A stretch of DNA of 64,000 bases from Streptomyces sp. NBC_00236 (GTDB lineage: Bacteria > Actinomycetota > Actinomycetes > Streptomycetales > Streptomycetaceae): the NCBI RefSeq assembly GCF_036195045.1, contig NZ_CP108100.1, positions 6,076,001 through 6,140,000 of the forward strand. Direction: 5' to 3'. Below the pieces are notes generated by a model. That model was given only the letters and a program-made list of their open reading frames with translations. It searched no databases and was not told where the DNA came from. The position numbers and the translations under genes were made by a program. The first letter of the stretch is position 1. Every line of letters begins with the position of its first letter. Below, piece by piece: positions 1 to 64,000 of this stretch.

Positions 1-2
1 TG

Positions 3-1652
3 CTCGTCACCCGGGTCCTGCTGTGGTACGCCCGGTCTCCGCAGGGCGGCGGACTGCCGACGGTGGCTCGCACCGCGCTGCTGCGGCAGGGGCTCATCGC
101 CGTCGCACTCCTCGGCATCGCGCCGCTGATCTGCGTCGTCGCGATGGCGATGCCCGTCCTGCTGCCGCTCTTCGCCGTTCCGCTGATCGCCCTGGACTCG
201 ACGCTGTGGATCGCCCGCGCCAGGGCGGAGGAGCAGCTGCGGGACCCGCTGACCGGGCTGCCGAACCGGCAGTGGCTGCTGGAGCGGACCTGGACGGCGC
301 TGGAGGAGGCCGAGAACCTCGGCGGCCGCGTCGGTCTTGTCCTGATCGACCTCGACCGCTTCCGGGCGGTCAACGACACGCTCGGACACCTCGCCGGGGA
401 CCGGCTGCTGCTGCAGATAGCGGACCGGCTGCGGCTGGCCCTGCCGAAGGGTGCGGAGGCGGCCAGGCTCGGCGGCGACGAGTTCGCCGTGCTCCTGCCG
501 ACCGCGGACTCCACCACCAGCACCCAACGCGTCGCCCGTCATCTGGTGGCCGAGCTCTCCTCCCCGCTGGACCTCGACGGACTCACGCTGGTGCTGGAGG
601 CCAGCGCCGGAGTAGCCGTCTACCCCGATCACGCACTGGACGCGGAGGGTCTGCTCCGGCGGGCGGACGTGGCGATGTACCAGGCCAAGCGCGACCGGAC
701 GGGCGTGGAGGTGTACGAGTCGAAGCGCGACAGCAACACCCCGGACCGGCTCGGCCTCCTCGGCGACCTGCGGCGTGCGCTGGACGCGGGCGAGGTGGAG
801 CTGCACTACCAGCCGAAGGTCCGCTTCGACGGTCAGGTGGCCGGTCTGGAGGCGCTGGTCCGCTGGGTGCATCCGGAGCGGGGGAGAGTCCCCCCGGACG
901 AGTTCATCGCCATAGCGGAGTCGTCCGGGCTGATGCCGCACCTCACGGAGTACGTCCTGGAGACGGCGCTGGCCCAGGTCGCCCGGTGGCGGGCGCAGGG
1001 CCTGTTCGTCCCGGTCGCGGTCAACGTGTCCCCGCGCGATGTGCACACTCCGGGGTTCGCGGGCGGCGTCGCGGCCCGGCTGGCCCGGCACGGCGTCCCG
1101 GCCGGCGCCCTGCAGCTGGAGATAACGGAACACGTGCTGCTGGAGGACCCGCAGCGGGCCGCGGACACCCTCGCGGGCCTGACCGGGCACGGCGTCAAGA
1201 TGTCCCTGGACGACTTCGGCACGGGCTATTCCTCGCTGGTGCACCTGCGCAGGCTGCCGGTCAGCGAGCTCAAGATCGACCGGTCGTTCGTGGCCCGGCT
1301 CGCCATCGATCACGAGGACGCGGAGATCGTCCGCTGCACGATCGACCTGGCGCACTCGCTCGGTCTGGTGGTCGTCGCCGAGGGTGTCGAGGACGACGAG
1401 ACGTGGGAGCGGCTGCGGGACCTGGGCTGCGACGCGGTCCAGGGGTGGCTGGTGGCGGCCGCGATGCCGCCGCAGGAGACGACGGCGTGGCTGCGGGCGC
1501 GCGGCGAGCACGGATGGCGCCGGCCGGCGGAACTGGCGGCAGCGGCCGCGGCGGCCGCCGCGGCGGGCACGGGTGCGGCCGTCAAGGCGACGCCCGAGCT
1601 GGAGCAGCGCCCGTCCGGGCGGGCGGTCGACTCGCGGCCCGCGACGACGTAG
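3..1652 (+). CDS. rmdB: GGDEF-EAL cyclic-di-GMP protein (RmdB-like), 5' truncated
   Basis: The reading frame is open from the first bases of the window, so the N-terminus lies outside. Hydrophobic residues are followed by a GGDEF domain (signature GGDEF near base 471) and an EAL domain (EALVRW near base 848). The EAL catalytic motifs VNVSP, LEITE, DDFGTGYSSL, KIDRSF and AEGVE are all intact, so phosphodiesterase activity is expected. The GGDEF signature is intact, but no RxxD product-inhibition site sits five residues before it. The C-terminal tail is an Ala-rich low-complexity run. Proteins of this type make or degrade c-di-GMP and control development in Streptomyces. The rmdB name rests on architecture and on lying just upstream of gatC, as SCO5495 does from memory. 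Confidence 0.85.
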   Translation, partial: LVTRVLLWYARSPQGGGLPTVARTALLRQGLIAVALLGIAPLICVVAMAMPVLLPLFAVPLIALDSTLWIARARAEEQLRDPLTGLPNRQWLLERTWTALEEAENLGGRVGLVLIDLDRFRAVNDTLGHLAGDRLLLQIADRLRLALPKGAEAARLGGDEFAVLLPTADSTTSTQRVARHLVAELSSPLDLDGLTLVLEASAGVAVYPDHALDAEGLLRRADVAMYQAKRDRTGVEVYESKRDSNTPDRLGLLGDLRRALDAGEVELHYQPKVRFDGQVAGLEALVRWVHPERGRVPPDEFIAIAESSGLMPHLTEYVLETALAQVARWRAQGLFVPVAVNVSPRDVHTPGFAGGVAARLARHGVPAGALQLEITEHVLLEDPQRAADTLAGLTGHGVKMSLDDFGTGYSSLVHLRRLPVSELKIDRSFVARLAIDHEDAEIVRCTIDLAHSLGLVVVAEGVEDDETWERLRDLGCDAVQGWLVAAAMPPQETTAWLRARGEHGWRRPAELAAAAAAAAAAGTGAAVKATPELEQRPSGRAVDSRPATT

Positions 1653-1756
1653 GACGGGGTGGCGGGGGTGCGGGGCGCGGGCTGCGGTGAGATGACCGAA
1701 GGCGCCCGGTGACCGTTTTGTCCTCCATCGCCGGACGGGCTTGGAGTGCGCCCGGT

Positions 1757-1817
1757 GGTGGCCTCGGCGTGGAGCGCAGGGCCGAGCGGTGGCCTCGGCA
1801 CGGAGCGCCGGGCCGAG
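1757..1817. repeat. two tandem 31-bp direct repeats
   Basis: Copy 1 (1757-1786) and copy 2 (1788-1817) start 31 bp apart and match at 27 of 30 positions (core GTGGCCTCGGC then GGAGCGC then GGGCCGAG). They lie in the 455-bp non-coding stretch between the c-di-GMP gene and gatC. No convincing gene is seen there on either strand. Confidence 0.7.
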
Positions 1818-1899
1818 GGCGATTCCGCCCTGCGGCCGCTTCACCGAGCGAGTGTTCCCCGGGTGGCCGTACCCGGTACGGCCGACCCCATAGGATTGG

Positions 1900-2071
1900 G
1901 GGTCGGTGGCACATTTCCACCTGCCGCGCGACGCCTGGCACGCACGCTCGCCGCGTTGCCGAAACGCCCACGTGGCTCCGCCACGAGGGCGCTCCGGCGC
2001 CTTGCGATCGCACGCACCGGGCGCCGCGCGGCCCGTCCTTCGGACGGACGGTGGAAATGTGCCACCGACCC
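1900..2071. repeat. MITE-like element with perfect 22-bp terminal inverted repeats
   Basis: Arms 1900-1921 and 2050-2071 are exact reverse complements (core GGTGGCACATTTCCACC), separated by 128 bp. The interior holds further short hairpins, for example CGTGGC-TCC-GCCACG, GGCGC-TCCG-GCGCC and CGTCC-TTC-GGACG, so the whole block could fold into a branched structure. It ends 36 bp before the gatC start. It could be a non-autonomous mobile repeat or a large regulatory fold; no target-site duplication was identified. Confidence 0.65.
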
Positions 2072-2107
2072 AGCCAAAACCACACACCAACCCCTGAGGA
2101 TCGCTGC

Positions 2108-2404
2108 ATGCCTGGCATCACGCGCGAGGAGGTCGCCCACCTCGCCCGGCTGGCGCGTCTGGAGCTGAAGGGCGAAGAGCTCGATCACTTCGCCGGTCAG
2201 CTCGACGACATCATCGGCGCGGTCGCCCGCGTCTCCGAGGTCGCCGACCAAGACGTACCGCCGACCTCCCACCCGCTGCCGCTGACCAACGTCATGCGGG
2301 CGGACGAGGTCCGTCCGTCGCTCACCCCCGCGCAGGCGCTCTCCGGCGCCCCGGCCCAGGAGCAGCAGCGTTTCAAGGTGCCGCAGATCCTGGGGGAGGA
2401 CTAA
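2108..2404 (+). CDS. gatC: aspartyl/glutamyl-tRNA amidotransferase subunit C
   Basis: This 98-aa protein has the GatC pattern: an N-terminal [14 protein letters not shown] helix, then a loop with [11 protein letters not shown] and RADEV. GatC bridges GatA and GatB in the complex that amidates mischarged Glu-tRNA(Gln) and/or Asp-tRNA(Asn) in the cytoplasm. The ATG has a TGAGGA ribosome site 7-8 nt upstream. It is the first gene of the gatCAB operon; gatA starts 5 bp after its stop. The inverted-repeat element ends just upstream, so the promoter is either within or next to that element. Confidence 0.96.
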
Positions 2405-2409
2405 AAGTC

Positions 2410-3912
2410 ATGACGGACATCAGCACCATCATCAAGCTCACCGCCGCCGAGATCGCCGCGAAGATCGCCTCGGGCGAGCTCACGGCCGTCGAGGTCACCG
2501 AGGCCCACCTGGCCCGGATCGAAGCGGTCGACGAGAAGGTCCACGCCTTCCTGCACATCGACCGCGAGGGCGCGCTCGCGCAGGCCCGTGCCGTCGACGC
2601 CAAGAAGGCGGCCGGCGAGAAGCTGGGCCCGCTGGCCGGCGTCCCGCTCGCGCTGAAGGACATCTTCACCACCGAGGACATGCCGACCACCGTCGGTTCG
2701 AAGATCCTCGAAGGCTGGGTCCCGCCGTACGACGCGACCGTCACCAAGCGGCTGAAGGCCGCCGACGTCGTGATCCTCGGCAAGACCAACATGGACGAGT
2801 TCGCCATGGGGTCCTCCACCGAGAACAGCGCCTACGGCCCGACCGGCAACCCGTGGGACCTCACCCGCATCCCGGGCGGCTCCGGAGGCGGCTCCTCGGC
2901 GGCCCTCGCGTCGTTCGAGGCCCCGCTCGCCATCGGCACGGACACCGGCGGTTCCATCCGCCAGCCCGCCGCCGTCACCGGCACGGTCGGCGTCAAGCCC
3001 ACGTACGGCGGCGTCTCCCGCTACGGCATGGTGGCCTTCTCGTCCTCCCTCGACCAGGGCGGGCCCTGCGCCCGCACGGTCCTGGACGCGGCCCTGCTGC
3101 ACGAGGCCATCGCCGGGCACGACCCGCTGGACTCGACGTCCATCGACGCCCCGGTCCCGCCGGTCGTCGAGGCCGCGCGCAACGGCTCCGTACAGGGCAT
3201 GCGCGTCGGTGTCGTGAAGCAGTTCTCCGGCGAGGGCTACCAGGCCGGTGTCGTCCAGCGCTTCAACGAGTCGGTCGAGCTGCTGAAGTCGCTCGGCGCG
3301 ACCGTCGTCGAGCTGGACTGCCCGTCCTTCGACCTCGGCCTTTCGGCGTACTACCTCATCGCGCCGTCCGAGTGCTCCTCGAACCTCGCCCGCTTCGACG
3401 CCATGCGCTACGGCCTGCGGGTCGGCGACGACGGCACGAAGTCCGCCGAGGACGTCACCGCGCTCACCCGCGAGGCCGGTTTCGGCGACGAGGTCAAGCG
3501 CCGCATCATCCTCGGTACGTACGCACTGAGCTCCGGCTACTACGACGCGTACTACGGCTCGGCGCAGAAGGTCCGCACGCTGATCACGCGGGACTTCGAG
3601 AAGGCCTTCGAGCAGGTGGACGTCATCGTCTCGCCGACGACGCCCACCACCGCCTTCCCGATCGGCGAGCGCGCCGACGACCCGATGGCGATGTACCTCG
3701 CGGACCTGTGCACCATTCCGACCAACCTGGCCGGCAACGCCGCCATGTCGCTGCCCTGCGGCCTGGCGCCGGAGGACGGTCTCCCGGTCGGGCTGCAGAT
3801 CATCGCCCCCGCCATGAAGGACGACCGGCTGTACAAGGTCGGAGCCGCCGTCGAGGCCGCATTCGTGGAAAAGTGGGGACACCCGCTGCTTGAGGAGGCT
3901 CCGTCGCTATGA
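2410..3912 (+). CDS. gatA: aspartyl/glutamyl-tRNA amidotransferase subunit A
   Basis: This 500-aa amidase-signature enzyme frees ammonia from glutamine for GatB. Visible motifs are the catalytic lysine in LALKDIF, the glycine/serine-rich [10 protein letters not shown] segment with the cis-serine, and the nucleophilic serine in [10 protein letters not shown]. Length is normal for GatA. The start ATG follows gatC by 5 bp with a GGGGGAGGA ribosome site inside the gatC 3' end, so translation is probably coupled. Its stop overlaps the next small gene (ATGA). Confidence 0.97.
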
Positions 3913-4151
3913 GCGCAATGGCTAAGAAGGCCAAGAACTTCAAGAAGTCCAAGACCGGCGCGTACGTGTCCATGGGCACTACCGCCTTCGGCGCGCTCAG
4001 CGTGTTCAAGCAGGTGAAGATGGCCCGCCAGGACAACGACACACTGCGGCTGATCGACGCCGCCGTGTCCGCCGCCGCGATCGTGACCGGCCTCGCCATC
4101 CTTTACCGCGAGCTCAAGCGTCTCGGCGACGACGACGTCCTGCTGGGCTGA
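3909..4151 (+). CDS. small conserved membrane protein inside the gat operon
   Basis: This 80-aa protein is encoded between gatA and gatB; its ATG overlaps the gatA stop by 4 bp. It has a lysine-rich start ([12 protein letters not shown]), an amphipathic middle and one predicted membrane helix (about residues 48-66, [15 protein letters not shown]), followed by a charged tail. I do not recognise a named family. From memory a similar small gene sits between gatA and gatB in S. coelicolor. The coupling suggests co-expression with the amidotransferase, but no functional link can be read from the sequence. Confidence 0.85.
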
Positions 4152-4165
4152 GAGGGAAAGTTTCA

Positions 4166-5674
4166 GTGACTGTCATTGACCTGGAGTCGTACGAGGACGC
4201 CCTCGCGACGTACGACCCCGTCATGGGCCTCGAAGTCCATGTCGAGCTCGGCACCAAGACCAAGATGTTCTGCGGCTGCTCCACCGAGCTCAAGCAGGAC
4301 GCCAACTCGCAGACCTGCCCGGTCTGCCTCGGGCTGCCCGGCGCGCTGCCGGTCGTGAACGAGATCGGCGTCGAGTCCGCCATCAAGATCGGTCTCGCGC
4401 TGAACTGCGAGATCGCCGAGTGGTGCCGCTTCGCCCGGAAGAACTACTTCTATCCGGACATGCCGAAGAACTTCCAGACCTCCCAGTACGACGAGCCGAT
4501 CGCCTTCGACGGCTATCTGGACGTCCAACTGGAGGACGGGGAGATCTTCCGGGTGCAGATCGAGCGCGCCCACATGGAGGAGGACACCGGCAAGTCGACG
4601 CACGTCGGCGGTGCCACCGGCCGCATCCACGGCGCGTCCCACTCCCTGCTCGACTACAACCGCGCGGGCATTCCGCTCATCGAGATCGTCACCAAGCCGA
4701 TCGAGGGAGCGGGCGCACGCGCCCCCGAGGTCGCCAAGGCGTACGTCGCCGAGCTCCGCGAGCTCATCAAGGCGCTCGGCGTCTCGGAGGCCCGCATGGA
4801 GATGGGCCAGATGCGCTGCGACGTGAACCTGTCGCTGCGCCCGCACGGCCGCGAGGCGTTCGGTACCCGCTCCGAGACGAAGAACGTGAACTCGCTGCGT
4901 TCCGTCGAGCGCGCCGCCCGCTTCGAGATCCAGCGCCACGCCGCGGTGCTGAACTCGGGTGGCACGATCGTGCAGGAGACCCGGCACTTCCACGAGGAGG
5001 ACGGCTCCACCACGGCCGGCCGCATCAAGGACAACGCCGAGGACTACCGCTACTTCCCCGAGCCCGACCTGGTGCCGGTCGCCCCGGCCCGGGAGTGGGT
5101 CGAGGAGCTCCGCAAGGGGCTTCCCGAGCTGCCGCGGCTGCGCCGCGCCCGGCTCAAGGAGGAGTGGGGCGTCTCCGAGCACGACATGCAGTCCATCCTC
5201 AACGCCGGCGCGGTCGACCTGATCGTCGCCACGACCGAGGTGGGCGCCCCGGCGGACCAGGCCCGCAAGTGGTGGATGGGCGAGCTCGCCCGTAACGCCA
5301 ACGAGACCGGACGCGCCCTCGACGAGCTGGGTGTCACCCCGGCGCAGGTCGCCCGGGTCGCCGAGCTCGTCGCCTCCGGCGATCTCAACGACAAGCTGGC
5401 CCGGCAGGTCCTGGAGGGTGTCCTCGCGGGCGAGGGCGACCCGGACACCGTCGTCGAGAAGCGCGGCCTGAAGGTCGTCTCCGACGAGGGCGCGCTGTCC
5501 ACGGCCGTGGACGAGGCCATCGCGGGCAACGCCGCCATCGCGGACAAGATCCGCGGCGGCAAGGTCGCGGCCGCCGGTGCGCTCGTCGGCGCCGTCATGA
5601 AGGCCACCCGTGGCCAGGCGGACGCGGCGCGCGTGCGCGAGCTGATCCTGGAGAAGCTCGGCGTCGAGGGCTGA
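4166..5674 (+). CDS. gatB: aspartyl/glutamyl-tRNA amidotransferase subunit B
   Basis: This 502-aa protein is the tRNA-binding and kinase/transamidase subunit. The N-terminal catalytic domain shows [16 protein letters not shown], a [12 protein letters not shown] cysteine segment and the [17 protein letters not shown] motif. The C-terminal half is the helical/YqeY-type tRNA-binding region ending near [13 protein letters not shown]. Translation starts at GTG 14 bp after the preceding stop, with a GAGGGAAAG ribosome site. It is the last gene of the operon; a strong terminator follows 17 bp later. Confidence 0.97.
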
Positions 5675-5691
5675 GCCCTTCCCGCACGACT

Positions 5692-5739
5692 GCGAAGGGG
5701 CGGTGCCCCCGGTTTCCACCGGGGGCACCGCCCCTTCGC
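5692..5739. terminator. gat operon terminator hairpin
   Basis: A perfect 21-bp stem (arms 5692-5712 and 5719-5739, core GGGGCGGTGCCCCCGG) closes a 6-nt TTTCCA loop 17 bp after gatB. It has no long U tract, as is usual in Streptomyces. It can serve both strands. Confidence 0.9.
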
Positions 5740-5749
5740 GCATGCCGCG

Positions 5750-5893
5750 CTACCGCCGCGTCCTGAGCGTCGGGAAGCCGGGCACGACCGCGGCCCCGTC
5801 GCGGGTCCCGTCCACCTGGACGCGCGGCCGGAGCGCGTTCTCCACCTTCGGCGACAGCGTCCCGGGTGTGCCCGGTTCGAGCCGGCTGACGGT
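5750..5893 (-). pseudogene. possible remnant of a gene C-terminus
   Basis: On the minus strand this 47-codon frame ends with TAG at 5750-5752, and all but two codons end in G or C, a strong coding signature here. The peptide includes SPKVENALRPRVQVDG and PGFPTLRTRR. An in-frame TGA (5894-5896) lies directly upstream and no good start with a ribosome site is seen, so it looks like the 3' end of a decayed or frameshifted gene. I do not recognise the family. The rest of the 488-bp gap (5894-6195) shows no convincing gene. Confidence 0.35.
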
Positions 5894-6195
5894 TCATGAG
5901 ATGGCCACGCCTGTGCGGCCACGGTCAACGCGGGCCGGAGCCCGCTTCCCGTGTGCGGCCGCTTCCGGCCGGGGAGCGCGGGCCGGGCGACCGCTGCCGC
6001 GCCACGTGTGCGCCTCCGCCGTACGGCGGTGCTCATGTCGCTCATATGTGGACCTGATCCCTGTGAGTAAGGCCACGAAACGGACAAACGATCATAGTTG
6101 GCTGCCAGAGTGACGGTTCTCAAGGTCATGCGTTCTCACACGGACGGTTCTGCCGAACCCCTGTGGAGACCACGAACCCGCAGGGAGTACGTCCC

Positions 6196-8427
6196 TTGGC
6201 TGCCATCGCCCGCTGGTGCGTCACGCACCGCCTCCTCGCCGTACTCATCTGGCTGCTCGCCCTCGGCGGCACGGCGGCCGCAGCGGGGTTCGCGGGTTCC
6301 GCCTACTCCAACGACTACGAGGCCCCGGGCACCGAGTCCGGGCGGGCGGCCGAGCTGCTCAAGGACGGCTTCGCGGATCTCGGCGGTGACACCGACACCA
6401 TCGTCTGGCACACCGACGACTCCACCGTGCGGGCCGCCGACGTCACCCAGAAGATGACCGCCACCCTGCACGCCGTCGAACGGCTGCCCGGCGTCGGCGC
6501 CGTCACCGGGCCGTACGCGGACCCGGGGTCCGGGCAGATCAGCGCCGACGGGCACACCGCCTACGCCACCGTCACCTTCGACCGGCAGGCGGACGACGTA
6601 CCGGCCGCGCAGGCCAGGGCCGTCGTCGACACCGCGAAGGCCGCCGCGGGCGAACACCTCCAGGTGGAGCTGGGCGGCTCGGCCATAGCCCTCACCGAAG
6701 CACCGGGAGCCCACCTCAGCGAGGCCGTCGGGGTGGTCGTCGCCGCCGTCGTGCTCTTCCTCGCCTTCGGTTCGCTCGCCGCGAGCATGCTGCCCATCGC
6801 CACCGCCCTCGTCTCGGTCGGCACGGCGTACGCGGGCATCGTGCTCCTCGGACACGTGATGACCGTCGCCGACTTCGCCCCCATGCTGGGCATGCTCATC
6901 GGACTCGGCGTCGGGATCGACTACGCGCTCTTCATCGTCACCCGTCACCGCAGAGGGCTGCGGCGCGGCATGTCCGTGCCCGAGGCGGCGCAGCACGCGG
7001 TCGCGACGACCGGGCGGGCCGTCGTCTTCGCCGGGGCCACCGTCTGCATCGCGCTCCTCGGGATGCTGATCCTGCGGCTGAGCTTCCTCAACGGCGTCGC
7101 CATCGCCGCCTCGCTCACCGTCGTCCTGACCGTGATCGCCTCCGTGACCCTGCTGCCCGCTCTGCTGTCCCTCATCGGCATGCGGGCGCTGAACCGGCGC
7201 GAGCGCCGGCGGCTGGCCGAGCACGGCCCGCAGCCGGAGCCGGCCACCGGCTTCGCGGCCCGCTGGTCCGCCTTCGTGGAGCGGCACCCCAAACTGCTCG
7301 GGGCTCTCGCGGCCGTCGTGATGCTGGTCCTCGCGCTCCCCACCTTCTCGCTCCACCTGGGCAGCTCCGACCAGGGCAACAACGCGCGGTCCTCCACCAC
7401 CCGGCAGGCGTACGACCTGCTCGCCGACGGCTTCGGCCCCGGCGTCAACGGCCCGCTGACCGTCGCCGCGTATCTGGACGGTGCCGACGACCGGCTCGCG
7501 ATGGACGCCCTGCCCGCGACGCTGCGCGCCACCGACGGGGTGGCCTGGGCCTACCCGGTGACGTACAACTCCAGCGGCGACACCGCGTACGTCACCGTCG
7601 TCCCGGACACGGAACCGCAGTCCCGGCAGACCAGCGAGCTCGTCGAGCGGCTGCGGACGGACGTCCTGCCGAAGGCGTCCGAGAACACCTCGCTCCGGAC
7701 CCATGTGGGCGGGGTGACGGCCAGCTACGACGACTTCGCGCAGATCATCGTCGGCAAGCTCCCGCTCTTCATCGGTGTCGTCGTGGGACTCGGCTGTCTG
7801 CTCCTGCTGATGGCCTTCAGGTCGGTCGGCATCCCACTGAAGGCCGCGGCGATGAACGTGGCGGCGGTGGCCTCCTCGTTCGGTGTCGTCGTCGCGATCT
7901 TCCAGTGGGGCTGGGGGAGCGAGCTGCTGGGCCTGGGCAGCGCGGGGCCCATCGAGCCGTTCCTGCCGGTGATCATGGTGTCCGTGCTCTTCGGCCTCTC
8001 CATGGACTACCAGGTCTTCCTGGTCGGCCGGATGTACGAGGAATGGCTGGAGACCGGCGACAACCGGCGGGCGGTCAGGGTCGGCCTGGCCGAGACCAGC
8101 CGGGTGATCAACTCGGCCGCCGTGATCATGATCTCGGTGTTTCTCGCCTTCGTGCTCAGCGGCGACCGGGTCATCGCGATGTTCGGCATCGCGCTCGCCG
8201 CCGCCGTGGCCCTGGACGCCTTCGTCCTGCGGACGCTGCTGGTCCCCGCCCTCATGCATCTGCTGGGCGGGGCGAACTGGTGGCTGCCCGGCTGGCTGGA
8301 CCGGCGGCTGCCGCGCATCAGCATCGAACCGCCCGACTGCGGAACCCCGCGAGCGAGGATCCCGGCGGCGTGCGCGAGCGAGTCCGGGAGCGACGAGGTC
8401 GCGGCGGCCGCACAGCGCGTCCACTGA
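6196..8427 (+). CDS. MMPL-family RND-type membrane transporter
   Basis: The product is about 743 aa with two similar halves, each having one membrane helix, an extracytoplasmic domain and a bundle of about five helices. MMPL hallmarks are GLGVGIDYALFIVTRH in half one and LFGLSMDYQVFLVGR in half two, which carry the proton-relay Asp-Tyr pairs. Family members export lipids or hydrophobic compounds across the cytoplasmic membrane. I chose TTG 6196 because GGGAG lies 8 nt upstream and the protein then begins LAAIARWCV, as relatives do. GTG 6163 in the same frame lacks a ribosome site. The gene stands alone, so its substrate is unknown. Confidence 0.9.
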   Translation: MAAIARWCVTHRLLAVLIWLLALGGTAAAAGFAGSAYSNDYEAPGTESGRAAELLKDGFADLGGDTDTIVWHTDDSTVRAADVTQKMTATLHAVERLPGVGAVTGPYADPGSGQISADGHTAYATVTFDRQADDVPAAQARAVVDTAKAAAGEHLQVELGGSAIALTEAPGAHLSEAVGVVVAAVVLFLAFGSLAASMLPIATALVSVGTAYAGIVLLGHVMTVADFAPMLGMLIGLGVGIDYALFIVTRHRRGLRRGMSVPEAAQHAVATTGRAVVFAGATVCIALLGMLILRLSFLNGVAIAASLTVVLTVIASVTLLPALLSLIGMRALNRRERRRLAEHGPQPEPATGFAARWSAFVERHPKLLGALAAVVMLVLALPTFSLHLGSSDQGNNARSSTTRQAYDLLADGFGPGVNGPLTVAAYLDGADDRLAMDALPATLRATDGVAWAYPVTYNSSGDTAYVTVVPDTEPQSRQTSELVERLRTDVLPKASENTSLRTHVGGVTASYDDFAQIIVGKLPLFIGVVVGLGCLLLLMAFRSVGIPLKAAAMNVAAVASSFGVVVAIFQWGWGSELLGLGSAGPIEPFLPVIMVSVLFGLSMDYQVFLVGRMYEEWLETGDNRRAVRVGLAETSRVINSAAVIMISVFLAFVLSGDRVIAMFGIALAAAVALDAFVLRTLLVPALMHLLGGANWWLPGWLDRRLPRISIEPPDCGTPRARIPAACASESGSDEVAAAAQRVH

Positions 8428-8507
8428 CCGGTGCGGCGTCCGAGCCGAGGCCCGGCGCGAACAGGCCGTTAAGAGGGTTCTCATCTGCTGCGCCTAGCGT
8501 GCGGCAG

Positions 8508-9212
8508 ATGAACTCCACGACCCCCACGACCCCCACCACTCCCACCGACCCCGTCGCCGAGGGCGACGGCGAGGCGAACACCGCCGAGAGGACGACCGCA
8601 GGAAAGGGCGTCGCGAAGACCGCCGGGAACACCACGGAGAAGGCCGTCACCGATGCCGCCCCGGCCGAGGAATCGACGACGCGGCTCGACAAGGAAGCCT
8701 CCGAGTCCGGCGTCGACGCGGAGCAGGACCTCGACCAGGAACGTCACGACGACGACCTCGGCCTGGACCTGGACCTGGACGACGACGAGGCGCTCAAGGA
8801 GTCCTCGGGCCTCGGCACCGCCGCGGCGGCGGTCGTCTCCGTCGGGCTCGGCATCGTCTCCCTCAGCGGCGCCTGGAGCGGCCGGGTCGCCGCCGAGCGC
8901 GAGACGCTGATCGGGCAGTTCAAGACCTCGTCCGGCGCCACGGCCGCCCAGCAGATCTCCGAGATCTACGGTGACGCGTGGCACGCCACCGCGCTGGTCA
9001 ACGGTCTCTTCGGCCTGCTCGCACTGTTCGTCGGCGTCTACGTCCTGGTCCGGCCGGCGTTCGGTGCCCCGTCTGCACACCCGCAGCCGGGCTGGATCCG
9101 CGCGGTCGCCAAGGGAGGGATCGCCCTTGGCGTGCTGGGCGTACTGATCGCCGTGTGCATGTACTTCGACCTCATCGTCGCCCTGCCGACGGCACCGGCC
9201 ACCGCGGGCTGA
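8508..9212 (+). CDS. acidic-tailed three-helix membrane protein
   Basis: This 234-aa protein has a long disordered N-terminus: Thr-Pro repeats (TTPTTPTTPT), then a Glu/Asp-rich stretch with alternating LDLDLDDDE. Three hydrophobic helices follow: TAAAAVVSVGLGIVSL (about residues 103-125), ALVNGLFGLLALFVGV, and a last one around GIALGVLGVLIAVCMYF. I do not recognise a characterised family. TAGCGT at 8495-8500 sits 7 nt before the ATG, so transcription may start at the ATG (leaderless). It lies 80 bp after the MMPL gene, in the same direction. Confidence 0.75.
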   Translation: MNSTTPTTPTTPTDPVAEGDGEANTAERTTAGKGVAKTAGNTTEKAVTDAAPAEESTTRLDKEASESGVDAEQDLDQERHDDDLGLDLDLDDDEALKESSGLGTAAAAVVSVGLGIVSLSGAWSGRVAAERETLIGQFKTSSGATAAQQISEIYGDAWHATALVNGLFGLLALFVGVYVLVRPAFGAPSAHPQPGWIRAVAKGGIALGVLGVLIAVCMYFDLIVALPTAPATAG

Positions 9213-9439
9213 GGGCTGTCCCACCGGAGCCCGTACGCCGCCGCGCGGCGCGGCCTAAGGCATCGGCGAGTACTCCTGGCGGGCCCGTGCGGTGGCGTAA
9301 GCCCCTCCCTAAGGCCCCCGGCCGCCGCAGATGCGGAACTCGCCCGATGCGGCACCACCCCCTGGGGGACGACAGTGGTGGCACGGCAGAAGCACTGCCG
9401 CCACCGAGGCCCAACGGGCCCGTCCCCAGGAGGAATCAC

Positions 9440-9619
9440 ATGTACGAGCTGGAACTCCACAAGATCAGGGCAGCCGAACTCGTCCGCCGTGCCGCCGCCG
9501 AGCGGCTCGTCCGGGAGGCCCGCCGCGCCCGTAAGGCGACCCGCGGTTCCGCCCGCCAGGAACGCGAGAGGAAGGTGAGTGCGGGCACGGACCGGGAGCG
9601 GTTCGCGCACGCCGCATAA
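9440..9619 (+). CDS. small basic helical protein, 59 aa
   Basis: The ATG follows a near-perfect AGGAGG ribosome site (spacing 7-8 nt), which is strong evidence of translation. The peptide (MYELELHKIRAAELVRR...) is rich in Arg, Ala and Glu and should be almost wholly helical, with no membrane segment or cysteines. The function is unknown. The 227 bp upstream, after the acidic membrane protein, contain no other gene. Confidence 0.75.
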   Translation: MYELELHKIRAAELVRRAAAERLVREARRARKATRGSARQERERKVSAGTDRERFAHAA

Positions 9620-9688
9620 GGGCCGACTGCCGTGACGGTCCGTTTTTCCGGCTCCGCACTGTCGGACGCATGTGCGATGCTCGGCGAC

Positions 9689-12600
9689 GTGGAGACCAGG
9701 TCAGTCAGTCCCGTGTTCGTCGGCCGCACAGGTGAACTCGCCGCGCTCACCGACGCACTCGCCCGCGCCACCGCCGCCGGCAACGCCCCGTCCGGCGGTG
9801 GCGGTGAGCCGCAGGCGCTCCTCGTCGGCGGCGAGGCGGGCGTCGGCAAGACCCGTCTGGTCGAGGAGTTCCTCGCGGTGGCGGTCCGCCGCGGGGCCGT
9901 CGTCGCGGTCGGCGGCTGCGTCGAGATCGGGGCCGACGGCCTGCCGTACGCCCCGTTCTCCACCGCCCTGCGCGCCCTGAACCGCATCCTGCCCGAGGAG
10001 ATGGCCGCGGCCTGCGCGGGCCAGGAGGGCGAACTGGCCCGGCTCCTTCCGGAGCTCGGCGAAGCCGGCCGGGAGGCGGCCGACGAACACGGCACCGCCC
10101 GCCTCTTCGAGCTCACCGCCAGGCTGCTGGAGCGCATCTCCGCGGACCGCACCGTCGTGCTCGTCCTGGAGGACCTGCACTGGGCCGACTCCTCCACCAG
10201 ACATCTCCTCTCCTACCTCTTCCGTACGCTGCGCAGCGGCCGCCTCGTCGTGATCGGCACCTACCGCGCCGACGACATCCACCGCCGCCACCCGCTGCGC
10301 CCCCTGCTGGCCGAACTGGACAGGCTGCGCACCGTGCGCCGCATCGAACTCGCCCGGTTCAACCGGGCCGAGGTCCGCCGCCAGCTCACCGGCATCCTCG
10401 CGGGCTCACCCGAACCCGCCCTGGTGGACGAGATATTCGAGCGTTCCGACGGAAACGCCTTCTTCGTCGAGGAGCTCGCCTGCAGCATGGAGTGCGGTGA
10501 CGGGGCCGCCGGGCTGCCCGGCTCCCTGCGCGACCTCCTCCTCGTCCGTGTCGAGGCCCTGTCCGACGGCGCCCAGAGGATCGCCCGCATCGTCGCCGAA
10601 GGCGGCTCGGCGGTCGAGTACGAACTGCTGGCCGCCGTCGCCGGCCTCGCCGAGGACGAGCTCATCGAGGCCCTCCGCGGAGCCGTCGGCGCCAATCTGC
10701 TGCTCACCACCCCGGAGGGCAACGGTTACCGATTCCGGCACTCCCTGGTCCGCGAAGCCGTCAGCGACGACCTCCTCCCCGGCGAACGCTCCCGGCTGAA
10801 CCGGCGCTACGCCCAGGCCCTGGAGGCCGACCCCACCCTGGTCCGCGACGGCGAGCGCGCCACGCGCCTGGCCAGCTACTGGTACGGGGCGCACGACCCG
10901 GCCAAGGCCCTGCCGGCCGTACTGAAGGCTTCGGTCGAAGCCCGCCGCCGTAACGCCTACGCCGAGCAACTGCGACTGCTGGAAAGGGCGATGGAGCTGT
11001 GGGACGAAGCCCCCGACGCGATACGCGGCACCCTGCGGCCCATCGACTACGCCGAGGTCTATCCGGCCTGCGGCAGCCGCGACGGTTCCGCCCCGCTGAC
11101 CCATCTCGACCTGCTGGCCGAAGCCACCGTCGCCGCCCGCTTCGGCGGGGAGCGCGAACGGTCGCTGGCCCTCTGCAAGAAGGCCCTGCGCATCCTGGAG
11201 AGCGAGGACGACGCCCTGCGCGCCGCCTGGTTCTGGGTCCAGCGCTCCCGCCTGGTCCAGGACCTCACCCGGGGCGACGGCTGGGACGAACTGGCCACGG
11301 CGGAGGAGCTCGTCCGCGGCCTGCCCCCGTCGGCCGTGCACGCGGACGTCCTGACGAACGTGGCCGGCTGGGGCGCCTTGCACCAGCCGGGGGCCGGGAC
11401 CCTCGCGGCAGCCGACCGTGCCGTGGAGTACGCCCGGCTGGTCGGCGACGAGTCCATCGAGCTGCACGCACGGCTGACCCGCGCCTGGCTGAGCGCCGAC
11501 GCCGGGGCCGTCGACGAGGGCATCGCCGAGCTCTACGCCGTCCGTGACCGGGCCGAGGAGCTGTGCCTCGTCGGCGTCATGGGCCGGGCGGCCATCAACC
11601 TCCCCTCCACCCTCGAAGCCATGGGCCGGTCGCTGGAGGCGGTGACCGCGGCAGAGCACGGCGTCAAGGTCTGCCACAGCCACGGTGTCGCGGACATGGA
11701 GGCCTGGGCACGCACCAACCAGGCGATGTCGCTGTTCTCCCTCGGCCGCTGGGACGAGGCCCTGGCCACCACCGAGGCCGCCTCCCGCACGGCACTGTCC
11801 CGGAAGGCCCAGGGCCTCGTCGCCGCGCGGCGCACCGAAGTGGCCCTGGCGCGGGGCGACCTCGTCGATGCCGAGCAGCAACTGGCGCTGGCCACAAGGA
11901 GCTTCGGATCCAGCGATCCTCAGCCGCAGCACCTCATCAACGGCGTCCGGCACGCCATCACCATCGCCGTGCAGCAGGGGAGACTGCCGGAGGCGCGGGC
12001 GGCCTTCGAGGCCCAGGCGGAGCAGGGTTTCCCGCCCGGCACCCAGCGGTACGCCTTTCCGCTGCTGCACGTCGTCGCCGCGGCCGAGGCCGATGCCCGG
12101 GGCCTGCCCGCCACGGAACCGGGCCGGCCGGGCATCCTCGCGCTCGTCCGCAGCCACCTCAAGCGACTGCCGGCGCTCGTCCCCGTGTGGGCGGCCCACG
12201 GTGTGCTGATCGACGCCGAACTGGCCCGGGCCGAAGGCCTGGACACCCCTGACCACTGGTCCCGCGCCGCCGAGGCCTTCGCCCCTCTGCACCGTCCGTA
12301 CGAACTGGCGCAGATCCGCCATCGCTGGGCGGAAGCCCTCCTCATCGCCTCCGGCGACCGCACCGCGGCCGCCGCGGTGCTGCGCGACGCCCACGGCACC
12401 GCCCTACGGCTCGGGGCGCGCCCGCTGACCGAGACCATCGAGCTGCTGGCGGGCCGCGCCCGCATCGCTCTCACCGGTCCTGGTCCGGATGCCCGTCCCG
12501 GCTCGGGCGACGACATCCCGCTGGCCGTCACCGTCCCGGACGGTGACGAGCCGGGCGGCCAGGATCACCCGGAGGAACAGCTCAGGGCCGCGGCGGCGGC

Positions 12601-12823
12601 CGCCGTGGAGTCCTTCGGACTGACCCCGCGCGAGCAGGAGGTGCACCGGCTCGTGGCCGCCGGCCACACCAACCGCAAAATCGCCGAGGAGCTCTACATC
12701 TCACCCAAGACCGCGAGCGTGCACGTCTCCAACATCCTCGCCAAGCTCGGCGTCACGGGCCGCGGCGAAGCGGCCGCACTCGCTCACCGGCTGCGGCTGT
12801 ACCGGATGCCGAAGGACGCCTGA
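9689..12823 (+). CDS. LAL-type LuxR family ATPase transcriptional regulator
   Basis: The product is about 1044 aa. An N-terminal AAA ATPase domain has Walker A GEAGVGKT and Walker B LVLEDLHWAD. A long TPR-like helical middle follows, and a C-terminal LuxR helix-turn-helix (LTPREQEVHRLVAAG... ISPKTASVHVSNILAKLGV). Such large ATP-binding LuxR proteins activate genes for metabolism or antibiotics after binding a ligand or ATP. Start choice: GTG 9689 (METRSVSPVFVGR) or ATG 9677. The in-frame GTG at 9632 would add codons such as TTT and TGT that are unlike the rest. No obvious target operon is adjacent. Confidence 0.9.
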   Translation: METRSVSPVFVGRTGELAALTDALARATAAGNAPSGGGGEPQALLVGGEAGVGKTRLVEEFLAVAVRRGAVVAVGGCVEIGADGLPYAPFSTALRALNRILPEEMAAACAGQEGELARLLPELGEAGREAADEHGTARLFELTARLLERISADRTVVLVLEDLHWADSSTRHLLSYLFRTLRSGRLVVIGTYRADDIHRRHPLRPLLAELDRLRTVRRIELARFNRAEVRRQLTGILAGSPEPALVDEIFERSDGNAFFVEELACSMECGDGAAGLPGSLRDLLLVRVEALSDGAQRIARIVAEGGSAVEYELLAAVAGLAEDELIEALRGAVGANLLLTTPEGNGYRFRHSLVREAVSDDLLPGERSRLNRRYAQALEADPTLVRDGERATRLASYWYGAHDPAKALPAVLKASVEARRRNAYAEQLRLLERAMELWDEAPDAIRGTLRPIDYAEVYPACGSRDGSAPLTHLDLLAEATVAARFGGERERSLALCKKALRILESEDDALRAAWFWVQRSRLVQDLTRGDGWDELATAEELVRGLPPSAVHADVLTNVAGWGALHQPGAGTLAAADRAVEYARLVGDESIELHARLTRAWLSADAGAVDEGIAELYAVRDRAEELCLVGVMGRAAINLPSTLEAMGRSLEAVTAAEHGVKVCHSHGVADMEAWARTNQAMSLFSLGRWDEALATTEAASRTALSRKAQGLVAARRTEVALARGDLVDAEQQLALATRSFGSSDPQPQHLINGVRHAITIAVQQGRLPEARAAFEAQAEQGFPPGTQRYAFPLLHVVAAAEADARGLPATEPGRPGILALVRSHLKRLPALVPVWAAHGVLIDAELARAEGLDTPDHWSRAAEAFAPLHRPYELAQIRHRWAEALLIASGDRTAAAAVLRDAHGTALRLGARPLTETIELLAGRARIALTGPGPDARPGSGDDIPLAVTVPDGDEPGGQDHPEEQLRAAAAAAVESFGLTPREQEVHRLVAAGHTNRKIAEELYISPKTASVHVSNILAKLGVTGRGEAAALAHRLRLYRMPKDA

Positions 12824-12854
12824 AGGCCGTCCCGCTTCCGGGCCCCGCGCCGTG

Positions 12855-12977
12855 TCACTGCCGCAGCGCCTCCAGTGGCTCGACGCGCGCCGCCCGCAGC
12901 GAGGGATAGAGCCCGGCCAGGAGTCCGGTCAAGGAGCCGACCAGCGGTGCCGGAAGGACTGCGTACGGGGCGAGCTT
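12855..12977 (-). pseudogene. remnant of an FtsX/MacB-type ABC permease C-terminus
   Basis: The minus strand encodes, in frame to a TGA stop, about 40 residues that match the last membrane helix and tail of FtsX/MacB-type ABC permeases: LVGSLTGLLAGLYPSLRAAR followed by VEPLEALRQ. Upstream of base 12977 the similarity stops and the frame becomes unrelated. No ATPase partner or remaining permease is present. This looks like the surviving 3' end of a deleted gene. Apart from the short repeats at 13085-13129, nothing else is visible in the 317-bp gap 12824-13140. Confidence 0.65.
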
Positions 12978-13084
12978 CCGGCTTCGGCAGACGTACTCAC
13001 CGCCGGCCATGTCGGGGACGCTGTCGCACGCGCCGAAAACGGTCGGCCCCCGAGGGCTCCCACGACCAAGGCTTCCGGCGGTCC

Positions 13085-13129
13085 GACGACTTCACGCATG
13101 ACGACTCCACGCACGGCGGTTTCACGCAC
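13085..13129. repeat. three tandem 15-bp repeats
   Basis: Three adjacent 15-bp units (13085, 13100, 13115) share the pattern GRCGRYTYCACGCAY. A fourth, weaker copy follows. They lie between the permease remnant and the DUF6191 gene and have no evident role. Confidence 0.55.
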
Positions 13130-13140
13130 GGAAGCCTTGC

Positions 13141-13386
13141 TCACCGGCCGGAGTGGACGCCCGCCTCGCCCTCGTCCGGCTCGTCGCCGTCCCCCTCCGG
13201 CTCCCCGGGGTCCCCGTCGCCGTTCTCGGCACGGCGGTGGACCACGACCTTGCCGGAGGTCAGGTCGATGGGGCCGCGCGCGGGGTCGCCGACGCCGAGA
13301 TCCACCCGGGTCAGCTCCAGCCGCTTCTGTTCCTCGGCAGTGTGCTTGCGTCCGGGTGCGAAGAGTTCCTCGAAGAAGTTGAACAC
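13141..13386 (-). CDS. DUF6191-type small protein
   Basis: This 81-aa product starts MFNFFEELFAPGRKHTAEEQ and continues with RLELTRVDLGVGDP and GPIDLTSGKVVV, a pattern I recall as the actinobacterial DUF6191 family of unknown function. The C-terminal third is acidic and Gly/Pro/Glu-rich and is probably disordered. It has no signal peptide or membrane helix. It lies downstream of, and in the same direction as, the sorbosone dehydrogenase-like lipoprotein gene (54 bp gap), so the two may be co-transcribed. Confidence 0.8.
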   Translation of the reverse strand: MFNFFEELFAPGRKHTAEEQKRLELTRVDLGVGDPARGPIDLTSGKVVVHRRAENGDGDPGEPEGDGDEPDEGEAGVHSGR

Positions 13387-13440
13387 GGGCCGCGCACCCT
13401 TCCGCCGACTGTGGCCGCCGGGACCTCTCGTCGAAAGGCC

Positions 13441-14721
13441 CTACCGCACCTCGACCACCAGGATCTTGTCGTCTCCCGGCTTCGGGGTGCCACGTGAGTC
13501 CGTCTCGCTCGTCACGAGCCAGAGCTTGTTGCCGCCCGCGGCGAGCACGGTGCGCAGACGGCCGTACTTCCCCTCCAGGAACGACTGGGGCGCCGCAAGA
13601 GGTTCCTTGTCCGCCGTACCGGACAGCGGGATCCGCCAGAGCCGCTCACCCCGCAGACCGGCCATCCAGATCGAGCCCTTGACGAAGGCAATGCCGCTCG
13701 GGGACGCCTCCGACGTCTTCCACTGTGCCACGGGATCGAGGAATCCGGCCTCGCCCGCCTTGCCCTCGGCCTCCGGCCAGCCGTAGTTCCCGCCCGGCAC
13801 GATCCGGTTCAGTTCGTCCCAGGTGTCCTGGCCGAACTCGGCCGCCCACAGCTGCTTGTGCTCGTCCCAGGCCAGCCCCTGCACATTGCGGTGACCGTAC
13901 GAATACACCACGGAGTCGGCCTGCGGATTGCCGTGCAGCGGCTCACCGTCCGGGGTCATCCGCAGGATCTTGCCGGCGAGCGACTCCTTGTCCTGCGCGC
14001 GGCCGTCGTCCCCCGTCTCGCCCGTGCCCGCGTACAGCATGCGGTCCGGACCGAAGGCGATCCGGCCGCCGTTGTGGATGGCGCCCTTCGGGATGCCCCG
14101 CAGAATCGTGTCGGGGGCGCCCAGCAGCTGACCGGGGGTCGTCCCGTCCTCGTCGTAGAGCATGCGGGCGATGCGGTTGTCCGACGCCGTGGTGAAGTAC
14201 GCGTACACCAGGTGGTCCGTGCCGTAGTCGGGGGAGACCGCGAGGCCGAGCAGCCCGCCCTCGCCCGCCGCCGCCACCCCCGGCACGGTGCCCAACAGCG
14301 TCTTCCTGCCGTTCTTCGCGTCGATGCGGGTGATCGTCCCCCTGTCGCGCGAGCCCACCAGCAGATCGCCGTCCGGCAGTTCCGCCAGGCCCCACGGCGA
14401 TTCCAGACCCTCCGTGAGGGTCGACACCACCTTCACCGAGCCCTTCGCGGGCGGCAGACCGGCCGCGGGACGCGAGGCCGACGGCGACGTGGACGGCGAG
14501 GCCGCCCGGCCTGACGGGGCCGCGGGGGAGCCGGCCGGTGAACTCGCACCCTGGCCCGCCGTGCTCTCGGCACCCTCCTGCGAGGAGCACCCCGCGGTGA
14601 GCATCAGGGCGCCGGCCGCCAGCACGGCCACCGCTCCCCGCCGCGCACCCCGGCCATTCCCGCGGGGCGTCGCGCGACGCCCCACCGGTTCCCGCACAGA
14701 TCCGAACCTCGCACCGCGCAC
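13441..14721 (-). CDS. PQQ-dependent glucose/sorbosone dehydrogenase-like lipoprotein
   Basis: A secretion signal ends in the lipobox LTAGC. A Ser/Pro/Ala-rich linker and a six-bladed beta-propeller of the glucose/sorbosone dehydrogenase (Yli1-like) family follow. Family motifs are LESPWGLAELPDG, GEGGLLGLAVSPDY, GGRIAFGPDRMLYAGTGE, YGHRNVQGLAWD and GGNYGWPE. It should be an outer-face membrane-anchored lipoprotein that oxidises a sugar or aldose with PQQ, substrate unknown. GTG 14721 has AAGGGG 8 nt upstream; GTG 14697 (GAGG upstream) is an alternative. Confidence 0.85.
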   Translation of the reverse strand: MRGARFGSVREPVGRRATPRGNGRGARRGAVAVLAAGALMLTAGCSSQEGAESTAGQGASSPAGSPAAPSGRAASPSTSPSASRPAAGLPPAKGSVKVVSTLTEGLESPWGLAELPDGDLLVGSRDRGTITRIDAKNGRKTLLGTVPGVAAAGEGGLLGLAVSPDYGTDHLVYAYFTTASDNRIARMLYDEDGTTPGQLLGAPDTILRGIPKGAIHNGGRIAFGPDRMLYAGTGETGDDGRAQDKESLAGKILRMTPDGEPLHGNPQADSVVYSYGHRNVQGLAWDEHKQLWAAEFGQDTWDELNRIVPGGNYGWPEAEGKAGEAGFLDPVAQWKTSEASPSGIAFVKGSIWMAGLRGERLWRIPLSGTADKEPLAAPQSFLEGKYGRLRTVLAAGGNKLWLVTSETDSRGTPKPGDDKILVVEVR

Positions 14722-14848
14722 AGCACCGACCCCTTCGACGACCGCCTGTCCCCTGTTCTTACACCGCGGCCGCTCCCAGGGTTCCCGAAGCCCGTGCACT
14801 TTCTCGCTCGGCGATCAAACTTCACACGCCGATGCCGTGTACGGGTGC

Positions 14849-15841
14849 TCAGTCCCACGACTCCCGTGCGGCCGGAAGCAGGTCGATCTCGTCGAGGTCC
14901 TGATCCGTCAGCGTCAGCCCGGCCGCCGCCGCGTTCTCGACGGCCCACCGCTCCTGCTTGGTCCCCGGCACGGGCACGATCTGGGGTCCCTGCCGCAGCA
15001 CCCAGGCCAGCGCCACCTGTGCCGGTGTCGCCCCGTACCGCTCCGCGATCCTCCGCAGCCCCACGACCACCGGCTGGTTCGCGGCCATCATCTCGGCGGT
15101 GAACCGCGGATGCCTGGCCCGCAGGTCCTCCGGCTCGAAACCCTGCCCCGGAGTGAGCGTGCCCGTCAGATAGCCGCTGCCCAGCGGCATCGCGGCCAGC
15201 ACCCCGACCCCGCGCGCCGCACACCACGGCACCAGCGCCTCCAGCGCCTGCGGGGACCACACGGAGAGCTCCGCCTGCACCGCGCTCACCGGAAAGACCT
15301 GCTGGACCCGCTCCAGCTGCCGGATCGTTTCGTCGTGTGTCCGCGCTCCCCGTCGGCGAGCGGCCCTGGCCCCGACCGCACACAGCCCGAGCGCCCGGAC
15401 CTTGCCCGCGTTCACGAGCTCCGCCATCGCGCCCCAGGTCTCCTCGACGGGCACCTCGGGGTCGGCCCGGTGGAGTTGGTACAGATCGATCACATCCGTC
15501 TGCAGCCGCCGCAACGAGGCATCACAGGCCCGCCGCACATAGCCCGGACGGCCGTTGGCCACGATGTGCTGATCACCCACCAGCAGACCGCACTTGGTGG
15601 AAAGGAAGGCCTGCTCACGGCGTCCCTTCAACGCCCGCCCCAGCAGCAGCTCATTGGTGAACGGCCCGTACATGTCGGCCGTGTCGAGCAGGTCGACACC
15701 CGCGTCGAGCGCCGCGTGCACCGCGCGCAACGCCTCGTCACCACGCTGCCGCGAGGCGCTGTACGCCCAGCTCATCGGCATACAGCCGAGACCGACGGCA
15801 CCCACGGCGAGCGCCGCCGCACCGAGACTTCTGCGCTCCAA
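14849..15841 (-). CDS. aldo/keto reductase
   Basis: This 330-aa TIM-barrel oxidoreductase starts at TTG 15841 (LERRSLGAAALAVGAVGLGCM), with GAGGGAGGG 9 nt upstream. The AKR tetrad is visible: Asp and Tyr in DTADMYG, Lys in STKCG and His in LHRADP. NADP(H)-binding features are near the C-terminus (PVPGTK). It should reduce aldehydes or ketones in the cytoplasm. An insert with ARRRGARTH after GLCAVGARA differs from the usual G-V/L-S-N/E loop. A minus-strand neighbour, the lipoprotein gene, lies 127 bp downstream. Confidence 0.88.
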   Translation of the reverse strand: MERRSLGAAALAVGAVGLGCMPMSWAYSASRQRGDEALRAVHAALDAGVDLLDTADMYGPFTNELLLGRALKGRREQAFLSTKCGLLVGDQHIVANGRPGYVRRACDASLRRLQTDVIDLYQLHRADPEVPVEETWGAMAELVNAGKVRALGLCAVGARAARRRGARTHDETIRQLERVQQVFPVSAVQAELSVWSPQALEALVPWCAARGVGVLAAMPLGSGYLTGTLTPGQGFEPEDLRARHPRFTAEMMAANQPVVVGLRRIAERYGATPAQVALAWVLRQGPQIVPVPGTKQERWAVENAAAAGLTLTDQDLDEIDLLPAARESWD

Positions 15842-15879
15842 CTCCCCGAACCCTCCCTCGCACCGCACCCCCAAACTAA

Positions 15880-16039
15880 CGACCTGGTGCACGATAGCGA
15901 GCGGGCTCCCGACGCCCTGCGACTCCGCCTCCGGCGTTGTCGTCAGTCAACGACGCTCCGCGTCGCCTCCCTCCTCCGCCTTGGATTCGAAGCCGCATGA
16001 CGCCGCTCTCTGATCCGCTCTCTATCGTGCACCAGGTCG
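15880..16039. repeat. 160-bp long inverted-repeat (MITE-like) element
   Basis: Arms 15880-15904 and 16015-16039 are 25-bp reverse complements with one mismatch (core CGACCTGGTGCACGATAG). The interior has a small central palindrome (CGTTG near 15934, CAACG near 15947). The element lies between the divergent aldo/keto reductase and 2-hydroxyacid dehydrogenase genes. Its ends do not resemble the element upstream of gatC. It may be a non-autonomous mobile repeat or a shared regulatory fold. Confidence 0.6.
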
Positions 16040-16080
16040 CAACCTCTGCGCCCCACCCGGCTTCGCATAGCCTCCTGACC

Positions 16081-17043
16081 ATGACTTCCACCACGCGATC
16101 CGCCCCTGCCCCCGACGTATGGCTGCCCTTCCGGGCCGACGAGATCGAGGGACTCCCCGAGGGCCTCAACTACCGTTTCTGGGACGGCGGACAGGACTTC
16201 CCCGCCGACCCCGCCCACTGTGCCTTCTACGTCGTCCCCTACATGAAGGGACCGACGGTCGCGGTCCGCCCGCTCGACGGCATGAGCGGCGTCCAGGTCG
16301 TACAGACGCTCTCCGCGGGCATCGACCACGTGGAGCCGGGCCTCGGGCTGCTGCCCGCGGGCGTACGGCTCTGCAACGCCAAGGGGGTCCACGAGGCGTC
16401 CACCGCCGAGCTGACCCTCGCGCTGATCCTGGCCTCGCTGCGCGGGTTCCCCGGATTCGTGCACGGCCAGGACAAGGAGGAGTGGCGGTCCGGCTTCTAC
16501 CCCGCCCTCGCCGACAAGTCCGTGCTGATCGTCGGCTACGGATCGATCGGTTCCGCCATCGAGGACCGGCTCGCGCCCTTCGAGTGTGCGCGGGTGGCGC
16601 GCGTCGCACGCTCCGCACGGACAACCGCACGCGGCCCCGTACACACACTCGACGACCTGCCCGCACTGTTGCCCGAGGCCGATGTCGTCATCCTGTCCAC
16701 CCCGCTGAACCCCTCCACGCAAGGGCTGGTCGGCGCGGACTTCCTCGCCGCGATGCCGGACGGGGCGCTGCTCGTGAACGTGGCCCGCGGCGGTGTCGTC
16801 GACACCAAGGCCCTGTTGTCCGAACTCGAGTCCGGCCGGCTGCGCGCGGCCCTCGATGTCACGGACCCGGAACCGCTCCCTTCCGGCCATCCCCTCTGGC
16901 ATGCTCCGAACGTCCTCATCACTCCGCATGTGGGCGGCAGCACCTCGGCGTTCCTGCCGCGCGCCAAGCGCCTGCTGGCCGGACAGCTCAGCCGTTTCGC
17001 CGCGGGGGAGCCGGTGCACAACGTCGTGCGCACCACCGGCTGA
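16081..17043 (+). CDS. NAD-dependent 2-hydroxyacid dehydrogenase
   Basis: This 320-aa D-isomer-specific 2-hydroxyacid dehydrogenase has the nucleotide-binding motif GYGSIGSAIE, LLVNVARGGVVD, the conserved Glu in DVTDPEPLP and the catalytic His in TPHVGGST. Substrates in this family include glyoxylate, hydroxypyruvate and phosphonate, and cannot be told apart here. No ribosome site precedes the ATG, but a TAGCCT hexamer lies about 8 nt upstream, so a leaderless mRNA is likely. The divergent neighbour is an aldo/keto reductase. Confidence 0.88.
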   Translation: MTSTTRSAPAPDVWLPFRADEIEGLPEGLNYRFWDGGQDFPADPAHCAFYVVPYMKGPTVAVRPLDGMSGVQVVQTLSAGIDHVEPGLGLLPAGVRLCNAKGVHEASTAELTLALILASLRGFPGFVHGQDKEEWRSGFYPALADKSVLIVGYGSIGSAIEDRLAPFECARVARVARSARTTARGPVHTLDDLPALLPEADVVILSTPLNPSTQGLVGADFLAAMPDGALLVNVARGGVVDTKALLSELESGRLRAALDVTDPEPLPSGHPLWHAPNVLITPHVGGSTSAFLPRAKRLLAGQLSRFAAGEPVHNVVRTTG

Positions 17044-17228
17044 ACACGCTACGGGCACGTTCCGTACCCCTGTGTACCGACAACACCGCAGGTCGTCACG
17101 GAGAGTAGAGGAACTATGTCCCTGCGTGACGACTCTGGTGTATCGTCCCGAAAGGGGGGCTGCGCCGTGGAAGGGACGGCGCCGGGGAGGAAGCCACACG
17201 CGAGGGGGGCGAGGGCGATGTACGGCCG

Positions 17229-20165
17229 ATGGGTGAGCGATCCCACACGACAGAGCGGCCGGCGGCTGCCGCACGTGCGTCCGGTGCGCCGGCGCCGCGG
17301 CCGTCCGGCGACATCGGGGGCACCCCGGTGACCGCGCCGGCGAGCGCCCGCGCGGCCTTCCTGGCCCGTCGGCCTGCCGTCGCCCGGGCGCCCGCGATCA
17401 TCCCGCGGCTCCTCATCGGACTCGTCTGCGCCGGATACGCGGTGGGTGCGGCCGTGGGCTGGGGATCGGAGCGACTCGCCCTGTTCATGGGGGACTTCGG
17501 CCTGAGTGCGGCCGCCCTGATCGCCGCCGTCTCCTGCTTCCTGTTCGCGCGCTCGGCCGACAACAGGTTCCGGCCGGCCTGGCTGCTGTTCTCGCTCTCC
17601 TCCCTGATGGCCGCGGCGGGCAACGCGGTCTGGGGCTGGTACGAGTGCGTGCGCGAGGTCGAGGTGCCCAGCCCCTCCCTGGCCGACCTCTTCTTCCTGT
17701 GCTTCGCGCCGCCCGCCATCGTGGGGCTGCTCGTCCTCGCCAAACGCCCCGTCACCCGGGCCGGCTGGGTCTGTCTGGTTCTCGACTCCTGGCTGATCGG
17801 CGGATCGCTCCTCACGCTCTCCTGGAGCCTCGCCCTCGCCCACACCGCGCACGTGGCGGACGTGGAGGGCGCAAGCGTGGCACGCGCGGCTCTCTCACTG
17901 GCCTACCCGCTGCTCGACATCGTGCTGGTCTCGATGGTGCTCGCCCTGCACTTCCGGCGCTCCAGCGTCAACCGTGCCGCGGTGAACACGGCCATCGCCG
18001 CCCTGGCCCTCACCGTCCTGTGCGACGCGCTGTTCACCTCGCCCCTGCTGCGCCAGACCTACCAGTCCGGCCAGTTGCTCGACGCCGGCTGGTTCGCCGG
18101 TTCGCTGCTCCTCGCGTACGCCCCCTGGGGCGTCGCCCGCGGCGACGCCGACGACGACGCCGACCGGCCCGTGCCCCGTACCACCAGCCGCCCCATCTCC
18201 GGTTCGCTGGCCGCGCTCACGCCGTATCTGGCCGCAGCCGTCTGCACGCTGGGCATTCTCTACAACGTCATCGAGGGCCGCCGGGTGGACCGTGTCGTGG
18301 TCTTCACCGGGTGCACGGTGGTGCTCGCGCTGGTCGTGCGGCAGGGCATCATGCTCGTCGACAACATCGCCCTCACCCAGGAACTGGCCCAGAAGGAGAA
18401 CCACTTCCGCTCCCTGGTGCAGGGCTCCAGCGACGTCATCATGATCGCCGCCCCGACCGGCATACTCCGCTACGTCAGCCCCGCCGCCGCCGGTGTCTAC
18501 GGGCGCGAGGCGGACGACCTCGTCGGCGCCGAGCTCTCCTCGATCATCCATCCCGACGACCTCGGCCGGGTGGTCCACGAAGTGCGGAAGTTCCTCGCCG
18601 CCCCGCCGGGTGAGGAACCCACCACCCGCATCGAGTGCCGCTTCCGCTCCGGCAGCGGCGAATGGCTGAACGTCGAGTCCACCGTCAACCGTCACCAGGG
18701 CGGCCTGATCCTCAACAGCCGCGACGTGACCGAACGGGTCCGCCTGCAGGCCCAGTTACAGCACAACGCGGAGCACGACCCACTCACCGACCTGCCCAAC
18801 CGCGCGCTCTTCACCGACCGGGTCAGCCGGGCCCTCAGCGGCCGGCGCGCGGGCGACGCGGGAACCGCCGTGCTCTTCATCGACCTGGACGGCTTCAAGG
18901 CGGCCAACGACCGGTTCGGCCACCAGGCGGGCGACGAGCTCCTGATCCAGGCCGCCCGCCGCCTCCAGGAATCCGTGCGCGCGGGGGACACCGCCGCCCG
19001 CCTCGGCGGGGACGAGTTCGCCGCCCTCATCGTCGGCGACGGCGGACGCGACCAGACGGCCCGTGAGTACCAGGTCCACGAGATCGCCGACCGGCTGCGC
19101 CTCACGCTCTCCCAGCCCTACCGCATCGGCGCCGGCGAGGTGCGGGTCACCGCGTCCATCGGCGTCGCCTTCGCCGAGCCCGGCATCACCCCCAACGACC
19201 TCATGCGCAACGCCGACCTGGCCATGTACCGAGCCAAGGCGGGCGGCAAGGACCGCGTCGAGCTGTACGCCCCGCAGATGCAGGCCGAGGTGGTGCGCCG
19301 TTCCGAGCTGGCGGCCCGGCTGCGCACCGCCCTGCGGGACGGCGAGTTCGCGCTGCTGCACCAGCCCGTGGTCCATCTGGCCAGCGGCACCGTCGCCGCC
19401 GTCGCCGCCCAGGCCCGCTGGCGCTCCGCCCAGGGCATCCTCTTCACGCCCGCCGAGTTCCTCCGTGTCGCCGAGGACAGCGACCGCACCGCGGAACTCG
19501 GCCGCTGGCTCCTCGAAGAGGCCGTCGAGCAGGCCGCCGACCGTTCCAGGGCCGGCCACCAGGTCTCCGTCGCCGTCCGGCTCTCCGCCCGCAGGCTGCT
19601 CGACAAGGGCACGCCGTTCGGCTCCGTCGAGGCGCTGCTGACGCGGTACGGGCTGCCGTCCGGGGCCCTGATGATCGAGGTCGCCGACAGTGACCCCCGG
19701 GTCCCCTTCGACGAACTGGAGCAGCGCCTGGTAGCCCTCCGGCGTCTCGGCGTACGCATCGCGCTCGACGGCTTCGGCAGCGGCTACGCCGCGATCAACG
19801 CCCTGCGCCGGCTCCCCATCGACGTACTGAAACTGGACCGCGGGCTGGTGGAGGGTGTCGTCGAGTCCGCCCGGCTGCACAAGATCACCAGCGGGCTGCT
19901 GCGGATCGCCTGCGACCTCGGCATGCAGTCCGTGGCCGACGGTGTCGACGTCCCCGAACAGGTCCTCGCCCTGCGCGCCATGGGCTGTACGCACGGCCAG
20001 GGAATGGCCTTCTCCGGGCCGCTGGACGAGTACCGGCTGCGCCGCGCCCTGGTCCGCGGCGAGTTCCCGGTGCCCGGCAGTCCGGCCGTTCAGCCGGTTC
20101 TCGCGGGCGGCTCCATCCCCCTCCTGTCCGGCTCACATGCTGAGACGCCCGTCCCACCCACTTGA
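17229..20165 (+). CDS. polytopic membrane PAS-GGDEF-EAL protein with TTA codon
   Basis: This 978-aa protein has about ten membrane helices (residues 55-380), a PAS sensor domain (about 390-500), a GGDEF domain (GGDEF at residue 593) and a C-terminal EAL domain. The GGDEF site is intact, with an RAGD inhibition site five residues before it, so it probably makes c-di-GMP. The EAL domain has lost key residues (AAQARW for EALxRW, DGFGSG for DDFGTG, ADGVD for AEGVE) and is probably inactive as a phosphodiesterase. Codon 510 (18756-18758) is TTA, so full translation should need the bldA tRNA. GTG 17328 is an alternative start. From memory, the position matches SCO5511. Confidence 0.9.
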
Positions 20166-20198
20166 CACGTCGAGTGCGTCGGAGAGAGGGTCAATGCC

Positions 20199-20240
20199 AT
20201 GCGCACCCGAATTCTCGTACTTGGAAAGCGCGTCGGCTGA
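20199..20240 (+). CDS. ilvB leader peptide ([13 protein letters not shown])
   Basis: A 13-codon frame follows an AGAGGG ribosome site. It encodes Ile-Leu-Val-Leu consecutively with codons ATT, CTC, GTA and CTT, three of which are rare in this genome. It overlaps the first arm of the attenuator stem. Stalling at these codons when branched-chain aminoacyl-tRNAs are scarce would let transcription continue into ilvB. Confidence 0.85.
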
Positions 20241-20318
20241 AGCAGAGTTCCTCGATGACACTCTGCAGACCGCACCGACGCGCTCCCCTCGCTTGCCTCA
20301 CGGCACGAGGGGTTTTTT
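20227..20318 (+). promoter_or_regulatory. ilvBNC transcription attenuator
   Basis: A 10-bp stem (20227-20236 with 20275-20284, AGCGCGTCGG) encloses a GCAGAG/CTCTGC hairpin. It is followed at once by a terminator: CCCCTCG (20285-20291) pairs with CGAGGGG (20306-20312) and is followed by six Ts. An upstream CCTCG near 20251 could pair with the terminator's CGAGG as an antiterminator. ilvB starts 70 bp after the T run. Confidence 0.85.
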
Positions 20319-20388
20319 GTTGCACCGGCACCACGCAAACCATCGCAAAACACTCGCAAAAACCCTCAGCTTCGAGAAGAGAATGCCG

Positions 20389-22239
20389 ATGACCGAGCAG
20401 GCCACCGGGGCCCACCATCCCCAGCCGCGGGCCCGTAACGGCGGATCGTCGTCCGCCACCGTTGAGCACGTCACGGGCGCGCAGTCCCTCATCCGTTCTC
20501 TCGAGGAAGTCGGGGCCGACACCGTATTCGGCCTCCCTGGCGGTTGCATCCTCCCGGCGTACGACCCGCTGATGGACTCCACCCGGGTCCGCCACATCCT
20601 GGTCCGCCACGAGCAGGGCGCGGGTCACGCGGCCACCGGTTACGCGCAGGCCACCGGCAAGGTCGGCGTCTGCATGGTCACCTCGGGCCCGGGCGCCACC
20701 AACCTGGTCACCCCCATCGCCGACGCGGCCATGGACTCCGTGCCCATGGTCGCCATCACCGGCCAGGTGGCCTCCGGTGCCATCGGTACGGACGCCTTCC
20801 AGGAAGCCGACATCTGCGGCATCACGATGCCGATCACCAAGCACAACTTCCTGGTCACCCGCGCCGAGGACATCGCGCACACGATCGCGGAGGCCTTCCA
20901 CATCGCCTCCACCGGCCGTCCGGGCCCGGTCCTGGTCGACATCGCCAAGGACGCCCTCCAGTCGAAGACCACCTTCAGCTGGCCGCCGGTCATGGACCTG
21001 CCGGGCTACCGCCCGGTGACCAAGCCGCACGCCAAGCAGATCCGTGAGGCCGCCAAGCTCATCGCGCAGGCCGCACGCCCGGTGCTGTACGTCGGCGGGG
21101 GCGTCATGAAGGCCGGCGCCACAGCCGAGCTGAAGGTCCTGGCCGAGCTCACCGGAGCGCCCGTCACCACCACACTGATGGCGCTCGGCTCCTTCCCCGA
21201 CAGCCACCCGCTGCACGTGGGAATGCCCGGCATGCACGGTTCGGTCACCGCCGTCACCGCGCTGCAGAAGGCCGACCTGATCGTCGCCCTCGGCGCCCGG
21301 TTCGACGACCGGGTCACCGGCAAGCTGGACAGCTTCGCCCCGTACGCCAAGATCGTCCACGCGGACATCGACCCGGCGGAGATCGGCAAGAACCGTGCCG
21401 CCGACGTCCCGATCGTCGGTGACGCCCGCGAGGTCATCGCCGACCTGGTCCAGGCGGTCCAGGCCGAGCACACCGAGGGCAACACGGGCGACTACAGCGC
21501 CTGGTGGAAGGACCTCAACCGCTGGCGCGAGACCTACCCGGTCGGGTACGACCTGCCGGAGGACGGCAGCCTCTCGCCGCAGCAGGTCATCCAGCGCATC
21601 GGCGAACTCGCCCCGCCGGACACGATCTTCGCCGCGGGCGTCGGCCAGCACCAGATGTGGGCCTCGCACTTCATCCAGTACGAGCAGCCCGCCACCTGGC
21701 TGAACTCCGGCGGTGCGGGCACGATGGGCTACGCGGTCCCCGCCGCGATGGGCGCCAAGGCGGGCATGCCCGACCGCACGGTCTGGGCGATCGACGGCGA
21801 CGGCTGCTTCCAGATGACCAACCAGGAACTCACCACCTGCGCGCTCAACAACATCCCGATCAAGGTCGCCATCATCAACAACGGCGCGCTCGGGATGGTC
21901 CGCCAGTGGCAGACCCTGTTCTACAACCAGCGGTACTCCAACACCGTGCTGCACTCCGGTGCCGACACGGACGGCAACGCGGCCAAGGGCACCCGGGTGC
22001 CCGACTTCGTGAAGCTGTCCGAGGCCATGGGCTGCTACGCGATCCGCTGCGAGGACCCGGCCGACCTGGACAAGGTCATCGCCGAGGCCAACGCGGTCAA
22101 CGACCGGCCGGTCGTCATCGACTTCATCGTCCACGAGGACGCCATGGTGTGGCCGATGGTCGCCGCCGGCACCTCCAACGACGAGGTCATGGCAGCGCGC
22201 GGTGTCCGCCCCGACTTCGGCGACAACGAAGACGACTGA
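20389..22239 (+). CDS. ilvB: acetolactate synthase large subunit
   Basis: This 616-aa ThDP enzyme condenses two pyruvates, or pyruvate plus 2-oxobutyrate, as the first common step to valine, leucine and isoleucine. It has the N-terminal ThDP domain with [11 protein letters not shown] and the catalytic Glu in VRHEQGAGH, a central FAD-binding domain, and the C-terminal ThDP motif [12 protein letters not shown] ending in NN. ATG 20389 is preferred because AAGAG lies 8 nt upstream; ATG 20383 would add two residues. It is the first gene of ilvBNC, behind a peptide-coupled attenuator. Confidence 0.97.
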
Positions 22240-22262
22240 GAGACAGAGAGAGACCGACTCAC

Positions 22263-22790
22263 ATGTCCACCAAGCACACGCTCTCCGTCCTGGTCGAGAA
22301 CAAGCCCGGTGTCCTCGCCCGGATCACCGCCCTGTTCTCCCGCCGCGGTTTCAACATCGACTCGCTCGCGGTCGGTACCACCGAGCATCCCGACATCTCC
22401 CGCATCACCATTGTGGTGAATGTCGAGGGCCTGCCCCTGGAGCAGGTGACCAAGCAGCTCAACAAGCTGGTCAACGTCCTGAAGATCGTCGAACTCGAGC
22501 CGGCCGCTGCGATCCAGCGTGAGCTCGTCCTGGTGAAGGTCCGCGCCGACAGCGAGACCCGCTCCCAGATCGTCGAGATCGTCCAGCTGTTCCGCGCCAA
22601 GACCGTGGACGTCTCCCCGGAGGCCGTCACCATCGAGGCGACCGGCGGCTCCGACAAGCTGGAGGCGATGCTCAAGATGCTGGAGCAGTACGGCATCAAG
22701 GAGCTCGTCCAGTCCGGCACCATCGCCATAGGGCGCGGCGCGCGCTCGATCACCGACCGGTCACTGCGCGCCCTCGACCGCACGGCATAA
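22263..22790 (+). CDS. ilvN: acetolactate synthase small (regulatory) subunit
   Basis: This 175-aa protein has an N-terminal ACT domain (HTLSVLVENKPGVLARITALF, then RRGFNIDSLAVG) that binds valine for feedback inhibition, and the C-terminal small-subunit domain (ELVLVKVRAD ... LVQSGTIAIGRG). It follows ilvB by 23 bp with an AGAGAGAGA-type purine ribosome site. It activates and regulates IlvB in the cytoplasm. Confidence 0.97.
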   Translation: MSTKHTLSVLVENKPGVLARITALFSRRGFNIDSLAVGTTEHPDISRITIVVNVEGLPLEQVTKQLNKLVNVLKIVELEPAAAIQRELVLVKVRADSETRSQIVEIVQLFRAKTVDVSPEAVTIEATGGSDKLEAMLKMLEQYGIKELVQSGTIAIGRGARSITDRSLRALDRTA

Positions 22791-22841
22791 ATCATTCCGG
22801 GTCACGCCGCGCCGCTCGCATGGCGAGACCCGAAAACGTAA

Positions 22842-23900
<1,059 letters not shown>

Positions 23901-23907
23901 CACCGAT

Positions 23908-23942
23908 GCCTGAGGGGCGGGTCCCGGACCCGCCCCTCAGGC
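23908..23942. terminator. ilvBNC terminator palindrome
   Basis: Arms 23908-23924 and 23926-23942 (GCCTGAGGGGCGGGTCC and its complement) form a 17-bp near-continuous palindrome 8 bp after the ilvC stop. The loop is formed by opening the innermost pairs. No U tract follows. Confidence 0.85.
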
Positions 23943-24173
23943 GTTGTTCCTGCTTCACCGCTGGAAGAGGCGGCGTCGTACGTGTGTACAAGTCGTCCAG
24001 CCTCTTGTGGGTGATCCTTCCAACGGGGCGCAGAATGCGTCGTCGCGCATGACTACACTTCTCCACACATACACGCGTCAGGCCCACAGTGTCGTGCGTC
24101 TTCCACGCGGCAAGCCCCTCCACCGCCTGCGGCCGTCGGGACGGCCGTCCGCACTGGATCTGTGAGGACTCAC

Positions 24174-25766
24174 GTGAGCTCGAAACCTGTCGTACTCATC
24201 GCTGAAGAGCTGTCGCCCGCCACGGTGGACGCCCTGGGACCGGACTTCGAGATCCGGCACTGCAACGGCGCGGACCGCGCCGAGCTCCTCCCCGCCATCG
24301 CCGATGTCGACGCCATCCTGGTGCGCTCCGCCACCAAGGTCGACGCCGAGGCCATCGCCGCCGCGAAGAAGCTGAGGGTCGTCGCCCGCGCGGGCGTCGG
24401 TCTGGACAACGTCGACGTCTCCTCGGCCACCAAGGCCGGCGTGATGGTCGTGAACGCACCGACCTCCAACATCGTCACCGCCGCCGAGCTCGCCTGCGGT
24501 CTGCTCGTCGCCACGGCGCGCAACATCCCCCAGGCCAACACCGCGCTCAAGAACGGCGAGTGGAAGCGCTCCAAGTACACCGGCGTCGAGCTGAGCGAGA
24601 AGACCCTCGGCGTCGTCGGCCTCGGCCGCATCGGTGTCCTGGTCGCCCAGCGCATGTCGGCCTTCGGCATGAAGATCGTCGCGTACGACCCCTACGTCCA
24701 GCCCGCGCGTGCCGCGCAGATGGGCGTCAAGCTCCTCTCGCTGGACGAGCTGCTGGAGGTCTCCGACTTCATCACCGTGCACCTCCCCAAGACCCCGGAG
24801 ACGCTCGGCCTGATCGGTGACGAGGCGCTGCACAAGGTGAAGCCCTCGGTGCGCATCGTCAACGCCGCGCGCGGCGGCATCGTCGACGAGGAGGCGCTCG
24901 CCTCCGCACTCAAGGAGGGCCGCGTCGCGGGCGCCGGTCTCGACGTGTACACCAAGGAGCCCTGCACGGACTCCCCGCTGTTCCAGTTCGACCAGGTCGT
25001 CTGCACCCCGCACCTCGGCGCCTCCACGGACGAGGCCCAGGAGAAGGCCGGTATCGCGGTCGCCAAGTCGGTGCGCCTCGCGCTCGCCGGTGAGCTCGTG
25101 CCGGACGCGGTCAACGTCCAGGGTGGCGTCATCGCCGAGGACGTCCGTCCCGGCCTGCCGCTCGCCGAGAAGCTCGGCCGGATCTTCACCGCGCTCGCGG
25201 GCGAGGTCGCGGCCCGTCTCGACGTCGAGGTGTACGGCGAGATCACCCAGCACGACGTGAAGGTGCTCGAACTCTCCGCGCTCAAGGGCGTCTTCGAGGA
25301 CGTCGTCGACGAGACCGTGTCGTACGTCAACGCCCCGCTGTTCGCGCAGGAGCGCGGTGTCGAGGTCCGTCTGACCACCAGCTCCGAGTCGCCCGACCAC
25401 CGCAACGTGGTCACGGTCCGCGGCACGCTGGCCGACGGCCAGGAGGTCGCGGTGTCCGGCACGCTGGCCGGTCCCAAGCACCTCCAGAAGATCGTCGCGA
25501 TCGGCGAGCACGACGTGGACCTGGCGCTGGCCGACCACATGGTCGTGCTGCGCTACCAGGACCGTCCCGGCGTCGTCGGCGCGGTCGGCAAGATCCTCGG
25601 CGAGGCCGGGCTGAACATCGCGGGCATGCAGGTCTCCCGGGCCGACGTGGGCGGCGAGGCGCTGGTCGTCCTCACCGTGGACGACGACGTCCCGGCGTCG
25701 GTGCTGACCGAGATCTCGGCCGAGATCGGCGCGGCCTCGGCCCGTTCGGTGAACCTGACCGACTGA
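24174..25766 (+). CDS. serA: phosphoglycerate dehydrogenase
   Basis: This 530-aa long-form enzyme is the first step of serine synthesis from 3-phosphoglycerate. It has the dehydrogenase domain with VARAGVGLDNVD, NAD motif GLGRIG, AARGGIVDE and catalytic His in TPHLGAST, then an intervening allosteric domain, then a C-terminal ACT domain (HMVVLRYQDRPGVVGAVG) for serine control. GTG 24174 has GAGGA upstream; an in-frame GTG at 24162 is the less likely start. The 231 bp upstream contains a TACACT hexamer at 24052-24057 as a possible -10 and no gene. Confidence 0.96.
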   Translation: MSSKPVVLIAEELSPATVDALGPDFEIRHCNGADRAELLPAIADVDAILVRSATKVDAEAIAAAKKLRVVARAGVGLDNVDVSSATKAGVMVVNAPTSNIVTAAELACGLLVATARNIPQANTALKNGEWKRSKYTGVELSEKTLGVVGLGRIGVLVAQRMSAFGMKIVAYDPYVQPARAAQMGVKLLSLDELLEVSDFITVHLPKTPETLGLIGDEALHKVKPSVRIVNAARGGIVDEEALASALKEGRVAGAGLDVYTKEPCTDSPLFQFDQVVCTPHLGASTDEAQEKAGIAVAKSVRLALAGELVPDAVNVQGGVIAEDVRPGLPLAEKLGRIFTALAGEVAARLDVEVYGEITQHDVKVLELSALKGVFEDVVDETVSYVNAPLFAQERGVEVRLTTSSESPDHRNVVTVRGTLADGQEVAVSGTLAGPKHLQKIVAIGEHDVDLALADHMVVLRYQDRPGVVGAVGKILGEAGLNIAGMQVSRADVGGEALVVLTVDDDVPASVLTEISAEIGAASARSVNLTD

Positions 25767-25784
25767 GTCCGTCCCGCAGTCTCC

Positions 25785-25844
25785 GTACCCGGCATCTAGA
25801 CGTGTGTCTTACACGCGCGTCTGTGTGCCGGGTACGCTGCTGTC
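25785..25844 (+). promoter_or_regulatory. promoter overlapped by nested inverted repeats (likely autoregulatory operator)
   Basis: TTACAC (25809-25814), an 18-bp spacer and TACGCT (25833-25838) form a promoter whose start would fall on the TetR-gene ATG at 25845. The outer arms GTACCCGGCA (25785-25794) and TGCCGGGTAC (25826-25835) are exact complements. An inner imperfect palindrome spans 25798-25822. The same fold could also act as the serA terminator. Confidence 0.6.
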
Positions 25845-26450
25845 ATGGGACATCGTGAGGATCTGCTCGAAGGCGCGAAGCGCTGCCTGCTGGAGAAGGG
25901 GTATGCCCGGACGACGGCACGCGACATCGTGGCCGCCTCCGGTACGAACCTGGCGTCCATCGGCTATCACTACGGCTCCAAGGAGGCCCTGCTCAACCTC
26001 GCCTTCATCAAGGTGACGGAGGAGTGGGGCGACGTGCTGACGGATGAACCCGAGAGGGCCGTCGAAGACGATCCCCGGGCCCCGCTCGACCAGTTCCGCG
26101 AAACCTGGGAGCGGGTGATCGGCAGCTACGAGCAGACCCGGTCGGTCTGGCAGCTCCAGATGGAGGTCATCTCCAGGATCGACACCGACCCCGAACTGCA
26201 GAAGGCCCTGGCCGGTCCGCAGCGCGAGGGCCGGAACGGGCTCGCGGAGAACATGCTGGGCATCGACCCGGAGACCGAACCCGAGAAGGCGCGGGTGGCC
26301 GGCCTGTTCTGTCAGGCGCTGCTCGCCGGGGTCATGGTCCAGTGGATGATGGACCGCGACTCGGCGCCCTCGGCCCAGGACCTGACGGACGGCCTGAAGG
26401 CGGTCCTGGAGGGGCGGGCCGACGCCGCGGCTCCGGACGCCCCCCACTGA
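25845..26450 (+). CDS. TetR family transcriptional regulator
   Basis: This 201-aa protein has an N-terminal TetR helix-turn-helix (YARTTARDIVAASGTNLASIGYHYGSKEALL) and a C-terminal ligand-binding domain of the TetR_C-type seen in many actinobacterial repressors. There is no ribosome site; the promoter geometry predicts a leaderless transcript. The palindromes over its own promoter suggest self-repression. The neighbouring genes, serA upstream and the converging proline regulator, give no clear target. Confidence 0.9.
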   Translation: MGHREDLLEGAKRCLLEKGYARTTARDIVAASGTNLASIGYHYGSKEALLNLAFIKVTEEWGDVLTDEPERAVEDDPRAPLDQFRETWERVIGSYEQTRSVWQLQMEVISRIDTDPELQKALAGPQREGRNGLAENMLGIDPETEPEKARVAGLFCQALLAGVMVQWMMDRDSAPSAQDLTDGLKAVLEGRADAAAPDAPH

Positions 26451-26478
26451 GCACTGCCCGCCCCGGGGACCGGCCGGC

Positions 26479-27621
26479 TCAGAGCCGGGCGGCCTTCAAC
26501 GCCATGTGCAGCAGCAGCCGGTCCTCGCCGTCGTTCAGATCCAGGCCGGTGAGCTGCTGGACCCGGGAGAGGCGGTAGTACAGCGTCTGCCGGTGGATAC
26601 CCAGTTCGGCCGCGGTCCGGGACGCCTGGCCCGCGCAGTCGAGGAACACCTCGGCAGTACGCGCGAGGTCCCGTTGCGCCGGGGTGAGCAGCGGGCGGAC
26701 CGCATGGTCCGGCTGGGTGTCCGGGGCGAGCGCGGTCAGCACGCGGTACGGGCCGATGGCCGACCACTCGGCGACCGGGCCGAACCGCTTCTCCGCCGCG
26801 GCCGCCCGGGCCGCGGCCGATGCCTCGTGCCAGGCGTCCGCCAGTTCCGCCAGGCCGCGGCGGGGTACCGCGATCCCCGCGGTGGCACCGGGCCCCGCCG
26901 TGGTGCGCAGCCGGGCGGCGGCGGTGAGGGCCGGGTCCAGGACGTCGTGCGACCGCAGCCGGACCAGCGCGGCCAGGGCCGGGCCTCCCGTACCGCCCGG
27001 TGAAGGGGCACCGGACAGGGCCGCAGCCGACGGCACCGTCCCCACCGACGGCGGGTCGTCCGGCCACGGGGTCACGCACACCACGGTGTGCAGCCCCTCC
27101 GCGTCCGGCCCGAGCGCCTCGGCGAGCGCGGCCACCGCCATGTCACGCTGCCAGCCGCGCCCCGCCGTGAGGACCGCCCCGAACTCCCGGGACAGATCGG
27201 TGCCCGCCCGCGCCTCGTCGGAGAGCAGCGCACCGATCCGGGCCGCCACGTCCATCGCCGCGTCGAGCTGCCGATCGGTCGGCCCGGGGTCGGCGTCCAG
27301 CAGCCATACGTACCCGAGCACGACACCCCGATGGCGTACGGGAAGACAGATCCGGCCCCGGTAGACACCGGCCTCCGGGGCGGCAGGGATGCGGACGGGG
27401 CCGGTGGCGCGGGTGATGCCGAAGTTCTCGAACCAGGCACGGACCGCCGGGGTCGAGCGGCGGGTCAGGATCGAACGGGTACGGACCGGGTCCATCGCCG
27501 TGTCGTCGTCGCTGTCGTGGGCCCCGAAGGCGACCAGGCCGAAATCGCGGTTCTCCAGCGTCGCGGGGACGCCGAGCAGCGCGGAGATCTCGTCGACCAG
27601 CTCCTGGTAATCGCCCTTCAC
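26479..27621 (-). CDS. PucR/CdaR family regulator, probably of the proline catabolic genes
   Basis: The product is 380 aa. The C-terminal helix-turn-helix of the PucR family ([20 protein letters not shown] then [21 protein letters not shown]) follows a GGDEF-like/GAF-like sensory middle. GTG 27621 gives [27 protein letters not shown] lies 6 nt upstream of the GTG, so the mRNA may be leaderless. It is divergent from proline dehydrogenase across a 190-bp gap with a perfect 16-bp palindrome, so it probably controls that operon, as PucR-type PutR proteins do in other actinobacteria. Confidence 0.88.
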
Positions 27622-27641
27622 CCGGCCATTCTCGCACCCCT

Positions 27642-27657
27642 TCAGACATATGTCTGA
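27642..27657. promoter_or_regulatory. perfect 16-bp palindrome between regulator and put operon
   Basis: TCAGACATATGTCTGA is exactly self-complementary. On the minus strand it overlaps a possible -35 (CAGACA) placed 17 bp before GAGAAT, which precedes the regulator's GTG. A second short palindrome, GACAGCTGTC, lies near 27680 on the side of the put genes. It is a likely binding site for the adjacent PucR protein. Confidence 0.6.
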
Positions 27658-27811
27658 GATCCAGGGCACGGATGCGTGACAGCTGTCGATGGCACAGGAT
27701 CGGAGGGATCCTTAGATTTCACGGTGGTTCTCCGTGCTGTACCGCTTCTGTTCCCTTTCGGGCACTTACCGGCGGTTCGGCCTTCGTTCGTACTTTCCGT
27801 GGAGGTGCCCC

Positions 27812-28738
27812 GTGCTGGGTCCCGTGATTCTCGCCGCGTCACGCAGCGACAAGATGCGTCGTTTCATCTCGGCAGCGCCGGGCACGAAGCAGGTCGTCGA
27901 CCGGTTCATCGCCGGTGAGACGGTCGAGCAGGTCGTCCCGATCATCGAGGACGCCGCCGACAAGGGCCTCGAAGTCACCCTCGACGTGGTCGGCGAGGAC
28001 ATCACCACCCCCGAGCAGGCCGCCGCCGCGCGCGACGCCTACCTGGAGCTCATCGGCCGCCTGGAGAAGCTCGGCCTGGGCACGAAGGCGGAGATGTCCG
28101 TCAAGCTCTCCATGTTCGGCCAGGCACTGGACGGAGGCCACGAGCTGGCCCTCGCCAACGTCCGGCCGGTCGTCGAGGCCGCCGCCGCGATCGGCACCAC
28201 GGTCACCCTGGACGCAGAGGACCACACCACCCTCGACTCGATGTTCGCCATCCACGAGGAGCTGCGGAAGGACCACCCGCAGACCGGGTGCGTCATCCAG
28301 GCCTACCTCTTCCGCACCGAGGACGACGCCCGCCGCCTGGCCGCCGCAGGCAGTCGGGTGCGCATCGTCAAGGGCGCCTACAAGGAGCCCGCCTCGGTCG
28401 CGTACCAGGACAAGGCCGAGATCGACAAGGCGTACGTCCGCATCCTGAAGACCCTGATGGAGGGCGAGGGCTACCCGATGATCGGGTCCCACGACCCCCG
28501 CCTGATCGCCATCGCCCAGGAGCTGGGCCGCAAGGCAGGCCGCAAGCTCGACGAGTACGAGTTCCAGATGCTGTACGGCATCCGCAGCGACGAGCACATC
28601 CGGCTCGCGGCCGAGGGCCACCGCATGCGTGTCTACACCGCGTACGGCACCGACTGGTACGGCTACTTCATGCGCCGCCTCGCGGAGAAGCCGGCCAACC
28701 TGCTGTTCTTCGGCCGCTCCATCCTCACCAAGGGCTGA
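27812..28738 (+). CDS. putB: proline dehydrogenase (monofunctional)
   Basis: This 308-aa FAD enzyme oxidises proline to pyrroline-5-carboxylate at the membrane. It matches the monofunctional Gram-positive type in length. Motifs include VSVKLSMFG-like KAEMSVKLSMFG, VTLDAEDHTTLDSM, RIVKGAYKEP and the C-terminal YEFQMLYGIR followed by RVYTAYGTDWYGYFMRRLAE. GTG 27812 has GGAGG 7 nt upstream. A longer frame from 27734 has atypical codons and is rejected. P5C dehydrogenase follows 37 bp later. Confidence 0.95.
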   Translation: MLGPVILAASRSDKMRRFISAAPGTKQVVDRFIAGETVEQVVPIIEDAADKGLEVTLDVVGEDITTPEQAAAARDAYLELIGRLEKLGLGTKAEMSVKLSMFGQALDGGHELALANVRPVVEAAAAIGTTVTLDAEDHTTLDSMFAIHEELRKDHPQTGCVIQAYLFRTEDDARRLAAAGSRVRIVKGAYKEPASVAYQDKAEIDKAYVRILKTLMEGEGYPMIGSHDPRLIAIAQELGRKAGRKLDEYEFQMLYGIRSDEHIRLAAEGHRMRVYTAYGTDWYGYFMRRLAEKPANLLFFGRSILTKG

Positions 28739-28775
28739 GCCCCTCCACCTCTCTACTCAAGGAGCCACGGAAACC

Positions 28776-30407
28776 ATGGACGCTGTCACCCAGGTCCCCG
28801 CGCCGGTCAACGAGCCGGTCCACTCCTACGCCCCGGGCTCCCCGGAGCGCGCCCGCCTGGAGGCGAAGCTCAAGGAGCTCAGCCAGAACCCGATCGACCT
28901 GCCGATGACCATCGGCGGCGAGAAGCGGATGGGTGGCGGCGAGCGCTTCGACGTCGTCCAGCCCCACAACCACAAGGCCGTCATCGGCACCTTCGCCGGC
29001 GCCACCGAGCAGGACGCGCAGGACGCGATCGACGCCGCCCTCGCCGCCGCCCCCGCCTGGCGCGCGATGGCCTTCGACGACCGTGCCGCCATCATCCTGC
29101 GCGCCGCCGAGCTGCTCTCCGGCCCCTGGCGCGAGACGCTGGCCGCCTCCACGATGCTCGGCCAGGGCAAGACCGCCCAGCAGGCCGAGATCGACTGCCC
29201 CTGTGAGCTCGTCGACTTCTGGCGCTTCAACGTGCACTACGCGCGCCAGATCCTGGCCGAGCAGCCTCCGGCGAACTCCGCCGGCGTGTGGAACCGCATG
29301 GACCACCGCCCGCTGGAGGGCTTCGTCTACGCGATCACGCCGTTCAACTTCTCGGCCATCGCGGCCAACCTGCCCACCGCCCCCGCCCTCATGGGCAACG
29401 TGGTGGTCTGGAAGCCGTCCCCGACGCAGACCCACGCCGCCGTGCTGCTGATGCAGCTCCTGGAGGAGGCCGGTCTGCCCAAGGGCGTCATCAACCTGGT
29501 GACCGGCGACGGCATCGCCGTCTCCGAGGTGGCCCTGAACCACCGCGACCTGGCCGGTATCCACTTCACCGGCTCGACCCCCACCTTCCAGCACCTGTGG
29601 AAGACGGTCGGCAACAACATCGCCAACTACCGCACCTACCCGCGGCTCGTCGGCGAGACCGGCGGCAAGGACTTCGTCGTCGCCCACCCGTCGGCCGACC
29701 ACGCGGTCCTGAAGACCGCGCTGACCCGCGGCTCCTTCGAGTACCAGGGCCAGAAGTGCTCGGCGTCCTCGCGCGCCTACGTCCCGGCCTCCATCTGGAA
29801 CTCCGGTTTCAAGGAGAAGTTCGCGGCCGAGGTCGACTCCATCACCATGGGCGACGTCACCGACCTGTCGCACTTCATGGGTGCCGTCATCGACGACCGC
29901 TCGTTCGCGAAGAACAAGGCCGCCATCGACCGCGCCGCGGCCGACCCGGCGTGCACGATCATCGCGGGCGGCACGTACGACGACTCGGTGGGCTACTTCG
30001 TCCGCCCGACCGTCATCGAGTGCAGCGACCCCGAGAACGAGGTCTTCACGACCGAGTACTTCGGCCCCATCCTCGCCGTCCACGTCTACGAGGACGACAA
30101 GTTCGACGAGATGCTGGAGCAGATGGAGTCGGTCTCCGACTACGCCCTGACCGGTTCCGTCATCGCCAACGACCGTGCCGCGGCCGCGTACACGATGGAG
30201 AAGCTGCGGTACGCCGCGGGCAACTTCTACATCAACGACAAGTCGACCGGCGCCGTCGTCGGCCAGCAGCCCTTCGGCGGCGGCCGTGCCTCGGGTACGA
30301 ACGACAAGGCGGGCGCCCCGCAGAACCTCCAGCGCTGGACCCTGACCCGGGCCATCAAGGAGACGCTGGTCCCGCCGACCGAGTACACCTACCCCCACCA
30401 GGGCTGA
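28776..30407 (+). CDS. L-glutamate gamma-semialdehyde (P5C) dehydrogenase
   Basis: This 543-aa aldehyde dehydrogenase of the PruA/RocA group oxidises glutamate semialdehyde to glutamate, completing proline breakdown. Motifs include AITPFNFSAIAANLP, the HFTGST cofactor segment, the catalytic Glu in GETGGKD and the nucleophilic Cys in YQGQKCSASSR. The C-terminus has PFGGGRASGTNDKAG. The ATG has AAGGAG about 11 nt upstream. It forms an operon with proline dehydrogenase, ending at a hairpin 3 bp after the stop. Confidence 0.96.
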   Translation: MDAVTQVPAPVNEPVHSYAPGSPERARLEAKLKELSQNPIDLPMTIGGEKRMGGGERFDVVQPHNHKAVIGTFAGATEQDAQDAIDAALAAAPAWRAMAFDDRAAIILRAAELLSGPWRETLAASTMLGQGKTAQQAEIDCPCELVDFWRFNVHYARQILAEQPPANSAGVWNRMDHRPLEGFVYAITPFNFSAIAANLPTAPALMGNVVVWKPSPTQTHAAVLLMQLLEEAGLPKGVINLVTGDGIAVSEVALNHRDLAGIHFTGSTPTFQHLWKTVGNNIANYRTYPRLVGETGGKDFVVAHPSADHAVLKTALTRGSFEYQGQKCSASSRAYVPASIWNSGFKEKFAAEVDSITMGDVTDLSHFMGAVIDDRSFAKNKAAIDRAAADPACTIIAGGTYDDSVGYFVRPTVIECSDPENEVFTTEYFGPILAVHVYEDDKFDEMLEQMESVSDYALTGSVIANDRAAAAYTMEKLRYAAGNFYINDKSTGAVVGQQPFGGGRASGTNDKAGAPQNLQRWTLTRAIKETLVPPTEYTYPHQG

Positions 30408-30409
30408 GA

Positions 30410-30440
30410 GGTGGCGGGTGGGCCTCGGACACCCGCCACC
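30410..30440. terminator. put operon terminator
   Basis: GGTGGCGGGTG (30410-30420) pairs exactly with CACCCGCCACC (30430-30440) across a 9-nt loop. The convergent minus-strand acyltransferase gene ends about 100 bp further on. Confidence 0.85.
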
Positions 30441-30546
30441 CTCCTTCCTGCGGGGCGCCGCCCTCCCGGCGCCCCGCCACGTACTCCGCCTCCCGCCCGG
30501 TTCCCCTGCCGGTCGGGAGGCGGTTTCCATTTCCCCTGCCGCCGGT

Positions 30547-31752
30547 TCAGCCCCACCCGTGCACGATCAGCGACAGCCCCGCCGCGAACCCGCCGCCCAG
30601 CAGCGCCAGGTAACGGCCGTACTGGCGGCGGTGGCGGCGCATGAGGAGGCCGAAGCCCGCGAAGGCGAGGCCCACCGTCAGGGTGCGTGAGCCGCGGGCC
30701 GCCGCCGACGCGGTGAGCCAGTCGAGCGCGGGGACGTCGGCGCGGCCCGCTTCGGCGCCGTACACCTTGAACGGGATGCCGTTCCACGGCTGGTGGCGCA
30801 CCGCGGACGCGCCCTCCAGGGCCAGTTCGTGCCGGACCTCCGCCCGCATCCGGTCCGTCGTCAGCGGCGCGGGCAGGTGAACGCCCGCCGACGCCAGGTG
30901 CAGTGCCAGCAGGCCGCCCGCCAGGCTGCCGGCCAGTGCGCCCAGGGACATCCTGAGGGCGGCGCGCGGCACCGCCACACACACCGCGCCCAGCAGCAGC
31001 TCCGGCATCAGCGGCCAGCTCAGCGCCTCCGCGAACGCCCAGCAGAACGCCAGCGGCACACCCCAGCGCGAGGTGACGACCGCCGCCACCCGGCGCCGCG
31101 TCGCGGAGTCCCTGAGCGGCTCGGCGACCGTACGCGCGTGCAGCGCCACCACCGCGTCGCGCGCCTCCTCCGGGGACACGGCGGACGGCAGCGGTTCACC
31201 GATCGTCACCCGGACCAGCGCCGAACGCAGCCGCCCGTGCTTCGGCAGCAGCCGGTCCGTGCCCGCGATCCCCACCGGCACCACCGGCACCCCCGCCTCC
31301 TCGGCCAGGACCAGCGCGCCCCGGTGGAAGGACCCCAGCGTGCCGTCCTCCGCCCGGGTGCCCTCGGGGAACAGCACGACCGCGCGGCCCGCCCGCAGTT
31401 CACCGGCCATCGTGAGCAGGTCCTCCATACCGCCGCCGCCCCGCCGCACGGGGAAGCCGGACGCCAGCCTGCGGCAGATCCGCCGGCGCCAGGGGGAGGC
31501 GAACCAGTAGTCGGCCGCTGCCCCGATCGCCGGGCTGTGCCGGGCGTCGAGCGCCGCGAGGAGGGCCGCGGTGTCCGCGTGCGAGGAGTGGTTGGCGACC
31601 ACCACACAGCCGCCGCGCGGCAGCCGGCCACGCCGTTCGACCCCGCCGGTGAGGCTGAGCACGCCCCACCACAGTCCGCGCCGGAGCACGGCGCCGAGAC
31701 GGGAGCGGCGCGGGAGCACGGCTCGGGCAGGGATGTTCAGGAGCGTACTCAT
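30547..31752 (-). CDS. PlsC-like lysophospholipid acyltransferase with C-terminal membrane domain
   Basis: This 401-aa protein has an N-terminal 1-acyl-glycerol-3-phosphate acyltransferase domain with the NHSSHAD catalytic motif (HX4D) and FPEGTR. After residue 230 it carries an extra region with about four hydrophobic segments (for example AFCWAFAEALSWPLMPELLLG and LTVGLAFAGFGLLMRR). It is the last of three minus-strand genes; its ATG overlaps the stop of the CdsA-like gene by 4 bp. It should acylate a lysophospholipid at the membrane. The extra domain is unlike ordinary PlsC, and its role is not known to me. Confidence 0.88.
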   Translation of the reverse strand: MSTLLNIPARAVLPRRSRLGAVLRRGLWWGVLSLTGGVERRGRLPRGGCVVVANHSSHADTAALLAALDARHSPAIGAAADYWFASPWRRRICRRLASGFPVRRGGGGMEDLLTMAGELRAGRAVVLFPEGTRAEDGTLGSFHRGALVLAEEAGVPVVPVGIAGTDRLLPKHGRLRSALVRVTIGEPLPSAVSPEEARDAVVALHARTVAEPLRDSATRRRVAAVVTSRWGVPLAFCWAFAEALSWPLMPELLLGAVCVAVPRAALRMSLGALAGSLAGGLLALHLASAGVHLPAPLTTDRMRAEVRHELALEGASAVRHQPWNGIPFKVYGAEAGRADVPALDWLTASAAARGSRTLTVGLAFAGFGLLMRRHRRQYGRYLALLGGGFAAGLSLIVHGWG

Positions 31753-32612
31753 CGCGTCATCACCGTCGCCAGGAGAAGGGCCACCAGCAGGGAGTCGATC
31801 CGGTCGAGCAGGCCGCCGAAGCCGGGCAGCCAGCTGCCCGCGTCCTTGACCCCCGACTCGCGCTTGACCATGGACTCGATCAGATCGCCGAGCACACAGC
31901 CGCCGATCACCGCCGCCCACAGCGGGAGGCTGAACTCGCCGAGCGCGAGCAGGAGTCCGGCCGTCGCGACGGCCGCGCCGAGCACGCCCGCCCAGGTCTT
32001 GTTGGGGGAGAGCGGTGACAGCGGCCGGGCGAGCGGGCCGCGCCGGCCCAGCGCCGTGCCGCCGCACCAGGCGCCGACATCGCCCAGCGCCACCGCGAGG
32101 CCCACCGCCACAGCCGTCTCGCCGAGCGTCACCAGACCGGTCAGCGCGACGGGGATCCACAGCAGCCCGAACGCGGTCCTGGCGGTGCGGGTGAAGCCCG
32201 AGCGGTCGTCCCCGGCCAGCACGGACGGCAGCGCGGACGCGACCAGCAGCAGCGCCGCCATCCGCAGGTCCAGAAGGTCCGGAGCCAGCCAGGCCACCGC
32301 CGGGAGGACGACTGCGGCGGCCGCCAGCACCACATGGTCGCCGCGCTTCAGCCCCGCCATCCGGACGAACTCGCTCGCCGCGATCACCCCGAGCCCCGCT
32401 GCGAGCGCGTACGTACCGCCGCCGCCCAGGAAGTACGCCCCCAGGAACACCGGCGCGACCAGCGCCCAGGTCCGCCACCGCCTGCGCAGTTCGGCTCGCA
32501 TCCGTACCTTCGAAGGAAGGACCGCGACCGCGACCCCGCCCGCCCCCAGCACACCCGCGACCAGTGGAACCGCCCGCACGGCGGCCTCCTCGGCGATCAG
32601 TACGGCGCTCAT
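31749..32612 (-). CDS. phosphatidate cytidylyltransferase-like protein
   Basis: This 287-aa polytopic protein carries the CdsA signature near its C-terminus (SMVKRESGVKDAGSWLPG then FGGLLDRID), which binds CTP and phosphatidate. About eight membrane helices are expected. CdsA makes CDP-diacylglycerol for phospholipid synthesis. It overlaps both neighbours by 4 bp (ATGA), so the three genes are translationally coupled. It is probably a paralogue rather than the housekeeping enzyme, because that gene usually lies beside frr and dxr. Confidence 0.85.
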   Translation of the reverse strand: MSAVLIAEEAAVRAVPLVAGVLGAGGVAVAVLPSKVRMRAELRRRWRTWALVAPVFLGAYFLGGGGTYALAAGLGVIAASEFVRMAGLKRGDHVVLAAAAVVLPAVAWLAPDLLDLRMAALLLVASALPSVLAGDDRSGFTRTARTAFGLLWIPVALTGLVTLGETAVAVGLAVALGDVGAWCGGTALGRRGPLARPLSPLSPNKTWAGVLGAAVATAGLLLALGEFSLPLWAAVIGGCVLGDLIESMVKRESGVKDAGSWLPGFGGLLDRIDSLLVALLLATVMTR

Positions 32613-33181
32613 GCCAGTTCCCTCCACAGCCCGGCCAGCCGGAGCGCCGCCGTGAGCAGCGAGCCGACGGCGATCACGATCAGTACCGGTACGTTCCAGC
32701 CGCTCGCCGCGGCGACCACGACCAGCAGACAGCGCTCGGTCTTGCCGACCGGTCCGCCGTTGCGCCGGGGCGCCCCGGCCGCGGCCCCGGCCAGTGACAC
32801 CCAGGAGGGCAGCGTCGCCGCGAGCGCGGTGACGGCCACCAGCCACAGCGGGGCGAGCGCCAGGAAGCCCGCCAGGACGACCAGGTCCGCGACGCGGTCG
32901 CCGAGCTCGTTGAGCACCGCGCCGCGCCGCGTCGTGCGGCCCGTGTCGCGGGCCAGTGCGCCGTCCAGGTTGGCGAAGGCGAGCCGGGCCGCGAGCAGTA
33001 CGGCGACCGGAAGCGCGGCGATTCCGGTGGGCAGCCAGGCGAGTGCGGCTGCGCCGCCGGCCGCGGCGACGACGCCGGCGGCGGTGAGGGTGTCGGGCGA
33101 CACCTCACGGCGGACCAACGAGGCGCGGAGACCGGAGAGCCGGTCCGCGTACCAGGGCTTGAGAGCGTAGAGGCCGTTCAT
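32609..33181 (-). CDS. CDP-alcohol phosphatidyltransferase-like protein with altered motif
   Basis: This 190-aa membrane protein has several hydrophobic helices and a CDP-alcohol phosphotransferase signature. The usual metal motif DxxDGxxARx8GxxxDxxxD appears here as AxxDGxxARx8GxxxNxxxD: A70, D73, G74, A77, R78, G87, N91, D95. Two of the four acidic ligands are therefore replaced. It is the first gene of the coupled minus-strand lipid operon. ATG 33181 gives MNGLYALKPWYADRL, with AAGAG upstream. It could use an unusual substrate or metal geometry, or be catalytically weak. Confidence 0.82.
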   Translation of the reverse strand: MNGLYALKPWYADRLSGLRASLVRREVSPDTLTAAGVVAAAGGAAALAWLPTGIAALPVAVLLAARLAFANLDGALARDTGRTTRRGAVLNELGDRVADLVVLAGFLALAPLWLVAVTALAATLPSWVSLAGAAAGAPRRNGGPVGKTERCLLVVVAAASGWNVPVLIVIAVGSLLTAALRLAGLWRELA

Positions 33182-33224
33182 GGGGCCAACTCTTGTCCGC
33201 CGCACAGTCTTTCGACACGGCCCG

Positions 33225-33249
33225 GGTACTCAAATGGCGGCTGAGTACC
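33225..33249. promoter_or_regulatory. 8-9-8 inverted repeat between lipid operon and acetyltransferase
   Basis: GGTACTCA (33225-33232) and TGAGTACC (33242-33249) are exact complements around a 9-bp spacer in the 100-bp divergent gap. It could be an operator for either side; no regulator gene is adjacent. Confidence 0.45.
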
Positions 33250-33281
33250 TGGTGGAGGAGGTGCCTGGGAGGCTGGGGAGC

Positions 33282-33839
33282 ATGACCGATCCGACCCTGC
33301 ACACCGCGCACACCTGCCGGCTGGCCCCGGCCGCCCTCGACGAGATCCACGCCTTCCTGGACACCGCGTTCGCGGGCACGTTCAGCGAGGACGACTGGGA
33401 CCACACACTCGGCGGCATCCACGTCCGCGTACGCGATGCGAGCGGGCTGCTCGCGCACGGCAGCGTCGTGCAGCGGCGGGTGGTCCACGCGGGCCGCTCC
33501 CGCCGGGTCGGTTACGTGGAGGGCGTCGCCGTCCGTGCCGACCGGCGGCGGGAGGGGCTCGGCGGGCAGGTCATGGCGGCACTGGAGGAGGTCGTCGACG
33601 GGGCCTACGCCTTCGGGGCGCTGTCCGCGTCGGCCGCCGGAGCCGCCCTGTACGCCGGACGCGGCTGGACGGTGTGGCCGGGGCGGATCGCGGTGCAGGG
33701 GCCGCACGGGGTGGAGCGGCTGGCGGAGGAGGAGGGCAGCACGTACGTCCGGGGGGTCGCTGGCGCCGCGGTTCCGTCGAGCGGGGCGCCCGCCGCTGAG
33801 GTACTGGTCTTCGACTGGCGGGACGGGGACGTGTTGTGA
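33282..33839 (+). CDS. GNAT acetyltransferase of the AAC(2') aminoglycoside type
   Basis: This 185-aa protein matches the mycobacterial AAC(2')-I pattern closely by eye: FAGTFSEDDWDHTLGGIHV, VVQRRVVHAG, GYVEGVAVRADRRREGLGG (acetyl-CoA loop), GAYAFGALSASAAGAALYAG then RGWTVWPG, and a C-terminal DWRDGDV. AAC(2') enzymes acetylate the 2'-amino group of aminoglycosides; in mycobacteria they are chromosomal and may also modify peptidoglycan. ATG 33282 has GGGAGG 9 nt upstream. It stands alone, so resistance is an inference from family. Confidence 0.85.
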   Translation: MTDPTLHTAHTCRLAPAALDEIHAFLDTAFAGTFSEDDWDHTLGGIHVRVRDASGLLAHGSVVQRRVVHAGRSRRVGYVEGVAVRADRRREGLGGQVMAALEEVVDGAYAFGALSASAAGAALYAGRGWTVWPGRIAVQGPHGVERLAEEEGSTYVRGVAGAAVPSSGAPAAEVLVFDWRDGDVL

Positions 33840-33851
33840 GGTTCCGCGTCC

Positions 33852-34880
33852 TCAGCCGTCGGACCGGTTCTCCGCGCCGGTGCGGATCAGCATCTTGCCG
33901 GTGTTCTCGCCCCGCAGCATTCCCAGGAAGCCGTCGACGGTCCGCTCGAAGCCGTCGACGACCGTGACGTCGGGGGTGATCAGACCGCTCTGCAGATGCG
34001 GGACGAGCAGGTCCTCCAACTCGCCCTGTGCGTCCGTGTGGTTGCGGACCAGGACACCTTCGAGTCGCAGACTCTTCTCCACCACGTCGAAGAGGTTGCG
34101 CGGGGCCGCGGGCGGCCGGCCCGCGGAGTGGTACTGGGCGATGGCGCCGACCCAGGCGATCCGGCCGTGGTCGCGGAGCGCCGAGATCGCGGCTTCCAGG
34201 TGGTCCCCGCCCACGTTGTCGACGGCCACGTCGATGCCGTCCGGGGCGGCCTTCGCCAGGAGTTCACCGACGGGCCCGTCGTGGTAGTCGAAGGCCGCGT
34301 CGAAACCGAGTGCACCGGTCAGCCGGGCGACCTTCGCGGCCGAGCCCGCGCTGCCGACGATCCGTCCGGCGCCGAGGAGCCGGGCGATCCGGCCCACCGC
34401 CGTGCCGACGCCGCCCGCGGCGGCGGAGACGAACAGGTCCTCGCCCGCCCTCAACTCCAGCGTGCGGGTGAGCGACACATAGGCCGTCAGGCCCGTGCCG
34501 CCGAGGATCGAGAGATGGGCGGTCAGCGGCACCCCGTCGTACGAGGGGAGCTTGCGGGTGCCGTGGACGCCGGCCGTGACCAGGGCGTGGGTGCGCCAGC
34601 CGTACCGGTGGAAGACCAGGTCGCCCTCGGCGAGAGCGGGGTCGCGGGAGTCGATGACCCGGCCGATCGCGCGGCCCTCCAGCGGGGTGTTCAGCTCCCA
34701 GCCGCCGTCCATCTCCTCGCGGTGGTACGGGTCCACGGAGAGGTAGAGGTTCTCCACCAGGGCCTCGCCCGGGCCGGGGGCAGGGGCCGGGGCCTCGGCC
34801 AGGGAGAAGAGGCCGGGTGTGGGGAATCCCGTGGGGCGGGCGGTCAGCTGGAAGGAGCGGGCCGTGCGTGTCGTCGTCAT
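33852..34880 (-). CDS. NADP-dependent medium-chain oxidoreductase (leukotriene B4 dehydrogenase/CurA-like)
   Basis: This 342-aa zinc-independent MDR enzyme has the N-terminal pattern ENLYLSVDPYHREEM and the nucleotide motif AAAGGVGTAVG. VDNVGGDHLEAAISALRDHG and a C-terminal GKMLIR are typical of curcumin/2-alkenal reductases. It should reduce activated carbon-carbon double bonds with NADPH in the cytoplasm. It is divergent from a LysR gene across 117 bp containing a 31-bp palindrome, so the LysR protein probably controls it. Confidence 0.9.
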   Translation of the reverse strand: MTTTRTARSFQLTARPTGFPTPGLFSLAEAPAPAPGPGEALVENLYLSVDPYHREEMDGGWELNTPLEGRAIGRVIDSRDPALAEGDLVFHRYGWRTHALVTAGVHGTRKLPSYDGVPLTAHLSILGGTGLTAYVSLTRTLELRAGEDLFVSAAAGGVGTAVGRIARLLGAGRIVGSAGSAAKVARLTGALGFDAAFDYHDGPVGELLAKAAPDGIDVAVDNVGGDHLEAAISALRDHGRIAWVGAIAQYHSAGRPPAAPRNLFDVVEKSLRLEGVLVRNHTDAQGELEDLLVPHLQSGLITPDVTVVDGFERTVDGFLGMLRGENTGKMLIRTGAENRSDG

Positions 34881-34938
34881 GGCAGTGACGGTAGGAAGGA
34901 ATCGAACCGCCCGGCAGAGGGTTGCGTCGATGGAAAGA

Positions 34939-34969
34939 CCGTTTCCATGAACGCCGTTCATGGAAACGG
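34939..34969. promoter_or_regulatory. 31-bp LysR-type operator palindrome
   Basis: Arms 34939-34953 (CCGTTTCCATGAACG) and 34955-34969 are exact complements around one base. A further TGGAAA half-site at 34931 gives three TGGAAA/TTTCCA boxes in 36 bp. It sits between the divergent oxidoreductase and LysR genes. Confidence 0.75.
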
Positions 34970-34997
34970 GAACGGGGAACGAGGGGGGATCCACACC

Positions 34998-35882
34998 ATG
35001 ACCGATCTGAGCCCGCACGAGCTGCGGATCATCGTCGCGGTCGAGAGCGCGGGCAGTTTCTCCGGTGCCGCGGCCGCGCTGGACATGACCCAGTCGGCCG
35101 TCTCCCACGCGATCCGGACCAGTGAGGGAAGGATCGGGGCGGTCCTCTTCGACCGCGGCCGGAAGGGCGCCCGGCCCACCGCCGCGGGTGCGAGCACCGT
35201 CGCACACGCCCGGCGCGTGCTGCGGCTGCTGGAGGTCATGGGCTCCGAGGCGCGAGCGGCGGCGGCCGTAGCCGGGGGAGAGGGCGTGCCGGCCGGGCCG
35301 CTGCGGATCGCGGCCTTCCGCAGCGCCGCCCTCCATCTGCTGCCGCCCGCCCTGGAACGGCTCAGGGCCCGCCACCCGGGGATCGAGCCAAGGGTGCGGG
35401 TGGTCCGGGAAGTGGGACGGGGGACCGCCGGCGAGGTTCTGGACGGCCGTGCGGACCTGGGGATCGCGACGATCGGCGCCAGTTCCCCCGTACCGAGGGA
35501 ACTGGTCGGGGGAGTGCTGCGGGAGGAGGCGTACGCCCTGGTGCACCCGGCCGGTCATCCGGCGCCGCGGACGCTCCCGCTGCTCGACTGGGCGGAGAGC
35601 TGCACCTCGTACACCCGTGAGTGGTGGGCGGCCCAGGACTGGATTCCCCCGGCGACGATGGAGGCGGAGGACGACGGAGCGGTGCTCTCGATGGTGGCCC
35701 GTGGTCTCGGGATGGCGATCATGCCCGAACTGTCCCTGGAAGGAGCACCGGACACGGTCGCGATCACCGCGCTCGGTCCGGAGCGGCCGACGCGTTCAGT
35801 GGGCTACGTCACCACCCCTGAGCTGGGACGATCGCTCGTTGTCCGGGCACTCATCAGGGAGCTGAGAGTGAGCGGGGGGTGA
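34998..35882 (+). CDS. LysR family transcriptional regulator
   Basis: This 294-aa protein has an N-terminal LysR winged helix (LRIIVAVESAGSFSGAAAAL then DMTQSAVSHAIRTSEGRIG) and a C-terminal periplasmic-binding-like effector domain (GPLRIAAFRSAALHLLPPAL ... LGIATIGA). ATG 34998 follows a GAGGGGGG ribosome site. It is divergent from the MDR oxidoreductase, and the palindrome between them is its likely binding site, so it probably regulates that gene and itself. The inducer is unknown. Confidence 0.92.
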   Translation: MTDLSPHELRIIVAVESAGSFSGAAAALDMTQSAVSHAIRTSEGRIGAVLFDRGRKGARPTAAGASTVAHARRVLRLLEVMGSEARAAAAVAGGEGVPAGPLRIAAFRSAALHLLPPALERLRARHPGIEPRVRVVREVGRGTAGEVLDGRADLGIATIGASSPVPRELVGGVLREEAYALVHPAGHPAPRTLPLLDWAESCTSYTREWWAAQDWIPPATMEAEDDGAVLSMVARGLGMAIMPELSLEGAPDTVAITALGPERPTRSVGYVTTPELGRSLVVRALIRELRVSGG

Positions 35883-35905
35883 GCCGGCGTAAACCTCCGT
35901 CTCAG

Positions 35906-36141
35906 ATAGTAGGAAGTCCGAGTAATTGTGGAGACAGACCGGCAGGGCTGCCTTAGCTTTGTAGAAGCCGAACGTCTCGCTAGATCAAGCGACTGGCGGT
36001 CGTGAGCGCGCGCCCCGAAGCAGGCAACCCCTGCGGCGCCTGCTCCCCGCCCCTTCCGGCACCTCGAAATCCCTGATCTCGACATCACGTTCACGATTTT
36101 TCGATCTCGAAATCCTCGCGATCTCAAGGAGTCGATCCACC
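35906..36141 (+). ncRNA. structured, AT-richer leader or small-RNA candidate
   Basis: This gap is less G+C-rich than its surroundings and has several hairpins: GGCA-GGGC-TGCC at 35941, TCGCT-AGATCA-AGCGA at 35977-35992, and AGCAGGC/GCCTGCT at 36019-36044. CTCGAAATCC occurs twice (36063, 36106). The AT-rich run at 35905-35930 (TAGTAGGAAG ... TAATTG) looks promoter-like. It runs up to the 43-aa gene, so it may be that gene's long 5' leader rather than a separate RNA. Confidence 0.35.
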
Positions 36142-36273
36142 ATGGCCGAGACCACTGTCCGCCGCCGCGTCCGTCACACCCACCGCCCGACCGAGTCGGA
36201 GCGGCAGAATGCCGCCGCCGCCCTGCAGCGGGCGCTGGACCGCAGGGACAACGGCGGCTCCACCGGTCACTGA
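36142..36273 (+). CDS. 43-aa basic protein
   Basis: The ATG has AAGGAG 10 nt upstream, and the frame has strong G/C third positions. The peptide begins MAETTVRRRVRHTHRPTESE and ends with an Ala/Leu helix (AAAALQRALDRRDNGG). It is highly charged with no membrane segment. I believe similar short proteins are widespread in Streptomyces, but no function is known to me. Its unusually long structured upstream region suggests post-transcriptional control. Confidence 0.65.
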   Translation: MAETTVRRRVRHTHRPTESERQNAAAALQRALDRRDNGGSTGH

Positions 36274-36302
36274 ACCGGGGCCGTTCGCCGGCGGGCGGCG
36301 CT

Positions 36303-36490
36303 CATCCGCGACCGATCCCGGAGGCGTCGACCGTCATCCGCGACCGGCCTCGGAGGCGCTGACCGTCATCCGCGACCGATCCCGGAGGCGTCGACCGTCA
36401 TCCGCGACCGGCCTCGGAGACGCTGACCGTCATCCGCGACCGGCCTCGAACGTGCCTGCCTCTCAGCCGAGACCGGCCCTCGAACGTGCA
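36303..36490. repeat. 32-bp minisatellite, four full units plus degenerate copies
   Basis: Units start at 36303, 36335, 36367 and 36399 (CATCCGCGACCG...GACCGT). Units 1 and 3 are identical and units 2 and 4 differ by one base, so the higher-order period is 64 bp. Degenerate copies continue from 36431 and 36471 (GACCGGCC then TCGAACGTGC). The array fills the gap between the 43-aa gene and the convergent phosphatase gene. Confidence 0.85.
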
Positions 36491-36496
36491 GGCCTG

Positions 36497-38068
36497 TCAA
36501 CCGCGGCTGATCTCGAAGTGGTCGATGCGCTCGCCCGACTCGGCGAGCGCGGTGACCTTCATCCGTGCGTCGCGTCCGGCCTCCACCTCCACCGCGAGGA
36601 ACGAGAAGCCGGTGTAGCGCACCCGCGACCACTCCACGGTCTCGACGGCCTTCCCGCCGCCCTTGACCACGTGGTACGTGTCCACGCTGTCCCGGTCCGC
36701 GACATGGCCCTCATAGCTGTCCGGCACGGGGAAGTCGTACAGCGCCTTGCCCGCACCACCCGCGGTGACGTACACGATGCCGTCCCGCGTCGGGTCGGTG
36801 CGCTCGCCGATCGGCACCTTGCGCCGGACCTCGTTCCGCATGATCGCGTCGGTGCGCTCGTAGACGTGGTTGTGCCCGTTGATGACCAGGTCCACCTGGT
36901 GCTTCTCGAAGAGCGGCACCCAGGCGTCCCGCACCCCGCCGTCCGAGGCGTGCGCGTTCGTCGTGGAGAAGGCGCAGTGGTGGAAGAAGACCACCAGGAA
37001 GTCGATGTCGTGGCGGGCCCGCAGTTCGCCCAGGCGCCGGTCCAGCCAGCGGGTCTGCTTGCCGTCGCTGATGCCGAAGTTGGCGGGGATCTCGTACGAG
37101 ACGTCGTTGGCGTCGAGCGCGATCACGCCCACGTTGCCGTGCACGAAGGAGTACGCGCCGGGCTGGTTCACCGGGTCCGGGCCGTTGTCCGGCAGGGTCC
37201 AGCGGGCGTTCTGGCCGCCGTAGCCGTCCGGTGAGTACCAGGCCTCCATGTCGTGGTTGCCGGTCGTCACCATCCACGGCACCGTCTTGGAGACCGTCTC
37301 GGTCTGCGCCAGGAACTGGTCCCAGGTGCGCGCGTCGTACGTGTCGCTCGTCCGGCCGGAGCCGGACGGGTCGGCGTAGCAGATGTCGCCCGCGTGCAGG
37401 TGGAAGGCCGGGTTCTGGCCCAGGATCAGCTGGTCGTTGCCGAGCGCGTGGTAGCTGACGCCCTGGTCGCCGAAGGCGGTGAAGGTGAACTTCGCGGCGC
37501 GCGAGGGAGCGGTGGTGAAGGTGCCGAGCGTGCCCAGGTTGCGGGGGTCGGCAGGGTCGAAGCCGTCGTGGCCGACGCCGTAGTAGTAGGTCGTGCCGGG
37601 CTTCAGCCGCTCCAGGGCCGCGTGTACGTAGAACTGCTCGGCGGCCGCGATCTTGCCGTCGTTCAGCAGCGGCGTCGTCAGGTGGCGCACCTCGGCGTCG
37701 ATCTTCCGGCTCAGCGCCCACGGCTTGAGGCCGATCCGGATGTACGGGCGGCGCACGGCGAACGGGACCTGCCAGGAGACCGTCATCCGCGTCTTCGGGT
37801 CGGCGCCGTAGGCCAGGTGCCGGCCGAACGGTGCGACCAGCGAACCGTCCACCCGGGTGGAGCTGTGCGAGGTGATCACCGACGGTGCCGCGTAGGCGGG
37901 GGACGAGGCGAGCGAGGCGCCGAGGCCCGTACCGGCCACGGCCGCGGTCGCCACACCCGTACGCAGCACACCGCGTCGCGTCAGCCGGGTGCGGAGGTAG
38001 TCGTGCTGCTCGGCCATGCTCATGCGGTCGGCGAGCTTGTCGGGGATACCGAAGCGGGGGAGGTCCAT
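36497..38068 (-). CDS. Tat-exported purple acid phosphatase-like metallophosphoesterase
   Basis: This 523-aa protein has a twin-arginine signal (LTRRGVLRTG then a hydrophobic run to SSPAYA). An N-terminal fibronectin-like domain precedes a calcineurin-type phosphoesterase domain with metal-ligand motifs FGDQG, HAGDICYAD, TTGNHDMEAW, FFHHCAFS and INGHNHVYER. It should be folded in the cytoplasm, exported by Tat and release phosphate from organic phosphates outside. ATG 38068 has GGAGGTT 7 nt upstream. It is divergent from leuB, and no PHO box was identified. Confidence 0.9.
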   Translation of the reverse strand: MDLPRFGIPDKLADRMSMAEQHDYLRTRLTRRGVLRTGVATAAVAGTGLGASLASSPAYAAPSVITSHSSTRVDGSLVAPFGRHLAYGADPKTRMTVSWQVPFAVRRPYIRIGLKPWALSRKIDAEVRHLTTPLLNDGKIAAAEQFYVHAALERLKPGTTYYYGVGHDGFDPADPRNLGTLGTFTTAPSRAAKFTFTAFGDQGVSYHALGNDQLILGQNPAFHLHAGDICYADPSGSGRTSDTYDARTWDQFLAQTETVSKTVPWMVTTGNHDMEAWYSPDGYGGQNARWTLPDNGPDPVNQPGAYSFVHGNVGVIALDANDVSYEIPANFGISDGKQTRWLDRRLGELRARHDIDFLVVFFHHCAFSTTNAHASDGGVRDAWVPLFEKHQVDLVINGHNHVYERTDAIMRNEVRRKVPIGERTDPTRDGIVYVTAGGAGKALYDFPVPDSYEGHVADRDSVDTYHVVKGGGKAVETVEWSRVRYTGFSFLAVEVEAGRDARMKVTALAESGERIDHFEISRG

Positions 38069-38198
38069 GGGCGCCAACCTCCACCCGCTCCCTGACGGCA
38101 TTCCGTCGAGTAGGTGAACGGTACACGTACAGCTGCCCATGTGTCCGTATGGTGGACGTGACATGTCATGGGGTGGGACGCGCAGTATCGTGCCGGAC

Positions 38199-39239
38199 AT
38201 GGCACCCAGCATCAATCTCGCAGTGATCCCCGGTGACGGCATCGGCCAGGAGGTCGTGGCCCAGGGACTCAAGGTCCTCAACGCTGTCCTCCCGCAGGAT
38301 GTGAAGCTGGAGACCAAGCAGTACGACCTCGGCGCCCAGCGCTGGCACCGCACCGGTGAAACCCTCCCGGACGCGGAGCTGGAGGCCCTCAAGGGCCACG
38401 ACGCCATCCTGCTCGGTGCGATCGGTGACCCGTCCGTGCCCTCCGGCGTTCTGGAGCGCGGGCTGCTGCTGAAGCTGCGCTTCGCCTTCGACCACTACAT
38501 CAACCTGCGGCCGTCGAAGCTGTTCCCGAACACCGACACCCCGCTGGCCGGCCGTCCGGACATCGACTTCGTCGTCGTCCGCGAGGGCACCGAGGGCCCG
38601 TACACCGGCAACGGCGGTTCGCTGCGCACCGGTACGGAGCACGAGGTCGCCACCGAGGTCAGCCTCAACACCGCCTTCGGTGTCGAGCGCGTCGTCCGTG
38701 ACGCCTTCGAGCGTGCCGCCGCCCGGCCGCGCAAGAAGCTGACGCTGGTCCACAAGAACAACGTCCTCGTCTACGCGGGCCACCTGTGGAAGAACACCTT
38801 CGACAAGGTCGCGGCCGAGTACCCCCAGGTCACCACCGACTACCTGCACGTCGACGCCGCGACGATCTTCTTCGTCACCCAGCCGGAGCGCTTCGACGTC
38901 ATCGTCACCGACAACCTCTTCGGTGACATCCTCACCGACCTCGCCGCGGCCGTCTCCGGCGGCATCGGCCTGGCCGCCTCCGGCAACATCAACCCGACGG
39001 GCGCCTTCCCGTCGATGTTCGAGCCGGTCCACGGCTCTGCCCCCGACATCGCGGGCCAGGGCAAGGCCGACCCGACCGCCACGATCCTCTCCGTCGCCCT
39101 CCTGCTGCGCCACCTCGGCTACGAGGCCCAGGCCGTGCGCATCGAGGAAGCCGTCTCCGCCGACCTCGCGGAGCGCGACGGGAATGCCCGTACGACCGAC
39201 GAGATCGGCGACGCGCTCGCGGTACGCGTAGCGGGCTGA
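38199..39239 (+). CDS. leuB: 3-isopropylmalate dehydrogenase
   Basis: This 346-aa enzyme oxidatively decarboxylates 3-isopropylmalate in leucine synthesis. Motifs include [12 protein letters not shown], the substrate arginines in RPSKLFP and [25 protein letters not shown] and [15 protein letters not shown]. There is no ribosome site before ATG 38199, but TATCGT (38186-38191) lies 7 nt upstream, suggesting a leaderless mRNA. ilvE follows after a terminator and its own promoter. Confidence 0.95.
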
Positions 39240-39256
39240 TCCGACGACTCCCTTAC

Positions 39257-39291
39257 GAAGCCGCCGGGTCGCACACGCACCCGGCGGCTTC
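39257..39291. terminator. leuB terminator
   Basis: GAAGCCGCCGGGT (39257-39269) pairs exactly with ACCCGGCGGCTTC (39279-39291) across a 9-nt loop, 17 bp after the leuB stop. Confidence 0.9.
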
Positions 39292-39343
39292 TCCTGTGCG
39301 GCCCCGGGTGTCACCATCGAACCCTGGACCGCATACACGTCAT

Positions 39344-39372
39344 TTCGTGCACGGCCTCCCGCGAGAGATAAT
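39344..39372 (+). promoter_or_regulatory. candidate ilvE promoter
   Basis: GATAAT at 39367-39372 lies 17 bp after TTCGTG (39344-39349). The implied transcript would have about a 100-nt leader before ilvE. I saw no branched-chain leader peptide in it. Confidence 0.45.
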
Positions 39373-39481
39373 CGAACGGGACCGTGGCTTGCCGCGAAGC
39401 TCGGACGTCCTGGCACCTGTCCGGCAGGAGCTGGCGTGGGCGTGGTCCTACACACACAAAACCGGTGAAGGACACGCACTC

Positions 39482-40570
39482 ATGACGACGCCCACGATCG
39501 AGCTCAAGCCCTCCTCGAACCCGCTGTCCGACGCGGAGCGCGAGGCGATCCTGGTCAAGCCCGGATTCGGCCGCTACTTCACCGACCACATGGTGACGAT
39601 CAAGTGGACCGAAGGCCGCGGCTGGCACGACGCCCAGCTCGTCCCGTACGCGCCGCTGTCGATCGACCCCGCCAACATGACGCTGCACTACGGCCAGGAG
39701 ATCTTCGAGGGTCTCAAGGCCTACCGCCAGCCCGACGGCACGGTCGCCACCTTCCGCCCCGAGGCCAACGCGGAGCGCTTCCAGCGCTCCGCGAACCGGC
39801 TGGCCATGCCGGAGCTGCCCGTGGAGACGTTCGTCGCGGCCTGCGACGCGCTCGTCCAGCAGGACGCGGCCTGGGTCCCGGCCCATGGCGGCGAGGAGTC
39901 CCTGTACCTGCGACCCTTCATGATCGCGACGGAGGTCGGGCTCGGGGTCCGCCCGTCCAACGAGTACCTCTTCCTCGTCATCGCCTCGCCGGCCGGCGCC
40001 TACTTCCCCGGCGGTGTGAAGCCCGTCTCGATCTGGCTGTCCGAGGACCGGGTGCGCGCCGTCCCCGGTGGCATGGGTGACGCCAAGACCGGCGGCAACT
40101 ACGCCGCGTCCCTCCTCGCCCAGGCCGAGGCCGCCGCCAAGGGCTGCGACCAGGTGGCCTACCTCGACGCCGTCGAGCACAAGTGGGTCGAGGAGCTCGG
40201 CGGGATGAACCTGTACTTCGTGTACGGGAACAAGATCGTCACCCCGGCCCTCACCGGCTCCCTGCTCGCGGGCATCACGCGTGACTCGCTGCTCAAGCTC
40301 GCCGCGGACCTCGGCTACGAGCCCGAGGAGAGCCGCGTCTCCATCGACCAGTGGCGCGACGACACCGCGAACGGCACCCTCACCGAGGTCTTCGCCTGCG
40401 GCACCGCCGCCGTCATCACCCCGGTCGGCGTCGTGAAGAGCGCGGGCGGCGAGTGGACCCAGGGCGACGGCACGCCGGGCCCGGTCACCATGCGGCTGCG
40501 CGAGCGCCTGCTGGACATCCAGCGCGGTACCGCCGAGGACACCCACGGCTGGATGCACCCGCTCGGCTAG
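39482..40570 (+). CDS. ilvE: branched-chain amino acid aminotransferase
   Basis: This 362-aa fold-type IV PLP enzyme transfers amino groups between glutamate and the branched-chain keto acids. Motifs include [27 protein letters not shown], the PLP lysine in [22 protein letters not shown] context, [11 protein letters not shown] and the C-terminal [18 protein letters not shown] 39482 has GAAGGA about 10 nt upstream. It is monocistronic, ending at a U-tailed terminator. Confidence 0.95.
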
Positions 40571-40591
40571 TCGCACAGTCGCTCTGCGCAG

Positions 40592-40622
40592 AAGGGCCGC
40601 GTCCGCCGGGCGCGGCCCTTTT
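40592..40622 (+). terminator. ilvE intrinsic terminator
   Basis: AAGGGCCGCG (40592-40601) pairs exactly with CGCGGCCCTT (40611-40620) and runs into TTTT, 21 bp after ilvE. Confidence 0.9.
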
Positions 40623-40634
40623 CGTGTGTCACCT

Positions 40635-40708
40635 TTAGAGCACCACTCAAACTTGACCATCGAAAAGGGTTCCTGTCCCCTTGTCCGCTCGTTAGAGTGC
40701 TGCTCAAA
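40635..40708 (+). promoter_or_regulatory. two copies of palindromic operator TTnGAG-N5-CTCnAA upstream of ureAB
   Basis: TTAGAGCACCACTCAAA (40635-40651) and TTAGAGTGCTGCTCAAA (40692-40708) share the dyad TTnGAG-N5-CTCnAA, with starts 57 bp apart. A possible -10, TAGAGT, lies inside the second copy. The spacing and symmetry fit a TetR-type repressor; the TetR gene at 44133 in the same cluster is the natural candidate. Confidence 0.7.
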
Positions 40709-40735
40709 CACTGCTCGACCAAGAGGTGCCCCACC

Positions 40736-41416
40736 ATGCGACTGACCCCGACCGAGCGCGACCGGCTGCTGCTGTTCGGCGCCGCCGAGCTGGCCCGCGC
40801 CCGCCGGGCCCGCGGTCTGAAGCTGAACGTCCCCGAGGCCACCGCGCTGATCGCGGACACCGTCTGCGAGGCCGCCCGCGACGGGCGCCGGCTCGCCGAG
40901 GCGATCGAGGCCGCCCGCGGCGTGCTGGGCCCGGACGACGTGCTGCCCGGGGTCGCCGACGTCGTCACCGAAGTCCATGTGGAGGCCGTCTTCGACGACG
41001 GATCGCGGCTCGCCGTGGTCTCCCGGCCCCTGGGCACCGGCCTCGGCGACGAAGCCCCCGGCGCCGTCGTGCCAGGGCCCGCGACCGCGCAGCCCGAGCC
41101 CTCCGTACGCCTCACCGTCCGCAACACCGCGAGCGTCCCCGTCTCCGTGACCTCGCACTTCCACTTCTTCGAGGCCAACCCACGGCTCGACTTCGACCGG
41201 GCGACGGCGTACGGGATGCGGCTGTCCGTGCCCGCGGGATCCTCCGTCCGTTTCGGACCCGGCGAATCCGTCGAGGTGGGCCTGGTGCCGATCGGCGGCG
41301 ACCGCGTCGCGATCGGGTTCGCCGGACTGGTCGACGGCCCGCTCGACGCGCCCGGCGCGCGCGAGGAGGCCCTGCACCGCGCGGCCGCCTGCGGATACCT
41401 GGGGGCCGCGCGATGA
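40736..41416 (+). CDS. ureAB: fused urease gamma-beta subunit
   Basis: This 226-aa protein joins UreA (residues about 1-100: MRLTPTERDRLLLFGAAELA, LNVPEATALIADTVCEAARD, GVLGPDDVLPGV) to UreB (SVTSHFHFFEANPRLDFDR, then GDRVAIGFAGLVDG). The linker contains an Ala/Pro-rich stretch. Fusion of the two small subunits is known in some bacteria. The ATG has AGAGG upstream, and the stop overlaps ureC by 4 bp. It should form the non-catalytic shell of a urease-like enzyme with the next gene product. Confidence 0.93.
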   Translation: MRLTPTERDRLLLFGAAELARARRARGLKLNVPEATALIADTVCEAARDGRRLAEAIEAARGVLGPDDVLPGVADVVTEVHVEAVFDDGSRLAVVSRPLGTGLGDEAPGAVVPGPATAQPEPSVRLTVRNTASVPVSVTSHFHFFEANPRLDFDRATAYGMRLSVPAGSSVRFGPGESVEVGLVPIGGDRVAIGFAGLVDGPLDAPGAREEALHRAAACGYLGAAR

Positions 41417-43101
41417 GCATCGACCCGTACGAGTACGCCGCCGTGCACGGTCCGCGCGCCGGTGACCGGGTCAGGCTCGGCGACTGCGGGCTGACCGTCC
41501 GGGTCGAGTCCGACGCCCAGAAGCCGGGCGACGAGTTCCTCGCCGGATTCGGCAAGACCGCCCGCGACGGCCTCCACCTCAAGGCCGCCGCCGTCCGGGA
41601 GACCTGCGACGTGGTGATCAGCAACGTGCTGGTCATCGACGCCGTGCAGGGCATCCGGAAGGTGTCGATCGGCATCCGTGAGGGCCGGATCTCCGCGATC
41701 GGCAGGGCCGGGAACCCGGACACCCTCGACGGCGTGGACGTCGTCGTCGGCACGGGCACGTCCATCGTGTCCGGTGAGGGCATGATCGCCACGGCCGGCG
41801 CCGTCGACACCCATGTCCACCTGCTCTCGCCGCGGATCATGGAGGCCTCGCTCGCCTCCGGCGTGACCACGGTCATCGGCCAGGAGTTCGGCCCGGTCTG
41901 GGGCGTCGGCGTCAACTCGCCGTGGGCCCTGCGCCACGCGTTCAACGCCTTCGACGCCTGGCCGGTCAACATCGGCTTCCTGGGCCGCGGTTCCTCCTCC
42001 CACGAGGCGCCGCTCGTCGAGGCGCTCGCCGAGGGCGGGGCCTGCGGCTTCAAGGTCCACGAGGACATGGGCGCCCACACCCGCGCCCTGGACACCGCGC
42101 TGCGCGTCGCCGAGGAGTACGACGTCCAGGTGGCCCTGCACAGCGACGGGCTGAACGAGTGCCTGTCCGTCGAGGACACCCTGCGCGTCCTGGAGGGCCG
42201 CACCATCCACGCCTTCCACATCGAGGGCTGTGGCGGCGGCCACGTCCCCAACGTCCTGAAGATGGCCGGTGTGCCGAACGTCATCGGCTCCTCGACCAAC
42301 CCCACGCTCCCCTTCGGCCGGGACGCGGTCGCCGAGCACTACGGGATGATCGTCTCCGTCCACGACCTGAAGACGGACCTGCCCGGCGACGCGGCCATGG
42401 CCCGGGACCGGATCCGGGCCGGCACGATGGGCGCCGAGGACGTGCTGCACGACCTCGGGGCCATCGGGATCACCTCGTCCGACGCCCAGGGCATGGGCCG
42501 GGCCGGTGAGACCGTCCGCCGCACCTTCGCCATGGCCGGGAAGATGAAGGCCGAACTCGGCCCGATGGAGGGCGACGGGCCGGGCGACGACAACGCCCGG
42601 GTGCTGCGCTACATCGCCAAGCTCACCATCAACCCGGCCATCGCCCACGGCCTCGCGCACGAGATCGGCTCCATCGAGACCGGGAAGCTCGCCGACATCG
42701 TGCTGTGGCGGCCCGAGTTCTTCGGCGCGAAGCCGCAACTCGTCCTGAAATCCGGCTTCCCCGCCTACGGCGTCACCGGCGACCCCAACGCCGCCACCGA
42801 CACCTGTGAACCCCTCGTCCTCGGGCCGCAGTTCGGCGCGTACGGGGCGACCGCCGCCGATCTCTCGGTCGCCTTCGTCTCGCAGGCCGCCACCCAGCTG
42901 GGCGCGGACGCCATGCCGACCCGCAGACGGCGCGTCGGCGTCCGGGGCACCCGCGGAATCGGCCCCGCCGACCTGCGCCTCAACTCCCGTACCGGAACGG
43001 TCGACGTGGACGGGCGCAGCGGTCTCGTCACCCTGGACGGCGACCCGCTCAGCTCCGAACCCGCCGACTCGGTCTCCCTCAACCGGCTCTACTTCCTGTA
43101 A
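41413..43101 (+). CDS. ureC: divergent urease alpha (catalytic) subunit
   Basis: This 562-aa dinuclear-metal amidohydrolase retains the ligands: the HxH pair in DTHVHLL, the carbamylated lysine K214 in FKVHED, LHSDGLNE, FHIEGCGGGH and the Asp in TSSDAQGMG. The flap normally reading VCHHLD is SVHDLK here: H317 is kept, but the flap cysteine is V316 and the second His is D318. Other differences from classical ureases include GQEFGP for GGGTGP. No ureDEFG genes are in the window, so Ni loading must come from elsewhere, or the metal or substrate differs. Confidence 0.9.
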   Translation: MSIDPYEYAAVHGPRAGDRVRLGDCGLTVRVESDAQKPGDEFLAGFGKTARDGLHLKAAAVRETCDVVISNVLVIDAVQGIRKVSIGIREGRISAIGRAGNPDTLDGVDVVVGTGTSIVSGEGMIATAGAVDTHVHLLSPRIMEASLASGVTTVIGQEFGPVWGVGVNSPWALRHAFNAFDAWPVNIGFLGRGSSSHEAPLVEALAEGGACGFKVHEDMGAHTRALDTALRVAEEYDVQVALHSDGLNECLSVEDTLRVLEGRTIHAFHIEGCGGGHVPNVLKMAGVPNVIGSSTNPTLPFGRDAVAEHYGMIVSVHDLKTDLPGDAAMARDRIRAGTMGAEDVLHDLGAIGITSSDAQGMGRAGETVRRTFAMAGKMKAELGPMEGDGPGDDNARVLRYIAKLTINPAIAHGLAHEIGSIETGKLADIVLWRPEFFGAKPQLVLKSGFPAYGVTGDPNAATDTCEPLVLGPQFGAYGATAADLSVAFVSQAATQLGADAMPTRRRRVGVRGTRGIGPADLRLNSRTGTVDVDGRSGLVTLDGDPLSSEPADSVSLNRLYFL

Positions 43102-43115
43102 GGACCCGTGCTCCC

Positions 43116-44129
43116 GTGACCTTCCGCATGCCGCCCGAATGGGCCCCGCACGAACGCACCTGGATGGCCTGGCCCGGCCCCAACCCCACCTTCGCCTCCG
43201 CCGCCGAACTCGACGAGGCCCGCGGCGCCTGGGCCGCCGTCGCCCACGCCGTCCGCCGCTTCGAACCCGTCACGATGGTCGTCGGCCCCGGCCAGGAGGA
43301 GAGTGCCCGCGCCCTGCTCGGCCCGGACATCGAGCTCGCGGTGCGCCCGCTCGACGATGCCTGGATGCGCGACATCGGCCCCACCTTCGTCACCGACGGC
43401 CCTGAACTGGCGGCCGTCGACTGGACCTTCAACGGCTGGGGCGCCCAGGGCTGGGCCCGCTGGGAGCGCGACCGGCACATCGCCCGTTCCGTCGCCGAGC
43501 TCGCCGGCGTCCCCGTGCACGGCTCACCGCTCGTCAACGAGGGCGGCGCGATCCACGTCGACGGCGAGGGCACCGTCCTGCTCACCGAGACCGTTCAGCT
43601 CGGCAGGGAACGCAACCCCGACTGGAGCCGCGAGCAGGTCGAGGCCGAGGTCCACGCGCGCCTGGGCACCGAAAAGGCGATCTGGCTGCCCCGCGGACTG
43701 TCCGGCGACTACGGCACGTACGGCACGCTCGGCCACGTCGACATCGTGGCCGCCTTCGTCCGCCCCGGCACCGTCGTCGCCCACGTCCAGCCGGACCCGG
43801 CCCACCCCGACCACGAGATCACCCGCGAGACCGTCCGCGTCCTGCGCGCCGCCACCGACGCGAAGGGACGGGCGCTGGAGGTCGTGGAAGTCCTGGCGCC
43901 CACCGTGCTGCGGGCCGGCGGGGAGTGGGTCGACTACTCCTACATCAACCACTACCTCTGCAACGGCGGCGTCGTCCTGTGCGCCTTCGGCGACCCGCGC
44001 GACGAGCTCGCCGCCGGGATCTTCCGCCGCCTCTTCCCCACCCGTACGGTGACACTCGTCGACGCCCGCGCGATCTTCGCCGGGGGCGGCGGCATCCACT
44101 GCATCACCCAGCAACAGCCCAAGGTCTGA
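43116..44129 (+). CDS. agmatine deiminase family protein
   Basis: This 337-aa penta-beta-propeller guanidino-modifying enzyme starts at GTG 43116, 14 bp after ureC. Motifs include MPPEWAPHERTWMAWP, DDAWMRDIGPTFV, the catalytic His in TLGHVDIVAAFV and the nucleophilic Cys C329 in GGGGIHCITQQQP. Agmatine deiminases convert agmatine to N-carbamoylputrescine and ammonia. Its coupling with a urease-like enzyme suggests a nitrogen-salvage pathway for guanidino or carbamoyl compounds. Confidence 0.92.
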   Translation: MTFRMPPEWAPHERTWMAWPGPNPTFASAAELDEARGAWAAVAHAVRRFEPVTMVVGPGQEESARALLGPDIELAVRPLDDAWMRDIGPTFVTDGPELAAVDWTFNGWGAQGWARWERDRHIARSVAELAGVPVHGSPLVNEGGAIHVDGEGTVLLTETVQLGRERNPDWSREQVEAEVHARLGTEKAIWLPRGLSGDYGTYGTLGHVDIVAAFVRPGTVVAHVQPDPAHPDHEITRETVRVLRAATDAKGRALEVVEVLAPTVLRAGGEWVDYSYINHYLCNGGVVLCAFGDPRDELAAGIFRRLFPTRTVTLVDARAIFAGGGGIHCITQQQPKV

Positions 44130-44132
44130 ACC

Positions 44133-44741
44133 GTGCCCCCCACCCCGCGCAGCCGCAACACCGCCCCGCCCCGCGAGGACGTGCTCGCCGCCGTCATGGC
44201 CACCGTCGCCGCACGCGGCCTCGACGGCCTCACGATGGCCGGGCTCGGCCGCGAGGTCGGCATGAGCAGCGGCCACCTCCTCTACTACTTCCGCACCAAG
44301 GACGAGCTGCTGCTCCAGACCCTCGAATGGAGCGAGAACCGGCTCGGGGCCGAGCGGCGCAGCCTGCTGTCGCGGCCCGGCACGGTTCGCGAACGCCTCG
44401 ACGCGTACATCGCCCTCTACCTCCCCGCCGGCCACCGCGACCCGCACTGGACGCTCTGGCTGGAGGTCTGGAACCGCTCGCGCGACGCCGACGACACCGC
44501 CCGCGCCCGGCAGGCCGCGATCGAGGGTGCCTGGCACCGCGACCTGGTGGCGCTGCTCGCCGAGGGCGGCTCGCGCGGCGAGTTCCGCCGGGTCGACGCC
44601 GAGCGCTACGCGACCCGGCTGCGCGCGCTGCTGGACGGCTTCAGCGTCCATGTGGCGGTCGGCCTTCCCGGGACCGGACGCGACCAAGTGCTCGAAGGCG
44701 TGGCCGAGTTCATCGAGGAGACCCTGGCCGCGAACGGCTGA
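44133..44741 (+). CDS. TetR family regulator of the urease-like cluster
   Basis: This 202-aa protein has the TetR helix-turn-helix (GLTMAGLGREVGMSSGHLLYYF) and a C-terminal domain like BetI-type repressors (WLEVWNRSRDADDTARAR). The GTG start is 3 bp after the agmatine deiminase stop, so the two are co-translated. As the only regulator in the cluster, it probably binds the two TTnGAG-N5-CTCnAA sites before ureAB and represses the operon until its ligand appears. Confidence 0.92.
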   Translation: MPPTPRSRNTAPPREDVLAAVMATVAARGLDGLTMAGLGREVGMSSGHLLYYFRTKDELLLQTLEWSENRLGAERRSLLSRPGTVRERLDAYIALYLPAGHRDPHWTLWLEVWNRSRDADDTARARQAAIEGAWHRDLVALLAEGGSRGEFRRVDAERYATRLRALLDGFSVHVAVGLPGTGRDQVLEGVAEFIEETLAANG

Positions 44742-44838
44742 CGTCACCCACTCGTGAACACAACGTACGTAAGTACGCGTGATCGTTGCGCCCTGCACCC
44801 TTGTTGGGTTCCCGGCGGTTCGGGCACGGTGGCCAACC

Positions 44839-46170
44839 ATGGGACGAGAGCAGTGGAAGAAAATCTGGGTCGGCTCGGCCGGCAACATGGTCGAGTGGTT
44901 CGACTGGTTCGTGTACGCGACCTTCGCGGTGTACTTCGCGGACTCGTTCTTCCCCGAAGGCAACGAGACCGCCAACCTCATGAACACCATGGGCATTTTC
45001 GCCGTCGGCTTCTTCATGCGGCCGGTCGGCGGCTGGCTGCTCGGCAGGATCGGTGACCGCAGGGGCCGCAAGGCCGCGCTCACCCTGACCGTCACCCTCA
45101 TGTCGGCCTCCGCGGTCCTCATCGCGATCGCGCCGACCTACGACGTCGCCGGGTACGGCGGCGTCGCCGTGCTGATGGTGGCCCGGCTGCTCCAGGGGCT
45201 GTCCGTCGGCGGCGAGTACGCGGCCAGCGCCACCTACCTCACCGAGGCATCCGCACCCGAGAAGCGCGGCTTCGCCTCCAGCTTCCAGTACGTGTCCATG
45301 ACCGCCGGACAGCTCGTCGGCCTCGGCCTCCAGATCCTCCTGCAGCGCAACATGTCCGAGGCGGCGCTGCACAGCTGGGGCTGGCGCATCCCGTTCGTCG
45401 TCGGCGCGCTCGGCGCGGGCATCGTCTTCTATCTGCGCCGCTCCATGCTGGAGACCGAGGTGTACGCGGAGTCCGGCGCCGCCGAGCAGCAGGACCGCGG
45501 CACGCTGAAGGTGCTGTGGCAGCACCGGCGCGAGGCCTTCCTCGTGATGGCGCTCACCATGGGCGGCACCGTCGCCTACTACACGTACACGACCTACCTC
45601 ACGAAGTTCCTCTCCAAGAGCGCCGGCATGGAGAAGTCCACCGCCTCGCTCGTCAGCTTCTGCGCGCTGTTCGTGTTCATGTGCATCCAGCCGCTGGCCG
45701 GGATGCTGTCCGACCGGATCGGCCGCCGTCCGCTGCTGATCACCTTCGCGATCGGCTCGACCTTCCTGACCGTGCCGATCATGACGATGCTGAAGCACGC
45801 GGACACCTTCTGGCCCGCGCTCGGCCTTGCGCTCCTCGCGCTGCTCGTGATCACCGGCTACACCTCCATCAACGCCTGCGTGAAGGCCGAGCTCTTCCCG
45901 ACCGGTATCCGCGCCCTGGGCGTCGGTCTCTCGTACGCCGTCGCCAACGCCCTGTTCGGAGGCACCGCCGAGTACGTGGCGCTGTGGTTCAAGAACGCCG
46001 GCGCCGAGTCCGGCTTCTACTGGTACGTCGCGGGCTGCGCCGCAGTCTCGCTCATCGTCTACCTGACCATGCGGGAGACCCGCGACATCGATCTCAACCG
46101 GGTCGCCGCCGTGCGGGCCGGGGAGAAGACGTCGCCCGCCGGAGCGACGAGCGTCACGCCCGCATCCTGA
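44839..46170 (+). CDS. MHS-family MFS transporter (alpha-ketoglutarate permease-like)
   Basis: This 443-aa protein has 12 predicted membrane helices and metabolite:H+ symporter motifs: GNMVEWFDWFVYATFAVYFA, GFFMRPVGGWLLGRIGDRRG (MFS motif A) and ARLLQGLSVGGEYAASATYL. Related permeases import dicarboxylates, alpha-ketoglutarate or betaine-like solutes with protons. I start it at ATG 44839; an upstream in-frame GTG at 44779 would add codons with poor G/C third positions. It lies 97 bp after the TetR gene, and a CGTAC-GTAA-GTACG dyad sits in that gap. Confidence 0.9.
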   Translation: MGREQWKKIWVGSAGNMVEWFDWFVYATFAVYFADSFFPEGNETANLMNTMGIFAVGFFMRPVGGWLLGRIGDRRGRKAALTLTVTLMSASAVLIAIAPTYDVAGYGGVAVLMVARLLQGLSVGGEYAASATYLTEASAPEKRGFASSFQYVSMTAGQLVGLGLQILLQRNMSEAALHSWGWRIPFVVGALGAGIVFYLRRSMLETEVYAESGAAEQQDRGTLKVLWQHRREAFLVMALTMGGTVAYYTYTTYLTKFLSKSAGMEKSTASLVSFCALFVFMCIQPLAGMLSDRIGRRPLLITFAIGSTFLTVPIMTMLKHADTFWPALGLALLALLVITGYTSINACVKAELFPTGIRALGVGLSYAVANALFGGTAEYVALWFKNAGAESGFYWYVAGCAAVSLIVYLTMRETRDIDLNRVAAVRAGEKTSPAGATSVTPAS

Positions 46171-46212
46171 GACGGGCCGGGCACGGAGGCGGTCCTGTGT
46201 CAGACTGCTTCC

Positions 46213-46263
46213 GTGTCCTCGTTCGTCATGATTATTGGCAACAGGCGCGCCGGTCCGCAGTGA
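46213..46263 (+). CDS. cimA leader peptide with tandem Ile codons
   Basis: A short frame ends at TGA 46261. From ATG 46228 it reads MIIGNRRAGPQ; from the in-frame GTG 46213 it gains MSSFV. Both Ile codons are ATT, which is rare in this genome. CAGACT lies 7 nt before the GTG, so translation may be leaderless from there; neither start has a ribosome site. Ile-tRNA sensing fits control of an isoleucine-pathway gene. Confidence 0.65.
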   Translation: MSSFVMIIGNRRAGPQ

Positions 46264-46344
46264 TCGTCCCGTACCACCACGTACGGCACGGCCACCGTGC
46301 CCCAGACCCGCGCGCAGACCTCTCGCACCCGCGAGGGGTTTTTT
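46245..46344 (+). promoter_or_regulatory. cimA transcription attenuator
   Basis: GCGCGC-C-GGTC (46245-46255) pairs with GACC-C-GCGCGC (46305-46315), enclosing hairpins CCGTAC/GTACGG (46269-46286) and GCACGG/CCGTGC (46286-46300). A terminator then forms between CCTCTCGC (46319-46326) and GCGAGGGG (46331-46338), followed by T6-G-T4. The layout mirrors the ilvB attenuator. cimA starts about 100 bp later. Confidence 0.75.
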
Positions 46345-46446
46345 GTTTTCCGGCCCCACCACCGGCCGGGACGAGGCGCGCGGGATGATGGGGGCAAGTG
46401 GAGTCAGATCGTCCGGATCCACTCATCCGACAGGAGTCAGACCAGC

Positions 46447-48054
46447 ATGACCACCAAGGCCAAGCCCACCGACGACAGTTTCCATGTCTTCGACACCACG
46501 CTGCGCGACGGTGCCCAGCGTGAAGGCATCAACCTGACGGTCGCGGACAAGCTGACCATCGCCCGGCACCTGGACGATTTCGGCGTCGGTTTCATCGAGG
46601 GCGGCTGGCCGGGCGCCAACCCCCGCGACACCGAGTTCTTCGCCCGCGCCCGCCAGGAGATCGAGTTCAGGAACGCCGAGCTGGTCGCCTTCGGTGCGAC
46701 CCGCAGGGCCGGCGGCAAGGCCGCCGAGGACCCGCAGGTCAAGGCGCTGCTGGAGTCGGGCGCCCCGGTCATCACGCTGGTCGCCAAGTCGCACGACCGC
46801 CATGTGGAGCTGGCCCTGCGCACCACGCTGGAGGAGAACCTGGAGATGGTGCGCGACACCGTCTCCCACCTGGTCGCCCAGGGGCGCAGGGTCTTCGTCG
46901 ACTGCGAGCACTTCTTCGACGGGTACCGCGCCAACGCCGAGTACGCCAAGGCCGTCGTCCGGGCCGCGTCCGAGGCCGGCGCCGACGTCGTCATCCTCTG
47001 CGACACCAACGGCGGGATGCTCCCGGCCCAGATCCAGGCCGTCGTCGCCACCGTCCTGGCCGACACCGGTGCCCGCCTCGGCATCCACGCCCAGGACGAC
47101 ACCGGCTGCGCCGTCGCCAACACCCTGGCCGCCGTCGACGCGGGCGCCACCCACGTCCAGTGCACCGCCAACGGCTACGGCGAGCGGGTCGGCAATGCCA
47201 ACCTCTTCCCCGTCGTCGCCGCGCTGGAGCTCAAGTACGGCAAGAAGGTCCTGCCCGAGGGCGCGCTCGCCGACATGACCCGCGTCTCGCACGCCATCGC
47301 CGAGGTCGTCAACCTCACGCCCTCCACCCACCAGCCCTACGTCGGCGTCTCGGCCTTCGCGCACAAGGCCGGGCTGCACGCCTCCGCGATCAAGGTCGAC
47401 CCGGACCTGTACCAGCACATCGACCCCGCGCTGGTCGGCAACACCATGCGGATGCTCGTCTCCGACATGGCGGGCCGCGCCTCCATCGAGCTCAAGAGCG
47501 TGGAGCTCGGCATCGACCTCGGCGGCGACCGCGAGCTCATCGGCCGAGTCGTCGAGCGGGTCAAGGAGCGCGAGCTCCGGGGCTACACCTACGAGGCGGC
47601 CGACGCCTCCTTCGAGCTGCTGCTGCGCGCCGAGGCCGAGGGCCGGGTACGCCGGTACTTCCGCATCGAGTCCTGGCGCGCGATCGTCGAGGACCGCCCC
47701 GACGGCACCCACGCCAACGAGGCGACCGTGAAGCTGTGGGCCAAGGGCGAGCGCATCGTCGCGACCGCCGAGGGCAACGGCCCGGTCAACGCGCTCGACC
47801 GGGCCCTGCGCGTCGCCCTGGAGCGGATCTACCCGCAGCTCGCCAAGCTGGAGCTGATGGACTACAAGGTCCGCATCCTGGAGGGCCGCACCGGCACCGA
47901 CTCCACCACCCGCGTCCTGATCACCACCGGGGACGGCACCGCCGACTGGTCGACCGTGGGCGTCGCCGAGAACATCATCGCGGCGTCCTGGCAGGCCCTG
48001 GAGGACGCGTACACCTTCGGGCTGCTGCGCGCGGGCGTCGAGCCGACGGAGTAG
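46447..48054 (+). CDS. cimA: citramalate synthase
   Basis: This 535-aa protein of the LeuA/HMGL-like family condenses pyruvate and acetyl-CoA to citramalate, opening the threonine-independent route to isoleucine. The catalytic TIM barrel begins VFDTTLRDGAQREGINL, has FIEGGWPGANPRD, CDTNGGMLP and the HAQDDTGCAVAN metal-ligand region, and the C-terminal LeuA dimer domain is allosteric. ATG 46447 has AGGAG about 12 nt upstream. Citramalate synthase rather than isopropylmalate synthase is favoured by the EGGWPGANPRD barrel pattern and by the Ile-rich leader. Confidence 0.93.
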   Translation: MTTKAKPTDDSFHVFDTTLRDGAQREGINLTVADKLTIARHLDDFGVGFIEGGWPGANPRDTEFFARARQEIEFRNAELVAFGATRRAGGKAAEDPQVKALLESGAPVITLVAKSHDRHVELALRTTLEENLEMVRDTVSHLVAQGRRVFVDCEHFFDGYRANAEYAKAVVRAASEAGADVVILCDTNGGMLPAQIQAVVATVLADTGARLGIHAQDDTGCAVANTLAAVDAGATHVQCTANGYGERVGNANLFPVVAALELKYGKKVLPEGALADMTRVSHAIAEVVNLTPSTHQPYVGVSAFAHKAGLHASAIKVDPDLYQHIDPALVGNTMRMLVSDMAGRASIELKSVELGIDLGGDRELIGRVVERVKERELRGYTYEAADASFELLLRAEAEGRVRRYFRIESWRAIVEDRPDGTHANEATVKLWAKGERIVATAEGNGPVNALDRALRVALERIYPQLAKLELMDYKVRILEGRTGTDSTTRVLITTGDGTADWSTVGVAENIIAASWQALEDAYTFGLLRAGVEPTE

Positions 48055-48061
48055 GGCGGGC

Positions 48062-48103
48062 GCACGGCGGCGGTGGACCCGGCCCGGTCCACCGCCGCCG
48101 TGC
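48062..48103. terminator. bidirectional terminator between cimA and GH30 gene
   Basis: An 18-bp perfect stem (48062-48079 with 48086-48103, GCACGGCGGCGGTGGACC) has a 6-nt loop. It separates two convergent genes. Confidence 0.92.
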
Positions 48104-48112
48104 ACGCGTGGG

Positions 48113-49984
48113 CTACTGCCCGAGGTGCCACTTCTGGTTGGCCGCCCCCGTGCACGTCCAGATCTGGGTGCGGGCGCCGTTGGCCGTCGACTGGTCCGTC
48201 ACGTCCAGACACTTGTCCGCGGCCGTGTTGACGACGTCACCCGTCGCAGCGTTGTACGTCCAGCGCTGCGCCCCTGTGCCGTTGCAGGTGTACAGCTGGA
48301 CCTTCGCCCCGTTCGCCGTCGAGCCCGAGGTCACGTCCAGGCAGGCGCCGAGCGTACGGATGGAGCCGTCGCTCTGCACCGTCCAGCGCTGGTTGGCCGC
48401 GCCCGTGCAGTCCCAGAGCTGGACGGGGGTGCCGTCGGCGCCGGTGTTGCCCGTGGCGTCGAGGCACTTGCCGCCCGGGCCGGACAGGGCGCCCGACGAG
48501 GCATCCGCCCCGGACTGCGTCCCCGACCAGGTGAAGGTCGCCGAGGTACGGGCGGGGAGTGAGTAAGTGAACCTGCTGCCGCCCCAGTTGACCGTCACCT
48601 GCTGGGCCGATCCGCCGCCGTTGTACGCGATGAGCGCCTTCGAGCCGTCCGGGTTGCGCCAGGCCACATTGGGCACGGTGGAGCTGGCGGTGGAGGAGAT
48701 CCGGGAGGCCCCCGGGCGGACGAACTTGGTCAGGTGGCCCATCGTGTAGTACTCGATGGTGTAGTCGACCTGCCCGCTCCTGCTGTCCCCGTTGTGCACG
48801 GTGATCAGCCCGTCGCAGGTGCCGCAGCCGCCGTTGTGCGGGCCGCGGTTCTGGTCCACCGCCAGGGACCACTTGGTCACCGACTTCGCCCAGTTGCGGG
48901 TGTAATCGATGATGTTCATCATGTCTTCGCGCTGCTGGTCGGCGATCCAGGTGCCGCCCGAGTGCTCCGTCTGGAACGCGTCCATCGACGGGTACTGGTT
49001 GTGCACCGTCGTCTGCTTGGCGATGTCACCGCCGTAACCGTGCCAGGCCACCCCGCCGAAGTTCGGGTGGTTGCGCACCGCCGCGTCGTCCACGGTGGCC
49101 GCCGCGTACGCGTCGTAGGTGTCCCAGTTCCAGTCGTGCGCGAGCACCTTGGTGGCCAGACCCGCCGATGCCAGCTTGGGCAGCAGCTCGCTCTTGGTGA
49201 AGTAGGCCAGTCCGGAGCCGTTCCAGCTCATCGAGGGATAGCCGCCGCAGCACGTCGGTTCGTTCTGCGCGGTGACGTAGTCGACCGGCACGCCCTGGTC
49301 CCGGTAGGCCTGGAGGTACTTCACGAAGTAGTCGGCGTACGCGCCGTAGTTCTCCGCCTTCAGCCAGCCGCCGTTGAGCTGCCCGCTGTCCTTCATCCAC
49401 GCCGGAGCGGTCCACGGCGACGCCACCGTCGTCAGTGCGGGGTTGAGCTGCCTGGCCTGTTTCGTCAGCGGCAGCACGTCCTCCAGATCGTGTGCGATCG
49501 AGAATTTCGACAGGGCAGGGTCGGTCTGCCCGGCGGGCAGGTCGTCGTACGTGTAGCCGTACCGCGCCAGGTCCGAACCGCCCATCGGATTGCGTACGAA
49601 CGACAGCCCGATGCCCTCCGTGGGGGAGAACAGCTTCTTCATCGTGGCGTCGCGGGTCGCCTGGCTCAGCGCCCCGCTGCTCTTCATCAGGTACGCCGCG
49701 GTGTCGGTGAACGAGGCACCGCCGCCGGTGAAGGTCTGGTACCGGGTGTTCTCGTCGACGGTGATGTTCGTGCCGCCGCCCCCGTTCCCGGCCCCGAACG
49801 CGACCGGGGTCTGGGCCTCCAGGCCCCTGGTGACATGCCGGCCGCCCGAGTCGTCGGTGGTGGTCAGGGCGATGTTCACCGTCTCGCCGGCGGCCTGCGC
49901 GGTGCCGGACGAGAGTCCGGTGAGGCCGGCGGTAGCGAGCACTGCGGCGAGCAGCGCCCTGGCCGCTCTTCCTGTTCGGATCAT
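48113..49984 (-). CDS. secreted GH30 glycosidase with C-terminal ricin-type lectin domain
   Basis: This 623-aa secreted enzyme has a Sec signal peptide (cleavage near AQA-AG). A GH30 barrel follows, with acid/base E242 in TAQNEPTCCGG and nucleophile E340 in FQTEHSGG, then a beta-domain. The last 130 residues form a ricin B-type lectin with three repeats ending in QRW or QKW. GH30 members of this type are beta-glucosylceramidase-like or endo-beta-1,6-glucanases. The neighbouring GH16, GH3 and GH1 genes favour beta-1,6-glucan. AGGAAGG precedes the ATG. It is divergent from the LacI gene. Confidence 0.9.
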   Translation of the reverse strand: MIRTGRAARALLAAVLATAGLTGLSSGTAQAAGETVNIALTTTDDSGGRHVTRGLEAQTPVAFGAGNGGGGTNITVDENTRYQTFTGGGASFTDTAAYLMKSSGALSQATRDATMKKLFSPTEGIGLSFVRNPMGGSDLARYGYTYDDLPAGQTDPALSKFSIAHDLEDVLPLTKQARQLNPALTTVASPWTAPAWMKDSGQLNGGWLKAENYGAYADYFVKYLQAYRDQGVPVDYVTAQNEPTCCGGYPSMSWNGSGLAYFTKSELLPKLASAGLATKVLAHDWNWDTYDAYAAATVDDAAVRNHPNFGGVAWHGYGGDIAKQTTVHNQYPSMDAFQTEHSGGTWIADQQREDMMNIIDYTRNWAKSVTKWSLAVDQNRGPHNGGCGTCDGLITVHNGDSRSGQVDYTIEYYTMGHLTKFVRPGASRISSTASSTVPNVAWRNPDGSKALIAYNGGGSAQQVTVNWGGSRFTYSLPARTSATFTWSGTQSGADASSGALSGPGGKCLDATGNTGADGTPVQLWDCTGAANQRWTVQSDGSIRTLGACLDVTSGSTANGAKVQLYTCNGTGAQRWTYNAATGDVVNTAADKCLDVTDQSTANGARTQIWTCTGAANQKWHLGQ

Positions 49985-50052
49985 GGCTGATGCCTTCCTC
50001 GGCGGGAGCGTGGGGGACGTGCCGTCGGACGAGACGGGAGTGAACTGCTCTT

Positions 50053-50093
50053 ACGTGCCCACGTCAAGGGGATGTGCGTTCAGGACTTGAACG
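50053..50093. promoter_or_regulatory. operator-like dyads upstream of the GH30 gene
   Basis: ACGTG-CC-CACGT (50053-50064) is a perfect dyad. CGTTCAGGACTTGAACG (50077-50093) is an imperfect 17-bp palindrome with six-base perfect outer arms. Both lie 70-110 bp before the GH30 start in the divergent GH30-LacI gap and could bind the LacI protein or another regulator. Confidence 0.5.
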
Positions 50094-50149
50094 CAAGCGT
50101 GTTCCAGGCCACCCCTGAGATGGGTCCGGACCAATCTCGACGTGAAGTA

Positions 50150-50213
50150 TTGACGGTCGTGTTCCGGCGGGGTTAACTCACGCCACCAACGCCGGTACCG
50201 GTTCCGGAACCGG
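50150..50213 (+). promoter_or_regulatory. lacI promoter with downstream CG-centred palindrome
   Basis: TTGACG (50150-50155), a 17-bp spacer and TTAACT (50173-50178) make a near-consensus promoter. About 13 bp after the expected start lies CCGGTTCCGGAACCGG (50198-50213), a perfect 16-bp palindrome centred on CG, the form favoured by LacI-family proteins. GGTACCGGTTCCG occurs twice around it. This fits autorepression. Confidence 0.65.
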
Positions 50214-50274
50214 TTGCGGTACCGGTTCCGTTGCCGGTCCGGCCGCTCTGTCTGCTGTGTCCTGGAGGTCCCCG

Positions 50275-51249
50275 ATGCGTGTCACCATCGCTGATGTCGC
50301 CCGTGAGGCCGGCGTCAGCAAGACGACCGTGTCCCGGGTCATCAACACCAAGGGCGAAGTGGACGGTTCGACGGCCGCCCGTGTTCGTGAAGTGATCGCA
50401 CAGCTCGGCTACGTACCCAGTTCGGGCGCCGTCGGTCTGGCCCGCGGCAGCAGCCGTACGGTCGGCATGCTGGTGCCCTCGCTGACCTGGCCGTGGATGG
50501 GCGAGGTGCTTCAGGGTGTCGTCGACACCGTCGAGGCCGCCGACTACGGGCTGTTGCTCTTCACCTGCAACCGCGGGGCCGAGTCCGTGGAGCGCTTCAC
50601 CAGCCAGGTGTCGGCGCGCGCCTTCGACGGACTGGTCGTGGTCGAACCCGAGAACACCCTCGACCACCTCACCGCACTGCACCGCGCCGGCCTGCCGATC
50701 GTGCTGATCGATGATCGCGGCCACCACCCCGAGTTCCCCTCCGTCGTGACCACCAACCACGAAGGAGGCGCGTCGGCCGCCCGTCATCTGCGGGACGCCG
50801 GCCGCACCAGGCCCGTCGTCATCACGGGCCCCCAGGACTTCGGCTGCGTACGCGACCGGCTGGAGGGATTCGTCTCCGTCCTGCCCACCGATCTCGTCGT
50901 CCGCGGAGACTTCACCGAGCGCTGCGGCCGGCTGGCCGTGGAGGAACTCCTCGCCTCCGGAACGGAGTTCGACTCGGTCTTCGCGCACAACGACATTACC
51001 GCGGCAGGCGTGCTGCGGGCGCTGCGCGCCGCGGGGCGGACCGTGCCCGGCGATATCGCGGTGGTCGGATTCGACGACATCCCGATGGCCGAACACACCG
51101 AACCGCCCCTGACCACCGTGCGCCAGCCCACCCGGCAGATGGGTGAGACGGCCGCACGGATGCTCCTCTCCCACCTCGGCGGCACACCCGTACCCGACGC
51201 ACCGCTCGTGCTGCCCACCGAACTGGTCGTGCGCCACTCGGCGCCCTAG
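50275..51249 (+). CDS. LacI family transcriptional regulator of the beta-glucan locus
   Basis: This 324-aa protein has an N-terminal LacI helix-turn-helix (VTIADVAREAGVSKTTVSRV then INTKGEVDGSTAARVREVI) and a periplasmic-binding-like sugar domain (FDGLVVVEPEN, VVGFDDIPMAEHTEPPLTTV). ATG 50275 follows GGAGG. It heads a same-strand run of transporter and glycosidase genes and is divergent from the GH30 gene, so it is the likely local repressor, released by an imported oligosaccharide. Confidence 0.93.
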   Translation: MRVTIADVAREAGVSKTTVSRVINTKGEVDGSTAARVREVIAQLGYVPSSGAVGLARGSSRTVGMLVPSLTWPWMGEVLQGVVDTVEAADYGLLLFTCNRGAESVERFTSQVSARAFDGLVVVEPENTLDHLTALHRAGLPIVLIDDRGHHPEFPSVVTTNHEGGASAARHLRDAGRTRPVVITGPQDFGCVRDRLEGFVSVLPTDLVVRGDFTERCGRLAVEELLASGTEFDSVFAHNDITAAGVLRALRAAGRTVPGDIAVVGFDDIPMAEHTEPPLTTVRQPTRQMGETAARMLLSHLGGTPVPDAPLVLPTELVVRHSAP

Positions 51250-51373
51250 CGCCGCGGGCCCCGCCCGCGCCGCACCCGCAGAACCCGCACCGCACCCGCA
51301 CCGCCCGTACCCGGCGCGCCGAGCGCTGCCCGTTTCCGGTCTCCCAGACCCGCCAGTCCCTCCTGGAGTCGCC

Positions 51374-53050
51374 ATGTCCGCACGCCGTCACCACACGCTC
51401 AGAGCGGTCGCGCTCGCCACCGCGGTGGTCGCGCTCGCCGCCGGATGCTCGTCAGCCAACTCGAACCGCAACAAGAGCGGCAGCGGCGCCACGGGCGTCC
51501 TGAACATCGGCAAGCCGGACGGGCCGCAGACGAACAACAGCAACCCGTTCCTGGCCACTTCGGCGGGCGCCACCCTCGGTTACCGCTTCATGATCTACGA
51601 GCCGCTGGCGATGGTGAGCCAGATCCGGCCCACCGCCAAGGCCGACCCGTGGCTGGCGACGGACTGGAAGTGGGAGCTCAACTACACCAAGGTCACCTTC
51701 ACCCTGAACGACAAGGCCAAGTGGGCGGACGGCAAGCCGCTGACCGCCGAGGACGTCGCGTTCACCTTCAACCTGCTGAAGAAGCACCCGGCGCTCAACG
51801 CCGACGGCATCGCGTGGGGCGGGGTCGAGGCGCACGGCAAGAAGGTCGTCCTGACCTTCGACGACTCGCAGTACGTCAACCAGAACAAGATCATCCAGCA
51901 GTACATCGTGCCCAAGCACATCTGGGAAAGCGTCAAGAACCCGGAGACCTGGCCCAACCGCACGCCCGTCGGCTCGGGCCCGTACAAGCTGAAGACGTTC
52001 ACCCCGCAGACCACCACCCTGACCGCCACGCCCAGCTACTGGAAGGGCACGACGAAGGTCAAGGAGCTGCGCTACAGCACCTACAACGACAACAGCGCCG
52101 CCACCACCGCGCTGGCCAGCGGCAAGCTGGAGTGGTCGTTCGTCTTCATGCCGAACTACAAGCAGCTGTTCATCTCCAAGGACCCCAAGAACCACAAGCT
52201 GTGGTTCCCCTCCGGGCTCGGCATCCACGGCCTGTGGTTCAACACCGCCCGCAAGCCGTTCGACAACCCGGCGCTGCGCAAGGCCATGGCGATGGTCGTC
52301 GACCGCAACGCGATCTACACCCAGGCCGAGGCGACGCTCTACCCGGAGATCACCAACCCGACCGGCATCCCGCTGCCCGCCGGTGAGTCCTTCATCGCGC
52401 CCGAGTACAAGAGCGCGACCACGAAGCCCGATGTCGAGGGCGCCAAGAAGGTCCTGGAGAAGGCCGGCTTCACGCTCAGCGGCGGCGTGCTGAAGGACCC
52501 GGGCGGCAAGGCCGTGAAGCTCACCCTCACCGACCCGGCCGGCTGGAACGACTACATCACCGGCCTCGCCATCATCAAGGACAACATCAAGAAGATAGGC
52601 ATCGACGCCAAGGTCAAGACGCAGACCGCCGACGCCTGGACCGCCGACGTGGCCAACGGCAACTTCGACGCCACCCTGCACTGGACCAACAGCGGCGCGA
52701 CCCCGTACGACATGTACCAGAACATCATGGACGGCGCGCTGCTCCAGCCCATCGGCAAGCCTTCCCAGCAAGGCAACTTCGGCCGCTTCAAGAGCACCGA
52801 GGCGACCGAGGCGCTCAAGGACTTCGCCGGTGCGACGACCGACACCGCTCGCACCTCGGCGATGAACGCCCTGCAGAAGATCATGGTCGAGCAGGCGCCG
52901 ATGATCCCCACCGCGGCCGCGCCCATCGGGGCCGAGTACTCCACCAAGAACTGGGTGGGCTGGCCCACCGAGGCCGACCCGTACGCCGACCCGCAGCACA
53001 CCCAGCGCTCCGCGCTGGAGGTCGTGCTGAAGCTCAAGCCGTCGAAGTAG
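51374..53050 (+). CDS. ABC transporter substrate-binding lipoprotein (peptide/oligosaccharide type)
   Basis: This 558-aa lipoprotein has lipobox LAAGC near residue 25 and the SBP_bac_5 fold (WADGKPLTAEDVAFTFNLLKK, PVGSGPYKLKTF, NPALRKAMAMVVDRNAIYTQ, DPYADPQHT). The family is named for peptides and nickel, but relatives beside beta-glycosidases bind cello- or laminari-oligosaccharides. The ATG has CTGGAG upstream. It opens the transporter operon, with both permeases and both ATPases downstream. Confidence 0.93.
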   Translation: MSARRHHTLRAVALATAVVALAAGCSSANSNRNKSGSGATGVLNIGKPDGPQTNNSNPFLATSAGATLGYRFMIYEPLAMVSQIRPTAKADPWLATDWKWELNYTKVTFTLNDKAKWADGKPLTAEDVAFTFNLLKKHPALNADGIAWGGVEAHGKKVVLTFDDSQYVNQNKIIQQYIVPKHIWESVKNPETWPNRTPVGSGPYKLKTFTPQTTTLTATPSYWKGTTKVKELRYSTYNDNSAATTALASGKLEWSFVFMPNYKQLFISKDPKNHKLWFPSGLGIHGLWFNTARKPFDNPALRKAMAMVVDRNAIYTQAEATLYPEITNPTGIPLPAGESFIAPEYKSATTKPDVEGAKKVLEKAGFTLSGGVLKDPGGKAVKLTLTDPAGWNDYITGLAIIKDNIKKIGIDAKVKTQTADAWTADVANGNFDATLHWTNSGATPYDMYQNIMDGALLQPIGKPSQQGNFGRFKSTEATEALKDFAGATTDTARTSAMNALQKIMVEQAPMIPTAAAPIGAEYSTKNWVGWPTEADPYADPQHTQRSALEVVLKLKPSK

Positions 53051-53087
53051 CCGGCCGCTCTAGAACCCAGGGATCCAGGTACCGGCC

Positions 53088-54134
53088 ATGTCTGAACAGA
53101 CAGAGAAGAACCACGTCGTGCTCGAAGCACGCGGAGTCACCAAACACTTCGCCGTACGGCGCACCAGCCGCGATCTCGTCGCGGGCAGGCGCCGCACCGT
53201 CCACGCCGTCGACGACGTCTCGCTGCAACTGCGGCGCGGCACCGTCACGGCACTGGTGGGGGAGTCGGGCTCCGGGAAATCGACCGTCGCCAGGCTGCTC
53301 GCCCAGCTGTATCCGCTCACCGGGGGCGAGATCCACCTGGGCGGTCAGGCGGTGAAAGCCGGACGTGGCCGGTCCTTCCGCAGTTACGTACGCCGGGTCC
53401 AGCTCATCTTCCAGGACCCCTTCGCCTCGCTGAACCCGGTGCACACCGTGCGCTACCACCTCACCCGCGCCCTGAAGATCCACGGCAGGGCGGGCAGCGG
53501 CGAGGAGGAACTGGAACAGAACCTGACCGCTCTGCTGAACCGTGTCCAGCTGACTCCTCCTCATCAGTATCTGGACAAGTTCCCGCACGAGCTGTCAGGA
53601 GGTCAGCGCCAGCGCGTGGCCATCGCCCGCGCGCTCGGCGCCGACCCCCAGGTCCTCCTCGCCGACGAGCCCGTCTCGATGCTGGACGTCTCCATCCGGC
53701 TCGGGGTGCTCAACCTGCTCAAGGACCTCAAGGACCGCATGCACCTCGCGATCCTCTATATCACCCACGACATCGCGTCGGCCCGCTACTTCGCGGACTC
53801 CACGCTCGTCATGTACGCGGGCCGGATCGTCGAGGGCGGCGACAGCGAGACCGTCACCCAGCGCCCCGCCCACCCCTACACCCAGCTGCTGATCGCCTCG
53901 GCACCCGACCCGGACCGGGTCGCCGCCGAGGAGGAGCAGGAGGAGACCGGCAGCGGCGAGCCGCCCTCGCTCATCGATCCGCCGGCCGGCTGCCGGTTCC
54001 ACCCCCGCTGCCCCAAGGCGATGGAGCGCTGCCGCACCGAACTGCCGCCGCGCTTCGACCTGGCCGACGGCCAGTGGGCCGCCTGCTGGCTGTACGGCTC
54101 CGAAGGCGCTGCGGCGAAGGAGGCTGCGAAGTGA
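53088..54134 (+). CDS. oligopeptide-type ABC transporter ATPase (OppF-like)
   Basis: This 348-aa ATPase has Walker [10 protein letters not shown], the Q-loop [14 protein letters not shown], signature [15 protein letters not shown], Walker B VLLADEP and switch His ITHDIAS. The C-terminal oligopeptide-transporter tail is [17 protein letters not shown], whose Cys cluster may bind an iron-sulfur centre. It acts at the inner face of the membrane with the second ATPase. Its stop overlaps the next permease start (GTGA), so translation is coupled. Confidence 0.94.
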
Positions 54135-55111
54135 AGTTCCTGCTCCAACGGCTCGCCTTCTACCTGGTCACCGCGTGGGCCGCGATCACCATCAACTTCC
54201 TCATCCCGCGGATGATGCCCGGCGACCCGGTGCAGTCCCTCATGGCCCGCTTCCAGGGACAGCTGGACACCAGCGCCATCGCCTCGCTCCAGGCCCTGTT
54301 CGGCCTGGACAAGCACCAGTCGCTCTGGCAGCAGTACACCGACTACTGGAGCCATCTGCTCGACGGCGACCTCGGCATGTCCTTCACCTTCTTCCCGACC
54401 CCGGTCAGCGAGGTCATCGGCCAGGCGCTGCCGTGGACGCTCGCGCTCGTCGGCATCACCACGCTGATCAGCTTCGTGCTCGGCACCGGCATCGGGGTCT
54501 ACACCGGCTGGCGGCGCGGCTCCTGGATGGACAACCTGCTGCCCGTCACCACGTTCATCTCGGCCATCCCGTACTTCTGGCTCGGTCTCGTCGCCATCTC
54601 GCTGTTCGCCATGAAGTGGCCGCTCTTCCCGGCCGGCGGCGGATACGACAACGGGCTGGTGCCCGCCTTCGACTGGCCGTTCATCTCCAGCGCGCTCTAC
54701 CACGGAGTGCTGCCCGGCCTCACGATCGTGCTCAGCGCCGTGGCCGGCTGGGTCCTCGGCATGCGCAACATGATGGTGACGGTGTCGAGCGAGGACTACG
54801 TCATGGTCGCCCAGGCCAAGGGGCTCTCCGAGCGCCGGGTGATGTTCGGCTACGCCGCCCGCAACGCGATCCTTCCCAACATCTCCGGCTTCGCCCTCTC
54901 GCTCGGCTTCATCGTCGGCGGCACGCTCCTGGTGGAGATGGTCTTCAACTACCCGGGCATCGGCTTCCAGCTCCTCCAGGGCGTGGGCGCCAAGGACTAC
55001 CCCCTCATGCAGGGCGTCTTCCTGATCATCACGCTCTCCGTGCTCGCGGCGAACCTCCTCGCCGACGTCCTCTACATGGTCCTCGACCCCCGTACCCGAA
55101 GGGAGGCGTAG
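54131..55111 (+). CDS. ABC transporter permease (OppB-like)
   Basis: This 326-aa permease has about six membrane helices: an N-terminal helix [18 protein letters not shown], then the long extracytoplasmic loop with PGDPV, and the binding-protein-dependent transport EAA loop [25 protein letters not shown]. The end is typical of the OppB/DppB family ([19 protein letters not shown]). It uses GTG 54131, overlapping the ATPase gene. It forms the channel with the next permease. Confidence 0.94.
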
Positions 55112-55115
55112 GGAC

Positions 55116-56167
55116 ATGGCCGTCATCGCAACCGAGGCCGCCGTACTCGACGCGGCCGAGACCCCGGCGCCCAGTAAGCGCAGGTTCCGCTTCCTGCGCG
55201 GCCGCAAGACCGTCGTCGGACTCTGCATCCTGCTGTTCTTCGTGCTGCTCGCCGTCATCGGCCCGTGGATCGCCCCGTACGACCCCGACATGATGAGCAA
55301 GGAACTGCTCCAGCCGCCTTCCGGTTCCCACTGGTTCGGTACCACGCAGACCGGTCAGGACGTGCTCTCGCAGATCCTCGTCGGCACCCGCGGCGTCCTC
55401 GTCGTCGGATTCGTCGCCGGCATCATCGCCACCATCCTCTCCGTGCTGATCGGCGTCAGCGCCGGCTTCCTCGGCGGCACCGCCGACGAAGTCCTCTCGC
55501 TGCTCTCCAACGTCTTCCTGGTCATCCCCGGACTGCCGCTGATCATCATCATCGCCAGCTTCGTCTCCGACACGGGCGACCTCCTGATCGCCGCCGTCAT
55601 CGCCCTGACCTCCTGGGCCTGGGGCGCCCGGGTGCTGCGCGCCCAGACGCTGTCGCTGCGCCGCCGCGACTACGTCGAAGCGGCCCGTGCCACCGGTGAG
55701 TCGACCTGGCGGATCATCTTCTTCGAGGTGCTCCCCAACCTGGCCGCCGTCATCGCCTCCGGCTTCGTCGGCACGGTCATCTTCGCGATCCTCTCCGAGA
55801 TCACGCTCGCCTTCATCGGCGTCGCCGACATCTCCAACTGGAACTGGGGGACCGTCCTGTTCTGGGCGCAGTCCAACCAGGCCCTCGCCCAGGGCGCCTG
55901 GTGGTGGTTCGTCCCGGCCGGACTCTGCATCGCGCTGCTCGGCATGTCGCTCGCCCTCATCAACTTCGGCATCGACGAGTTCGTCAACCCGCGCCTGCGC
56001 ACCGAGACCGGCGGCTCCCGCAAGGTCCGCATGCGCGTCGGCTTCACGCCCGTGGCCCGTACGAGCACACCGGAGGCCGGCTTCACGCCCGTGGCCCGTA
56101 CGAGCACACCGGAGGCCGGCTTCACGCCCGTGGCCCGTACCGGCACGTCCAAGAAGGAGCCCCGCCC

Positions 56168-56171
<4 letters not shown>
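55116..56171 (+). CDS. ABC transporter permease (OppC-like) with repeat tail
   Basis: This 351-aa permease starts MAVIATEAAVLDAAETPAPS. It has the DppC-type N-terminus (GLCILLFFVLLAVIGPWIAPYD), HWFGTTQTGQDVLSQILVGTR and the EAA loop YVEAARATGESTWRIIFFEVLPN. After the last helix, the C-terminal tail has tandem GFTPVARTSTPEA units encoded by a 39-bp DNA repeat, unusual in this family. The start is 4 bp after the previous stop. The stop overlaps the next ATPase start. Confidence 0.93.
56040..56140 (+). repeat. in-frame 39-bp tandem repeat in the OppC-like gene
   Basis: Unit 56040-56078 is repeated exactly at 56079-56117, and the first 23 bases recur from 56118. The 39-bp period keeps the frame and encodes two full 13-aa units plus a partial third in the cytoplasmic tail. 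Confidence 0.95.
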
Positions 56172-57178
<1,007 letters not shown>

Positions 57179-57210
57179 CGCACTTCGCCACGCACACCTC
57201 CAGGAGAACC

Positions 57211-58629
<1,419 letters not shown>

Positions 58630-58684
58630 CCGCGCCCGCGCGCGTGGCCGCGCGACCCCCATGGATACGAACGGGAGCCCCACC

Positions 58685-60559
58685 GTGCCCTCTCGTACGA
58701 CTCTGGCAGCCACCACCGCCGCACTGATCGCCCTCGCCGCCCCCATGGCCTTCGCCGCCCCGGCCGCGCCCCGGCCGGCGGCGCAGGCCGCGGCCTGGGA
58801 CACCGACCGGGCGGCCGCCGCCCACGCCGCCGACCCCGGCTCCGTCACTGCGTCGGGCAGCGAGAACGGCGCCACCGGACCGGGAGCCGCAGCCGACGGC
58901 GACGGCACCACCCGCTGGTCCAGCGACTTCGCCGACAACGCCTGGATCCGGGTCGACCTCGGCTCCGTCATCCGGATCAGCCGGGTCACCCTCGACTGGG
59001 AGGCCGCCTACGGCAGGAAGTACGTCCTGGAGGCGTCGAAGAACGGCACCGACTGGACCACCTTCTACACCGAGGACGACGGCACCGGCGGCAGCGTCAC
59101 CGCACACACCTACCCGCAGGAGGTCACCGGCCGCTACGTCCGGATGCGCGGCGTCCAGCGCGCCACCGCCTGGGGCTACTCGCTGTACTCCTTCAAGGTG
59201 TACGGAGGGGAGCAGGCCTCCGCGTCCACGACCCGGAGCAACCTCGCCCTGAACCACCCCGCGTACGGCAACCTCTACCAGCACGCGGGCAATTCACCGG
59301 CCTTCGTCACCGACGGCGGGTGGCCGGCCGACCTCAAGGCCGACCAGTCGCGCTGGTCCAGCGACTGGAACGCGGACCGCTGGGTCGGCGTCGACCTCGG
59401 AGCCACCTCCACGATCGACACGGTCGACCTGTACTGGGAGGCGGCCTACGCCGTCGACTACCGGATCCAGGTCTCCGACGACAACCGTACCTGGCGCACC
59501 GTCTACCAACCCTCCGCCGCCGACGTCGCCGCCCGCCGCGCCGATGTCAAGGCGCCGGGCGAGGCCGCCGGGCGCCACGACACCGTGACCCTGTCCACCC
59601 CGGCGAGGGGCCGTTACGTCCGGATGCTCGGCATCGAGCGCCGCTCCTTCTACAACCCCGCACCCGCCACGGCCCAGTTCGGCTACTCCCTCTACGAGTT
59701 CCAGGTCTTGGGCACCGGAGGGAGCGCGGACGCCGCCTACCCGGCCCTGCCCAAGGACCCCGGCGGCGCGTACAGCACCACCTTCTTCGACGACTTCACC
59801 GGCTCGGGCCTGGACCGCTCCAAGTGGCGGGTGGTGCGCACCGGCACGGAGATGGGCCCCGTCAACGGGGAGTCGCAGGCCTACGTCGACTCGACGGACA
59901 ACATCCGCACCGAGAACGGCGCCCTCGTTCTGGAGTCGAAGTACTGCAAGGCGTGCACCCCCACGCCCAACGGAACCTTCGACTTCACCTCCGGCCGGGT
60001 CGACACCAACACCAGGTTCGACTTCACCTACGGCAAGGTCAGCGCCCGTATGAAGCTGCCGGTCGGCGACGGCTTCTGGCCCGCCTTCTGGATGCTCGGC
60101 AGCAACGTGGACGACCCGTCCGTCTCGTGGCCCGGCTCGGGCGAGACGGACATCATGGAGAACATCGGCTACGGCGACTGGACCAGCTCCGCCCTGCACG
60201 GCCCCGGCTACTCGGCCGACGGCAACATCGGCAAGCAGCAGACCTACCCCAACGGCGGCCGGGCCGACGCGTGGCACACCTACGGCGTCGAGTGGACGCC
60301 CGAAGGCATGACGTTCACCGTCGACGACCGGGTCGTCCAGACGACCTCCCGCCAGAAGCTCGAGTCCACCCGCGGCCAGTGGGTCTTCGACCACAACCAG
60401 TACGTGATCCTCAACCTGGCTCTCGGCGGGGCGTATCCCGCCGGCTGGAACAAGGTCACCACGCCCTACTGGGGCCTTCCGCAGTCCAGCGTCGACCGCA
60501 TCGCGCAGGGCGGCGTCAAGGCGGAGATCGACTGGGTGCGCGTCGAGCAGAAGAAATAG
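58685..60559 (+). CDS. secreted GH16 endo-beta-glucanase with two discoidin-like (CBM32) domains
   Basis: This 624-aa protein starts at GTG 58685 (SD GGGAG) with a Sec signal ending near AFA-AP. Two F5/8 type C-like domains follow (about residues 40-180 and 185-345, each with RWSSD...VDLG and YVRM). The GH16 catalytic domain comes last, with the motif ETDIMEN, nucleophile E487, D489 and acid/base E492. GH16 bacterial enzymes with this motif cut beta-1,3 or mixed beta-1,3/1,4-glucan. It is probably an extracellular laminarinase feeding the ABC importer. ATG 58661 is an alternative start. Confidence 0.9.
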   Translation: MPSRTTLAATTAALIALAAPMAFAAPAAPRPAAQAAAWDTDRAAAAHAADPGSVTASGSENGATGPGAAADGDGTTRWSSDFADNAWIRVDLGSVIRISRVTLDWEAAYGRKYVLEASKNGTDWTTFYTEDDGTGGSVTAHTYPQEVTGRYVRMRGVQRATAWGYSLYSFKVYGGEQASASTTRSNLALNHPAYGNLYQHAGNSPAFVTDGGWPADLKADQSRWSSDWNADRWVGVDLGATSTIDTVDLYWEAAYAVDYRIQVSDDNRTWRTVYQPSAADVAARRADVKAPGEAAGRHDTVTLSTPARGRYVRMLGIERRSFYNPAPATAQFGYSLYEFQVLGTGGSADAAYPALPKDPGGAYSTTFFDDFTGSGLDRSKWRVVRTGTEMGPVNGESQAYVDSTDNIRTENGALVLESKYCKACTPTPNGTFDFTSGRVDTNTRFDFTYGKVSARMKLPVGDGFWPAFWMLGSNVDDPSVSWPGSGETDIMENIGYGDWTSSALHGPGYSADGNIGKQQTYPNGGRADAWHTYGVEWTPEGMTFTVDDRVVQTTSRQKLESTRGQWVFDHNQYVILNLALGGAYPAGWNKVTTPYWGLPQSSVDRIAQGGVKAEIDWVRVEQKK

Positions 60560-60671
60560 CGGAAGAACGACAGACCACCACCCCCCGCACCTCCAGGTCA
60601 CAACCGCACCCGCGCGCGGCACGGCACCGCACCCCGCCGTGCCGCGCGCCCACCGCACCGAGGAGCCGCAC

Positions 60672-63600
60672 ATGCCACCCCGCAACCGTCACCGGGCGAG
60701 ACCCGCGACCGCCGCACTGGCCGCCGCCACCGTCCTGGCCGGCCTGCTCGCAGGCGCCGTCCCCAGCGCCGCGGCGCCCGTCGCGGCCGACGAACCGGCG
60801 CCCGTCGCCATCGACCGGTTCGAGGGCGAGGTCCCCTTCGCCAACCAGCCCGCCGAGGGCATCTTCACCTGGGGCGGCGACGCCGACGACCCGCCCACCC
60901 TGGCGCTGAAGGAACGCGCGGACGCGCCCGAGGGTGCGAAGGTCCTCGAAGGCACCTACGACATCAGCGGCTACGGCGGCCTCAGCCACGACTACGCCGC
61001 CGACCAGCCTGCCCACGACTGGTCCGCCCACAAGGGCATCCGCTTCTGGTGGTACGGCCAGAACACCGCACCCCTGCCGCCCGGTTCGGGCAAGAAGATC
61101 AGCTTCGAGATCAAGGACGGCGGCGCCCACGGCGAGGCCTCCGAGCTCTGGACCACCTCCTTCACCGACGACTGGGAGGGCTGGCACCAGGTCGAGATCC
61201 CGTTCGCCGACTTCACCTACCGCGGCGACTACCAGCCCGTCGGCGGCATCGACCAGGTCCTCGGCCTCGACGAGATGTGGGGCTACGCCCTCACCCTGCC
61301 GCCCGGCGCCCCCGGCACGTTCGCCATCGACGGCATGGAGCTGTACGGGAAGGCCGACGCCGCCCTGAAGGCGAGCGTCGTCACCGACGCGGCCGTGCAC
61401 CCCGTCAAGCAGGGCGAGACCGCCGACATCGACCTCTCCGTCGCCACCACCGGCTCCCTCCCGCTGGAGGAGCCCGTCACCGTCGCGTACGAGACCAAGG
61501 GCGGCACCGGGGCCTCCGGCACCGACTACACGCCGGTCAGCGGCACGTACACCTTCCCCGCGGGCACCGCCTCCGGCACCACGCACCGGGTCTCCGTCAC
61601 CACGAAGAAGATCACCGGAGCCGCCTCCGCCAAGACGGTCCCGCTCGAACTCACCGTCACCGGCGCCAAGCCGCCGAAGGAGAACCCGCAGGTCGTCATC
61701 GACGCCCACGGGCTGCCCTACCAGAACCCGAAGCTGCCGGTGAAGAAGCGGGTCGCCGACCTGCTCGCCCGGATGTCGCCCGCCGAGAAGGCCGGCCAGA
61801 TGACGCAGGCGGAGCGCAACGCGCTCTCCTCGCAGGGCGACATCGCCACGTACGACCTCGGCTCGCTGCTCTCCGGCGGCGGATCCGTCCCCACGCCCAA
61901 CACGGCCGCGGCCTGGGCGAAGATGGTCGACGGCTACCAACTGCGCGCCCAGGCGACCCGCTTCCAGATCCCGCTGATCTACGGCGTGGACGCGGTGCAC
62001 GGCCACAACAACGTGATCGGCTCGACGATCATGCCGCACAACGTCGGCCTCGGCGCGACCCGCGACCCGAAGACCGTCGAGAAGACCGGCGCCGTCACCG
62101 CGAACGAGGTGCGCGCCACCGGCATCCCGTGGGACTTCGCCCCCTGCCTCTGCGTCTCGCGCGACGACCGCTGGGGCCGTGCCTACGAGGCGTACGGCGA
62201 GGACCCGGCACTCGTCGAGTCCCTGGAGACCGTGATCCAGGGCATGCAGGGCGCCCCGTCCGGCAAGGACCTCGACCGCAACGACAAGGTGCTGGCCACC
62301 GCCAAGCACTACGTCGGTGACGGCGGTACGGAGTACGGCTCCTCGACCACCGGTTCGTACCCCATCGACCAGGGCATCACCAAGGTCACCCGGCAGGAGC
62401 TCGAAGCCGTCCACCTCGCCCCGTTCGACGACGCCGTCAAGCGCGGGGTCGGCACGGTCATGCCGTCGTACTCCTCGCTCGACATCCTCGGGGACGACGA
62501 GGGCCCGGTGAAGATGCACGCCAACGCCGAGATGATCAACGGTGTGCTGAAGGACCGGATGGGCTTCGAGGGCTTCGTCATCAGCGACTGGCAGGCGATC
62601 GACCAGATCCCCGGCGACTACGCGAGCGACGTCCGTACGTCCGTCAACGCCGGACTCGACATGATCATGGTGCCCACGGCGTACAAGGACTTCACGAAGA
62701 CGCTCCAGGACGAGGTCACCGCCGGCCGCATCACCCAGGCCCGGATCGATGACGCGGTCTCCCGCATCCTGACGCAGAAGTTCAGGCTGGGGCTGTTCGA
62801 GAAGCCGTACGCCGACACGTCCAACCTGGACAAGGTCGGCTCGGCCGAGCACCGCGCGGTGGCCCGCGAGGCCGCCGCCAAGTCCCAGGTACTGCTGAAG
62901 AACGACGGCGGCGTGCTGCCGCTGAAGTCCACGCAGAAGGTGTACGTCGCCGGCTCCAACGCCGACGACATCGGCAACCAGGCCGGCGGCTGGACCGTCA
63001 GCTGGCAGGGCTCGTCCGGCAACATCACCCCGGGCACCACGATCCTGTCGGCCATGAAGAAGGACGCCGCCTCGGTCACGTACTCCAAGGACGCGTCGGC
63101 CGCCACGGACGGTTACGACGTCGGTGTCGTGGTCGTCGGCGAGACCCCGTACGCGGAGGGCATCGGCGACGTCGGCAACGGCCACGACCTGGAGCTCTCC
63201 GCCGCCGACAAGGCCGCGGTCGACAAGGTCTGCGCCGCGATGAAGTGCGCCGTCCTGATCGTCTCGGGCCGCCCGCAGCTCATCGGCGACCGCCTCGACG
63301 GCATCGACGCGCTGGTGGCCTCCTGGCTGCCGGGCACCGAGGGCGACGGCGTGGCCGACGTGCTCTTCGGCAAGCGGGCCTTCACCGGCCAGCTGCCGGT
63401 GAGCTGGCCGAAGTCCGAGTCGCAGCTGCCGATCAACGTGGGCGACGCGGCATACGACCCGCAGTTCCCCTACGGCTGGGGCCTGACCACCCTGAAGAAG
63501 CCCCCGGCCGGCGGCGAGCTCACGCTCGGCGCGCTCGCGCTGGCCGCCCAGGTCGCGGAGAAGACCGGCCTCGGCCGGACGGACGTGGGCCGGACCATCG

Positions 63601-63752
63601 TCGGCCAGGCCCGGCTGCTGGTCCAGCAGAAGACCGGCGGGAAGGTGACGGAAGCGGTGTCCAAGCCGTTCGCCGACGCCGACCACCTGCTGCTCACCGG
63701 TGACCTGACCGGTGCGGTGGCGAAGCTGAGGGCGGCGTACCGGGCCGCCTGA
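60672..63752 (+). CDS. secreted multidomain GH3 beta-glucosidase
   Basis: This 1026-aa secreted protein has a Sec signal (to about residue 37). A galactose-binding-like domain resembling CBM11/CIA30 (about 50-240) and a Calx-beta-like domain (about 255-340, ASGTDYTPVSGTYTFPAG) follow. The GH3 N-domain has nucleophile D638 in FVISDWQAI; the GH3 C-domain has VVVVGETPYAEG. An 80-residue helical tail resembles FIVAR-type domains. The two added modules suggest polysaccharide binding. ATG 60672 has GAGGAG upstream. It is the last gene of the island and is followed by a terminator. Confidence 0.93.
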   Translation: MPPRNRHRARPATAALAAATVLAGLLAGAVPSAAAPVAADEPAPVAIDRFEGEVPFANQPAEGIFTWGGDADDPPTLALKERADAPEGAKVLEGTYDISGYGGLSHDYAADQPAHDWSAHKGIRFWWYGQNTAPLPPGSGKKISFEIKDGGAHGEASELWTTSFTDDWEGWHQVEIPFADFTYRGDYQPVGGIDQVLGLDEMWGYALTLPPGAPGTFAIDGMELYGKADAALKASVVTDAAVHPVKQGETADIDLSVATTGSLPLEEPVTVAYETKGGTGASGTDYTPVSGTYTFPAGTASGTTHRVSVTTKKITGAASAKTVPLELTVTGAKPPKENPQVVIDAHGLPYQNPKLPVKKRVADLLARMSPAEKAGQMTQAERNALSSQGDIATYDLGSLLSGGGSVPTPNTAAAWAKMVDGYQLRAQATRFQIPLIYGVDAVHGHNNVIGSTIMPHNVGLGATRDPKTVEKTGAVTANEVRATGIPWDFAPCLCVSRDDRWGRAYEAYGEDPALVESLETVIQGMQGAPSGKDLDRNDKVLATAKHYVGDGGTEYGSSTTGSYPIDQGITKVTRQELEAVHLAPFDDAVKRGVGTVMPSYSSLDILGDDEGPVKMHANAEMINGVLKDRMGFEGFVISDWQAIDQIPGDYASDVRTSVNAGLDMIMVPTAYKDFTKTLQDEVTAGRITQARIDDAVSRILTQKFRLGLFEKPYADTSNLDKVGSAEHRAVAREAAAKSQVLLKNDGGVLPLKSTQKVYVAGSNADDIGNQAGGWTVSWQGSSGNITPGTTILSAMKKDAASVTYSKDASAATDGYDVGVVVVGETPYAEGIGDVGNGHDLELSAADKAAVDKVCAAMKCAVLIVSGRPQLIGDRLDGIDALVASWLPGTEGDGVADVLFGKRAFTGQLPVSWPKSESQLPINVGDAAYDPQFPYGWGLTTLKKPPAGGELTLGALALAAQVAEKTGLGRTDVGRTIVGQARLLVQQKTGGKVTEAVSKPFADADHLLLTGDLTGAVAKLRAAYRAA

Positions 63753-63757
63753 GACGA

Positions 63758-63790
63758 GCGGGCGGGCGGCGAGGTCAGCCGCCCGCCCGC
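63758..63790. terminator. GH3 gene terminator
   Basis: GCGGGCGGGCGGC (63758-63770) pairs exactly with GCCGCCCGCCCGC (63778-63790) across a 7-nt loop, 5 bp after the stop. Confidence 0.9.
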
Positions 63791-63821
63791 GCTTCTCACC
63801 CGTCTGGGTTAGCTTTGAACT

Positions 63822-64000
63822 ATGCGGAACAGGCCGTTCCCCCCTTTCCCGGTCCCGGCGTTCCTCGCGGGACTCCTCCTCCTCCTGCTGTCGGCGGCCG
63901 CCCTGCTCCTGGCCCCCGCCGCACCCGCCGCGACCACTGCCTCCACCGTCGACGAGGTCGCCCAGGCCCTGCGCAAGAGCCCGGTGTACGTCGATCCGGC
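63822..64000 (+). CDS. membrane or secreted protein, 3' end outside the window
   Basis: The first 59 codons are visible: MRNRPFPPFPVPAFLAG, a long hydrophobic Leu/Ala helix, then TASTVDEVAQALRKSPVYVDP. That end segment recurs in Streptomyces membrane proteins of unknown function, as I recall. TAGCTT at 63810-63815 lies 6 nt before the ATG, so the transcript is probably leaderless. It starts after the GH3 terminator and is not part of the glucan island. Confidence 0.7.
   Translation, partial: MRNRPFPPFPVPAFLAGLLLLLLSAAALLLAPAAPAATTASTVDEVAQALRKSPVYVDP

Follow-up and report, generated by a model that had tools for sequence, protein, structure and literature searches.

A urease-like enzyme paired with an agmatine deiminase-type enzyme in Streptomyces: a candidate accessory-independent hydrolase of N-carbamoylputrescine

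Urease is the textbook case of strict substrate specificity combined with a dedicated metal-insertion machinery. The urease-like proteins considered here (UreABC') share with the nickel enzyme UreABC (EC 3.5.1.5) the subunit set, the domain families, the six metal ligands and residues H219, H320 and R336, but differ from it in a replaced and shortened substrate loop, the loss of the flap cysteine, an A363 to Gly exchange and the lack of UreD, UreF and UreG in genomes that carry only their clade (clade-only genomes). A urease-family enzyme active without accessory proteins is reported in PMC11541087, namely the iron urease UreA2B2; to judge by the genome-wide gene absence in clade-only genomes, the UreABC' clade would resemble it in doing without them, whereas UreA2B2 is a urease and UreC' differs in its loop and is partnered by a deiminase. 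In the AguA-AguB pathway of P. aeruginosa, as given in PMC9397018, agmatine deiminase is combined with N-carbamoylputrescine amidohydrolase. Here too an AguA-type deiminase comes first, a predicted hydrolase of the ureido product second, and the genes adjoin, but the second step would fall to a metalloenzyme of the urease family and not to a nitrilase.

That Streptomyces has ure(AB)C clusters lacking accessory genes was already noted in 2008, and PMC2492869 and PMC3293853 treat such a pair in S. coelicolor as urease (fused-ureAB clusters of P. syringae and Bradyrhizobium are also named in PMC2492869). By gene numbers, SCO5525-5526 and the AguA homologue SCO5527 are very probably the same locus as the one described below; they are read as urease, and the accessible parts of PMC2492869, PMC3293853 and PMC5489568 mention neither the pairing with a deiminase, nor the altered site, nor a clade free of accessory genes. 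Likewise, the accessible portions of the open-access literature yielded no link between agmatine deiminase and a urease-like enzyme, nor an account of the clade. From comparison of sequences and gene neighbourhoods, we consider it rather probable that UreABC' takes the place of AguB and, without accessory proteins, hydrolyses what the deiminase releases (most likely N-carbamoylputrescine).

The host, Streptomyces sp. NBC_00236, is a soil bacterium. Within the window (the whole stretch of 64,000 nucleotides that was analysed), the core of the cassette covers 40736-44741 on the forward strand, and consists of ureAB' (40736..41416; a fused urease gamma/beta-type subunit with PF00547 at 1.2e-34, PF00699 at 9.2e-31 and NF009671 above cut-off), ureC' (41413..43101; a urease alpha-type amidohydrolase with PF00449 and PF01979, which completes the set of four urease domains), aguA' (43116..44129; an agmatine deiminase-type (PAD_porph) enzyme with PF04371 at 7.1e-111 and 371 bits) and tetR (44133..44741; a TetR-type repressor with PF00440 and a BetI-like C-terminal domain, PF13977, presumably the local regulator). 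An MHS-family MFS transporter (44839..46170, forward strand; PF00083/PF07690) follows downstream, which scores 403 bits against the 443-bit cut-off of TIGR00883 and whose start is uncertain, GTG at 44779 being an alternative to 44839. Gene calls and domain matches thus bear out the tightly packed cassette described in the first-pass annotation, with successive spacings of a 4-bp overlap, 14 bp, 3 bp and 97 bp. The transporter, which was there counted as a member, is peripheral and was rejected as a core part, since it occurs at only 12 of 58 Streptomyces loci and the window scan found no operator-like site before it.

Both UreC' and AguA' can be called divergent at the sequence level because each scores below its equivalog cut-off: UreC' reaches 645 bits against 680 for TIGR01792, and AguA' reaches 300.3 bits against 381.8 for TIGR03380. 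UreC' does pass the broader subfamily model NF009686. In the alignment of 58 UreC' sequences (in what we take to be Klebsiella urease numbering), all 58 retain the metal ligands H134, H136, K217, H246, H272 and D360, which include the carbamylated Lys position, as well as H219, H320 and R336, among which are the catalytic His and Arg. The canonical substrate loop is replaced in all 58, being rewritten to QEFGPVWGVGVNS and shortened by 4 residues, A363 is changed to Gly, and the flap Cys has become Val (55/58) or Ala (3/58). An apparent loss of the catalytic flap His was ruled out by re-alignment, which left the Cys as the only flap residue lost; Cys loss by itself is not a diagnostic mark, as it is also seen in three UreC proteins outside the clade (L026, L127 and L034). 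A catalytically dead UreABC' with a structural or regulatory role would fit the divergent loop and flap, but it is highly improbable given that every ligand and catalytic residue is invariant and that nearly all full-length copies are 86-99% identical across the genus (two are at 79%).

The first-pass annotation took the lack of ureD, E, F and G in the cluster as a clue, and the absence itself is real: UreD, UreF and UreG are missing from the window, with whole-genome matches above cut-off at three other places only, and UreE_N has no match in the genome at E 0.001. The search for a second full urease locus that it proposed returned three further UreC genes (at 784 kb, 6.92 Mb and 7.78 Mb), each adjoining UreD, UreF and UreG matches, and the missing neighbours therefore prove little here, since these operons could supply the accessory proteins in trans. 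The same could hold for Streptomyces at large, as a canonical-type UreC is also found in all 47 UreC'-bearing genomes of the genus sample. UreE is uninformative: UreE_N was matched in 5 of 30 genomes searched, and the 4 Streptomyces in this set all lack a match.

The stronger evidence for accessory independence comes from other genomes. UreC' groups with UreC-like proteins from other Actinomycetota in a clade with good support, the tree having left out the fused-ureAB clusters of P. syringae and Bradyrhizobium, the UreA2B2 of H. mustelae and one UreC stretch containing stops (L265, genome G237). Within the phylum sample, UreD, UreF and UreG are each absent from 12 of 12 clade-only genomes, most of which are fragmented drafts, whereas UreD and UreF are each found in 54 of 55 other UreC-bearing genomes, the UreC of which was checked to be outside the clade or to have a canonical flap. 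This check included 33 comparison UreC stretches, all canonical by flap motif, of which 32 were placed outside the clade (L265 being the other). In family f15, UreD is absent from all 17 genomes and the clade is present in 11; the UreC of G269, a genome without UreD and UreF, also falls in the clade. What the sequences show directly is gene content, linkage, residues, phylogeny and, across whole clade-only genomes, the lack of UreD/F/G.

These data bear on the possibility that UreABC' is a true second urease, which hydrolyses urea after maturation by UreDFG of other operons and is paired with the deiminase for shared ammonia release under nitrogen limitation. The canonical-type UreC that accompanies UreC' throughout the genus sample, the retained metal ligands, H320 and R336, and the annotation and interpretation as urease (PMC3293853, PMC5489568) would all agree with this, but it is unlikely in view of the sister proteins in the 12 genomes lacking any UreD or UreF match, the replaced canonical loop, and a deiminase product that is a ureido compound and not urea. 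Moreover, one Streptomyces genome (G171) keeps an open UreC' despite a broken canonical urease operon, which is without UreF and has only a sub-threshold UreD match. UreABC' is probably not a spare urease.

At each of the 58 fetched Streptomyces loci, an agmatine deiminase-type gene is found no further than 1.4 kb from UreC' or UreAB'; gene order differs among the loci and three deiminase lineages are represented. Fifty loci are at the leucine locus, two have the deiminase placed upstream, and six are second copies elsewhere, the deiminase of which is 44-46% identical (in two of the six, L084 and L085, a tetR gene separates it from UreC'/UreAB'). Outside Streptomyces, the deiminase is found beside UreAB-UreC in three genomes (G208, L117; G007, L120; G224, L214) and at 6.4 kb in a Dormiibacterota bin (L134), against a deiminase match in the fetched stretch at 1 of 77 other, urease-like-by-motif loci (L139). 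PAD_porph is present in 15 of 22 clade genomes versus 37 of 374 others; in the 7 clade genomes with no such match, the substrate may have a source other than AguA.

AguA' has the motifs GGGGIHCITQQQP, GHVD and RDIGPTF, i.e. its Cys/His/Asp motifs are retained, and it can be aligned with the solved agmatine deiminases 1vkp, 3h7c and 2ewo, and with 6nib. In the deiminase tree, several nodes of which are weakly supported, the deiminases linked to clade UreC form several separate lineages, some close to AguB-linked deiminases. Of the 34 deiminase genomes that lack the clade, 12 have an AguB-like nitrilase no more than 177 bp from the deiminase, versus 0 of the 15 that have the clade (p 0.0095 by a Fisher test, which ignores relatedness of genomes). 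The neighbours are called AguB-like because the AguB model picks up other nitrilases as well (its cut-off is passed in 5 of 57 genomes, and by only 5 of the 12 neighbours), and in 22 of the 34 comparison genomes no such gene adjoins the deiminase. In the 15 genomes with the clade, the present one included, no AguB-like match was found within 2 kb of the deiminase, and in 12 of them UreABC' adjoins it. An AguB-like nitrilase of about 260 bits, below the 410-bit AguB cut-off, is encoded elsewhere in 12 of 12 Streptomyces searched and could perform the second step of the pathway. The order of deiminase first and amidohydrolase second, which the first-pass annotation had put forward, is supported by the linkage at all 58 loci, the clade in genomes without UreD/F/G and the AguB-like nitrilase slot elsewhere; of its overall reading this core stands, while the place given to the MHS transporter does not.

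The pair could also act on another guanidino compound by the same two-step chemistry, e.g. guanidinobutyrate, a guanidino metabolite or, in clusters with secreted deiminases, peptidyl arginine. The sub-threshold score of AguA' for agmatine deiminase would allow for this, as would the varying transporters near UreC' loci (NCS1, MHS and Opp-type), the usual cargo of MHS carriers being acids, and the second copies, which bring deiminases with N-terminal extensions resembling Tat signals (by eye). We nevertheless regard it as quite unlikely, since related AguAs are paired with AguB-like nitrilases in other genomes, and since genes of a Pot-type polyamine importer directly follow UreAB-UreC at three group III loci, in three genomes of one genus (by family matches in L128; by eye, from the same frames, in L212 and L213).

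Two operator-like palindromes precede ureAB': TTAGAG-N5-CTCAAA (40635..40651), distal to the gene and beginning at the base where the cassette was first taken to start, and TTAGAGTGCTGCTCAAA (40692..40708), directly upstream and the presumed TetR site. Nowhere else in the genome is TTWRAGYGNYRYTCNAA matched without a mismatch; when up to 2 mismatches are allowed, 33 matches stand against 72 for the reversed control pattern, and without an excess over the control the regulon gave no clue to the substrate. An operator-like site is found ahead of ureAB' in all 50 leucine-locus copies, which also all have the tetR gene, and in none of the 8 copies elsewhere. The palindromic site TTAGAGTGNYGCTCTAA is presumed to be the target of the cassette TetR.

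For UreABC' as a hydrolase of the deiminase product, we infer the substrate, direction, metal and regulation as follows. AguA' would act on a guanidino compound, of which agmatine is the most likely, and by releasing ammonia would turn it into a ureido compound (N-carbamoylputrescine). UreABC' would then hydrolyse this mono-substituted urea, yielding putrescine as the amine together with CO2 and another ammonia, at a bimetallic centre whose ligands are those of urease and presumably without need of the UreDFG nickel-insertion machinery. UreABC' would thus be a urease-family hydrolase with a changed substrate, doing the job of the nitrilase AguB in other bacteria. Uptake would proceed through whichever transporter is available (NCS1, MHS, Opp-type or Pot-type), and the BetI-type TetR would repress the operon from the two palindromes.

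Whether the whole clade, i.e. that of Actinomycetota and at least one Dormiibacterota bin, consists of accessory-protein-independent hydrolases of N-carbamoylputrescine (or a similar ureido amine) that replace AguB and are possibly nickel-free is, in our estimation, evenly poised. If so, a clade with a kept metal site, a changed pocket and no UreD/F/G would offer a route to the evolution of urease specificity and maturation. It would also extend polyamine nitrogen metabolism in bacteria by one step, and the label 'urease subunit alpha' would need correcting where it is used for such proteins of Streptomyces and soil metagenomes.

The window spans positions 6,076,001-6,140,000 of a genome that is a single contig of 8.33 Mb, in which the cassette is flanked by ilvE on one side and a cimA/leuA-type gene on the other and comprises ureAB' (40736-41416; fused urease gamma/beta), ureC' (41413-43101; urease alpha-type), aguA' (43116-44129; agmatine deiminase-type) and tetR (44133-44741). 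The first-pass annotation had noted that nickel-accessory genes are missing from the cassette, which is borne out by the lack of any match to the UreD, UreF and UreG families in the window, and the further full urease locus that it had envisaged elsewhere was found three times over, as three other UreC genes that are each adjoined by UreD, UreF and UreG matches. One of these canonical operons holds a 345-codon open frame between ureA and ureB (L007, 5579-6616).

Full-length relatives of UreC' are at least 79% identical to it, while the next UreC proteins reach at most 52%, which leaves a sharp gap, and wherever one of the 120 best matches carries an organism name, it is Streptomyces. In the genus sample UreC' is present in 47 of 81 genomes (counting G433, with fragments only, and G435, with a split match), all 47 of which also carry a canonical-type UreC. 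Fetching all UreC' matches other than that of the window and the fragments of G433 (the latter obtained separately as L129 and L130) gave 58 loci (L039-L096), in all of which UreAB' precedes UreC' and an agmatine deiminase-type gene lies within 1.4 kb.

Fifty of these loci occupy the same leucine locus as the window's cassette, with ilvE (inverted in L096) and tetR in all 50. A divergent NCS1 (PF02133) permease gene is present in 37 (e.g. L070, 9511-10959; in pieces in L059); in most copies at this locus it and ureAB' have one operator region in common, but the window's copy lacks such a neighbour. The MHS-family transporter gene (44839-46170), 97 bp past tetR in the window and initially counted as part of the cassette, is only an occasional neighbour (12 of 50, ~ 5 kb distant in L074), with no operator-like site before it in the window.

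Six loci (L080, L081, L083, L084, L085 and L090) are second copies away from the leucine locus, with deiminases 44-46% identical to AguA', other TetR genes and further genes of the deiminase family PAD_porph (PF04371). A tetR gene separates ureC' from the deiminase gene in L084 and L085, where another PAD_porph gene directly precedes ureAB'. An SBP_bac_5 binding protein gene occurs in five of the six clusters, the remaining Opp-type importer genes being annotated in L080 alone. In the last two loci the deiminase gene comes first, followed by ureAB' and ureC', and in one of them it is preceded by an NCS1 gene. Since the pairing of UreC' with a deiminase is kept in all these arrangements, it holds across position, gene order and deiminase lineage; among 77 control loci that are urease-like by motif, a single one has a deiminase match (the Kitasatospora locus L139, where a PAD_porph-type match at 16401-17366 lies 6.7 kb from a canonical-type urease locus). 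The N-termini of the further second-copy PAD_porph deiminases resemble, by eye, Tat signals, and these clusters may perhaps form an extracellular deimination system.

All 50 leucine-locus copies, but none of the eight others, carry the palindrome TTAGAGTGNYGCTCTAA upstream of ureAB', and NCS1-bearing loci have a second, usually weaker palindrome on the NCS1 side (L075 has none above threshold). Because these upstream regions had themselves supplied the scoring matrix, the whole genome served as the independent test: both of its zero-mismatch sites are at this locus, and at up to two mismatches there is no excess (33 matches versus 72 for the reversed control pattern). We infer that TetR probably binds this palindrome.

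In an alignment of the window's UreC' with 57 loci (the broken L088 left out), every metal ligand, the catalytic His and the catalytic Arg are invariant (residues are numbered as in Klebsiella urease). The canonical GGGTGPAxG...TPG loop is replaced by QEFGP(V/M)WGVGVNS, four residues shorter, the flap Cys is Val in 55 and Ala in three sequences, and the position of canonical Ala363 is Gly in all 58. The Gly and flap changes are also seen in some UreC proteins outside the clade that UreC' forms with its relatives in other Actinomycetota, Val replacing the flap Cys in L026, L127 and L034. These relatives comprise group II (L117 and L118; loop Q-D-[FY]-GPVWNLG) and group III (family f15 and G269; loop TAGFEEP, with an 11-residue deletion). 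In midpoint-rooted trees the clade has a FastTree support of 1.0, again 1.0 with 82 sequences, and an IQ-TREE ultrafast bootstrap of 100.

In the phylum draw, 12 of the 67 UreC-bearing genomes have no UreC outside the clade, all placed by the tree (G007, G022, G037, G084, G106, G117, G127, G160, G208, G224, G245 and G269). UreD and UreF both go unmatched in all of them, compared with matches in 54 of the 55 other genomes for each family (exceptions: G259 for UreD, which has UreF, and G171 for UreF, whose UreD match is counted although under the curated cut-off); UreG, searched in 30 genomes, is likewise unmatched in all 12. These 12 genomes are 81-98% complete, so that single absences could be gaps, but 12 of 12 absences over several accessory families are not easily explained that way. 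As a check on circularity, the UreC proteins of all 55 other genomes were inspected (that of G237, which has stops, by its flap alone; the canonical one of G171 is broken), and only the Streptomyces UreC' and L118 (G218) fall in the clade, both beside full ureases. In L118, whose genome also has a full urease operon, UreAB-UreC lies among housekeeping-looking genes with no deiminase match near. Family f15 has group III UreC in 11 of 17 genomes and UreD in none of the 17. G269, at one stage an unexplained UreD/UreF gap, was dropped as such once its UreC proved to be group III. In the Streptomyces G171 (L216), what looks by eye like an IS200/IS605-type insertion breaks up the canonical urease operon, and the genome has no UreF match and only a weak UreG-family match; despite this, its UreC' frame is open.

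Of the 396 phylum genomes, 52 have PAD_porph, which is associated with the clade (15 of 22 clade genomes versus 37 of 374 others; Fisher p 7e-10), also outside Streptomyces (6 of 13 versus 36 of 371; p 0.001). Leaving out weak or fragmentary matches (G244, G306 and G367), 49 deiminase genomes were searched for AguB, the nitrilase N-carbamoylputrescine amidohydrolase. An AguB-like gene lies 24-177 bp from the deiminase gene in 12 of the 34 genomes without the clade (five over the curated cut-off), versus none of the 15 with it. Among these 15, the deiminase has UreABC' itself as a neighbour in 12 (nine Streptomyces, G208, G007 and G224), the two being on separate contigs in G084, G106 and G218. 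In the deiminase tree, where several nodes are weakly supported, the enzymes linked to the clade are interspersed with those linked to AguB. In L128, group III UreAB-UreC is followed immediately by Pot-type polyamine ABC transporter genes (PotA, PotD and PotB family matches), and the same frames follow it, by eye, in L212 and L213, the three genomes being of one genus. A 9.2-kb stretch of a Dormiibacterota bin, much like the second Streptomyces copies, has deiminase and TetR matches, frames resembling binding proteins (by eye) and a UreAB-UreC cut by the contig end.

To judge from the gene numbers and the gene order in S. coelicolor, SCO5525-5527 is very probably the same locus as the cassette. 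Earlier reports record SCO5525-5526 without accessory genes (PMC2492869) and list the pair as urea-utilising, with SCO5527 given as homologous to a gene of an arginine decarboxylase pathway (PMC3293853). What appears to be a numbering slip in PMC4991794, which names nrdABS as SCO5526-SCO5524, could mislead searches by gene number. A precedent for accessory-free urease chemistry is UreA2B2 of H. mustelae (PMC2846917).

Against a pathway of deiminase and urease-family hydrolase acting on agmatine are the lack of a PAD_porph match in seven clade genomes, the varying transporters at the loci and the nitrilase gene in all 12 Streptomyces searched. Agmatine would nonetheless be the simplest candidate, given that the deiminases in these pairs are members of the agmatine deiminase family and that some relatives have polyamine-type importer genes next to them. 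A deiminase converts R-NH-C(=NH)NH2 to R-NH-CO-NH2, a mono-substituted urea, for whose hydrolysis a urease-family enzyme with a reshaped pocket is chemically suited.
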